A stretch of 43,207 nt of DNA from NCBI GenBank assembly GCA_001029295.1, contig LDXJ01000033.1, positions 1 to 43,207 on the forward strand. The letters are read 5' to 3'. Source of the DNA: Peptococcaceae bacterium CEB3 (GTDB taxonomy: Bacteria; Bacillota; Desulfitobacteriia; Desulfitobacteriales; Desulfitobacteriaceae). The notes below the pieces were generated by a model. That model was not told the origin of the DNA. It worked only from the letters and a program-made list of their open reading frames with translations, and made no database searches. Made by a program: the position numbers and the translations under genes. Below, piece after piece: positions 1 through 43,207 of the stretch (the stretch's first letter is position 1; each line of letters opens with the position of its first letter).

Positions 1-811
1 CCTTTGCTTTCAGGGGGTAGCTAAAGCTGCTCTCCGGCAGATAACTCAGATAAGTGCAGTAAATCTTCCTGGTGAACTCATCCCCCACATTCGGGATGGT
101 GAGGTTTTCGCGCCCCGCCTTGAAATAATAGAGGAGGTCCGCGATTTGGCCGAGTTTCAAGGGGTAGACCGGGTAGACCGAATAAGGTGTCCAGTGTTTT
201 TGGGAGATCAGTGCGGCCAGCGGCAGCTGGGGCCCGAACTTTCCCTCCAGTTGGCCTAAAAATTCATCGACCACATCATCGACGTGGACAAGGTTCAGCG
301 TGACCCCCGGGTCACTGATCGTAATGGGGAGATCGTTGGCAATATTATGGCAGAACGTGGCAACAAAACTATTGTAGTTGGGCAGACACCATTTGCCGAA
401 GACACTCGGGAGCCGGTAGACAAAGACGGGAGCCCCCGTGTCCGTAGCATACCCGAGCACCGAAGCCTCGGCGCCCCGCTTGCTCCTCCCGTAAGGATGG
501 TCCAGCTCCGCTTCTGTGGAGGAGGAAAGAAGGAGCGGAGTTTTCCGACCCGCCCCTCGGAGACAGGCCACCAGTTCTTCCGTCAGTTGCCGGTTCCCCG
601 CGTCATACTCCTCGGCGTCCTGCGAACAGTCCACCCCGGCCAGGTGAAAAACGAAATCAGCGGCCTCTGCCATCTCCCGCAGTTCTTCCCTCGTATTCCC
701 CACATCGAACCTGAGGATCTCCACATGTTCAAGGGCAGCCAAAGCCCCTCGCAGGTTTCTGCCAATAAAACCTTCTGCCCCCGTCACCAATACACTCTTG
801 ATAGCAATCAC
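1..811 (-). CDS. CapF/WbjC-like UDP-sugar reductase (NAD-dependent epimerase/dehydratase), 3' end cut by window edge
   Basis: The minus strand reads open from a GTG at 811 to the window edge, about 270 codons with no stop. The product starts with a Rossmann motif (VLVTGAEGFIGRNL) and has an SDR-type YGRSK catalytic segment. It also has FGKWCLPNYNS and TYLSYLPESSFSYPL, both strongly reminiscent of CapF of Staphylococcus aureus, the bifunctional reductase/epimerase that makes UDP-N-acetyl-L-fucosamine precursors for capsule. The C-terminal cupin half of CapF would lie outside the window. An in-frame TAG lies upstream of the GTG, and AAGGG precedes it as a weak ribosome site. It probably acts in the cytoplasm in surface polysaccharide synthesis; the exact sugar is inferred. 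Confidence 0.85.
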   Translation of the reverse strand, partial: MIAIKSVLVTGAEGFIGRNLRGALAALEHVEILRFDVGNTREELREMAEAADFVFHLAGVDCSQDAEEYDAGNRQLTEELVACLRGAGRKTPLLLSSSTEAELDHPYGRSKRGAEASVLGYATDTGAPVFVYRLPSVFGKWCLPNYNSFVATFCHNIANDLPITISDPGVTLNLVHVDDVVDEFLGQLEGKFGPQLPLAALISQKHWTPYSVYPVYPLKLGQIADLLYYFKAGRENLTIPNVGDEFTRKIYCTYLSYLPESSFSYPLKAK

Positions 812-1843
812 CCAACCCTTCTTCAGACAAGAACCCTTTTCTGTCTAAGCCGGCGGCGATTATGGCAAGCCGATTTGGCGTCCCGCGTCTCCCACGATTA
901 GACGGCCCGCGTCTGCCGCGGTTAGACGGCCCATGTTGGTTAGACCGCCTGTGTCTGTCACGGTGAGACGGCTCCCTCGTGCCCGCCGCTTGACTTCTTC
1001 CTTAATATTAACAGACAGCGGCGACATGAAACTGGAGCTTGCCATCCACATTGGCCTCCACAAAGGTCCCCCGCCCGGACATACACTTCCCTGTTCTATG
1101 TTCCGCTGTCTGAGACCCCCATTAGTAAACCGTTCTCTGCGTATCTATGTAGTAAAGGGATGGGTGTGCGAATCGCGCGTCATCCGGCGCATGCTTGCCG
1201 TCGCCGAGATCGGTGGCGCGCGGACGGTATATTTGCCGCACCATTCTGCCAAAAAACACGGCTCTTACCTTACTCTGAGACCGTTTAGGACTTTATTCCT
1301 ACTGAATAGTACCATTCGTCGTCCGCAGGGAAAATCCTTCCACTAAGTCACAAAATTTGTCTTATTTAATCGAACAGGCTCCCGTTCACCGTGTTTAGGT
1401 GCATTTCTTCAAAAAGCGGGCTAAATAGTCCCATTGAAGATCTGTGGACATAGTGTCGCGATCCTTTCAAGAGGCCGACCGTTTTCGCCTTAGCAGGCAG
1501 GTTCGAGTGATCTGCTCTTGGCATAGAAGTTCTCTACTCAGCTGAAAAATCCTGCTTTGGACTCCAAACGCCTGTGATTGATGAAACCGGCCGAAATTGC
1601 AAGTCTGAGTCGCCACCTAAGACGGAACAAATGGTATACACAAGCTTCCGCCCCCTTTTCCGGCATACGAAAAGCCCGCTGCGAGGAGGAGCCAAGGCGA
1701 GCATGCAGTACGCGTGATGTGGTATAACCACCCACAAGATAAAGGTTCTCAGCCATCAGAGTTAGCATGCTTCATTGGGACAGAAGTTGCTATCTTCTTG
1801 CAACTGTGAAGTAACCATCATAGCGTTGTCTTCAGCTATGTGG
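812..1843. other. Long gene-poor stretch, decayed DNA
   Basis: About 1 kb with no reading frame on either strand that has both a ribosome site and recognisable family similarity. It holds the 24-bp minisatellite at 880-969 and, at 1715-1728, the phrase ATGTGGTATAA that recurs at the antisense RNA promoter near 1838-1849. A minus-strand GGGTGGTTATACCAC stretch near 1722-1736 resembles a T-box core by eye, but specifier and antiterminator could not be completed. I see nothing else supportable. Confidence 0.5.
880..969. repeat. Minisatellite of about 24-bp units
   Basis: Four consecutive units can be read: 880-903, 904-927, 928-945 (6 bp shorter) and 946-969. Each ends in a variant of GGTTAGAC and contains variants of CCCGCGTCT. 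Read on the minus strand the units give an imperfect 8-residue repeat (for example GRLTAADA, GRLIVGDA). No ribosome site or family match supports translation. Confidence 0.7.
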
Positions 1844-1849
1844 TATAAT
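1841..1849 (+). promoter_or_regulatory. Extended -10 promoter of candidate antisense RNA
   Basis: TGGTATAAT is a perfect -10 hexamer (1844-1849) preceded by the extended -10 TGn. No good -35 box is visible at 17 bp, which is tolerated for extended -10 promoters. The same nine bases occur on the opposite strand upstream of the toxin gene (2117-2125). Confidence 0.55.
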
Positions 1850-1855
1850 AGACCT

Positions 1856-1988
1856 GTCAAAGGCATAATAAATACCGGGACGCGGCAAACATCCCGGTAG
1901 CACAACTCACAGCCGTCAATGGGCGGCCTAACAGGGGTATCGAAAGCAAAAGTAGCTCTCGCTTGCTGGGCGGGCTACTTTTGCTTAT
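1856..1988 (+). ncRNA. Candidate antisense RNA (type I antitoxin) converging on the holin-like toxin mRNA
   Basis: A transcript from the promoter at 1841-1849 would begin near 1856. It would fold a GC-rich hairpin (arms 1874-1880 and 1892-1898) and end at the perfect hairpin 1945-1985. It would be complementary to the last codons and 3' untranslated region of the toxin mRNA. That layout matches the txpA/RatA type of system in Bacillus, where the RNAs overlap at their 3' ends. The boundaries are inferred from promoter and terminator only. Confidence 0.5.
1945..1985. terminator. Bidirectional terminator shared by toxin and antisense RNA
   Basis: Perfect 12-bp inverted repeat AGCAAAAGTAGC (1945-1956) / GCTACTTTTGCT (1974-1985). 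On the minus strand it overlaps the last codons of the toxin gene. Confidence 0.75.
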
Positions 1989-2055
1989 GTCTGAGTATCA
2001 GCACAACCAAGGTTGCAAACGCAATCATTAGTGAAAGTGATTGATACACCGTCAA
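1975..2055 (-). CDS. Holin-like toxin, type I toxin-antitoxin (Hol-Tox family)
   Basis: A 26-residue peptide starting at TTG 2055. It has the family core SLSLMIAFATLVVLIL, a single membrane helix, followed by a short basic tail ending HKQK. The ribosome site AAAGGGGGTG lies 7 bases before the TTG and is almost perfect, which decides the start. An extended -10 promoter (2117-2125) lies upstream. Such peptides insert in the membrane and are toxic when their antisense RNA is lost. A converging candidate RNA (1856-1988) and a shared terminator are present here. The family assignment is from memory of the conserved core; toxicity is inferred. Confidence 0.75.
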   Translation of the reverse strand: MTVYQSLSLMIAFATLVVLILRHKQK

Positions 2056-2116
2056 GGCCTCACCCCCTTTCAGGGGATTGGTCGCCCACCCAGGCCCTAT
2101 TGAGTTGTACAGATTC

Positions 2117-2125
2117 ATTATACCA
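2117..2125 (-). promoter_or_regulatory. Extended -10 promoter of holin-like toxin gene
   Basis: The minus strand reads TGGTATAAT here, about 60 bp upstream of the toxin start codon. The -35 region is weak. Confidence 0.5.
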
Positions 2126-2260
2126 TGAACCCAGGACACGGTTTACGGGTTTAGTCCGTGCCTTTAGAACCCTCAAGAATATGGGATATTTCGCACCGCA
2201 AAGGCTGCAAAGTGTAGATACACGATGATTTGGGGAGGGAACTGGACTTGGCATAAATCC

Positions 2261-2704
2261 TTAGTATCTTGGCAACTGGCTTTGCTCAATGTAATATTTC
2301 TCTAACCCGCTCTCTTTCATCCGATTATTTCGTTCAATCCACCGCTCTCTCAGCTTGCCTTCAAATTGCTTGTCGCACGGAAACTCATTACATTCGAAGC
2401 AGAACTCGATGTTACGCTCTTTGCCGCAGGTTTTTGCATGACAATCCAACGGACATTTGACGTTATCACTTCTGCATCCTCCACAAGATCCTTGGGCAAA
2501 GTGGTTAAGAATCTGAGCAAATTTGGAATATCCTTCAAAAGTCGGGTCGTTTATTGCTTTCATTCTCGCCAGTCTTTCATAACCGTTTAATAGCTCGGAT
2601 AATTTGGAACTTAAGCTTCTTATCTCGCCATTTTCATAATCTGCACATCTCGAACAATCCAACCCACAAACGGATAATTTATTAAGGACTTCATTATTTC
2701 CCAC
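2261..2704 (-). CDS. DUF3795-like cysteine-rich protein
   Basis: 147 residues if translation starts at the GTG at 2704, chosen because AGAGGGGGA lies 6 bases upstream; the open frame extends to 2761. The N-terminal SVCGLDCSRCADYENG and internal CGGCRS, KCPLDCHAKTC and CFECNEFPCD give about a dozen cysteines in paired motifs. This is typical of DUF3795 proteins of anaerobes, which probably bind a metal or an Fe-S cluster. The biochemical role of the family is not established. It stands alone, with no operon partner. Confidence 0.65.
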   Translation of the reverse strand: MGNNEVLNKLSVCGLDCSRCADYENGEIRSLSSKLSELLNGYERLARMKAINDPTFEGYSKFAQILNHFAQGSCGGCRSDNVKCPLDCHAKTCGKERNIEFCFECNEFPCDKQFEGKLRERWIERNNRMKESGLEKYYIEQSQLPRY

Positions 2705-2913
2705 TTTTAATCCCCCTCTAAAAAGAATACCCTGACAACCAAAACATAACCCATAACCCAATATTACCTTCTTATCTTCCTTTTATCACATCGACCATAC
2801 TACGTCTAGGCTGACAAAATAATCCCCTTATGTCTTCTCTAAACTGTTCATTAGTCACATTGGGTTCATGCGTTCCATCACCTTTAACCGCATCCCGGTG
2901 TCCGGGGGGATCG

Positions 2914-4185
2914 TCAGATTGATGGTTGTTCCGGCTGCCGCCGTGGTTGGGCTGACCTGCGGAATCCTGCTAAATCTAACACTGTCTCATAGAGGACATT
3001 CGCTCCTTCCGCGCAGTCCTTCGGTGAACTCCATTCTGCCGGATTGTGGCTGATTCCATCTTCGGAACGGACAAAAACCATCCCAATTGGCCAAAGATGG
3101 GCAAACTGCATACCATCATGCCCCGCTCCACTGACAAGAGTGAATTCCGTCAGCCCACGTTTTCGAAAGGCTTTGCGGATTACAGCCTGTACATGTTCAG
3201 AACAGGCGGCAGGACGGATCCGTTGCAAAATCTCGAGTTGGCATTGAATAGCCCGCTCTTTACAGATTAATTCTGTCTGACAACGAATAGCTTCTTCCAC
3301 CCGCTGTAGGACAACTGCCTCTGTAGCACGTAAATCCAAAGTAAACTCAACCCGCCCAGGAATAATGTTGATTCCTCCAGGAAATACCTGAACTTGGCCT
3401 ACGGTTCCAACCGTCGTTTCTGTGCGAGAAGCTTCCCGTTCAATCATCTGAATAATTCGCGCCGCTGCAACCAAAGCATCCTTGCGCATGTTCATCGGTG
3501 TCGCCCCGGCGTGCCCCGCTTCACCTTCCAGACTGAACTTCAGCCAGACAATGCCAAACATGCCGCTGACAATGCCAACCGGGAGATTCTTCTTTTCCAA
3601 AACCTTTCCTTGCTCAATGTGCACCTCAACATAGGCCTTAATCGATTCTTTAGGCCGCCTGGCCTTACTAATAGCCGCTGGATCAAGGCCCGCCTGTCCC
3701 ATAGCCTGAGCGATGGATAGACCCCCATCATCCTTATGTTCCAGATCTTCCTGCGTCAAAGTGCCTGCCATGGCACGACTTCCCACCATACCGAAACTAA
3801 ACCGTGCTCCCTCCTCGTCTCTCAATACGACCACTTCAATAGGGTTTTCGGTTCTTATCGTCTGTTCTTCCATCGTCTGTAAGACTTCCAGAGCTGAAAG
3901 TACCCCTAACGGGCCGTCAAAATTTCCCCCATTGTAGACAGAATCAATATGGGAACCGATTAAGACTACTGGGGCCAAGGTGTTCAACCCTTCTCTTCGC
4001 CCGATCAGGTTGCCGACCGCATCGCTACGGACCGTCAAACCTGCCTCTTCCATATAAGTGCGCAGCAGTTCCAGGGCAGCTTTCTCCTCCTGTGTGAACG
4101 AAAGACGAGTCATCCCACCTTCCGACGTCCTCCCAATCCGGCTGACAACCATTAAGCGGCTCCAAAGTCTTTCCTCATTAATCAA
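2914..4185 (-). CDS. M20-family amidohydrolase (N-carbamoyl-L-amino acid hydrolase / allantoate amidohydrolase-like)
   Basis: Start taken at TTG 4185, giving MINEERLW as in relatives; the open frame continues to 4353 but those 56 residues look non-coding. Metal-binding motifs are in family order: GSHIDSVYNGGNFDG (His and bridging Asp), LRDEEGARF (catalytic Glu pair), VEVHIEQG (His) and a late DGISHNPAEW (His). The length of about 423 residues is close to the usual 410, with a slightly extended tail. Expected reaction: hydrolysis of N-carbamoyl amino acids or allantoate, releasing ammonia and CO2, with two divalent metals in the cytoplasm. Substrate cannot be decided from sequence. No purine or hydantoin genes are adjacent. 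Confidence 0.85.
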   Translation of the reverse strand: MINEERLWSRLMVVSRIGRTSEGGMTRLSFTQEEKAALELLRTYMEEAGLTVRSDAVGNLIGRREGLNTLAPVVLIGSHIDSVYNGGNFDGPLGVLSALEVLQTMEEQTIRTENPIEVVVLRDEEGARFSFGMVGSRAMAGTLTQEDLEHKDDGGLSIAQAMGQAGLDPAAISKARRPKESIKAYVEVHIEQGKVLEKKNLPVGIVSGMFGIVWLKFSLEGEAGHAGATPMNMRKDALVAAARIIQMIEREASRTETTVGTVGQVQVFPGGINIIPGRVEFTLDLRATEAVVLQRVEEAIRCQTELICKERAIQCQLEILQRIRPAACSEHVQAVIRKAFRKRGLTEFTLVSGAGHDGMQFAHLWPIGMVFVRSEDGISHNPAEWSSPKDCAEGANVLYETVLDLAGFRRSAQPRRQPEQPSI

Positions 4186-4432
4186 AACCCTCGCCTCTTT
4201 TCTTGTAAAAGGCCGCCTCCGTATGGAATCGCCTCTAGGAATAAATGTTCCATCGTTCCAGGCCTGGCACAATATGATAAGATATTCGCTGTCTCTTTCC
4301 CCAGTCCTTCCGGAGCATCGTACTTTACGTCGACATCGTCGCAAGTATTTCATGCGAAATACGGGGAATCACTTCGCCTCGTTAGATAGTTCCACAGCTC
4401 TAAAAACTAGAATATGCAGCCTGGCTTCGGTG

Positions 4433-4597
4433 TTACGAGCACACAAAAAAGTCAAGGCTGGTTAATTTGGTGCTGAAATCGTCCCGTTCCAACCATCCCT
4501 GTTTGATCATAAGGTCGACACCATCTTTCGCAAACTAGCCGGGTTCTGCCCCGAAACGGCAGAAAGAATGAATTAGGGCTGCCGCAAACTCCGGTTT
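4433..4597 (-). pseudogene. Remnant of a DUF3231-like protein
   Basis: Immediately downstream of gerC the minus strand reads KPEFAAALIHSF, then a TAG, then FAKDGVDLMIKQGWLERDD. The latter resembles the typical end of DUF3231 proteins of spore formers (FAEDG.NIMIKNGWLE.PP, from memory). There is no start codon with a ribosome site and the frame is interrupted by the stop, so it is called a relic. The similarity is judged by eye only. Confidence 0.35.
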
Positions 4598-5815
4598 CTA
4601 GGGCTCCGGTGCTATTTCAGAAGCACCCCTTCCGATATTCATGATCTTACTACGAACTGTTACATCAATTTCTGCCTGGCGATACCTCTCCCTCCAGTTC
4701 GGTTTGATTTCTTCCCAAGCCACAGGGTCTTTGCGGTGCAGTGCCTCGGAAAAACCCAGGAAATCAGCCCCGAGAGCCTGTGACTTATCTATCGTCTTCT
4801 TTACCAGCATGGCGATAGCACTGGAAATCTTCGGCTCCAACTCCTTAATCTTGCTGCTGGTAAGGGATAACCCCCCGCTGTCATATATCTGTCCCCCGAC
4901 CTTGATTTCCAAGTCATACCTAAGTCTGTCCCCCAGATAATTAGGGGTAACACAAGGGTCGGACTTATTTATGACAAAAAATCTTTGACTTCCTTGATCG
5001 TCAAACGGTACCACGATTTGGGCGTTCCTGACTTTGTGAGTCGCCAACAAATAGCCGGTCGTTTCCCCTTTATCCAACCACCCGGCCAAATTCCCCGCTC
5101 TAAACACCGCCATATGTTGGATCAAAATCGATTGCGCAGGACTACTTCTAATACCGGGCCTTTTCTCAACCGGTTGGTAGGTTTCTATTTCCGGCAAGAC
5201 GGCGTCCCTATCGGAACTGAGCAACCACCCTAAAAGCTGCGTAATTGAAACTTCTTCAGCGTTACCCAGTGGTTCAATCGTGTTCATCGCAGTCTCTCCA
5301 ATCTCGACGGAGAGGCTCTGGGCTGCTTCTGCCTCGGCTTTGAGAATATTATATGCTTCCCCATTGGTGATCAAAACAAGGCTGCGAGGGCGTGCATTGT
5401 CGAAACGCTCTCTGATTTCGAGTATCTCTTTCAGGCTTGTGGCAGCCGCCCTTTTCCCTATCACCACGGCTTTTTCCTGTCCAAAAAAGAGCGTCTTGGG
5501 AATCCGTTTACCAAAATCATTGACCGCGTCGCGGATAGAGATACCTGTCCCCTTCCATACTATTTCGGGAGAGGCTGCTTGATTGGACCCATTCCCTCCG
5601 GGTCCCGAAGTGCTCAGATGGGGCTGAAGAATAACCGCCGAGACCTGCCACTTGCTAATACCATTGTCCGAGATTTTGTCAAACCCGATTAGTTTTACCA
5701 CTGCTAATTGTTCGATACTTCGTGAGTCCCAACACCCGCCGACGAGAATCAACGACACCATAGACAAAAATATCACCACTCGCTTTCCCTTGCGTCTTAA
5801 ACCGAGTTTTTTCAT
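4598..5815 (-). CDS. gerC: Spore germination protein GerC family (Ger(x)C), lipoprotein
   Basis: 405 residues. The basic N-terminus is followed by a hydrophobic segment and a lipobox ending LVGGC, so the mature protein should be lipid-anchored at Cys28 outside the inner membrane of the spore. CWDSRSIEQLAVVKLIGFDK is the hallmark start of the mature GerC family. The length is normal. The start codon overlaps the gerB stop by 4 bp (ATGA), indicating translational coupling. GerC is the C subunit of nutrient germinant receptors together with the GerA and GerB proteins encoded just upstream. The germinant is unknown. Confidence 0.93.
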   Translation of the reverse strand: MKKLGLRRKGKRVVIFLSMVSLILVGGCWDSRSIEQLAVVKLIGFDKISDNGISKWQVSAVILQPHLSTSGPGGNGSNQAASPEIVWKGTGISIRDAVNDFGKRIPKTLFFGQEKAVVIGKRAAATSLKEILEIRERFDNARPRSLVLITNGEAYNILKAEAEAAQSLSVEIGETAMNTIEPLGNAEEVSITQLLGWLLSSDRDAVLPEIETYQPVEKRPGIRSSPAQSILIQHMAVFRAGNLAGWLDKGETTGYLLATHKVRNAQIVVPFDDQGSQRFFVINKSDPCVTPNYLGDRLRYDLEIKVGGQIYDSGGLSLTSSKIKELEPKISSAIAMLVKKTIDKSQALGADFLGFSEALHRKDPVAWEEIKPNWRERYRQAEIDVTVRSKIMNIGRGASEIAPEP

Positions 5816-6909
5816 ACTGGCCCCGCTTTCTTACACAAGAGGGCTACCAGAAACAAGAGCGACGGTATCACAATTTCCAATGTTAAGCCGAAGGGTGCCA
5901 AAAAGCCAATGGTCCATTTCTCCAGGTCAACAATGTTAGTGAAAAACAGCAAAGAACCAAGGATTTCTATAATCGCGAGGAAAAACTGAACCCTTTTCAA
6001 AGATTTAAACTCAAAAATTCGAACCGTAACCGTTAAGGCCATGTAAGAAAACAGGGCTATCTTCAAGAAGATCAGTTCCAGCCACGTAATAACTAAGAGG
6101 CTCTCCACCCGCTGGATGTAGTTTTGAAACTCAACATAAGTACTTAAAGACCAGAAAGGGAACAGGCGGCTTTTTGTGACAGCGGCACCAAAAACCATAA
6201 TGGTAGACGCTGTTTCCCAAACGATAAACAACGCAACCAAAACCATGGTAAAACTTGCCTTGGACCACAGCTGTCTAGGCTTGTTAACCACCGGAAGAAA
6301 TAAAACCACGAACCCGATTTCCCCAAACCAGTAGGCCGGAACAATAGACCCCCGCACAATCGGACTGAATCCCCCATCAAATAAAGGAAGGAGATTATCG
6401 GGATGCATGTCCGGAATGCTTAACAGGAGGATAAATACACTGAATCCAAGGAAAAGAGGTAAGACAAACTGAGCCGCCCTGGCTATCACTTCAATCCTTT
6501 TCGTAGCTGCGTAAGAACCCAGAACAACGGCCATTAGGATTAATGCGAGTCTCGGAGTGTTCGGCAGCATTGTTATGTTGATGAAATCTGTGTATTCACG
6601 GATAATGACGACCGTACCGGAAACCAGGTAAAAAAGATAAGCTATCCCAATGGCCTTGCCCAACATCTTTCCCAGGATTACTTCCGAATACTGTGGAAGC
6701 GCCATGCCAGGAAAACGCTGGCTAAGCTTAAGGGCAATGGCAAAAGAGCCCAAACCAGCAATGAGTGGAATGAGCAGCGGAACAAGCCAGGCCGAACGTC
6801 CCGCTTCCTTCGTTAGTACCTGGGGCACAAAAAGGACAATCGTTGCTACGACAATAATAAAAAAGAGGTAAACATATTGTCTATCGGATATGACCTCTTG
6901 CTCACTCAC
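5812..6909 (-). CDS. gerB: Spore germination permease GerB family
   Basis: 365 residues with about ten hydrophobic segments spread over the whole length, matching the GerAB/YndE endospore germination permeases of the amino acid-polyamine-organocation superfamily. The start MSEQEVISDRQYVYLFFIIV and GKAIGIAYLFYLVSG are characteristic. In characterised receptors the B subunit holds the germinant-binding site. It overlaps gerA upstream and gerC downstream by 4 bp each, so the three proteins are made as one coupled unit, probably in the forespore. Confidence 0.93.
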   Translation of the reverse strand: MSEQEVISDRQYVYLFFIIVVATIVLFVPQVLTKEAGRSAWLVPLLIPLIAGLGSFAIALKLSQRFPGMALPQYSEVILGKMLGKAIGIAYLFYLVSGTVVIIREYTDFINITMLPNTPRLALILMAVVLGSYAATKRIEVIARAAQFVLPLFLGFSVFILLLSIPDMHPDNLLPLFDGGFSPIVRGSIVPAYWFGEIGFVVLFLPVVNKPRQLWSKASFTMVLVALFIVWETASTIMVFGAAVTKSRLFPFWSLSTYVEFQNYIQRVESLLVITWLELIFLKIALFSYMALTVTVRIFEFKSLKRVQFFLAIIEILGSLLFFTNIVDLEKWTIGFLAPFGLTLEIVIPSLLFLVALLCKKAGPV

Positions 6910-8504
6910 TTCTTGTCTTCCTTTTGCGGTTTTTGCGGGCCTTGGTCAGGATCTTGCCGGGAAGGTTCCTTGGCACCGAATAATCTCGGACGCTGATCCA
7001 TCGCCCACCAAGGAAACCTTACCATAGTGTCTTTCAGATCACCCGGACTGACAGGGGCTATAGGTGATAGATAAGGAACACCGAAAGAGCGGAGATCACA
7101 GAGGTGGAAAAGGATTAGCATCAGTCCCCAAACGATGCCAACAAAACCTAAGGTCCCCCCTAAAATGATTAACACGAAGCGCAAAAGGCGCAGGGCGGTT
7201 CCGGCGGAATAATTCGGGATCGCGAATGAGGCTATGGCGGTCATCGCGACCACGACCACAGGTTCCGGTCCGACCAATCCGGCGTTAACGGCGGCTTCAC
7301 CAATCACGAGACCTCCCACAATACTTACGGCTTGTCCAACTGTTTTTGGCAGTCTCACCCCTGCTTCCCGCAGCAATTCAAAAACAAGTTCCAAGCCAAG
7401 TACTTCGACGAAGATTGGAAAAGGCAAGTTCTGGCGGGCGACGGAGATGACTGCAAGTAAACGGTCCGGTATCAGCTCTTGATGAAATGACCAAATCGCC
7501 ACGACTACACCGGGAAGCCAAATTGTCAGGTTAAGCGCGATGTATCTTATGACTCGAATGAAGGAAGCGAAAAAGAACTCATTATAATAGTCTTCGCTGG
7601 CCTGAAGCATCATGACGAAAGTAGTTGGCGCAAGAAGAGTCATTGGATCGTTATCCACAAAAATAGCAACCCTACCCTCCATAAGAGAACCTGCTACCTT
7701 ATCCGGCCGTTCGGTGTATTGAATGAGCGGAAACAAGCTGAATTTCTCGTCGGAGATCATTTCCTGGATATAAGAACTACCCAGTATCGCGTCTACATTG
7801 ATCTTCTGTAAACGTGATCGGACCTCCTCCACAAGTTTGTCGTCCACAATTCCCTTAACGTAACTTACCGCAACTTTTGTCTTGGTGACTGCTCCCACTT
7901 GGAGAATTTCTGCTTTCAGCCTGCTCGATTTGATTCTCCGCCTAACTAAACTCAGATTTGTTCCTAAGTCTTCGACAAATCCGTCCCGAGGCCCGCGGAT
8001 CGCCGGTTCCGTTTCCGGTTCACCCACCGCCCTGCCCTTGCTTTCCCCGGCCATGGCAATAACAGCGGTGTCACTGCCCTGAATGATCAGCGCGATATTG
8101 CCATTGAGTATAAAATTGACCGTCTCAATGAGGTCTGATGTAGTCTGCGTCTCTGTTACAGAAAGCAGCCGCTCGTTTAATACCTGGTGAAAGTTTCTCT
8201 GCACATTATTTGACGCAGGAAACGAAGACGGTAAGCCAAGCATAAGGTTTCTTAATACATTGTCATTGACCAAGCTTTCATCAACCAGGTTGGCAACATG
8301 AACAACACACGCGCTAATGGGCGGCTCGGCATTGACCTGGAATTCGCGGAATTTTATATCCGCGCATAGGTCGAAGACTTGGCGCAAGTCCTCTAAATTG
8401 TGCGCCAAATTTGCGGATAGGCGATGCGTTTCTTGTGGCTGCTCCAAAGCCTTGGTCACATTCTTTTGTTGTTTTGAAGCTGTTGGCTTTGGTGCCCGGA
8501 ACAT
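6906..8504 (-). CDS. gerA: Spore germination protein GerA family
   Basis: 532 residues. There is a hydrophilic N-terminal domain of about 290 residues, then a membrane domain. EDYYNEFFFASFIRVIRYIA, LPFPIFVEVLGLELVFELLR and GLVIGEAAVNAGLVGPEPVV are conserved GerA-family segments. AGAGGTG four bases before the ATG is a good ribosome site. It is the first gene of a gerA-gerB-gerC operon. In known receptors the A subunit oligomerises and forms an ion channel in the spore inner membrane. The proline-rich, charged C-terminus is typical. I found no convincing sigma-G promoter in the short upstream region. Confidence 0.95.
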   Translation of the reverse strand: MFRAPKPTASKQQKNVTKALEQPQETHRLSANLAHNLEDLRQVFDLCADIKFREFQVNAEPPISACVVHVANLVDESLVNDNVLRNLMLGLPSSFPASNNVQRNFHQVLNERLLSVTETQTTSDLIETVNFILNGNIALIIQGSDTAVIAMAGESKGRAVGEPETEPAIRGPRDGFVEDLGTNLSLVRRRIKSSRLKAEILQVGAVTKTKVAVSYVKGIVDDKLVEEVRSRLQKINVDAILGSSYIQEMISDEKFSLFPLIQYTERPDKVAGSLMEGRVAIFVDNDPMTLLAPTTFVMMLQASEDYYNEFFFASFIRVIRYIALNLTIWLPGVVVAIWSFHQELIPDRLLAVISVARQNLPFPIFVEVLGLELVFELLREAGVRLPKTVGQAVSIVGGLVIGEAAVNAGLVGPEPVVVVAMTAIASFAIPNYSAGTALRLLRFVLIILGGTLGFVGIVWGLMLILFHLCDLRSFGVPYLSPIAPVSPGDLKDTMVRFPWWAMDQRPRLFGAKEPSRQDPDQGPQKPQKEDKK

Positions 8505-8781
8505 GGTTCACCTCTGGCAGACGGTAATTTACCTTAGCATTCCACAACAAAGAAATTATATGAGTGCCTCAAATCTAATTTAGTTTAAACCAGCATACGG
8601 CTGGGAGAGTGTTGTAAAAGTCATCGTAGTATTCTTGGGAATGCCACAATATGGAACTTATGACTTCGTGCCCGGTCAAATACGAATCATTTTGGGGTCC
8701 GGCATCCCTTTCCCGGGGACCAGTCCTTGTTCCTTGCCTCAATTCCCCGCATTGGGGCAATTGGGGCAGACGTCTACTATG

Positions 8782-9126
8782 TCATAGGTGCGCGATCAGC
8801 GGCAATCCCAGCTGGCGGCTGTAATAAATGCCTGCTGCACCTAACAGGGCCGGATTTACCACGTGGACCACATCCGGCCGAAATTCTTGCAGGCATTTTT
8901 TATTCTTGATGTGGATAGAGCAAACTTCCGAATCCGGATAAAAGAAAAAGGTTCGTGCGGGTACCCCTCTAACCACTGTTCCCCCGAATTCGTCAATGCC
9001 TAAGTCGGGGACGACAATGAGTAGATCGTGTCCGTTACTTCGGAGCCCGCGAACCGTGGCACAGAGACGGGTGACAACGCCGTCCCTTGAAGGGAAAAAA
9101 GTCTCCGTGACAATTGCCATTTTCAT
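8782..9126 (-). pseudogene. Truncated GT4-family glycosyltransferase
   Basis: 114 residues only. MAIVTETFFPSRDGVVTRL, GLRSNGHDLLIVVPD and FRPDVVHVVNPALLG are the N-terminal Rossmann half of family 4 glycosyltransferases of the GDP-mannose-dependent mannosyltransferase type. The frame ends at PLIAHL just where the family continues with a Tyr-His-Thr segment and the 200-residue nucleotide-sugar domain, which is absent. The 200 bases that follow show no continuation in any frame. It is therefore the 5' stump of a deleted gene. Together with the capF-like gene it suggests former cell-surface glycan genes. Confidence 0.75.
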
Positions 9127-9222
9127 TCAATCTTTCTCCCGGCTCCGGTTCCTGCCTAGCCTCATTCTACGTTAGTATGTCACCAGCCAATACACACTGA
9201 ATGTTACACGCATCGTCTGAGC

Positions 9223-10371
9223 TCATTTTGCCGTAAGTCTGAACGAAATGTCTTTTTTCCTTACCTCATCCTGCTTTAGTGCACTTGCCCGCTCCAGCAA
9301 GTCCACAAAAGCTTCCAAGCGAGTTTGGACCCCCGCACGGCCGGAATGTTCATCCATGACCAGTCTTAGAATGGGAATCCCGTAATTTTTTTGCACCCTG
9401 GGTAAAATACTGGCGGCCGTAATCTCCGGCATACAGGTTAACGGGAACAAGTGGATTAGGCCGTCAAAGCCTTGCTCGGCAAATTGTACCGAAGCCCCGA
9501 TACTTTCCCGTCCATGCCCTCCAACCAAATGGGGCAGATAAGGTTCTGCCAACTTGCGGTAAGGTGACATGGAACGATATCCCTCGATGAGACCGTGGAA
9601 AAGATGTTCTGCCACCCAGCCGGACAGGTAGATTGAACGGGCGACATGAACCCCCAAGTGGCCCAGCTGCTGTTCCACATCGACCGAAGAAAAAGGATCA
9701 AGCAGGGTGTAGATTTCTCCGACGACGCCCACACGCACAGGTTCACGTATACCGTCTTTGCCAGTTTGAAGCTCCTTTTCCCGAACACCTTCTTCCAACC
9801 GGGTTACGGCAGCTTTTAGTTCGGTATTCATGGTCGCCCCTGCCAGCGGGATTTTTGCTTCTTGATAGAGTCGTTCGGCTTCTATGGGATTCGCGAAGCG
9901 CGGCCGGGCTCTATGTATCACATCTTCAACTTGGTCAACAGCAACCGCTTTACGATAGGAAAAAAGAAATTCATTCAGAATCTTGTACCAGGAAACTTTC
10001 CTTCCAACCAAATACCGAATCCGTTGCAGTAAACCCCAGAAGCTGCCGTCTGGGGGTTCAAGAATGACAACATCGTAAGGATATCCCGCTTCATGTAAAA
10101 TCTGCCTTTCTATTTCTCCATAATAACCGAATCGACAAGGCCCGATTCCTCCGGTTATGGCTATAGTATCGGCTCCCCTTTCTGCTGCCTCTATGAAGTT
10201 TCCCAGGTTGAGTTTTAGCGGAAGACAGGCGGACTCGGGTGATAACTTTGCGCCCAGCGCAAGAGTGCGCTTACTGTTTTCCGGAGGCACGACAACATCC
10301 ATACCAAGCGACTCAAAGAGCGATTGCACGACAACCCATAAGTTTCCCATATGTGGAAATGTGACCTTCAT
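9223..10371 (-). CDS. Acyl-CoA dehydratase activase-related protein (DUF2229 / HgdB-like)
   Basis: 382 residues from ATG 10371 (AGGAGG 11 bases upstream; the open frame runs to 10446). MKVTFPHMGNLWV starts the domain. ESACLPLKLNLGNF, GGIGPCRFGYYGEIERQ and LTCMPEITAASILP carry the three cysteines expected to bind an Fe-S cluster in this family, which is related to the HgdB subunit of 2-hydroxyacyl-CoA dehydratases. Members usually occur as COG3580/COG3581 pairs or fused to an ASKHA ATPase; this copy stands alone. Its reaction is unknown, and a reductive activation role is an inference from the family. Confidence 0.8.
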   Translation of the reverse strand: MKVTFPHMGNLWVVVQSLFESLGMDVVVPPENSKRTLALGAKLSPESACLPLKLNLGNFIEAAERGADTIAITGGIGPCRFGYYGEIERQILHEAGYPYDVVILEPPDGSFWGLLQRIRYLVGRKVSWYKILNEFLFSYRKAVAVDQVEDVIHRARPRFANPIEAERLYQEAKIPLAGATMNTELKAAVTRLEEGVREKELQTGKDGIREPVRVGVVGEIYTLLDPFSSVDVEQQLGHLGVHVARSIYLSGWVAEHLFHGLIEGYRSMSPYRKLAEPYLPHLVGGHGRESIGASVQFAEQGFDGLIHLFPLTCMPEITAASILPRVQKNYGIPILRLVMDEHSGRAGVQTRLEAFVDLLERASALKQDEVRKKDISFRLTAK

Positions 10372-10422
10372 AAAGCCATCATCCTCCTCTTTTTCTCTAG
10401 GCTTATTCTTTAACAAACACAA

Positions 10423-10453
10423 AAAAACGATGCCCCTAAGATTCATCGTTTTT
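10423..10453 (-). terminator. Rho-independent terminator of the DUF6143-like gene
   Basis: Inverted repeat AAAAACGATG (10423-10432) / CATCGTTTTT (10444-10453), about 45 bp past the stop codon at 10500. On the minus strand it is followed by a run of seven T. Confidence 0.75.
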
Positions 10454-10499
10454 AACGATCAGCAGCTTCCTTCTTTTCCCATACGCTGTGCCGTTCTCC

Positions 10500-11252
10500 C
10501 TATTCTGATGTTTCAGCTTCCTCGAACCAAGAAATATTCGTTGTCAAAACATTGCTTTTGTTAGCGAGATTCTTTAGGCAAAACGTGAGACTGTTGCCCT
10601 CGGACAGAATCAGGCGTCCTTGATAATCAATCATGACAGGGCCTTCGGCCTGAATAAATGAACTAAGCAACTGCCCGCCTTCTTGTACCGCGTTGTTCCT
10701 AATAGCATACTTTATGGTCACAAAGCTGCTGTCATTAAAGCCTGTATTTAAGTTCCGCGGGGTTAGAGCAACGCCGGGACAAGCGAGCGGCATGTTTCGG
10801 CAAATGTCAATGGATGTATTTCCACTAGAGCCGATTGAAGTCGTTGAAAGGCATATGACTCTCTCGGATCTGAAAGGGTTCACAAACTCCAGCAAAAGGT
10901 AATCTTCGACTTCGAGCACCTGGAGACCGGTTGTCACTGTGTAATACCCTTGATCGGTGCGCTTCCGTGACAACTCCACCTGGCCGACCGTTGTACTCTC
11001 AATCCTTCTACGAAACATGTTGGCCGTTTCGGGGTTAGAAAGAATGGACAACCGCAAAAGATTGGAGTTTATTTCCCGGATTAAGGTCCGATTTACATAT
11101 CCCTTATTTTCAATGGCATCAAAAACCTCTTGAAGGTGTTGAAGCCGTTCCACGACTTCTTCAATAGACCTTTTGTTTTCACTTCGCAAACGATTAAGTT
11201 CCCGCAGTTCGCTTAACATGAGTAGCAAGGCCCTGTCGTCTACATTTTCCAC
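10500..11252 (-). CDS. Hypothetical protein with coiled-coil N-terminus and DUF6143-like domain
   Basis: About 250 residues. Start chosen at GTG 11252 because GGGAGG lies 9 bases upstream; the ATG at 11261 abuts the same ribosome site. Residues 5-55 are Leu/Glu/Arg rich with heptad character (LSELRELNRLRSENKRSIEE). The rest is rich in beta-type sequence, has no membrane segment or signal peptide, and ends NISWFEEAE. The layout recalls DUF6143 proteins of spore formers (a VNP/FVNPF segment, hydrophobic middle, late W-E-E). I recall no experimentally defined function. Lying between an activase-like gene and a CotJC-like gene, a spore-surface role is possible but unproven. Confidence 0.6.
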   Translation of the reverse strand: MENVDDRALLLMLSELRELNRLRSENKRSIEEVVERLQHLQEVFDAIENKGYVNRTLIREINSNLLRLSILSNPETANMFRRRIESTTVGQVELSRKRTDQGYYTVTTGLQVLEVEDYLLLEFVNPFRSERVICLSTTSIGSSGNTSIDICRNMPLACPGVALTPRNLNTGFNDSSFVTIKYAIRNNAVQEGGQLLSSFIQAEGPVMIDYQGRLILSEGNSLTFCLKNLANKSNVLTTNISWFEEAETSE

Positions 11253-11353
11253 TTTTTCCATCCTCCCTAACTAGCCTTCTAAGAAATCCCGACGAATTTT
11301 GTAGACCTGCCTTTTTTTTACGACTATGAGGTTAACACAGAATGATCTTTCGC

Positions 11354-11908
11354 TCACTCAAGAGTTTGCAAACTCCTTCTATACTCGTAGATCAGCCCGC
11401 TAAATTCATTCGGTGCCGCTGCCCTGAGCAACATCATCTGTGCTTTCTCAAAAAGATATTTATGAACATCTTCCCTACTACCTAAGAAACTGATCATCGC
11501 TTTGAGGCCAGGATCATTTGTCATCGTGAGATGTAAATTGTACAAGACCCGCGCCCTTACTTCTGCTTCCACATCTGCCTGCAACATAGTTATCGGATCG
11601 AGACTTTGATCAACGTAACCCATGTTCCAGGGGATGCCCTTTGAATTTACGTAACTGAGTGGAGGCCCGCCAAGCTTATTAATAGCCACTGCAATCATTT
11701 CCATGTGACTTGTTTCTTCGGCGGCGATTAACCCCAAAAGCTCTCGGACATAATGATTCATCATGTTTGAGCGGTGGTTTAAGTACTGGGTAGCTGCTGA
11801 ATACTCGCTGTCCCTTCCGCCGTAATGTTCAAGCAGTATCTTTCCGAACCTGGGGTCTGGATGTTCTACTCGGACTGGAAACAACAAACGGCGGCGATAG
11901 CTGAACAT
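11354..11908 (-). CDS. Manganese catalase family protein, CotJC-like
   Basis: 184 residues from ATG 11908; AGGAGG lies 7 bases upstream, so the longer open frame (to 11941) is not used. It is a ferritin-like four-helix protein. EHYGGRDSEYSAATQYL, AAEETSHMEMI and REDVHKYLFEKA supply the Glu and His ligands of a dimanganese centre, in the E-x-x-H arrangement of manganese catalases. At under 200 residues it is the CotJC size class, found in the spore coat, rather than full-length Mn catalase of about 270. Expected role is hydrogen peroxide dismutation. No cotJA/cotJB partners are adjacent. Confidence 0.85.
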   Translation of the reverse strand: MFSYRRRLLFPVRVEHPDPRFGKILLEHYGGRDSEYSAATQYLNHRSNMMNHYVRELLGLIAAEETSHMEMIAVAINKLGGPPLSYVNSKGIPWNMGYVDQSLDPITMLQADVEAEVRARVLYNLHLTMTNDPGLKAMISFLGSREDVHKYLFEKAQMMLLRAAAPNEFSGLIYEYRRSLQTLE

Positions 11909-12246
11909 ATCTATTCCTCCTAACGAAATATTAAACTTCATTATATTTATATGTTTTGCAAATCATTCTGCCCTCCGGTGGAAAGGCCTAACACAACAGA
12001 CCTTTATTCCAATATCTTCCTCGCCGGAATTCTCGTAGAAGGGTCAGATGGTAGAATTAAAGAGAGTAATAATAGCGCAAGAAAATGTTTGTCGATAAGG
12101 GTACAGGCATGAAATTGGGAAAAGCCCTTTTTAAACTCATTATCATATCATTCCATAGAATAAATTGAACATATTCTACAATAGCGCTTCTAACACTATC
12201 GGTTAGACAGGATGCAGGTACCCTTCTCCCAGGCAGAAAATATTAT
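11909..12246. other. Divergent intergenic region
   Basis: AT-rich region of about 340 bp between the minus-strand CotJC-like gene and the plus-strand channel relic. Promoters for both should lie here. Minus-strand CATATAAAT near 11945-11955 could be a sporulation-sigma -10, but no matching -35 could be fixed. Confidence 0.3.
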
Positions 12247-12731
12247 GTGCTTTTATTGCTGCTTATGGCAAATCATAAACAATGGAAGGACGAGAGTGAT
12301 AAAGGGAGTTCAGATGGATATTGTGAACCTCAGGAACCCCCGGTCGGGTCAGCTGTAGTCGTCATTTATTCGATCATCGCAACTGCAGGGGTATCGTACT
12401 ATGTGTTTAGGGTGTTGACAGCTACAAACAGGCATATGCTTACAGCGTTTGTTCCTGCGGTCTCGGCCATTACTCTTTTATTAATTTATTTCGCCGTTGC
12501 TTATGACCTTGAATATCAGATGGTTCCGGGAAGTTTTACGGGTAAGCATTTCGGAAAAGATATCGTCTCCGAATTATTTACGTTTTTCTATATTAGCGTT
12601 ACGACCTTTGCCACTGCAAGCATGGAGACTTTTCGCCCATCAGTAATGCCTCAAGAATTCTTGTAACTCTTGAAGTCCTGTTCTTTATATATATTTTTAC
12701 AATGGGGATAGTCTTTTTTGCCGATCCCTAA
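12247..12731 (+). pseudogene. Two-TM potassium channel (ion channel family), frameshifted relic
   Basis: The open frame (12247-12666, 139 residues) encodes two hydrophobic helices and a pore region FFYISVTTFATASMETFRP. The selectivity filter is scrambled. Deleting-one-then-adding-one base explains it: the DNA still contains TATGGAGACTTT-like sequence that would read A-G-Y-G-D-F in the neighbouring frame. After PQ the frame hits TAA, but one base over it continues RILVTLEVLFFIYIFTMG to a stop at 12729, the expected final helix. So at least three single-base indels have accumulated. No good ribosome site precedes the GTG at 12247. A functional K+ channel is not expected. Confidence 0.7.
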
Positions 12732-12758
12732 GACGTGAGGATTTAAAGGAGACCGACG

Positions 12759-12911
12759 ATGGATAAGGGCAGATATAAATCTTGGTATATTTGTTCTGAT
12801 TTGGCTAATGGCTCGCTCTTACCTAAGGCTTGGCATTCGCGAAGATCTCCCCCCAATGTTGTAATATTTAAAGAAGGAGAAGGTGCCTTGGGATTCCAAA
12901 GTCCTATCTGA
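12759..12911 (+). CDS. Small hypothetical protein (50 aa)
   Basis: ATG at 12759 with a strong ribosome site (AAAGGAG, 7 bases upstream) opens a 50-codon frame ending TGA at 12909. It starts MDKGRYKSWYICSDLANG and ends EGALGFQSPI. There is no signal peptide or membrane helix and no family I recognise. It follows the channel relic by 28 bp on the same strand and may be a remnant or a genuine small protein. The ribosome site is the main support. Confidence 0.45.
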   Translation: MDKGRYKSWYICSDLANGSLLPKAWHSRRSPPNVVIFKEGEGALGFQSPI

Positions 12912-12965
12912 AATCCTGCAACGCCGCTGCTTGCCGAGCGAAAAATAAACGACCCAAAGGCCCCT

Positions 12966-13181
12966 TCATTCTGAGGCGCACTCGCCGGAAGCCGCAGTGT
13001 TTATGCCGTCCAGCATGGCTTTTACTTTTTCCCATCGGGCCTCCAGCGGAGCCATCTTCGCCTCAATCTGCGCTTCGGTTCGCCCCAGACTGGTGAGCCT
13101 TTTCCGGTAGAGCCGCAGGAGTTCCTGATTGATCGAGAGTAGTTGTTTCAGAGTCTCGTCTTCTTCGATGTCGGTATCCAT
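12966..13181 (-). CDS. Small coiled-coil hypothetical protein, paralogue A
   Basis: 71 residues; AAGGAGG seven bases before the ATG makes it a credible gene. Two amphipathic helices rich in Leu, Glu and Arg (LLSINQELLRLYRKRL, and EAKMAPLEARWEKVKAML) flank GRTEAQIEA. It is related to the small protein encoded at 13412-13621 (shared MDT start, T/S-E-A-Q-x-x-A core, similar helix spacing). No cysteines or membrane segments. No known function. Confidence 0.6.
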   Translation of the reverse strand: MDTDIEEDETLKQLLSINQELLRLYRKRLTSLGRTEAQIEAKMAPLEARWEKVKAMLDGINTAASGECASE

Positions 13182-13310
13182 GACGTTCCTCCTTGTATCA
13201 TGTGTTTAGGGTTCGGCTGGGGATGAAGCAGGGAAGGGCACAAAGAGAATGGGCATTGTACTGACCAGGGGAATCTAGGTACCAACGGCTTGACGAAACA
13301 GCTGGAATAT

Positions 13311-13349
13311 GCAAAAAGACTTGATACCGGCCCTATCAAGTCTTTTTGC
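13311..13349. terminator. Bidirectional Rho-independent terminator
   Basis: Perfect 16-bp arms GCAAAAAGACTTGATA (13311-13326) and TATCAAGTCTTTTTGC (13334-13349) around a 7-base loop. It sits between the two small paralogous genes. Confidence 0.8.
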
Positions 13350-13393
13350 TTTTTTGTGCGAAATCGTCAAGTGCTTTACGCTCGTGGCGGACA

Positions 13394-13422
13394 AAACGGG
13401 CTGGAACAGATTCAGCCCGTTT
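13394..13422 (-). terminator. Hairpin overlapping the stop of small paralogue B
   Basis: AAACGGGCTG (13394-13403) / CAGCCCGTTT (13413-13422) around a 9-base loop. On the minus strand it is followed by a short T run. It begins inside the last codons of the upstream gene. Confidence 0.55.
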
Positions 13423-13621
13423 GCCGCATGGCATAGACGTTTCTGCTGTCGTTGTCGTATGCCTTGGGCGCCGGGAGTAGTATCCCGGCAAGATCCCGTT
13501 CGAGTTCTCGATGCAATGCCATCACCTGGGCAAGTCTGGCCTGACATTGGGCTTCGCTGAGCCCGTTGCCCCGCAGGGTCACGCGGAATCTCCGCAAGAG
13601 TTCTCTGGTTTCTGTGTCCAT
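13412..13621 (-). CDS. Small helical hypothetical protein, paralogue B
   Basis: 69 residues from ATG 13621, chosen because AAGGAGG lies 7 bases upstream (open frame runs to 13657). Sequence begins MDTETRELLRRFRVTLRGNG and contains LSEAQCQARLAQVMALHREL, matching paralogue A around the EAQ core. It is strongly helical and cytoplasmic, without known function. The two genes are separated by a strong terminator, so they are probably expressed separately despite the tandem arrangement. Confidence 0.6.
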   Translation of the reverse strand: MDTETRELLRRFRVTLRGNGLSEAQCQARLAQVMALHRELERDLAGILLPAPKAYDNDSRNVYAMRQTG

Positions 13622-14075
13622 GGTAGGTCCTCCTTGTTGCAATCGTTTGGCGACCATCCCATGACCGCTGGGGTTAGGACATTGTCCACCTTCGTCTTCG
13701 CATTCTGCTGCTTACTTACGTTATGTTTCACAATGTTCTAATCTGGCCTTAACGACGCGACACGTGAACGAGTGTTTTGATTTGCCATGCGTAGATAGGG
13801 AAATGCGTCATAGAGTCTAACTTGCTATCCGGCCTCCCCTTTCCCGAACACCGCTTGGCGGACATCATCACGTGTTCAAGACTATGCGGACCATTGTGGA
13901 AATGCCGGATCTCACCCAGGATGACGCTTTAGTTGAGACCTTGGGAGACAATTTGCATGTCTCCATTCCCCAGAAACGGGACGGAAACAGCAAACTTGCG
14001 GCGGTTTTGGGACCGGCGGTAAAAGAGGTGAGGATACCGCTGATGAAGAAGACTAGGGTATGAACCGAGGTGCGT
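13622..14075. other. Intergenic region with no supported gene
   Basis: A plus-strand open frame (13872-14063, 63 codons, GTG start) crosses it, but it has no ribosome site and no recognisable family. Its 3' end is followed by the terminator at 14076, so it could be the tail of a lost gene. Confidence 0.35.
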
Positions 14076-14111
14076 TAAAAGGCCCGACAGTTTAGGCTGC
14101 CGGGCCTTTTA
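14076..14111. terminator. Bidirectional terminator downstream of corrinoid gene A
   Basis: TAAAAGGCCCG (14076-14086) and CGGGCCTTTTA (14101-14111), with further pairing in the loop. It lies 40 bp beyond the corrinoid gene stop. Confidence 0.75.
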
Positions 14112-14150
14112 TCACTCGGATGGTATGTGTTCAGACGAACATTTTCCCCT

Positions 14151-14777
14151 TTAGGTCAAAAGCCTCTCGGCCAATTCCACCGCCGTGGCCGCGTCAGGGG
14201 CATAGGCATCGGCCCCGATCTCATCGGCAAACTTTTGCGTCACAGGCGCTCCGCCAATCATGACCTTGACACTCCTCCTGTAGGATCCGAGTTCTTCGAT
14301 AGTGGCTTTCATCTGGCCCATGGTCGTCGTAAGGAGCGCGGACATGCCGACAATTTGGGGTTTTTGATCCTTGACCGCCTGCAAGTACTTCTCCGGTGCA
14401 TTATCAACCCCGATGTCGATAACCCGGTAGCCAGCGCCCTCCAGCATCATCCCCACCAAATTCTTGCCGATATCATGCAGATCCCCTTTGACCGTGCCCA
14501 AGACGACAACCCCTTTTTCCTGCACCCCGGAATTGGCAATCAAGGGTTTGATCACGGCCATTCCCGCATGCATGGCCCGTGCGGCAATCAATACCTCCGG
14601 CACATAAATTTCGTTATTTTTAAAACGCACCCCAATCACATTCATTCCGGCAATGAGGCCGTCATTGAGAATAATCCCTACATCCACACCTTCGGACACG
14701 GCCATTTCGGCATTCTCTTTGACCTTTGCGGCATTGCCGCTGATTACCGCTTCTTTAATCACTTGCATGTCGGACAT
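14151..14777 (-). CDS. Corrinoid protein, MtaC/MtbC/MttC-like (copy A)
   Basis: 208 residues. Residues 1-85 form the four-helix cap domain, then a Rossmann B12-binding domain. GDLHDIGKNLVGMM carries the D-x-H-x-x-G motif whose His coordinates cobalt. MSALLTTTM and VMIGGAPVTQKFADEIGAD are the further S-x-L and GG signatures. It carries the methyl group between a substrate methyltransferase and an acceptor methyltransferase. Start ATG 14777. It ends next to a terminator and is preceded by the dgoD fragment. A 287-bp internal block is almost identical to copy B, unlike the flanks. MtaB/MttB-type partners are absent, so URO-D proteins nearby are the probable partners. Confidence 0.93.
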   Translation of the reverse strand: MSDMQVIKEAVISGNAAKVKENAEMAVSEGVDVGIILNDGLIAGMNVIGVRFKNNEIYVPEVLIAARAMHAGMAVIKPLIANSGVQEKGVVVLGTVKGDLHDIGKNLVGMMLEGAGYRVIDIGVDNAPEKYLQAVKDQKPQIVGMSALLTTTMGQMKATIEELGSYRRSVKVMIGGAPVTQKFADEIGADAYAPDAATAVELAERLLT

Positions 14778-14985
14778 TCTTTCAGCCTCCTGTTCTATTT
14801 CCTATCGTGATCCAACAGTCGCGTAAACAATTTAGCGATTCGATTTCACAATTGATTTTCTGCCTAGCTTATGGCCTGTCCACGTGATCGAAAGTCTGCA
14901 CGTTCTACTTTGAAACGCTAAACGATCCTTAACGAGCTTCGGTTTCTACAAGAACCTGGCTGACGTTCTCCCTGCTACGCTAACC
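14778..14985. repeat. Intergenic region, partly duplicated from downstream of dgoD
   Basis: 14867-14925 resembles 18657-18720, the region beyond the intact dgoD gene (shared AGCTTA..GCCTG.CCACGTGAT and CCACGTTCTA-like segments). The duplication that brought the dgoD fragment therefore included non-coding flank. Confidence 0.5.
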
Positions 14986-15238
14986 CTACCATTCGGCAAT
15001 ACTACCGTCCGCATGGCTCCAGATTTCATTGTGCCAGTTGTGCTCCAATAGCATCCATCCTCCGGACGTAATCTTCATTGATTTCGATACCCAAGCCGGG
15101 GCCCTGCGGAATCCGGACGAATCCCTTCTCATAAGCGAAAACCGCCGGATCTACCAAGTAATCGAGTAAGTCACCTCCCTGGTTGTAATGAATCCCCACA
15201 CCCAGGCTCTGTTCCTGAATAAAGGCGTTGTGCACCGT
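14986..15238 (-). pseudogene. Duplicated 3' end of dgoD (galactonate dehydratase fragment)
   Basis: Codes for the last 80 or so residues of the dehydratase at 18877-20025: [11 protein letters not shown], then an extra two residues (VG), [19 protein letters not shown] and [17 protein letters not shown] 1-base indel near 15037 shifts the frame to an early stop (15026), while the old frame continues to the ancestral TAG at 14986. Similarity to the full copy ends near 15240. It cannot make an active enzyme. Confidence 0.85.
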
Positions 15239-15309
15239 GACCTGCCCGTTCTCACTACCTCTGCTATACGCGCCTGCCCAGAACTCAAATCCGCCACCTC
15301 ATCTATACC

Positions 15310-15575
15310 GGGTTAGAAACTCTCCCCGGCGCCATCGGTTTTTCAGCGACCGCTTGGACCTGCGGCCCCGCGACGAACTCATCGGATGGGACAAGGGGAA
15401 CAATGCGTGAAGCGTTTGAACTCACGCTTCCACGTCCTACCCTGGGTACGAGTCAAGAACCTCATCTCCAAAATCTTATCCCTTACAGCCAAACGTGCGA
15501 ATCATCGAATTTCTAACGGACACGTACTACGCGAGGAATGGGAATACCATCCAGCAAACCGCGCGCTCATGTCAG
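15310..15575 (+). pseudogene. Remnant of a DUF4338 (DruA-like) gene
   Basis: In one plus frame DRLDLRPRDELIGW is followed by a stop. In the next frame come NSRFHVLPWVRVKNLISKIL and SLTAKRA, and a third frame shows EFLTDTYYARN. These blocks, in this order, match the conserved core of DUF4338 proteins (D..IGW, N.RFLILPWV.V.NLAS.VL, ETFVD..R..G..YRAANW, from memory), here broken by at least two frameshifts. The family includes the DruA component of Druantia defence but also many multi-copy, transposon-like members. It lies antisense to all neighbours and is clearly dead. Confidence 0.65.
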
Positions 15576-15613
15576 ACCTCCCAATGGCGCCTCCCCACTC
15601 ACAAGATAATTCT

Positions 15614-16702
15614 CTAGCTGCTTACTGTTCGTCCTAACCGGTCAACCAGATAGATAGCTTCCACCACCTGTTGATTGTTTATAGCCTGTGGCATGTTTCC
15701 CATATCCTTAGCGGCTACCGCAACTTCCGCAACGCGCTGGATATCATCGTCACTCATTGCCGCAATTTCCGCCAAAGTAGTTGGAACCCCACAGCTTTTA
15801 GCTAACTTAACTTCCTCTAAAATCTCGGCCTCACCTCGTCTTTCCAGAGCAAGTAAGCAGAGGTTGCCAAACCCCACTAACAAACCGTGCCCAAACGAAT
15901 GCGCCGCAGGAATATTGGTAAAGCCAAAGTATATCGAATGGGCCGCAGCCCCTCTACATTTTTCGCCCCCAAGAATGGAGGACATACCCGCGTAAAAAAT
16001 AATGGCATCAATTACATTCTCCAGCGCTTCATTAACCTTTCCCTCGTCCATGGCCACTTTGGCCCCAGGTCCAAATTTCTTGATGATGTCATAACAGATC
16101 TTACCATTGTTGATACCACCCAGCGTCCAGCTGGTCGCCGGAATTTTGCTGCCGGTCGCTCGTAGTTCGTACCACTTGGCCAAAGTATCGCCCATACCAG
16201 CGAAAAGCCATCGCTGTGGTGCGCGCAGGATCACTTCAACGTCAACAAACACGGCTGCGGGACAAGCGGAACGTGGTGAATTTTCGATATAGACACCGTT
16301 TTCGTCATTGATGATAGAGAGGGGAGTAAAAGCGGCACAAGTCGCAGCAATGGTAGGAACAGTAACGCAGGGAATGTGGTTACGGTAGGCCACTGCTTTT
16401 CCGGTATCCAAAGCTCTACCACCGCCAACGGCTATTAATAAACCAGCCTCTGATTTGTGAGCCAACTGGCTAATTCGCTCAATGTTCCGGTAGGTACATT
16501 CGCCACCGTACCATTCAGGCCCAACGACTTTCAGGTTATATCTGTGCAGACTTTCCAGTATAGGTTCTCTTACAGCCTCTAAGGCTTGCTTACCACCAAT
16601 TAATAAGACCGTGCTGGCATGGGCTTGACAGAACATCCCTAGGTCCCGCAACACTCCGTCACCGCGTTTGTACACCGACGGAACCATGACGTTTACAGAC
16701 AC
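15614..16702 (-). CDS. Iron-containing alcohol dehydrogenase, glycerol dehydrogenase (GldA)-like
   Basis: 362 residues. The N-terminal nucleotide-binding part has LLIAVGGGRALDTGKAVAY (GGG-x-x-D-x-x-K). The C-terminal part carries the metal ligands in GMGDTLAKWYE (Asp), AAAHSIYFG (His) and AAHSFGHG (His). FTPLSIINDENG is typical of GldA. Expected reaction: NAD-dependent oxidation of a polyol or reduction of a keto or aldehyde group in the cytoplasm. The GTG start lies against its ribosome site (AAGAGG), so ATG 16687 could be the real start. It follows the interrupted URO-D gene by 49 bp and may belong to the same operon. Confidence 0.88.
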   Translation of the reverse strand: MSVNVMVPSVYKRGDGVLRDLGMFCQAHASTVLLIGGKQALEAVREPILESLHRYNLKVVGPEWYGGECTYRNIERISQLAHKSEAGLLIAVGGGRALDTGKAVAYRNHIPCVTVPTIAATCAAFTPLSIINDENGVYIENSPRSACPAAVFVDVEVILRAPQRWLFAGMGDTLAKWYELRATGSKIPATSWTLGGINNGKICYDIIKKFGPGAKVAMDEGKVNEALENVIDAIIFYAGMSSILGGEKCRGAAAHSIYFGFTNIPAAHSFGHGLLVGFGNLCLLALERRGEAEILEEVKLAKSCGVPTTLAEIAAMSDDDIQRVAEVAVAAKDMGNMPQAINNQQVVEAIYLVDRLGRTVSS

Positions 16703-16751
16703 CTCTTAACACCTTCAATTCACAAGTAAATTAGGATATCCTGAATTGGCC

Positions 16752-17804
16752 TCAACTTCGGCTGTTTCTGGCTACACGGATCATTGCCAGCAGGTTTTCC
16801 TGGGGTGCGTACATTGGAACCTCACACCCGGAACCCAAAATCAACCCCCTGGGACCGGCATTCGAGATCACCTGCGCTGCCGCCTGCTCCACTTCTTCAA
16901 CTGTTCCTTGCAACAAAAGCGCAGACGGGTTCAGATTACCCATTAGACAAACACGCTCACCGACCCTTGCCTTAGCCACTTTCATGTCGACTTTGTAATC
17001 AAGCTCAAGGATTTGAGCCCCGGTATCTGCCATCAGATCCAAAACGGCAGTGTTATTGCCGCAAATGTGCAAGAGCGTCATCGCACCCCGTTCTTTAGCC
17101 AAGGGACCGATCTCTTTAAAGAAGCGCTTTTAAGCAAATTTTTTGTACGTATCGGGGGATATCACATCCCCTGAAGCTAACGAATCGCCTGCCTGAACCA
17201 TCTGCGCACCTGATTCCAAGCATGCCTTGGCAAAGGAAAACAACGCTTCGGTTGTCAAGTCCATCAATTTCAAAAGGTATTTTTCTGCTTCACCCCCTGG
17301 CTCCATAGAGGCTGTGGCCAATTCTATTAAAAACTGGTTAGTTCCCATTAGATGTGAAGCTAAGGATAAGGGGCCGGTTCCAGGGGCTCTAACCACCACT
17401 CGCTCTCCGACCAGTTTTGCCAGACGTTTTATCGCCTCTAAATAGATGGGCATACGCCCGTCTGTGTATGGATTGGGGACTTTCAAGCGGTCAATATCCT
17501 TCAATTCGTTGACAACAGGTGTCTTGAGAGTGGGCGTGCCATTGGGATGATGCTCAACGGTTATGCCAAATCCTTCCGCAATATAGTAGTTGTCCGATTG
17601 AGCTACGACGGCATCTTGTTGATAGATTTGCCAAGCCTTATACTGAGCTTCTGCCATCAATTCGCTTGATTGGCAATACTTGTCAATTGAAACCCCGGCA
17701 ACCGCCGCCCCGTGGTTACCCATATAAGGGGCTACCGGAATACAATCAGATTGACCTAAGTCAACCGCACGCCTTATTCTCTCCAAGGAAGTCAATGAAC
17801 TCAT
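16752..17804 (-). pseudogene. URO-D family corrinoid methyltransferase (MtaA-like), interrupted by an in-frame stop
   Basis: ATG 17804 with GGGGGTG six bases upstream opens a URO-D protein that starts MSSLTSLERIRRAVDLGQSD. At 17130 a TAA follows YKKFA, and the same frame continues KRFFKEIGPLAKERG, MTLLHICGNNTAVLDLM and ILGSGCEVPMYAPQENLL to 16752. Paralogues read F-x-LPY-x here, so a short in-frame deletion or nonsense change is likely. It is the only URO-D copy in the window with both HxC and the later Cys of the MtaA zinc site. TAA is not the pyrrolysine codon. The 116 codons upstream of the ATG are not coding. Confidence 0.8.
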
Positions 17805-18231
17805 GACTACACCCCCATAACTAATATTCTCCAGTACTTTCTGTCCCTGCCGGCTCCCTTTAGTTAATCTTCTCTCGTGTATTGAGATGAGTTTGCAAAG
17901 CGATTTCCTGTCGATTAAGGAAATCCAACTCCTGGTATACTGCGAAATCATCCAGTAACGGGGGAGACCAACACACCACGGGTAGCACAGTGCTCTGCAT
18001 CCAATCCACAACGTGGATTTTACCCAGGGATTCCATGCAGCGATTAAGTACCATGCCTCACATGACCCTATTAATAAAACACCTGAGAAAAATCGCTGTA
18101 ACTGAAAGGTTTCCCACAAGGAATGCAACAAAATATTGGCAAAAACAGCCAATGCTTTATGACTACAATATCGGAACTTTTAGCTAAAACCTGTTCTGAA
18201 TTCTGCTCAGTTTTAAGGTTATCCGCATTCG
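17805..18231. other. Intergenic region, no supported gene
   Basis: About 430 bp. Minus-strand open frames here lack ribosome sites and family similarity. It should contain the promoter of the interrupted URO-D gene, but I could not fix one. Confidence 0.35.
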
Positions 18232-18375
18232 TTAGGCATCGGTTTCATATAGGACACCAAGGTTCTGGATGAGGCGGTGTTTGGTTTTTCCGTCTTTATC
18301 CCTGTAGGAAGCGATGATTTTGTAATATATTGTAGGTTCTATTTTCTTCTTAATGGTAACTTTTTCAAGGAACAT
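18232..18375 (-). pseudogene. N-terminal stump of an IS1634-like transposase
   Basis: ATG 18375, with GGAGGG just upstream, opens MFLEKVTIKKK followed by YYKIIASYRDKDGKTKHRLI and QNLGVL. This is the opening of IS1634-type transposases (S-Y-R-D-x-x-G-K-x-x-x-R-x-I-x-N-L-G). The frame stops after 47 codons where the family continues for some 500 residues. The rest of the element is absent. Confidence 0.7.
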
Positions 18376-18876
18376 TGCAGCCCTCCAGGCCCCGATGGTT
18401 AGAACTACAAAATACAAAGACCCATGGCTGATTTCCTTGACCGAAGAAAAAAGACATACACTATCAGACACTCGCTAAGGACACTGGAGAACCTGGGACT
18501 CCAAGTAATAATTACAAACCCTCAGGTATTGGGAATCGCAAACTAAACGAACACTACATTTAACACCCCAGAACAATTCTTCATGAAACGTAATATCTGG
18601 GGTTTTCGGGAACACTTGCCTTCATGGATTTAAGTTCTCGGGATCGTTTTCAGGATAGCTTAAAGCCTGCCCACGTGATTGGAAGCCCGCCACGTTCTAT
18701 TTTTAGGCGCTCATTAAACAATCCCGTTCTTGTTTCTTTCCCGGAGGCTATTGGTACTTTTCACATCATCCTTCGCACCACGCTTCTCACCCGGACATCC
18801 ATTTCTATAGGTGCAACCAGAACAATCCCTGAGCCACTGTTTCTATAGGAACTCCGTCAACGTTCTCCTTGCTTCC
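18376..18876. other. Intergenic region downstream of dgoD
   Basis: About 500 bp with no supported gene. 18657-18720 is the partner of the duplicated flank at 14867-14925. A weak five-base-pair hairpin around 18564-18598 (CCCCAG/CTGGGG) is visible. Confidence 0.35.
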
Positions 18877-20025
18877 CTACCATTCGGCGATGCTACCATC
18901 CGCATGGCGCCAGATTTCATTATGCCAGTTATGCCCAATAGCAGCCATCCTCCGGACGTAATCTTCGTTGATTTCGATGCCCAAGCCGGGGCCCTGCGGA
19001 ATCCGAACGAATCCTTTCTCATAAGCGAAAACCGCCGGATCCACCAAGTAATCGAGCAAGTCACCACCCTGGTTGTAGTGAATCCCCAGGCTCTGTTCCT
19101 GAATAAAAGCGTTGTGCACCGTGGCATCCAACTGAAGGCAAGCTGCCAGAGCTATTGGACCGAGGGGGCAATGGGGAGCCACAGCCACATCAAAGGCTTC
19201 GGCCATGGACGCGATTTTCTTACATTCCGTAATCCCTCCCGCATGGGATACATCCGGCTGAATGATATCTACATAACCGTCAGCCAGCAGAGACTTATAG
19301 TCCCAGCGGGAAAACATCCTCTCTCCCGTGGCAATGGGTATTGCGGTATGGTTGGCAATTTCGCGCAACGCTTCGTTATTTTCAGGTAAAACCGGCTCTT
19401 CGATAAACAGAGGATGATAGGGTTCCAGCTCCTTCGCCAGAACCTTGGCCATGGATTTATGCACCCTGCCATGGAAATCGAGTCCGATGCCCATGGATTT
19501 GCCGGCTTCTTCTTGAATAGCCTGCACCCGACGAAGAACGTCTTCCACTTTGGTAAAAGAGTCAATGTAGTGCATTTCGGCGGTCGCGTTCATTTTAACG
19601 GCCGTAAAGCCGCGTTCTGCCATCTTCTTTGCGGCCCGACCGACATCCGCCGGACGGTCTCCACCAATCCAGGAATAGACACGCATAGAATCACGGCAAG
19701 CCCCACCCAGTAATTGGTAAACAGGGACTCCCAAATACTTTCCTTTAATATCCCAAAGCGCCTGATCAATCCCCGCTATGGCGCTCATTAAAATAGGGCC
19801 GCCCCGGTAAAACCCTCCCCGGTACATCATCTGCCAATGATCTTCAATCCGTAGGGGATCCTTCCCGATCAGGTATTCACAAAACTCCTTAACGGCCATC
19901 GCCACGGTGGCTGCTTTGCCCTCGACCACCGGTTCCCCCCAACCGCTGATACCCTGGTCTGTTTCCAACTTAAAAAACAGCCAGCGAGGAGGAACCTGAA
20001 AAAGTTCCATCTTGGTTATCTTCAT
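18877..20025 (-). CDS. dgoD: D-galactonate dehydratase (mandelate racemase/enolase superfamily)
   Basis: 382 residues from ATG 20025. It matches E. coli DgoD throughout: [116 protein letters not shown] and a C-terminal HADGSIAEW. Asp/His of LDFHG, Glu of IEEP and Glu of GER fit the metal and acid-base positions of the family. Reaction: D-galactonate to 2-keto-3-deoxygalactonate plus water. It is the last gene of iclR-kinase-aldolase-dgoD, 117 bp after the aldolase. A near relative substrate such as another aldonate cannot be excluded. Confidence 0.9.
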
Positions 20026-20142
20026 GGGCCTTTTAGTCCTTTCCTTCATCAATCGACGAGCGGTAACCATCTCGGCCTCTGCTAACCCCCGCCCTTGGCA
20101 CTGAAAGGTTCCTCCTGAACTTCAATATCTATCGCTTCTTGT

Positions 20143-20793
20143 CTATCTACCCTGGCGAGCCTCCCGGATCTTTTGCAGGAAAGCATCTGTCAGAGCCGTG
20201 ACTTCAGAAAACCTTCCCTCGTTGGCCGGAGCCGTTATCTCCCCGCCCACGCCAACCGCCGTCGCCCCAAAGCGGATCCAATCGCCGACATTCTCAAGGG
20301 TTACGCCCCCTGTGGGTACTAGCCTAGCTTGGGGGAAAGGGGCACGGAGGTCTTTAGCAATGTGCGGTTGAAAAGCCGAGGCCGGAAAAAACTTGATTAG
20401 GTCCGCCCCAAGCGTCAGGGCCTGTTGTATTTCTCCCGGGGACATAGCTCCTGGTACACAAGGAATCCCGTAGCGTTGACAAAGCCGAACCGTATCGGGT
20501 TCGAGTGCCGGGCAAACGACGAATTGGGCTCCAGCTAAAACTGCCGCACGGGCAGTTTCCGAATCCAATACCGTTCCCGCACCAATAAGGACATTCCTCT
20601 CTTTATATTCCTCAGCCAAGTCCCGTAAAAGCCCAGCCGCAGCCGGTACCACAAAAGAAACCTCAATCACCTCGGCGCCCCCCGCCGCGATGGCCTGCAC
20701 GGTTTGCCGGGCCAAAATCGGATCCGATGTCCGGACAATCGCGATGAGCCCCCCGCGGATGATTCTCGCCAAGATATCTTCCTTACTTAACAC
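20143..20793 (-). CDS. KDPG/KDPGal aldolase (bifunctional Eda/DgoA type)
   Basis: 216 residues from GTG 20793 (AAAGGAG nine bases upstream; the open frame continues to 20817, into the kinase gene). IRGGLIAIVRT, GGAEVIEVSF (catalytic Glu), GAGTVLDSETARAAVLAGAQ, LIKFFPAS (Schiff-base Lys) and VPTGGV are the class I KDPG aldolase hallmarks. Reaction: 2-keto-3-deoxy-6-phosphogluconate or -galactonate to pyruvate and glyceraldehyde 3-phosphate. In this operon it would take the product of the adjacent kinase. Gene overlap and spacing suggest coupled translation with the kinase. Confidence 0.92.
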   Translation of the reverse strand: MLSKEDILARIIRGGLIAIVRTSDPILARQTVQAIAAGGAEVIEVSFVVPAAAGLLRDLAEEYKERNVLIGAGTVLDSETARAAVLAGAQFVVCPALEPDTVRLCQRYGIPCVPGAMSPGEIQQALTLGADLIKFFPASAFQPHIAKDLRAPFPQARLVPTGGVTLENVGDWIRFGATAVGVGGEITAPANEGRFSEVTALTDAFLQKIREARQGR

Positions 20794-20807
20794 AGACGGC
20801 CACTCCT

Positions 20808-21758
20808 TTAACGACAAATCGTCCCCACTCCATTCAGCAAAGTCATAACCTCGTCAAGACTTGGCAGTCCTTCCACGTCTCCATTCACTGTCACAACATG
20901 CGCTCCGGCGGCATTACCCAATCTTGCACACTGAACGTCGGGCCATCCTTTCAGCACGCCGGTTAAGAACCCGGCAGCGAAAGCGTCTCCGGCTCCGATG
21001 GGATCGACCACTTCCTTAACCGCATAACCCGGAATGCGGACCATCCGTTCTTTGTCGGCAACCAGGCAGCCCTTGGCACCTTCTTTAACGATCACTCTAC
21101 CGGCACCGTGCTCCCAGGCTTTCTGGGCAATCGCTGACGCTTCCTCGACCTCAAACAGGATTTTCCCTTCTTCAATGCCCGGCAAGAAGATGTCTACCGC
21201 AGGCAAGAGTGCGAGAACCTCTTGCCGGGCCTCCTCTATCCCCCAAAGCTTTAGGCGTAGATTCGGATCGAAACTGACAAGCATCCCCGCTTTCTTGGCC
21301 ACGGAAACGGCTGTGTGGACCGCTTCCCGGCAGGAGGAACTGAGGGCTAAAGAGATCCCGCTGACGTGGAGGATTTTCGCCCCTCGAAAGTAGGAAGGCT
21401 CAATGTCACCAGGGCCCAAATGGCTGGCCGCGGAACCCTGTCTATAGTACGCCACCTTGCTCTCCGCCCCATTGCGCAGTTCCTTGAAATAGATCCCGGT
21501 CGGCGCACCGGCCTCAAATTTAACCTGTGAGGTGTCAACCCCTTCCCCGCGGATAAAGGATAGGATATGGCGGCCAAACTCATCATTACCCAAACGGCTG
21601 ATCCACCCGGACGAGCCTCCTAATCGAGCCACACCGACCGCCACGTTGGATTCCGCACCCGCAACTGTTCGAGTGAAAAGAGCGGCATGACGCAAAGGTC
21701 CTTTAAGCAGTGGCACAAAAGCCACCATCGTTTCTCCCAAAGTAATAACATCAGGCAT
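20808..21758 (-). CDS. kdgK: 2-keto-3-deoxygluconate/galactonate kinase (PfkB family)
   Basis: 316 residues from ATG 21758 (AAGGAG seven bases upstream; the longer open frame overlaps iclR and is rejected). VITLGETMVAF, GGSSGWISRLGNDEFG and the C-terminal DPIGAGDAFAAGF give the two PfkB signatures, with the catalytic Asp in GAGDAF. YFKELRNGAESKVAYYRQGS is KdgK-like. Reaction: ATP-dependent phosphorylation of 2-keto-3-deoxy sugar acids. In E. coli the galactonate pathway uses the unrelated DgoK, so a PfkB enzyme fills this step here. It begins 1 bp after the iclR stop codon. Confidence 0.9.
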   Translation of the reverse strand: MPDVITLGETMVAFVPLLKGPLRHAALFTRTVAGAESNVAVGVARLGGSSGWISRLGNDEFGRHILSFIRGEGVDTSQVKFEAGAPTGIYFKELRNGAESKVAYYRQGSAASHLGPGDIEPSYFRGAKILHVSGISLALSSSCREAVHTAVSVAKKAGMLVSFDPNLRLKLWGIEEARQEVLALLPAVDIFLPGIEEGKILFEVEEASAIAQKAWEHGAGRVIVKEGAKGCLVADKERMVRIPGYAVKEVVDPIGAGDAFAAGFLTGVLKGWPDVQCARLGNAAGAHVVTVNGDVEGLPSLDEVMTLLNGVGTICR

Positions 21759-21759
21759 A

Positions 21760-22554
21760 CTAGAACTCCTTCTCGGCCCTGTCGACGTAACCAATCCGCT
21801 GTGAGATGGCCGCGCCCGCCCCTTGCACGAGATCAATCAACCGGGCCTTATATTCTGTCGTAAACTTTGAGTCCGGCACAGTAACGCTTAAAGCGGCCAC
21901 TACCGTACCGCGGTAATCCCGAATGGGAACGGCTACACAGCGCAGGAACGGTTCATGTTCACCATCATCAATAGCGTATCCGCGGGAGCGAATCGTCCGT
22001 ACCTCTTCCCACAGTTTCTCCGGCTCGGTGATTGTCGTGGCCGTGTAGCGCTTCAAGCCCCATTTTTTGAGCGTAGCTTCGATCTGTTCGTCCGGCTCGA
22101 AGGCCAGCAGGACCTTGCCCACTCCCGTGCAGTGGGCGGGGGACCGCTTGCCGATCTGAGAATACATCTTCATGATGTCCATGGGTTCGCGTTTGTCAAT
22201 GTAGACCGCCTGGCCATTATCCATAATAGCCAAATGCGCTGTTTCTCTCGTCTCTTCCACGAGACGGCAGATCACCGGCTGCGCCTCCGTCCTCAGTTCC
22301 ATACTACCCATGAGGACACTGGCCAGTTCCATAACCTTCAAGCCTAACCTGTAATGCCCATTTTCGGGGTTCTTCTCCACATAGCCATGCTCTGCGAACG
22401 TCGCAGCCAAGCGATAAACCGTACTCGGGTGAAGATCTACCGCCTCCGCCAACTCTTTGAGACTCACTCCCTGCGCTCGGGTGGCGACTGTTTCCAAAAT
22501 CGAGATAGCCCTTTCCAAGGATTGCACCGGTTGAAACGCCTCTGATCTCGCCAC
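21760..22554 (-). CDS. IclR-family transcriptional regulator
   Basis: 264 residues from GTG 22554 (AAGGGTGG seven bases upstream). N-terminal winged helix-turn-helix: SLERAISILETVATRAQGVS, LKELAEAVDLHPSTVYRL and YVEKNPENGHYRLG. C-terminal IclR effector domain: AHCTGVGKVLLAF and DDGEHEPFLRCVAVPI. As first gene of the kinase-aldolase-dehydratase set it is probably the local regulator, as in KdgR/DgoR-type circuits, with a keto-deoxy acid as a plausible effector. Only 62 bp separate it from the URO-D gene upstream, so it may be read through from there. Confidence 0.93.
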   Translation of the reverse strand: MARSEAFQPVQSLERAISILETVATRAQGVSLKELAEAVDLHPSTVYRLAATFAEHGYVEKNPENGHYRLGLKVMELASVLMGSMELRTEAQPVICRLVEETRETAHLAIMDNGQAVYIDKREPMDIMKMYSQIGKRSPAHCTGVGKVLLAFEPDEQIEATLKKWGLKRYTATTITEPEKLWEEVRTIRSRGYAIDDGEHEPFLRCVAVPIRDYRGTVVAALSVTVPDSKFTTEYKARLIDLVQGAGAAISQRIGYVDRAEKEF

Positions 22555-22616
22555 TCACTGACCACCCTTCCCTCTCCGTCTAGTCCCTTCCCGATTCCCA
22601 TCCTGTTTTTCCCCAG

Positions 22617-23786
22617 TTACCATCTCTGTAGCGTCTTGCGGGCAATCTCTGACCACCGTGCAATCTGCTCCCTTTCCCAGGCCAGTTCTTTGTAAGGCTG
22701 AAAGGCGTCAGCGCGTACAAAGAAAGGGCGGTCCCCGCAGGCTCTTTTGATTTCCTCAAGGTGGGAAGCCATTTCCTCCGAAGTGGCTTCCAGAACATTA
22801 TGAATCGGTTCTAAGTCAATGTCCAGAGCCACGTTTGGGGGCAAGCCTTCTGCCGCTGCCTGGAAAGCGGTCCAGGGACCCACGTGAAAGAGTTGGAGAC
22901 CTTTGAGTTTGGCAATGTCGGAAATAAAAGCAGTGGTGTTTCCACAGCTATGCCAATAAAGCACCCCACCGCTGAAATCCGCGATCTCTTGCTCATAGGG
23001 GAGAACAAATTGCTCATAGAGGGCTGGGGAAAGGATATTACCATCAATTTCATCGTTATACAATTTTGCCGGTCCAATCGGCTGTTTGAGGAACTTTGCC
23101 CGCTGCAACATCCATTCTTTCCTGGCATCGGTGATGAAACGCATGAGCCTATGCACAAAGGGCGGATCCAACAGCATATCCATCAAAAGGTTCTCCATCC
23201 CCCGAAGATGCATCGCGAGGCACACGGGCCCTCTGACCCATTCCGGGAACATGACCTCCATTTTTCCCTGCGCTAGCTCCCCCATTTGCTCATAAAAGGC
23301 GTGAATGCGCGGCATTAGTCCGCTGCGGTGGAAATCGGGGAACTCCATCCTATCCAAGGTTTCTTTGTCCGCCAAAACGCTTTCTCCCTTGAGCCAAGGT
23401 TCTCTTTGCGGGAAAAACTCCAGGGGAGCACCGAACAGACTAAGTTCCGTAACCACTGAAAACCAGATAAAAAGTTCGTTCTTCAGCGGTGTATTGTCAT
23501 GGAAATGGTCCCAGCGATAGTTGTTGAGACGCAGTTGAAACTCCATGTGCCTTGCCGGATCATGGTAAAAATCCACCAAGCTTATGCCCAAAGCTTTGGC
23601 CCACCAGGAATTGTCAGGAGCGATCGTAAACGGCACACCATGGTCCGTTCTCTTCGGTACCCCTCGCCACATGTCACGATTCCATGGACCTCGCTCCTCC
23701 CAAAAGGAGCTATTAATCCGGTTTTCCCGACTGCCCGCCCGCTCAAACTGTCGATCCATCAAATCCAGGAGATCTTCTTGACGCAT
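22617..23786 (-). CDS. URO-D superfamily methyltransferase (large variant)
   Basis: 389 residues from ATG 23786, chosen for AGGGAGG nine bases upstream; an ATG at 23813 overlaps the preceding gene's stop but has no ribosome site. It has the URO-D barrel with LRGMENLLMDMLLDPPFVHR, NDEIDGNILSPALYEQFVLPY and LYWHSCGNTTAFI, where H-x-C is expected to bind zinc. The later Cys of MtaA is missing (FFVRADAFQP). The N-terminal 60 residues (INSSFWEERGPWNRDMWRG) differ from the other copies. Probable role: methyl transfer to or from a corrinoid protein, substrate unknown. It lies directly after another URO-D gene and before iclR. Confidence 0.8.
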   Translation of the reverse strand: MRQEDLLDLMDRQFERAGSRENRINSSFWEERGPWNRDMWRGVPKRTDHGVPFTIAPDNSWWAKALGISLVDFYHDPARHMEFQLRLNNYRWDHFHDNTPLKNELFIWFSVVTELSLFGAPLEFFPQREPWLKGESVLADKETLDRMEFPDFHRSGLMPRIHAFYEQMGELAQGKMEVMFPEWVRGPVCLAMHLRGMENLLMDMLLDPPFVHRLMRFITDARKEWMLQRAKFLKQPIGPAKLYNDEIDGNILSPALYEQFVLPYEQEIADFSGGVLYWHSCGNTTAFISDIAKLKGLQLFHVGPWTAFQAAAEGLPPNVALDIDLEPIHNVLEATSEEMASHLEEIKRACGDRPFFVRADAFQPYKELAWEREQIARWSEIARKTLQRW

Positions 23787-23809
23787 GCCCATCTTCCTCC
23801 CTTTCGACT

Positions 23810-24955
23810 TCATGATTGAAATTCTTCCACCGCTTCTGTGAAGGCGTCCCAGGCTTCCGGAGTTGCTTCATAAATCTGCCCCGCTCCCCGTAAAATGTAC
23901 CCACCGCCTTCGGCCGCCGCGGACAAACAACGGTGAACCTCTCTTTTCACAAGTTGTCGATCGCCTGCGGCAAGCACACGTTCATTAAATCCTCCCCAAA
24001 GGGCAACTCTATCCCCAACTCTTTTCTTGGCTTGCGCCAGATCACAGTCCCCCGATACTTCCGGCGGTGCCAGGGTTTCTATAGCGTCGGCCCCGCTTTC
24101 CGCCATTAGTTCCAGCAGTTTGTTGCTTTTCCCGCAAATGTGATAGCTGACCAGCAGCCCCGCTTCCTTGGCAGCCTCAGCAATCACCTGATCATAAGGC
24201 AGGACAAATTCCAGAAATGCTTTTGGCGATAGCCCCGTCCCGACAGCCGATTCATTGAGAAGAATCCCATCAATTCCCGTTGTGCCCAACTTTTTCACCA
24301 GACGCACGGTATAGTCCCGCAGGGATGCCAGAGTCGCCTTAGTTTTGTCCGAATGATCATAGAGATCATAGAGGGTTTCGGTCAGGCCGCGAAAGCCACA
24401 TAATTCGTCAAAGGAACCCCGAATGTCAAGCAGGGTAAAGGCTTCTCCTTTGAGTTTAGCCAGGTACTCCCGGAGTGGTGTGGTATCCAGTTTTTCCGGT
24501 GCGGGCCGAAAGTTGAGCCACCCCGCCTCGGTCTCCTCTTTCAGAATGGGTTCCAAAACCCATTTCTGGTAGGCGTCTTTCCGGTAAACCGCCTGCAAGT
24601 CCCCTTTAGGCGTGTGATAGACTCGCTTTATAACGGGCTTGCCGTCATCATGACGCAGAAGTGTCTCTTCAATGACCCAGTCTGTCCGGTCTTCCGGAGC
24701 CCATCTTAAAATGGCTTCAGGCCAGGTAATAATTTCCGGCTCTTTGAAAGTATAAAGGTTAATGAGAGGGTCATGTTTGAGTTTCCTTTGCAGAGCCATC
24801 ATGGTTTCCTGCGGATCCTGGACAAGTTTATTTACCAGCGGACCCTTAATCCCCAGTTCCCGTGCAGTGTAACTCTGGTGAAAAAAGTTGACCACTGGAA
24901 TGCGATCGGTCGGTTGCCGGCGCAAAGCTTTGATAATTCGTTCTCGACCCGTCAA
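23810..24955 (-). CDS. URO-D superfamily methyltransferase
   Basis: 381 residues from TTG 24955, which gives the usual start M-TGRERIIKALRRQPTDRIP and has GAGGGTGA upstream. The open frame runs to 25192 but the extra 79 codons lack similarity to paralogues. FRGLTETLYDLYDHSDKTKA, SPKAFLEFVLPYDQVIAEA and LVSYHICGKSNKLLELM (H-x-C zinc motif) are family features. The distal Cys is replaced (YILRGAGQIYEATP). It is closest in layout to the copy at 33663-34823 (both have a W-x-x-E segment near residue 90 and DERVL/NERVL). It probably forms one transcription unit with the following URO-D gene. Confidence 0.82.
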   Translation of the reverse strand: MTGRERIIKALRRQPTDRIPVVNFFHQSYTARELGIKGPLVNKLVQDPQETMMALQRKLKHDPLINLYTFKEPEIITWPEAILRWAPEDRTDWVIEETLLRHDDGKPVIKRVYHTPKGDLQAVYRKDAYQKWVLEPILKEETEAGWLNFRPAPEKLDTTPLREYLAKLKGEAFTLLDIRGSFDELCGFRGLTETLYDLYDHSDKTKATLASLRDYTVRLVKKLGTTGIDGILLNESAVGTGLSPKAFLEFVLPYDQVIAEAAKEAGLLVSYHICGKSNKLLELMAESGADAIETLAPPEVSGDCDLAQAKKRVGDRVALWGGFNERVLAAGDRQLVKREVHRCLSAAAEGGGYILRGAGQIYEATPEAWDAFTEAVEEFQS

Positions 24956-25519
24956 GCAAATCACCCTCAGTCCTTTTAAGCATTTAATGAAAGGAACACT
25001 GTCAGATTCCTCTGTTACCAACGTGCATGGCTCGGGTAAACCTAAGCCTCCGGCGGCTCCCCCTTTTAGCTTTGACATTGCATATAATGCAATCTTTTTA
25101 TTATGATGATGTTCAACACCCCGCCTGCAAATCCTTTTCGATACAAAGTATTTTTTCAGTTCAGCCAAATGTTGTTGCTTGGGTGAGCTCACCTGAGATT
25201 CGTTGTCCTCTGGCCGCTGATCAGTGTCTTATTGTTCTTTGACTCCACCCGCCGGTGGACACCCGAGTTAGAAGAAAGTCACTGAAGCCTCTGCCGACGC
25301 GAACTTTAACCCCTTCAAATAATGCACATACAGGCCGCAAAACCAATGGAAGCCAAGCCTTCGAGCCATTTCCCAATGCGTGCATATTCTTGTCGGGAAC
25401 CTTTCATTCATTCTACAATTGACGTTTAAGCGCATATCTCCCGCCAGAAAAGTTCTTAGCATATGCCCTATCTTCCCTCCGAAGCACGTTCCATCGGCTA
25501 GCCTACATCGAACCCTCGA
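24956..25519. repeat. Intergenic region with flank duplicated at 31613-31913
   Basis: 25432-25519, just beyond corrinoid copy B, is nearly identical to 31827-31913 beyond the deleted copy C, with small indels. 25205-25250 also resembles 31613-31650 (CCGCTGAT.AG.G.CTTAT). Nothing else supportable. The promoter of the URO-D pair should lie here. Confidence 0.5.
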
Positions 25520-26146
25520 TCAGGCTAAAAGGTCCTCCGCTAAATCCACCGCCGTAGCCGCATCGGGAGCATAGGCGTCAGCACCAATCTCGTCGGCAAA
25601 CTTCTGAGTCACAGGGGCTCCGCCAATCATGACCTTGACACTCCTCCTGTAGGATCCGAGTTCTTCGATGGTGGCTTTCATCTGGCCCATGGTCGTCGTA
25701 AGGAGCGCGGACATGCCGACAATTTGGGGTTTATGATCCTTGACCGCCTGCAAGTACTTCTCCGGTGCATTATCAACCCCGATGTCGATAACCCGGTAGC
25801 CAGCGCCCTCCAGCATCATCCCCACCAAATTCTTGCCGATATCATGCAGATCCCCTTTGACCGTGCCCAAGACGACAACCCCTTTTTCCTGCACCCCGGA
25901 ATTCGCAATCAAGGGTTTGATCACGGCCATCCCTGCATGCATAGCCCGGGCGGCAATCAACACCTCCGGTACATAAATTTCGTTATTTTTAAAGCGAACT
26001 CCAATGACATTCATCCCCGCGATTAAGCCTTCATTGAGGATGGTCCCCACATCTACTCCTCCTGCCACGGCTTTTTCGGTATTCTCTTTGACCTTTGCGG
26101 CATTGCCGCTGATGACCGCTTCTTTGATTACCTGCATGTCAGACAT
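25520..26146 (-). CDS. Corrinoid protein, MtaC/MtbC/MttC-like (copy B)
   Basis: 208 residues, same length as copy A and differing from it at only a handful of positions. It has a cap domain of about 85 residues, GDLHDIGKN with the cobalt-binding His, TTTMGQMKATIEELG and GGAPVTQKFADEIGAD. The ribosome site (AGGAGG) is good. It is flanked by the MHS transporter upstream and, after 560 bp, the URO-D pair downstream, its likely enzymatic partners. Over 287 bp (25617-25903) it differs from copy A at only two bases while outside this block synonymous differences are frequent. Confidence 0.93.
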   Translation of the reverse strand: MSDMQVIKEAVISGNAAKVKENTEKAVAGGVDVGTILNEGLIAGMNVIGVRFKNNEIYVPEVLIAARAMHAGMAVIKPLIANSGVQEKGVVVLGTVKGDLHDIGKNLVGMMLEGAGYRVIDIGVDNAPEKYLQAVKDHKPQIVGMSALLTTTMGQMKATIEELGSYRRSVKVMIGGAPVTQKFADEIGADAYAPDAATAVDLAEDLLA

Positions 26147-26280
26147 GTTTTCTACCTCCTAGATGGTTCTTTGTTCGCGCAAGATGATTAGCCTAGTCTC
26201 ATTCTCCATATCTTGCCATGGCCCGGTGGATTTTACACCATTAATACCGTTACTACAGGTTGTACCGCCTGACGTACTGT

Positions 26281-26318
26281 TCCGCCCTTTGCGTCACTAT
26301 TCAGGCGCAAAGGGCGGA
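26281..26318. terminator. Strong hairpin downstream of transporter gene
   Basis: Arms TCCGCCCTTTGCG (26281-26293) and CGCAAAGGGCGGA (26306-26318). On the minus strand no T run follows. On the plus strand seven T lie 8 bases beyond. It may stabilise the 3' end of the transporter mRNA rather than terminate transcription in the minus direction. Confidence 0.5.
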
Positions 26319-26332
26319 TGCCTACTCTTTTT

Positions 26333-27667
26333 TTATTTTGGCGGTTCGGATCCAATCTCTAAACGCGCCTCTAAAGTGCCTTCCCGGTTAGTTTCGGGTA
26401 GGAAATATCCTCCTAGAACCGTAAGTGCCGACATAACAATCATATAGAGAGCAATTGGCCAGATCCTATTCCCACTCGAAGTATACATTGCCATGGCGAT
26501 CAGCGGCGCTGTACCACCAAGAATAGCCGTTGCAACTTCGCGGCCAAAAGCGAATCCACTGTAGCGAATATTTCCCGCGAATACTTCTGAATAAAAAGCG
26601 GGTGAAATAGCATAGTTGGAATTCATGACCAGGAACGGAATAACGTATCCAAGCCATACCAATCCTACGATTCGCGTATCCATTAACCAGAAAAGGGGAA
26701 ATGCCACCACAGCCGTCGCGACTGCGGTTATAATAAACAGGCGCCTTCTCCCTATTATGTCAGACATCCATCCAAATAAGGGGGCTGAAATAATGGATAG
26801 CCCGGCACTCACCGCATAAAGTAGCGATGCCATGGAGGCAGGGAATCCCAGTACCTTAGCGACATAGAATACCGCAAATGCCTGAATAACATACCCGTAT
26901 CCAGCAGCTATCCCCGTCGCTGCCATCACCGAAACAACTTCTTTAGGAGCATTACGCAACATAGCCCAAAGTGGAATCCTTTCGATCGATTTCGACTCTT
27001 TCAGACCTTGAAAATCGGGAGTCTCCTCAATTCTCGCCCGAATAACCAAGCCGACCGCGACTAGAACTACACTAAATAAAAACGGTAGTCTCCAGCCCCA
27101 TGATAGAAACTCGGCCTGTGGCAGGCGAGATACCAAGGAGAACAGCCCCGTAGACAACATTATACCGGCCCAAACGCCCATAACCGTGAAACTACCCCAG
27201 AGTCCACGTCGATTTTTCGGCGCGAATTCTACCGCATAAACCGATGCACCGCTGAACTCCGCCCCAGACCCTAACCCTTGAAGGATCCGTATCAGAATGA
27301 GTAGCAGTGGAGCCCAATTTCCAATGGAATTGTAAGTGGGTAAGATACCAATTAATGTTGTGCAAATGCCCATTATGAGTAACGTAACAACCAGCACCGT
27401 CTTTCGGCCATACTTGTCTCCTAAATTTCCGAATATTATGCCCCCTATTGGCCGGAACAAAAAACCAGCTGCAAACGTGCCAAACGAGGCCATAATGCCG
27501 GCTACACTGGACATCTTCGGAAAAAACAAGTGGCTAAACACCAGGGCGGCAGCGGCACTATACAGGGCAAAATCGTACCACTCCAATACCGAGCCTACAG
27601 CACTGGCCAGTATTACGTTTCCCACTGATGCCTTGACTACTTTACTAACACCCGCCTGACCTTCCAT
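26333..27667 (-). CDS. MFS transporter, metabolite:H+ symporter (MHS) family
   Basis: 444 residues with twelve predicted membrane helices. ASAVGSVLEWYDFALYSAAA, the loop motif GNLGDKYGRKTVL, RILQGLGSGAEFSGA and GWMSDIIGRRRLF mark the ProP/ShiA-type MHS group, which imports organic acids, betaines and aromatic or sugar-derived acids by proton symport. AAGGAGG lies 7 bases before the ATG. Placed between a GarR/URO-D pair and a corrinoid protein, it probably imports the substrate of this island; the substrate is unknown. The gap to the preceding gene (325 bp) allows an own promoter. Confidence 0.9.
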   Translation of the reverse strand: MEGQAGVSKVVKASVGNVILASAVGSVLEWYDFALYSAAAALVFSHLFFPKMSSVAGIMASFGTFAAGFLFRPIGGIIFGNLGDKYGRKTVLVVTLLIMGICTTLIGILPTYNSIGNWAPLLLILIRILQGLGSGAEFSGASVYAVEFAPKNRRGLWGSFTVMGVWAGIMLSTGLFSLVSRLPQAEFLSWGWRLPFLFSVVLVAVGLVIRARIEETPDFQGLKESKSIERIPLWAMLRNAPKEVVSVMAATGIAAGYGYVIQAFAVFYVAKVLGFPASMASLLYAVSAGLSIISAPLFGWMSDIIGRRRLFIITAVATAVVAFPLFWLMDTRIVGLVWLGYVIPFLVMNSNYAISPAFYSEVFAGNIRYSGFAFGREVATAILGGTAPLIAMAMYTSSGNRIWPIALYMIVMSALTVLGGYFLPETNREGTLEARLEIGSEPPK

Positions 27668-27992
27668 GGTTAATACCTCCTTACATTTCTTTGTCTCAGA
27701 GATAAACTTGTTGCCTAGTGAACCTTTTCCGGTTCGATGGCTTATCCATACACGCCGAGTTTAGTCTCCAAAATTGAGCGAGTAAAACTACCATTGGCTG
27801 GCGCTTCAATTGCACTTGTCGACATTTTTACTCTATTTATCTACCTAACGCACCACTCCTTTTACCTCGAGAACTCTTTTCTTATCGGCCTGGCTTTACC
27901 CCTGGTGCTTGCGCCACATGCACCCGTCATGGGCCGTATTTCTCCAATGTCGACAATGATGCAACGACAACCTGGCTTCCCAAAAACGACAG
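27668..27992. other. Intergenic region, no supported gene
   Basis: 325 bp between the URO-D gene and the transporter. A plus-strand open frame (27737-28018) overlaps the end of the URO-D gene and has no ribosome site. No clear promoter or hairpin. Confidence 0.35.
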
Positions 27993-29045
27993 TCAAAACA
28001 TGCCCGCGCTTACGGTAGAGGCTTCCCTTAAGGCATCGATGTTTTCCAAAGGAACCTCGCTGGTAATGCCTTGCGCAGGAGCGATAATATAACCACCACC
28101 CCTGCCCAGAACAGCAACCGTATGATAAACCTCGTCCCTAACTTCCTGCGGTGTACCCCGGGACAGGGCACCCGCAGTGGAAATTCCCCCATAAAAGGTT
28201 AGGCGCTCACCATACTGGTCTTTTAGAGCTCTAATATCCATAGCGTCTGGTTGGACGGGGTTCAGGATGTCTAGTCCCATATCCGCAAAATCTCCGATAA
28301 TCGGCGTCACATGACCACAGGTGTGATGCATGACTGGTACTCCCGCTTCTTTATATACATTCCAGATACGTCGCAAGCGCGGTTTGATCAGATCCCGCCA
28401 CAGCTCGGGTGCAAACAGCATACTCGTTTTACCGCCATAATCATCACCTGTGCGACCACAGGCCACACCCGCTTGAACATACCGTTTGGCTATAGCCACT
28501 TGATAATCTGTTATCTTATCAAGCAGCGTCTCCACAAAATCCCGGCGCAAAACCAGATCCATTAAGAAGTTCTCCAGTCCCCGCAGGGCCCAGGCTCGCT
28601 CAAACAGGCAATAAGCCTGATAGGAAGTCACTAGATAATCCCGACCGAATTCAGCAACCGTCTTTTGCGCTCGCTCCAGCAGGCCGGGAGCCCAAGGATC
28701 CGGAAATTCGTAACCCGACCAACCATCGAGATCGGCTAAAGGGTGAACAACGGCCAGAGGACCCTCCTGGTAGTTGTTCCAACCGACGCACCAAGCATCA
28801 TAGCTCACTTCGTCACTTCCCAGTTTCCGGGCTTTGATGTTGCCGAAAGCATCGTCAAGATAGGCATAGACGATATGGTTGTCAAGGGCCGTGATGATTT
28901 CCCTCCCTCCTGAGGGCAGACCCCAAGCTTTTGCCACCTTGTCGAGGCCGACCCCCGAGAAATCCATCTGAATCGGTAGGCGATCAATTTCTTGTCGTTT
29001 TATGGTCCGTAAAGCACGCTCCTTGGGAGACATCCGGCTGCTCAT
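27993..29045 (-). CDS. URO-D superfamily methyltransferase coupled to GarR-like gene
   Basis: 350 residues. SPKERALRTIKRQEIDRLPI is the classical URO-D start. LRGLENFLMDLVLRRDFVET, APELWRDLIKPRLRRIW and VMHHTCGHVTPIIGDFADMG (H-x-C) follow. The distal Cys is absent (YIIAPAQGITSEVPLENID), but the E-V-P-L-E-N end typical of MtaA-like proteins is kept. The start codon overlaps the stop of the GarR-like gene by 4 bp (ATGA), so the two proteins are made in step. This coupling links methyl transfer to a sugar-acid dehydrogenase. Confidence 0.85.
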   Translation of the reverse strand: MSSRMSPKERALRTIKRQEIDRLPIQMDFSGVGLDKVAKAWGLPSGGREIITALDNHIVYAYLDDAFGNIKARKLGSDEVSYDAWCVGWNNYQEGPLAVVHPLADLDGWSGYEFPDPWAPGLLERAQKTVAEFGRDYLVTSYQAYCLFERAWALRGLENFLMDLVLRRDFVETLLDKITDYQVAIAKRYVQAGVACGRTGDDYGGKTSMLFAPELWRDLIKPRLRRIWNVYKEAGVPVMHHTCGHVTPIIGDFADMGLDILNPVQPDAMDIRALKDQYGERLTFYGGISTAGALSRGTPQEVRDEVYHTVAVLGRGGGYIIAPAQGITSEVPLENIDALREASTVSAGMF

Positions 29046-29932
29046 TTTCTCCGCACCTCCACTTTGGCGAGTTTTTCGTAAAAACGGACAATAGCCCCAT
29101 GGTCGGCGTCTCCCAGACCATCTACTTGCAAAGCCTGGAGAATCTCCATAACCCCGGCGGTGAGTGGCAGCGGTACCCCTATCACGTGAGCAGAAGCCAA
29201 AGCGTTAGCAAGATCCTTAATGTGAAGTTTGATCCGGAAGCCGGGATTGAATTTACCCTCTAGCACTAAAGGCGCTTTGGCATCCAAGGCATTGCTTCCG
29301 GCTAAACCGCCCCGGATGGCCTGGTACACAAGCTCTGGATCAACCCCGACCTTTGTGGCGAAGACCAGGGCTTCGGACATAGCTGCGATGTTCAGTGCCA
29401 CCATGATTTGATTGGCAAGCTTGGCAACATTACCGGCACCTAGATCTCCAACCCGGACAACGGAGGTTCCCATAATTCGGAGAATATTGTAGCAGGTATC
29501 AAAATCGTGCTGTATTCCCCCGACCATGATTGACAGTGTGCCGTCTATGGCTTTGGGTTCCCCTCCACTTACCGGCGCATCCAACATTCGTACCCCTTTT
29601 TCCGCCAACACTGCTCCTAATTCTCTGCTCGCCAGGGGATCAATGGAACTCATATCGATGACTAGGGAACCAGGTCGCACGCCCTCAATCACCCCGCCGG
29701 GACCCAAAAGCACCTCTCTAACCTCCGGCGAATTGGGAAGCATGGTAACAATGACTTCCGTCTGACTTGCAACCTCCCGCGGTGAAACGCCCTCTGACGC
29801 ACCGGCAGCAACTAATTCCTCGACCGCTATCTTGCTCAAATCATAAACCACCAACTGATAGCCCGCTTTCAGAAGATTCTTGCACATAGGCTTGCCCATA
29901 ATTCCAAGACCGATGAAACCAATCTTATACAT
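29042..29932 (-). CDS. garR: 2-hydroxy-3-oxopropionate (tartronate semialdehyde) reductase / 3-hydroxyisobutyrate dehydrogenase family
   Basis: 296 residues. The nucleotide-binding motif is GFIGLGIMGKPM. The substrate signature DAPVSGGEPKAIDGTLSIMVGG and the catalytic Lys in GAGNVAKLANQI define the beta-hydroxyacid dehydrogenase family, and the overall fit is best to GarR. AAAAGGGG upstream of ATG 29932 is a fair ribosome site. Expected reaction: NAD(P)H-dependent interconversion of tartronate semialdehyde and D-glycerate, a late step in glucarate/galactarate breakdown. A related hydroxy acid is possible. It is coupled by a 4-bp overlap to a URO-D gene. Confidence 0.85.
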   Translation of the reverse strand: MYKIGFIGLGIMGKPMCKNLLKAGYQLVVYDLSKIAVEELVAAGASEGVSPREVASQTEVIVTMLPNSPEVREVLLGPGGVIEGVRPGSLVIDMSSIDPLASRELGAVLAEKGVRMLDAPVSGGEPKAIDGTLSIMVGGIQHDFDTCYNILRIMGTSVVRVGDLGAGNVAKLANQIMVALNIAAMSEALVFATKVGVDPELVYQAIRGGLAGSNALDAKAPLVLEGKFNPGFRIKLHIKDLANALASAHVIGVPLPLTAGVMEILQALQVDGLGDADHGAIVRFYEKLAKVEVRRK

Positions 29933-30063
29933 CTATTTCAACCCCTTTTCATAACTCTAGAGCACGTTTTGATAGCTACGTATTTTCCATGGTAACGGGT
30001 AACTCTTAGCACTACTGCACCGTAACGGTCTTATTCACTGCACGAAATGCTACCCGACATCAA

Positions 30064-30219
30064 TCACCTGTTCTTTAAGTTATCCTGCGCCACGCCTAGC
30101 AGAATTACCCAACCAATGCTAGCTGTTTGCACTTCGAAGGGAACTTCCAGCGGTACAAACCCGTCGATTGACCCTCTGACGTTAAAACCGCTAAAAACAC
30201 CTTGGCTCCTAATAACCAT
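30064..30219 (-). CDS. Possible small protein overlapping the end of the URO-D-like gene
   Basis: ATG 30219 lies inside the last codons of the upstream URO-D-like gene and opens 51 codons beginning MVIRSQGVFSGFNVRGSIDG, with a hydrophobic stretch TASIGWVILLGVAQ, ending at TGA 30064. GAAAGG lies only 3 bases upstream. The overlap would allow coupled translation. No family recognised, and it could be chance. Confidence 0.25.
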   Translation of the reverse strand: MVIRSQGVFSGFNVRGSIDGFVPLEVPFEVQTASIGWVILLGVAQDNLKNR

Positions 30220-31405
30220 AAACCTTTCGGACGTAAGCGTTCAGTTTCTTGGCTCTGGATACCGACGGAGCCACAATATTTAGAAAAATACCTCGACAAG
30301 GAAGGTTATCTCTGATAGTTTTTATATCTTCCTCGTCCAAATCACCCCATATAACTAAACTTTTCTTCTCCATTATTCTGCGAAATACGGACATCATTTC
30401 CCGAACCGACGGTCCCCCGACATCCTTGTTGATCTCTATTGCCTTTAGATCGTCGATTCTTAACAGGTCATCAAGGATAAACAGCGAGGCCGGATGAAGA
30501 TGAACGAGTGAAAAAGGATAAGCCCGACATATTTTCTCGTCGCACAGCAGGAAAAATTCGCGATAAAGAGAAGGCGAGCACAAGGCTGAAAGATCTTCTT
30601 GAAACCACACACATTTCTCGGGAGTCCAGATAGGGTAAAAGCCCATACAGTAACCTCCTAGGAACTCCGGCACCGTAGCCAGAAAAGACGATATTACGTG
30701 GAGAAATGCATTCGTCACCGTCAAAGCCAACTTCTTCATGACCTCGGGATAGTCGTATAGACAATACACTAGGTTATCCTGCCCTAACATAGCCCCCAAC
30801 GTATCCGACGGCCCTCGCAGGACCGGTTGTCCGAGCGGAAAACGTCCATCCGACAATTCTGTTAATTGACTGGTAAATTCATTGAACTTCATAAGCCAAG
30901 GGTTATCGCTTTCAAGTTTCAACGGTTCCAAAGCCTGCGGATCCGAAGCAAAGGATTTAGCCCAAAAGCTTTCTTCACTGCTATATATGTCGCAGCCCAG
31001 CATACCTTCTATCCAAGGTATTCCTGTAAACGGTTCGGCTGTCCAAAAGGCTTCCTGCCCAATGCGCAAATTGTCCTGATACATTCTCTCATAGTCCGCC
31101 ATATACTCGTCTGTGGAAATTAGTTCTGGCGTAATTCTCTGCCCGCGAGACAGGAGAGGCATAGCTGCGTCGAACGTACGGCTAAAAAAGAAATCCCTGA
31201 GCCTAAAACCAACCAACGGATAACCCTGTTCTCTTTTTTGCCAAAAGACCTGATGCCGACTTACCCGTTCGTGCAACAATACGGCTTCCGCATTCCCTTT
31301 CCATTTAACAGCCTCCCTCCTATACACAGCTATCCCCGTATAGTCATACCACCTCAGAATTAACCGATCATGGTTCCTACTACTACACAAGGCTACTGGA
31401 GGCAT
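30209..31405 (-). CDS. URO-D-superfamily protein lacking the H-x-C zinc motif; start uncertain
   Basis: Open frame of 398 codons. It is related to URO-D proteins by fold-type landmarks (RGPSDTLGAMLGQDNLVYCL, SPSLYREFFLLCDEKICRAY), but the place of H-x-C-G reads SLVHLHPASLF, without cysteine. Homology seems to begin at VKWKGNAEAVLLHERVSRH, coded from 31309. There a perfect AGGAGG sits 6 bases before a GTT, not a normal start codon. GTG 31327 or ATG 31405 are alternatives, and a strong AGAGGGGGAG near 31430 precedes a 9-codon frame. Methyl transfer is doubtful without zinc ligands; a different activity in the same pathway is possible. Confidence 0.65.
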   Translation of the reverse strand: MPPVALCSSRNHDRLILRWYDYTGIAVYRREAVKWKGNAEAVLLHERVSRHQVFWQKREQGYPLVGFRLRDFFFSRTFDAAMPLLSRGQRITPELISTDEYMADYERMYQDNLRIGQEAFWTAEPFTGIPWIEGMLGCDIYSSEESFWAKSFASDPQALEPLKLESDNPWLMKFNEFTSQLTELSDGRFPLGQPVLRGPSDTLGAMLGQDNLVYCLYDYPEVMKKLALTVTNAFLHVISSFLATVPEFLGGYCMGFYPIWTPEKCVWFQEDLSALCSPSLYREFFLLCDEKICRAYPFSLVHLHPASLFILDDLLRIDDLKAIEINKDVGGPSVREMMSVFRRIMEKKSLVIWGDLDEEDIKTIRDNLPCRGIFLNIVAPSVSRAKKLNAYVRKVYGY

Positions 31406-31913
31406 CGTTCATTTCAAGACTACTCCCCCTCTAACCATGTGTATCTTTGCATTTTACATTATGAAATCTAAGTTCATATTATGGTATATATTCGACGGTC
31501 TTCGCAGAAATCCTTTCTCAATCACAAGATTAGGTTAAATATTTTTTCGATTCAGTTTTAAATACGGTCACCCATGCGATGATGCCTCCCTGAAGTGGTT
31601 GTTCCCTAACCGCTGATTAGCGCCTTATCGTCCTCCAATTCCCCCTCTAACAATCTTGCACTGGAATGCAATTACCGCCGCTTTCGCCACTGACGGGCTT
31701 AATCTCTCAAGATAACACCCTACCGGGAAGCAGAACTAAACTGAAATTTCTGTCGTCTAACTATAACCCATAGGATAAAGGACAGAAACAGAACCCTTTT
31801 TTTCTGCAATTTTGCATCGAAAAGCATGTCTCCCGGCAGAAAAGTTCTTAGCATATGCTTTATCTAGACCTCTCGGAGCACGTTCCATCGTCTAGCCTAC
31901 ATCAAACCCTCGA
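31406..31913. other. Intergenic region with duplicated flank
   Basis: About 500 bp. The right part (31827-31913) matches the 3' flank of corrinoid copy B, and 31613-31650 matches 25205-25250. The left part is AT-rich and should hold the promoter of the URO-D-like gene. No gene supported. Confidence 0.45.
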
Positions 31914-32162
31914 TCAGGCTAAAAGGTCCTCTGCTAAATCCACCGCCGTAGCCGCATCGGGAGCATAGGCGTCAGCACCAATCTCGTCGGCAAACTTCTG
32001 AGTCACAGGGGCTCCGCCAATGACATTCATCCCCGCGATTAAGCCTTCATTGAGGATGGTCCCTACATCTACTCCTCCTGCCACGGCTTTTTCGGTATTC
32101 TCTTTGACCTTTGCGGCATTGCCGCTGATGACCGCTTCTTTGATTACCTGCATGTCAGACAT
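31914..32162 (-). pseudogene. Corrinoid protein copy C with 378-bp internal in-frame deletion
   Basis: 82 codons: the first 49 residues equal copy B up to GMNVIG, then jump to GAPVTQKFADEIGAD and the same C-terminus. Exactly 378 bp (126 residues) are missing, including GDLHDIGKN, so cobalamin cannot bind. The two copy B sites that were joined share CCAAT, consistent with a microhomology deletion. The ribosome site (AGGAGG) and ATG are intact, so a shortened cap-domain peptide could be made. Confidence 0.88.
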
Positions 32163-32327
32163 GTTTTCTACCTCCTCATTCATAACGACAATGAGCAATG
32201 TACGTCGGCATTTATACCAAGGATCGCCAAACATGTAATAGTTGAATATACCGGTTGTACCCCCCGCTTTCTCTGATTACTGTGACGATTTAGAAATCCA
32301 TCGGACAACTACTTACAAAGGGAGCAA

Positions 32328-33365
32328 CTACAAAGTTACCAGAGTTTTGATAGTACTGTCCCGCTGACTTTTACTAATCTCGAGGGCCTCCTGCGTACGC
32401 TCTAAAGGGAACCGGTGGGTAATAATGCTACACAAGTCAACCTTTCCGCTCTTTGCCAGAGAAAGAGCGACAGGGAACTGATTGGCATAGCGAAATGTCC
32501 CCGTCAATTTCAGCCGGGAGCGCGTGATCAGATCGACATTAAAACTCACTTCTCCGGCACCCACGCCAACCAAGACAACCGTTCCGCCCCGCCGGACAAT
32601 TCGAACGGTTTGAGCTGCCGCCGCAGCAGTGCCGGAGGTCTCTAAGACCACATCGGTACCCAACTGATTGGTCAACTCCAAGATTCTATGAACCGGATCC
32701 TCAATACAGGCGTTCACAACATGAGCGGCGCCGAGATTCTTGGCCAAGTCCAAACGTTTTGTATACAAATCGACTACGATCACCGGACCAGCACCCAAGG
32801 CCAAAGCGGCTTGTAAGGCCATCAACCCAATTGTTCCACCACCCAAAATTGCAACCGATTGCCCCGCTCGTACTTGTCCCTCAGCAAGACCCTGAAGGGC
32901 TACCGCCAAGGGTTCTATGACAGTACCTTCCTCATGGTCAATCTGAGGTGGTAACTTGTGCGCATACCGCCAAGGGATTGCCACAAACTCCGTCATGCAG
33001 CCCTGCGTGCTAGGAATGCCCTTAAAAGCCTGAAAGCGGCACAAATTATACTCTCCCCGCTGGCAGAACTCGCACTCGCCACACGAAATGCCAGGCTCCA
33101 TAACAACCCTGTCCCCACATTGCAACGCAGTGACGTCTTCCCCAATAGCAACAATCTCTCCAGCAGCCTCATGTCCTAAAATCAAAGGTTCGTTCATAAT
33201 ACTGTCGGCAATTCGGCCATTATTATAAAGATGAAGATCACTGCCGCAGATTCCAACTGCTTTGACATTGACCAGGACTTGATTCCGGCTTATCCGGGGA
33301 ACCGGAATCTGTTCGATCCTTAGATCCCCGGGAGCATAAAGAACGGCCGCCCGCATCGTTACCAT
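32328..33365 (-). CDS. Zinc-dependent alcohol dehydrogenase, sorbitol/xylitol dehydrogenase-like
   Basis: 345 residues. Catalytic zinc ligands are in VGICGSDLHLY (Cys) and LGHEAAGEI (His-Glu). The structural zinc lobe is CGECEFCQRGEYNLC. The NAD site is VAILGGGTIGLMALQAALAL with Asp (VVDLY) favouring NAD. The MDR family fit is best to polyol (L-iditol/xylitol) dehydrogenases. Probable role: oxidation of a secondary hydroxyl of a sugar, polyol or sugar acid in the cytoplasm. GAGGAG lies 9 bases before the ATG. It stands between a URO-D gene upstream and the deleted corrinoid gene downstream. Confidence 0.9.
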   Translation of the reverse strand: MVTMRAAVLYAPGDLRIEQIPVPRISRNQVLVNVKAVGICGSDLHLYNNGRIADSIMNEPLILGHEAAGEIVAIGEDVTALQCGDRVVMEPGISCGECEFCQRGEYNLCRFQAFKGIPSTQGCMTEFVAIPWRYAHKLPPQIDHEEGTVIEPLAVALQGLAEGQVRAGQSVAILGGGTIGLMALQAALALGAGPVIVVDLYTKRLDLAKNLGAAHVVNACIEDPVHRILELTNQLGTDVVLETSGTAAAAAQTVRIVRRGGTVVLVGVGAGEVSFNVDLITRSRLKLTGTFRYANQFPVALSLAKSGKVDLCSIITHRFPLERTQEALEISKSQRDSTIKTLVTL

Positions 33366-33662
33366 CCCACTTTCTCCTCTCTCAGATGTTGATTACACTA
33401 TTTCACGAGAACCATCTCTCCCAGAAAACCTTATTCTAGATCATCGCAACCATTTGACCGAGGCGACCGAGTTCGCGTGAAACTTTTTACCGCTCCCCTT
33501 GGAATTACCCGCTGTATGCTAGTACTATAGGTCTATTCTGAAAGACGAAATGTCTGCCGAATTCTAATTTCCCGGACGCTGCTTTACACCCCTCCGGCAT
33601 GGTTAAATCAAGCGGTATTGTCAGTAATGCTCTAAGCCTTTCCCGCCAAGGAAATCATTCCC
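33366..33662. other. Intergenic region, no supported gene
   Basis: About 300 bp between the URO-D gene and the alcohol dehydrogenase. No hairpin with a T run and no reading frame with a ribosome site was found. A TAGAAT near 33433-33438 (minus) has no adequate -35. Confidence 0.3.
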
Positions 33663-34823
33663 CTACCGCGCAGTCATGGACCTGGCCGTGTCAACCATAG
33701 CCTGAATGTTTTCCCTCTTCGCCTTAAAAACCTGCCCGGCTGGATACAGGATATAACGCCCGCCGTTCGAATAGGCCGCATTCAGACAACGTTTAACCTC
33801 TGTCTCCACCTCCTGCAGCGAATCACTGTCCAAGACTCGTTCATCAAAACCCCCAACAAGTGTTACCCTGCCTCCAGCCATCTTACGGGCGTCTTCTAGC
33901 TCAATGTCGCCGCCAGCTGAGAAACGGGGAGAGGTTAGGGTCTCAATCGCGTCCACCCCTGTATTGATCATCCTCTCAAGGTACGGAACGGTTTTTCCGC
34001 AGTCGTGATACTCCGCAATACTACCGTTCTTATGAATTGCGGCTATTATCTCTTTATCGTAAGCAGCAAGAAATTCATCATAAATTGCAGGAGAACCGAG
34101 ACTAATATAGGAACCGTTATACATGATTGCATGAACCTTTGTTTTGGCGCATATCGTGTCAACTGCCTTAACGGTATAATTTTTCAGAAATAGAAGCAAG
34201 CTGCGCAGCCAATCAGGACGGTCATATACGTCGAACAGTAAACGGTCTAGTCCTCGGAAATGTAACGCCTGATCCCAAATGCTGGGCATTGTGACCATTA
34301 CAATACCGCGTTGCTGGACCTCCTTCATCATGTTAGATAGATATCTTAGATCGAGCGCGTGCGGATCGGGCAGATACATCAGACGGTCCAAATCCGCTTC
34401 TTCTTTGATGGGGTACTCCAGAGCCCATTTTTGGTACCGATCGTACGAGGTGGAAGCCGTGAGATCGCCTGCTGGTGTCCTTATGACCGTATGAATGGTC
34501 CTTGTACTCTTGTCAATTTTTCTCTCGATCCGCCAGTTCCGTAAGGCCTCTTCCGGCCACCTGAATATGGTGTCTGGGAAGTCCTCAATGGTAAACCCAT
34601 GGCGCCAATGCGGGTAAAGAACAGGATCGAGACCCAACTCCTCCTGCAGGGCAATGAGTTTTCCGAGGTCCGTAGCCTGGAGCGTCTCGGAAGGACGTTC
34701 TCCCAAAAATCCCAGGAAATTTGGTTCTTCCAGTAAGCTTATGCCCATACGCAACACGACCGGAACCCTATCCACCGCATTTCCCCGTAACGCACTGACC
34801 AGCCTTTCTTCGCTATTCAACAA
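33663..34823 (-). CDS. URO-D superfamily methyltransferase
   Basis: 386 residues. The start is one of two consecutive TTG codons (34823 or 34820), with GGAGG six bases upstream. LNSEERLVSALRGNAVDRVP is the URO-D opening. FRGLDRLLFDVYDRPDWL, SPAIYDEFLAAYDKEIIAAI and IAEYHDCGKTVPYLERM (H-x-C) follow. The distal Cys is missing (YILYPAGQVFKAKRENIQ). It is the closest paralogue in this window of the gene at 23810-24955, sharing DFPDTIFRW/TWPEAILRW and GGFDERVL/GGFNERVL. Methyl transfer with a corrinoid protein is expected; substrate unknown. It follows the transketolase pair by 138 bp. Confidence 0.83.
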   Translation of the reverse strand: MLNSEERLVSALRGNAVDRVPVVLRMGISLLEEPNFLGFLGERPSETLQATDLGKLIALQEELGLDPVLYPHWRHGFTIEDFPDTIFRWPEEALRNWRIERKIDKSTRTIHTVIRTPAGDLTASTSYDRYQKWALEYPIKEEADLDRLMYLPDPHALDLRYLSNMMKEVQQRGIVMVTMPSIWDQALHFRGLDRLLFDVYDRPDWLRSLLLFLKNYTVKAVDTICAKTKVHAIMYNGSYISLGSPAIYDEFLAAYDKEIIAAIHKNGSIAEYHDCGKTVPYLERMINTGVDAIETLTSPRFSAGGDIELEDARKMAGGRVTLVGGFDERVLDSDSLQEVETEVKRCLNAAYSNGGRYILYPAGQVFKAKRENIQAMVDTARSMTAR

Positions 34824-34961
34824 AACTCGCCTCCTTGGATCTCCTGCTGACGCGGTGTTACATTAAAGTTTCCAGATCCCACTGTAAATTAGTCGGCTCT
34901 GTCAACCACCCCCCAACTCCCCTTCCGCGGATGAAGACTGGAAACGATCCCCCACAGTCTC

Positions 34962-35918
34962 TCAACGGACGACCCTTGAACTATAGGCCAGTACTTTGTC
35001 GCATGCCTGGACCACCGCCTCGGCCGTAAGATGATAATGACTCAGCAAGTCCTGATAACTAAGTGCCGATTGACCAAACATATCATTGACCCCAACGAAT
35101 TCAATCCGGATGCCTGCCTCTGCCCTTAAGGCTTCCGAAACAGCCGAACCGAGACCACCAATAATGTTGTGCTCTTCCGCGGTTACCACGGCGCCCGTTT
35201 GCAAGGCCAAACTCACTACGGCCTGAGTGTCCAAGGGTTTGACCGTGCTCACGTCAGCGACGCTGACTTCTATTCCTCTGCGCGCCAAGACTTCGGCCGC
35301 TTCCAGGGCCCGGCTCACCATCACTCCGTTGGCGAACACCGTGACATGTCGGCCTTGGCGAAGCTGATATACCTTACCAATGATAAACTCTTTTTCCTCC
35401 GGGAATACTAAAGGCAGATCGTTGCGGTTCAATTTCAGATAAACAGGTCCCCGGTACGATGCAATTGCCTCAGTTGCTTTGGCTGTCTCAGTCGCGTCCG
35501 CCGGCACAATCACCGTCATATTCGGCAAACTGCGCATGATAGCGACATCCTCAACGGACTGGTGGGTCGCGCCGTCTCCGTAATCGGAAAACCCGCTGGA
35601 CGAGCCGATAAGTTTCACATTGGCCTTCGCCAGCGCTACCCCGACCCGAATTTGGTCATAGGCTCTACCAGATAGGAAGACGGCAAACGAGTGAACAAAG
35701 GGAATTTTGCCGCCGAGGGCCAATCCGACCGCCACCGAAACCATATTTTGCTCCGCAATACTCATCTCAATGTGGCGTTCCGGAAAGCGCGCCTCCATCA
35801 GATCTCCTTTGGTCGATTTGGATAGATCGGCGTCCAAAGCTACAATCCGCTTGTCTTTTTCCGCTAGGGTCACCAGAGTCTGCCCATAGGCCTCTCTCGG
35901 GTTAATGGCTCGAGTCAT
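34962..35918 (-). CDS. Transketolase, C-terminal subunit
   Basis: 318 residues. It has the pyrimidine-binding and C-terminal domains: IVALDADLSKSTKGDLMEAR, PERHIEMSIAEQNMVSVAVG (catalytic Glu in SIAEQ), GDGATHQSVEDVAIMRSLPN and HNIIGGLGSAVSEAL. With the subunit upstream it makes a complete thiamine diphosphate transketolase split in two, as is common in Firmicutes and archaea. It starts 3 bp after the N-subunit stop, whose last codons hold its ribosome site (AAGGTG). It transfers a two-carbon ketol unit between sugar phosphates or analogues. Confidence 0.93.
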   Translation of the reverse strand: MTRAINPREAYGQTLVTLAEKDKRIVALDADLSKSTKGDLMEARFPERHIEMSIAEQNMVSVAVGLALGGKIPFVHSFAVFLSGRAYDQIRVGVALAKANVKLIGSSSGFSDYGDGATHQSVEDVAIMRSLPNMTVIVPADATETAKATEAIASYRGPVYLKLNRNDLPLVFPEEKEFIIGKVYQLRQGRHVTVFANGVMVSRALEAAEVLARRGIEVSVADVSTVKPLDTQAVVSLALQTGAVVTAEEHNIIGGLGSAVSEALRAEAGIRIEFVGVNDMFGQSALSYQDLLSHYHLTAEAVVQACDKVLAYSSRVVR

Positions 35919-35921
35919 TTC

Positions 35922-36761
35922 TTAATCACCTTCTATCATTTGCTCGGTTAACAATAGCGCCTCTTGGTACTGCTCGGCATTGAGTGCGGCATTGTGAAAA
36001 GCTGCCTTACCTTCCGCAAAGGGAAAACCTTTACCTTTAATGGTATTGGCGATGATGGCCACCGGACGTTCACTCACTTTGTCCGCCTCGTCCAGGGCAT
36101 AGGCGATTGCTTTGACGTCGTGTCCATCCACCTCCATTACTTCCCATCCGAACGCTTGCCACTTGGATTGGATATCCCCGCTGTCCATCCGTTCGGAGAT
36201 AGGACCCGTAGCCTGAAGGCGGTTTCGATCGATGATCGCAACTAAATTGTCGGCTTTGTAAGCAGCTGCCGCCATCGCCGCCTCCCAGATCTGTCCCTCA
36301 GCCAACTCCCCGTCGCCAACGAGGACATATACCTTGTTGCTTTGCCCGTCCAGCTTGTGGGACAGTGCCAAACCCAAGCCTACGGACAGTCCCTGTCCCA
36401 ATGAACCGGTGTTTGCTTCAATTCCCACCGTTTTCCGCATGTCCGGGTGACCTTGCAAGTGAAAACCAAGCTCTTTGTTATGCCTCAGGTCCTGGCGCGG
36501 AAAATAGCCGCATTCGGCCAGAGCCGCGTACTGAGCCAGTGCGGAATGCCCTTTGCTCATAATGAAATGGTCTCGCTCAGCCCATTGCGGCTCTTTCGGA
36601 TTATGACGCATTTTATAGAAATAGAGTACCGTGACAATTTCCACACTGGAACTTGATCCCCCTAGATGACCCACCTTCGGTGGTTCAAGCATTTCCGCAA
36701 TATCGCGGCGCAGCTGGGCCGCTTTTCGCCGGAGATGCTTTTCTTCTGCTACGTCCAACAT
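35922..36761 (-). CDS. Transketolase, N-terminal subunit (TPP-binding)
   Basis: 279 residues. HLGGSSSSVEIVTVLYFYKM, SKGHSALAQYAALAECGYF, GSLGQGLSVGLGLALS and the thiamine diphosphate motif VGDGELAEGQIWEAAMAAAA, closed by LVAIIDRN (GDG...N). The length is that of stand-alone N-terminal subunits. It lies between an alcohol dehydrogenase and the C-subunit gene, in a likely operon gntR-adh-tktN-tktC. A second, specialised transketolase pair beside catabolic genes suggests cleavage of an unusual ketose (phosphate) rather than the housekeeping pentose pathway; that is inference. Confidence 0.93.
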   Translation of the reverse strand: MLDVAEEKHLRRKAAQLRRDIAEMLEPPKVGHLGGSSSSVEIVTVLYFYKMRHNPKEPQWAERDHFIMSKGHSALAQYAALAECGYFPRQDLRHNKELGFHLQGHPDMRKTVGIEANTGSLGQGLSVGLGLALSHKLDGQSNKVYVLVGDGELAEGQIWEAAMAAAAYKADNLVAIIDRNRLQATGPISERMDSGDIQSKWQAFGWEVMEVDGHDVKAIAYALDEADKVSERPVAIIANTIKGKGFPFAEGKAAFHNAALNAEQYQEALLLTEQMIEGD

Positions 36762-36841
36762 CTGGAATACCTTCTTTCACTCGACAGCTTCGACATGGTA
36801 CCCACAAAGCAGATCTTTTTTCCCGGCCATTCTAGCCAAAC

Positions 36842-37876
36842 TTACGGAACCAACACGACTTTGATGCCCTGAGATTTCTCAATCACCTCGAAACCCCTCT
36901 TCCAATCTTCAATTGGTAGCTCGTGGGTGATAAGCTTGCTCAGGTCGACCTGGCCCTCGGCCATTAGTGTGAGACACTTCTCCCACACATCCCAGGTATG
37001 GCTGAAACATCCCTGCAAACGTGCAGATTTTGCTATTAACTGATCTAGGGAGAAATTTACCGGCTCCGGTCCCCAGCCGATTTTAGTAATTTGACCCGCC
37101 GGACGCACAATCTCGAGCGCCAACTTTAACGTTGCGGACGGTCCAGCTGTATCTACCACCAAATCCGCACCATATGCATCGCCTATACTCATGACCAGCT
37201 CAGCTATATTTTGCTTACTGCTCTGGACCGCCTTGGTCGCTCCCAATTCCAAGGCCTTGGCCAACCTTTCCTCGTCGCCGTCCGACCCTACTACAATGAT
37301 CTCCCCGGCACCCTGCAATTTGGCCACTGTGGTACATAGCAACCCGATCGGACCGGGCCCGATTATCACCACGAAGTCTCCGGGGTTAATCCGGCTATAT
37401 TTAACCAAGGCGTTATACGCTACACACAGCGGTTCCGTCAGGGATGCATCACGCAAACTAACATTGTCCGGAACTTTGTGTAGGATTCGGGACGGAACGG
37501 AAACATATTTTGCAAATGCCCCGTCCACCCCGAAGCCAAATCCTTTGCGTTCACGGCACAAATGGTAGCGATTTGTTCTGCACATTGCGCATTTGCCGCA
37601 ATAACGGGCGTGAGTTTCAGCGGTGACCCGCTCACCAGCCACCCAATCACGGACATTAGATCCGACCTTGGCGATTATTCCCGAAAACTCATGGCCTAAG
37701 ACCAGCGGCACCGCAATCGGGTAAGACACATCTTGATGATGTATATGGGGGTCACTTCCGCAAATGCCGATATAGGCAACCTCCACCAGCACATCATCGG
37801 GCCCTATTTCTGGAACCGCCATGTCCCGAATTTCGGTGCATCCGTCTTGGTTCGCGTATTTTACCACTGCTTTCAC
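36842..37876 (-). CDS. Zinc-dependent alcohol dehydrogenase (threonine/sorbitol dehydrogenase-like MDR)
   Basis: 344 residues from GTG 37876, chosen for TGGAGG eight bases upstream; the open frame to 37969 overlaps gntR. YIGICGSDPHIHH and VLGHEFSGI carry catalytic zinc ligands. CGKCAMCRTNRYHLC is the structural zinc loop. VVIIGPGPIGLLCTTVAKL is the NAD site. It starts 59 bp before (inside) the gntR 3' end region, so the genes overlap in sequence and are surely co-transcribed. Expected role: oxidation of a sugar or polyol to a ketose that the transketolase could cleave. Exact substrate unknown. Confidence 0.9.
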   Translation of the reverse strand: MKAVVKYANQDGCTEIRDMAVPEIGPDDVLVEVAYIGICGSDPHIHHQDVSYPIAVPLVLGHEFSGIIAKVGSNVRDWVAGERVTAETHARYCGKCAMCRTNRYHLCRERKGFGFGVDGAFAKYVSVPSRILHKVPDNVSLRDASLTEPLCVAYNALVKYSRINPGDFVVIIGPGPIGLLCTTVAKLQGAGEIIVVGSDGDEERLAKALELGATKAVQSSKQNIAELVMSIGDAYGADLVVDTAGPSATLKLALEIVRPAGQITKIGWGPEPVNFSLDQLIAKSARLQGCFSHTWDVWEKCLTLMAEGQVDLSKLITHELPIEDWKRGFEVIEKSQGIKVVLVP

Positions 37877-37934
37877 CGGTTCAACCTCCACTTTTTCCTT
37901 CTCTATTTCTTTGCTTTCTCCACTGAGAAAAGAG

Positions 37935-38645
37935 CTAATTGCTCTTTTTATCCGGATACTTCTCTGCAATATCCTTGATGGTGAAGTCTATATGCTCTGC
38001 CATGATTTTGGCTGCTGCTTCGGCATCCTGTAATTCGATCGCCCGAAGAATTCTCGGATGATAGTGAAGGGCATCTTTTGCTCCTCTGAAGGCGACAATT
38101 TCCTTCATGTGCGAACGCAAAAGATTTTCTGTCATTTGAGCTACTAGTAGAATCAACGAGTTCTTAGTTATATTGGCTAGTTCGGCATGGAATGCAAAAT
38201 CTTCAATCGCAAATTGGGCGAGATCTCCCTGCGATTCTTTCATCCGTTCAATAACTGCGTGAAGGTTGGCCAACTCTGTATCCGTACGCCGGATCGCACT
38301 TAGGCGAGCGTTTTCGATTTCAAAAATGCGCCGGAACTCCAAGATCTCCAACAAATCGTGCTTACCCAGCGCCAAAGCCGGCAGGAGTAAATTACGTGCG
38401 ACTACTTCGTGCGAAGGATCGGATACGAAGTTTCCCTCGCCCTGTTTTGTCTCCACCAAACCCAGGATACTAAGCTTTTGCAAAGCGGCCCGCACGGAGA
38501 TTCGGCTTACCCCAAACATCTCCGTAAGCTCGTGCTCGGAAGGCAATCTTTCGCCTGACCTCCAATTTCCAGCCATAATTTGCTCGGACATTTGTTCGAA
38601 TACAGCGTCACTAATGTTTACCTTTGGTATCTTTTTGATTGGCAT
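37935..38645 (-). CDS. GntR-family regulator, FadR subfamily (FCD domain)
   Basis: 236 residues. Winged helix: VFEQMSEQIMAGNWRSGERL, PSEHELTEMFGVSRISVRAA, LGLVETKQGEGNFV. The FCD effector domain contains the metal/ligand residues in EDFAFHAELANITKNSLIL and YHPRILRAIELQDAEAA. First gene of the probable gntR-adh-tktN-tktC unit. A consensus promoter 390 bp upstream carries a palindrome fitting the FadR-type operator, suggesting autorepression relieved by a pathway intermediate. The ribosome site (AAGGGG) is 13 bases before the ATG, rather far. Confidence 0.92.
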   Translation of the reverse strand: MPIKKIPKVNISDAVFEQMSEQIMAGNWRSGERLPSEHELTEMFGVSRISVRAALQKLSILGLVETKQGEGNFVSDPSHEVVARNLLLPALALGKHDLLEILEFRRIFEIENARLSAIRRTDTELANLHAVIERMKESQGDLAQFAIEDFAFHAELANITKNSLILLVAQMTENLLRSHMKEIVAFRGAKDALHYHPRILRAIELQDAEAAAKIMAEHIDFTIKDIAEKYPDKKSN

Positions 38646-39012
38646 AATTGTTCATTTACCCCTTCTTGTCTACTTTTGGCCCTTCCCTACTGATCGACCG
38701 ACCAAACAAATTCTTCACTTTCGTCACCAGTATTCACCCCCTAAACCTGCGCTAGGGACGGTATCCCTAAGATTCGAAACAGTGTGCTACTGTCGCTGAT
38801 TATAAACCCCCATTATACTTATATGTTGTCCTACAAGGTCAGCAAATTCAAGCCGATATCTTTTGTGTTCTTCATGGAGGCGTGAGTGTAGCTGAAAATT
38901 TCCGCGAAACATTGTCGAATCTTATGCGAAGCATTAGCAAAAAAACTGCATGCTTCATGCCTTACAAAACCGGCGTCCTGATAAGTTGTAATACAACTTA
39001 CATCTTGGCCTA
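38646..39012 (-). other. Long untranslated leader of the gntR operon
   Basis: Some 360 nt between the predicted transcription start (about 39006) and the GntR ATG. A 67-codon open frame (38831-39034) would need a TTG lying inside the promoter spacer, so translation is unlikely. No riboswitch could be recognised. Confidence 0.4.
38983..38999. promoter_or_regulatory. Palindromic operator, FadR/GntR type
   Basis: AAGTTGT-AAT-ACAACTT, perfect 7-bp arms. Its core TTGTAATACAA fits the T-N-G-T-N3-A-C-N-A consensus of FadR-subfamily GntR regulators exactly. It sits just downstream of the predicted start of the gntR transcript, a position suited to blocking initiation or early elongation. Confidence 0.65.
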
Positions 39013-39041
39013 ATTCTAATACTTCCTCTTGCAAAAGTCAA
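39013..39041 (-). promoter_or_regulatory. Consensus sigma-A-type promoter of the gntR operon
   Basis: Minus strand: TTGACT (39036-39041), a 17-bp spacer, then TAGAAT (39013-39018). Predicted transcription start near 39006, directed toward gntR. Confidence 0.7.
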
Positions 39042-39153
39042 TCTATTCATTCAATTTCTTTTGAATTTTTTTTGCTTATTGATCGAGTAAGATCCGGCCT
39101 GAGTAAAAGACGCCCCCTACGGATGCCAATCCCTGTCGTCGCCATATGTGTAT

Positions 39154-39471
39154 TTAGAACGAGCGCCAATTTTGTCCTACTGCATGGGTGATGAAATTCG
39201 CCGTCTCCGGCGGCTTCAGGATCCTTTCCCAGTAGCCACGGTCGCGGTACGAGGCAACGAGGTTCACCCAGCGGAACCATGTCTCTTCTTCTGCGATGGC
39301 GTGAATTCCTTCGCCGATTCTCTCAATCACGAGGTAGTCGTAAATGCCTTGGTCAAAGCCACCCCTGTTTTCGTTGACCGCAGATAGGGCTTCCTGCCTA
39401 TTCCGGTAGTAGCCGAGACATCTTGATTTGTGAGACGGGTTAAGGCTGGTTAATCCTGTGATGAAGTACAT
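39154..39471 (-). CDS. Small conserved-type hypothetical protein
   Basis: 105 residues with a good ribosome site (AAAGGAG before the ATG at 39471). The sequence GIYDYLVIERIGEGIHAIAE followed by EETWFRWV resembles a common clostridial/phage small-protein type seen beside mobile genes; I know no function. No membrane helix or cysteine cluster. It is isolated from the metabolic operons by a terminator (39577-39604) upstream and the gntR promoter region downstream. Confidence 0.6.
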   Translation of the reverse strand: MYFITGLTSLNPSHKSRCLGYYRNRQEALSAVNENRGGFDQGIYDYLVIERIGEGIHAIAEEETWFRWVNLVASYRDRGYWERILKPPETANFITHAVGQNWRSF

Positions 39472-39576
39472 TCTGGTTCTCCTTTCGTTTTACCGTGTAG
39501 TAGTGGAAACGGCTGGGGTACGGCTGGAGTATCAATGGGTTGGCTCAAGTGCTCAGTGATCGAGCGTTGCATGAAG

Positions 39577-39604
39577 AAAACCCCGTTGCCGAGAACGGGG
39601 TTTT
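39577..39604. terminator. Bidirectional Rho-independent terminator
   Basis: AAAACCCCGTT (39577-39587) / AACGGGGTTTT (39594-39604), perfect 11-bp arms with a 6-base loop. In the minus direction it closes the aldolase-aldA transcription unit. Confidence 0.8.
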
Positions 39605-40010
39605 AGCTTCTCTTTACTTTATTCCAGGGGCAGACTTCGTGCGCCCAGTCAAACCACAAGAGCTGGAAAATACCGCCAGTGAGCCGTATGTTACTGGCTA
39701 ATTCCTGTCAGAACGGCCCCGCGCCTGCACAACTTTTACGGACGCTCGTCCGACCGTCTAACACCTGCGATCTCGCTCTATTCATGACAAATAGATGAGA
39801 TCGGTTTTGACTGTTCGGCTCCCGCCCTCAGGCTTTTTTCTGACCGCCCCACGACGCATCGGATAACCCAAGGTCTGCTTTGCTTTGTTCGAGAGGCCGA
39901 ACACCTATTGAGTACCCAGAGAATCCTTGAACCTTGTCCTCGTCCCGGCGTAAGGACCGGAATGGCAAGACAACACCTCCGCTTAACGTATTAGGGCTGC
40001 GAATCACTCC
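39605..40010. other. Intergenic region downstream of aldA
   Basis: About 400 bp with no supported gene on either strand and no clear repeat apart from the terminator at its left end. Confidence 0.4.
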
Positions 40011-41459
40011 TTATTTTGTGTGCTGATTGTATTGCAGATAAACCACATGCGTCTGGAGATACTCCTCTAAACCATGCTTGCCGTCAGCTCCACCGATACC
40101 AGACTTACGCCAGCCGGCATGAAAGCCCTGCATGGCTTCAAAGTTTTCCCTGTTGATATAAGTCTCGCCGAATTTGATTTCATTACAGGCTCGCATGGCT
40201 ACGTCGAGATTCTGCGTATAGATGGACGAAGTCAAGCCATAGTCACAATCATTGGCCATCTCAATCGCTTCGTCCAGATCCTTGAAAGTCGTAATCGGTA
40301 GAACCGGCCCGAAGATCTCGCGTCTCATAATGGCCGAGTCCTGTCTGCAATGGGTGAGAACTGTTGGCTCGTAATAATATCCCTTTTCTCGTTCAGAACC
40401 CTTACCACCCAGGACGAGTTGGGCTCCGTCTTCAAGCGCCTGTCGCACCGCAGCCTGGACATTCTCCAGTTGCTGTTTGCTCACCAAGGGCCCCATATCC
40501 AAATCAGGTTCTGTCAGGGGCTCGCCATATTTGGTGTTCTTCATCTCCTGAGTGACTTTCTCAATAAACCTCTCGGCGACAGACTCCTGGACGTATACTC
40601 TCTCGGCGCAATTGCACACTTGGCCGGTGTTGATAACTCTGGAATCACGAATGGCTTTCGCGGCCAAATCCAAATCCGCATCTGCCATGACAATGGCCGG
40701 GGCTTTGCCTCCCAGCTCCAAGGATACTTTGGTTACATTGGCGGCGGCCGCTTTCATAGCCTGGATACCGGCTTCCACACTGCCGGTGAGGCTGACCATG
40801 CCCACTTTCGGGTGAGCAGCCAAGGCCTCGCCCACGACTCCGCCTGACCCGGATACCAGATTGAATACCCCCTTGGGCAAAGAAGAGGCCGCCACGATCT
40901 TGGCAAATTCAAAGGCGTTATTCGGGGTTTCGGAACTGGGCTTAACCACAATCGTATTCCCGGTAACCAAGGCCGGAGCCATTTTCCGGACAATCAAGAA
41001 AAAGGGGAAATTCCAGGGCAAGATTCCCGCGATAACCCCAATGGGCATCTTGTACAGCAGGATGTTTTCATTGGGACGGTCGCTCTGAATGATCTCCCCT
41101 TCATAGCGTCGGGCAAATTCCGCCATGTAATCCAAATAATCCGCGGAGAAATTCACTTCCACCCGTGATAAGGGCAAAATCTTCCCTTGCTCTTCCGCAA
41201 TGGTCCTAGCCAAATTCTCGGCGTTTTCCCGCAGTCCGTCGGCGATCTTGTGCAGATATCCGGCTCGCTCCACGGCAGCCAGCTTGGCCCAGGATTTCTG
41301 GGCTTTCTCGGCTGCCGTCACCGCCTCTTCCACGTCCTCTGCCGTCCCGGCCGGTACCTCGGAAATAACTTCCTCCGTAGCCGGATTGACGACAGCTATC
41401 GTCTTGCTGGTTACCCTCGAGACAAATTCCCCGTCGATGAAAAGGTCGTACTTTTTCAT
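40011..41459 (-). CDS. aldA: Aldehyde dehydrogenase, lactaldehyde/glycolaldehyde dehydrogenase (AldA)-like
   Basis: 482 residues. GVIAGILPWNFPFFLIVRKM (cofactor site), SLELGGKAP (catalytic Glu) and NTGQVCNCAERVYVQ (catalytic Cys), with a C-terminal INRENFEAMQGFHAGWRKSG and GGADGKHGLEEYLQT almost as in E. coli AldA. AAGGAGG seven bases before ATG 41459. Expected reaction: NAD-dependent oxidation of L-lactaldehyde, glycolaldehyde or similar 2-hydroxyaldehydes to acids. It follows the DapA-family aldolase by 57 bp, which fits aldolase cleavage of a keto-deoxy acid to pyruvate plus an aldehyde that AldA oxidises. Confidence 0.93.
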   Translation of the reverse strand: MKKYDLFIDGEFVSRVTSKTIAVVNPATEEVISEVPAGTAEDVEEAVTAAEKAQKSWAKLAAVERAGYLHKIADGLRENAENLARTIAEEQGKILPLSRVEVNFSADYLDYMAEFARRYEGEIIQSDRPNENILLYKMPIGVIAGILPWNFPFFLIVRKMAPALVTGNTIVVKPSSETPNNAFEFAKIVAASSLPKGVFNLVSGSGGVVGEALAAHPKVGMVSLTGSVEAGIQAMKAAAANVTKVSLELGGKAPAIVMADADLDLAAKAIRDSRVINTGQVCNCAERVYVQESVAERFIEKVTQEMKNTKYGEPLTEPDLDMGPLVSKQQLENVQAAVRQALEDGAQLVLGGKGSEREKGYYYEPTVLTHCRQDSAIMRREIFGPVLPITTFKDLDEAIEMANDCDYGLTSSIYTQNLDVAMRACNEIKFGETYINRENFEAMQGFHAGWRKSGIGGADGKHGLEEYLQTHVVYLQYNQHTK

Positions 41460-41516
41460 TTCGATTCCTCCTTCATGGGTTTTGATTTTTCTCGTTGCGT
41501 GCCCAATCTTAGATTT

Positions 41517-42461
41517 TTACAATGCACCAACCAATTGCTCAACGTTGACCTTGTACTTATTACCAAGGAGCTGTTTCATAATCTTCTCGATGTGTGAACG
41601 AACCAACCCCAAGGTATGCTGTTCGGCATCCGACAAAAGTACCCTTGGAGTGCCCATTGAGAACCCTCTAACTTCCATGGCAACCTTAAAGGCAATGGGA
41701 AATGGTGCCGCACTCATCGCACGCAGCAACCCGAGGAAAGAGAACTGCAAATCTAAGGCTTTTGCGTAATCTTTTTGTAGGTAAGCTTGGTAAATTTCTA
41801 CCATTATTTCCGGAATGATGCCGGCACTGGCTGTGACACTCCCCTTCGCTCCGGCCACGAGAGCCGGAAAAAAGGTCTCCTCCCGGCCGACTAGAAAGTT
41901 AAACTTATCGCTGGTGCCGGCTAATCTCACCTTATCCATAAAATGCATATAATCCGACATACTTCCGCTACTATCCTTTATTCCGACCACGTTCTTGATC
42001 CTACTCAATCGCTTCACCACGTCATAAGATATGGAAGCAGTAAACATGGGTATATTATAGAGAATGATCGGTATGTCGACGGCCTCGACGACCGCCTCAA
42101 TATGCCGTTCAATCGTTTCCTGGCTAATTGGCAGATACCAAGGAGCACAAATGACAACCCCTTCACAGCCCAAACGTAGGGCTTCCTGAGCCATCCGGAT
42201 TGACCCGCCGACGTGGGTATCTGCTACGCCGGGTAAAACCGGTACCCTACCGCCTGCTTGATTGACAACAATCTCCATAACTTGGATCTTTTCCTCGAGG
42301 CTCAATCGAATAAATTCTCCTACAGTGCTGTTGGGGAAAAGCCCATTGACGCCCTGCTGGATTCCAAATTCTGTTATACGCCTTAAGGAAAGTTCATCGA
42401 CATTTCCACCAGCGTCAAAAGGAGTTAGCATAGCAACATAAACACCTTCGGGCTTAAACAC
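41517..42461 (-). CDS. Dihydrodipicolinate synthase/N-acetylneuraminate lyase family aldolase (keto-deoxy sugar acid aldolase-like)
   Basis: 314 residues from GTG 42461; AAAAGG is ten bases upstream, whereas the GTG at 42470 is too close to it. FKPEGVYVAMLTPFDAGGNV, GLFPNSTVGEF, IILYNIPMFT (Tyr) and NVVGIKDSSG (Schiff-base Lys) are the DapA/NAL catalytic features. Biosynthetic DapA usually has GTTGE where this has NSTVGE, which fits catabolic 2-keto-3-deoxy acid aldolases. It probably cleaves a 2-keto-3-deoxy acid to pyruvate and an aldehyde, followed by AldA encoded next. Exact substrate unknown. Confidence 0.88.
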   Translation of the reverse strand: MFKPEGVYVAMLTPFDAGGNVDELSLRRITEFGIQQGVNGLFPNSTVGEFIRLSLEEKIQVMEIVVNQAGGRVPVLPGVADTHVGGSIRMAQEALRLGCEGVVICAPWYLPISQETIERHIEAVVEAVDIPIILYNIPMFTASISYDVVKRLSRIKNVVGIKDSSGSMSDYMHFMDKVRLAGTSDKFNFLVGREETFFPALVAGAKGSVTASAGIIPEIMVEIYQAYLQKDYAKALDLQFSFLGLLRAMSAAPFPIAFKVAMEVRGFSMGTPRVLLSDAEQHTLGLVRSHIEKIMKQLLGNKYKVNVEQLVGAL

Positions 42462-42588
42462 AGAAGTCACATCCTTTTCGTCATGCGTGCGTCTATCCTA
42501 AAAAGGTAGTTTCAAATTTTACAACCGCACTGAAGTGCAGGAAGTGTAGGGGCACGATTGGAATTTCACGAATTTCGCCCGAAACCGA

Positions 42589-42972
42589 TTAAAACACTTC
42601 TGAGGTTTCAACCAAAAGCTGTTTAATTCTATCGACCGCAGTGCCTGCATCGGACGCATAACCGTCCGCTCCAATTTGGTCGGCAAACTTTTGTGTTACA
42701 GGAGCTCCGCCAACCAAAACTTTGACTTCTCGCCTCAGCCCTTCCTGTTCTAGGGCTTTTATAATCTGTCCCATTTGTGGCATGGTCGTTGTGAGCAAAG
42801 CTGACAGTCCTAAGAATTGTGGCTTGTGTGCTTGAACAGCAGCCACAAATTTGTCTACTGACACATCAACGCCTAAATCGATAACTACGCAACCAGCCCC
42901 CTCAAGCATCATGCCTACTAAGTTCTTACCAATATCATGTAAACCTCCATCTCGCCGCTGTCGCGGCGACAC
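42589..42972 (-). pseudogene. Corrinoid protein copy D, 5' truncated at the B12 motif
   Basis: The frame gives the B12-binding domain from LHDIGKNLVGMMLEGAGCVV through TTTMPQMGQIIKALEQ and GGAPVTQKFADQIGADGY. The cap domain and the Asp of D-x-H-x-x-G (GDLHDIGKN in copies A and B, GGLHDIGKN here) are gone. Upstream bases (MSPRQRRDG) are unrelated. It is diverged from copies A-C (for example VDVSVDKFVAAVQAHKPQFL), so it is a different subgroup. The break coincides with the start of foreign-looking DNA, suggesting an insertion. Confidence 0.75.
42951..42968. repeat. GC-rich inverted repeat at the break of corrinoid copy D
   Basis: TCGCCGC-TGTC-GCGGCGA forms a perfect 7-bp-arm hairpin a few bases upstream of the surviving corrinoid coding sequence. 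It may be part of the end of an inserted element. Confidence 0.5.
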
Positions 42973-43153
42973 AAATAGTAATGAAAACGGGATCTGTACC
43001 CCCGGACTGTGATAGAATCGATCCGGGGAGTAGGCACACTACAGAGCACGGTAAGGTGAGTTGTAGATGCCCTTTGGCGCATAAACAGTATGTAAACCAG
43101 TGTAAGAACTGCTGTTAAGCACAAATAAGTGGTCCTCCGAGACCGTACGCTAA
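42969..43153. other. Probable end region of a mobile element
   Basis: About 190 bp with no supported gene. It contains a stem (CCCCGGA near 43001-43020 / TCCGGGG near 43022-43028). It separates the broken corrinoid gene from a partial frame at the window edge. Confidence 0.3.
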
Positions 43154-43207
43154 TCATTGTTTCAACTCTTGTTGAATGTGTGGCAGTTCAGTCACTGCCT
43201 TCTCCCC
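43154..43207 (-). CDS. Possible C-terminus of an unknown protein entering from the right edge
   Basis: The last 17 codons at the edge read open on the minus strand and end EKAVTELPHIQQELKQ then TGA at 43154. The composition looks protein-like and it would suit a transposase end next to a disrupted gene, but 17 residues are too few to assign. Confidence 0.2.
   Translation of the reverse strand, partial: GEKAVTELPHIQQELKQ

Follow-up and report, generated by a model that had tools for sequence, protein, structure and literature searches.

The leader of the gntR operon carries a 19-bp perfect palindrome, S1, which is very probably the operator by which the FadR-type product of the first gene represses its own operon. 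We consider it likely, with good confidence, that this regulator represses gntR together with adh-tktN-tktC through S1, as the main site, and through a second site, S2, and that it would be released by a ligand of its FCD domain. The arrangement is of the normal FadR-subfamily type, an ordinary gene switch. Compared to an earlier note on this DNA, the present analysis adds the second candidate operator and the footprint of the motif across families. It offers a concrete pair of candidate operators for a FadR-subfamily regulator, along with a short motif shared across families.

Palindrome, promoter and operon

The window comprises the entire contig C33, 43,207 nucleotides long, from a 5.3-Mb assembly of 64 contigs; the features discussed here are collected in Table 1. 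The earlier note had described a perfect palindrome following a TTGACT-17-TAGAAT promoter. The palindrome it gave, AAGTTGTAATACAACTT at 38983-38999, is present, but its length has to be corrected, as it extends by one base more on each side (38982-39000). The core, TTGTAATACAA at 38986-38996, fits the T-N-G-T-N3-A-C-N-A rule as that note had claimed, and the promoter hexamers are found ahead of the palindrome on the minus strand (39041-39036 and 39018-39013). This candidate promoter, P1, agrees with the consensus at 10 of 12 hexamer positions, and 16 nt of the minus strand separate its -10 hexamer from the TTGT of S1. With a gntR start at 38645 and a transcript start predicted at about 39006, the leader would be about 360 nt long.

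Table 1. Positions of the candidate operators, promoter-like hexamers and operon genes in the window.
Feature	Position	Strand	Basis
gntR, FadR-subfamily regulator (GntR HTH + FCD), 236 aa	37935..38645	-	ORF and profile matches
adh, Zn-dependent alcohol/polyol dehydrogenase ORF	36842..37969	-	ORF and profile matches
tktN, transketolase N-terminal half	35922..36761	-	ORF and profile matches
tktC, transketolase C-terminal half	34962..35918	-	ORF and profile matches
S1, candidate operator, 19-bp perfect palindrome TAAGTTGTAATACAACTTA	38982..39000		Palindrome search; matrix rank 1 in window
P1, -35-like hexamer TTGACT	39036..39041	-	Promoter scan
P1, -10-like hexamer TAGAAT, 17-nt spacer	39013..39018	-	Promoter scan
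S2, candidate operator, core TTGTCCTACAA (38826-38836)	38823..38839		Exact-motif search and matrix scan
TATAAT, -10-like hexamer of possible P2	38812..38817	-	Sequence inspection; weak

Two further elements lie close to S1. A short hairpin resembling a terminator, GCATG-AAG-CATGC (38948-38960), has a T run behind it on the minus strand; it is located about 45 nt past the predicted P1 start and could attenuate P1. The flank TTAC(C)ATCTTGG(G)CC beside the palindrome (39000-39016) is common to the window and genome G262 (L084, near 11110-11130), with the opposite orientation relative to gntR in the two.

The gntR product consists of an N-terminal GntR winged HTH (PF00392, 67.4 bits against a cut-off of 27) and a C-terminal FCD ligand-binding domain (PF07729, 72.3 bits against 24.3). 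As both are present, the regulator belongs to the FadR subfamily, in agreement with the earlier assignment. It stays below the curated cut-offs of the NCBIfam NanR, LldR and PdhR models (135.4/260, 96.9/311 and 92.5/330 bits, respectively). Following gntR, the minus strand encodes a zinc dehydrogenase and then two transketolase halves. The true start of adh is probably a GTG near 37876, a placement taken from the aligned G176 homologue. An inverted repeat, AAAAGAGC-N5-GCTCTTTT (37928-37948), spans the gntR stop codon and precedes adh; it may act as a weak terminator between gntR and adh. Upstream, 508 bp separate the gntR start from the end of a 105-aa ORF (39154-39471), which is situated between the two operons and has no Pfam or NCBIfam match. 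A further inverted repeat of 11 pairs with A and T tracts (39577-39604) may terminate the aldehyde dehydrogenase operon and would separate it from the gntR operon.

We postulate that the FadR-subfamily regulator, whose gene lies just downstream, uses S1 as its main operator. A dimer on S1 would cover the first transcribed bases of P1, thus blocking initiation or promoter escape, and a second dimer on S2 would add repression, either by covering a possible promoter P2 or by acting as a roadblock. The regulator would thereby repress its own gene plus the adh-tktN-tktC genes read with gntR, and would be released when its FCD domain takes up a small ligand, an acid or a sugar-acid-like compound. 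Binding, repression, start site, promoter use, co-transcription and ligand are features that we infer from the computed sites, protein family and motif recurrence.

A palindrome at the 5' end of a transcript may also act as an RNA hairpin instead of an operator, and the predicted leader fold indeed gives a stem of 9 bp closed by a loop of 3 nt at this position. The leader, however, folds no better than shuffles (z -0.54), nor does any Rfam family attain its gathering score between 38500 and 39700, and on these grounds we reject an RNA element in the leader. As the relatives retain TTGT...ACAA, or one of its halves, and not the outer arms, we regard the hairpin as a very improbable explanation of the palindrome and retain the operator reading.

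The second site and the contribution of chance

The earlier note had missed S2 (TTGTCCTACAA). This second site lies nearer to gntR than S1, with a centre-to-centre distance of 160 bp. S1 and S2 are the only exact matches to TTGTN3ACAA (the strict motif) in the 43-kb contig, against 0.74 expected per shuffled window, and two strict sites were obtained in 2 of 20,000 leader shuffles. The promoter P2 near S2 is a guess, because the promoter scan of the window makes no call there. The best -35 candidate, CTGACC (38837-38842, minus strand), stands at a long spacer of 19 nt, the upstream 11 nt of which are filled by the S2 core.

Taken singly, the palindrome, the loose motif and the promoter pair are not rare. 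The expected number of perfect 8-1-8 palindromes per shuffled window is 0.82, and 174 of 20,000 leader shuffles contain one. For the loose motif T-N-G-T-N3-A-C-N-A, the window has 9 occurrences where 6.9 are expected, and promoter-like pairs are not enriched, with 3 in the window against 5.2 in shuffles. These counts are what would favour a chance palindrome beside a chance promoter. It is the combination that stands out, because the leader holds a second strict site and the motif recurs before the gntR genes of relatives; a coincidence is, in our estimate, extremely improbable.

The window was scored with a matrix derived from six sites in other genomes, with the window sites left out. Over all window positions, it places S1 first (25.1 bits) and S2 second (13.4 bits), followed by a position in coding DNA (11.0 bits), a ranking that is partly built in and not fully independent, as the six sites were chosen by the published consensus. 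The S1 score is reached by 0 of 3,000 leader shuffles and the S2 score by 28 of 3,000; support for S2 on its own is moderate.

The presence of two strict sites in one leader, with centres 160 bp or about 15 helical turns apart, raises the question of whether the dimers on S1 and S2 join into a tetramer, with the leader looped between them; this would go beyond simple occlusion. We consider this doubtful: the distance corresponds to about 15.2 turns at 10.5 bp, nothing found here points to a tetramer, and the site-bearing relatives have one site upstream of gntR, the second site of G431 being located beyond its gntR. Occlusion at S1, with S2 as an additional site, is the reading we prefer.

A motif search across the genome, which the earlier note had proposed for defining the regulon, gave pattern counts near the control counts. 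Over the genome, TTGTNNTACAA has 28 strand matches, compared to 23 for the backwards control; these fall at 26 distinct places, 18 of them inside ORFs of at least 90 codons and 8 outside, the latter comprising the two window sites and six intergenic ones. A looser pattern gave 137 + 139 matches against 118 + 107 for the control, among the matches listed. The 19-bp S1 has no further match in its own genome at up to 3 mismatches, a uniqueness that says little because the backwards control itself has only 2 + 2 matches.

Motif recurrence at related regulator loci

The nearest regulators in the phylum sample are those of G176 (63% identity) and G262 (61%), followed by others at 43% and below. At E <= 1e-34, this sample has matches in 17 of 398 genomes, own genome included, with up to 7 candidates scored per genome. 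Among the matches listed for 60 relatives, the full-length ones do not exceed 36% identity, and G004 has two partial ones at 42%. The class (82 genomes) contributes three non-self matches at E <= 1e-30 with 33-36% identity, and one contig scan for the regulator yielded 3 loci, the best at 33%. The class of G176 (2/22) and the order of G100 (2/17) added one locus, L094 (42%). A separate eight-site matrix, which included the window sites, was used for scoring the related loci. L094 is without the strict motif; its best matrix scores, 10.2 (-288) and 10.0 (GACTTGTCATACGACTT, -70), are close to 10.1, which is the 99% level for random sequences of 400 bp.

With L094, the complete phylum sample of 18 non-self loci gives a set of 19. 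At four of these loci, which all come from other families within the phylum, the 400 bp ahead of gntR include the strict motif, compared to a shuffle mean of 0.103 and 0 of 3,000 shuffles reaching 4, the motif having been chosen after the results for the window and the first relatives were known. This recurrence, which carries the most weight among the new results, and the first rank of S1 in the matrix scan lend support to the FadR-type operator and the autorepression that the earlier note had predicted.

The sites differ in their distance to the regulator gene. G262 has GTAGTTGTAATACAACTTA, its TTGT 66 bp before gntR, while in G100 (36% regulator) TTGTAATACAA starts 36 bp before gntR and is preceded by TTGACA-17-TACAAT and 10 nt, a layout much as in the window. 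G431 (36%) has TTGTACTACAA 29 bp before gntR and a second site, TTGTTCTACAA, between gntR and an enolase-superfamily dehydratase gene; G165 (38%) has TTGTATGACAA at -216. In G176, TGTAAGTTGTATTACCAATAT is found just ahead of the first ORF of a gene run (ORF-gntR-TRAP transporter-adh-tktN-tktC-tartronate semialdehyde reductase homologue), and this site is left out of the four, since the run does not begin with gntR and one base departs from the strict motif. The first ORF of the run is a homologue of the window ORF 30209-31405, neither of them having a Pfam match at E <= 0.001. A near-match, AAGTTGTACTACATCTT, at -215 of the second G423 locus (L080) was left out of the matrix. Ten related regions hold 8 strict sites in total, of which 4 are upstream of gntR, 1 is the G431 site between gntR and the dehydratase, and the remaining 3 are at L083 8282 (inside an ORF), L088 9046 and L089 15096. 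Promoter scans made no call at the G262 and G431 sites and none adjoining the G176 site.

The gntR-transketolase clusters of G096, G304, G359 and G423 (C32) have no strict site upstream of gntR and are among the 15 loci of the set that lack it; in the G423 cluster, TCGTAGAACAA, between gntR and tktN, matches the loose form. Among 33 further homologues of about 29-36% identity, the loose motif is seen at one. With the window gene included and the short partial match L060 left out, the loose motif is present at 2 of 34 loci against 3.6 in mononucleotide shuffles, the upstream stretches being 125 bases for L058, 336 for L030 and 450 for the rest. The motif-bearing regulators share similar recognition helices (VSRISVR-ALQKL and the like); L066 and L067 have a similar helix, yet no good site. 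As a predicted operator, the motif belongs to a narrow group of regulators alike in their recognition helices and not to the wider family, since the strict form is absent from the 400 bp upstream at 15 of the 19 related loci and from all 33 of the more distant homologues.

This distribution also bears on which protein would use the sites. The same genome contains at least 17 matches to the regulator, itself included, and FadR-type operators look alike, so that another FadR-type regulator might act at S1 and S2 in place of the adjacent gene product. The motif, however, recurs beside relatives of the adjacent regulator in other families of the phylum, and we consider a different regulator unlikely. 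The product of gntR is therefore kept as the putative ligand-responsive repressor in what follows.

Surrounding genes and comparison with known systems

A long minus-strand gene run extends from 14151 to 42972. It encodes URO-D-type proteins at 17130, 27993 and 33663 (Pfam), a B12-binding protein at 42589, an enolase-superfamily dehydratase at 18877, a KDPG/KHG aldolase at 20143, a PfkB kinase at 20808 and, above the NCBIfam cut-off, a tartronate semialdehyde reductase at 29042. As a whole, the run looks like a corrinoid-linked sugar-acid catabolic island. The combination of gntR, tktN-tktC and a tartronate semialdehyde reductase homologue, found here with 34962-38645, recurs at L083, L088, L090 and L091, where adh joins it in L083 and L091; these recurrences are in genomes of other families. 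When the other 81 genomes of the class were searched for the dehydrogenase, none gave a match at E <= 1e-80. Because the cluster recurs in other families and its dehydrogenase is unmatched in its own class, the gntR-tkt cluster was probably acquired by horizontal transfer.

It is conceivable, although we lean against it, that the regulator, the operator and the dehydrogenase/split-transketolase/tartronate-semialdehyde-reductase cassette are a horizontally moved, self-regulating unit for an undescribed anaerobic route. This route is perhaps the catabolism of O-methylated sugars or sugar acids, an idea suggested by the neighbouring genes for URO-D-type proteins and a B12-binding protein. If this holds, the operator would report the substrate of the undescribed route. 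A search of the literature on this gene combination gave no usable paper, and the available portion of the main text of PMC10418091 mentions neither transketolase nor GntR. The ligand is the question of interest, since the surrounding genes suggest a catabolic route. Ligand screening on S1 would therefore offer a way to the substrate of the neighbouring pathway, in which transketolase halves are combined with corrinoid-methyltransferase-type genes.

The consensus of FadR-subfamily operators, according to the accessible parts of two reports, is TNGTNNNACNA or TKGT-N3-ACMA (PMC2230225; PMC4494728). By pattern match, both predicted operators fit TNGTNNNACNA, and S1 differs from the consensus only by its long, perfect outer arms. 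GntR1 and GntR2 of Corynebacterium glutamicum are likewise regulators with a GntR HTH and an FCD domain, and the same partial source describes their action at sites 1-2 mismatches from TNGTNNNACNA (PMC2230225). These two form a redundant pair acting on several gluconate/glucose genes, whereas one local site pair is established in the window.

The nearest parallel in layout is DgoR of E. coli, a FadR-subfamily regulator of the D-galactonate dgo operon, which is encoded by the first gene of the operon that it represses. In the part of PMC12288454 at hand, DgoR represses dgo via two inverted repeats over the promoter, with TTGTAGTACAA as the IR1 core; the same core is also found in K-12 DNA upstream of dgoR. 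In contrast to the window, dgoK-dgoA-dgoD-dgoT are located downstream instead of adh-tktN-tktC, and the repeats are closely spaced, while S1 and S2 are 160 bp apart. The DgoR protein is distant from the window regulator. A DgoR-like core, TTGTANTACAA, in two repeats is nevertheless found here, as S1 is the same save for the centre and S2 reads TTGTCCTACAA. Between the IR1 core TTGTAGTACAA and the S1 core TTGTAATACAA, the central base alone differs within the 11-bp core.
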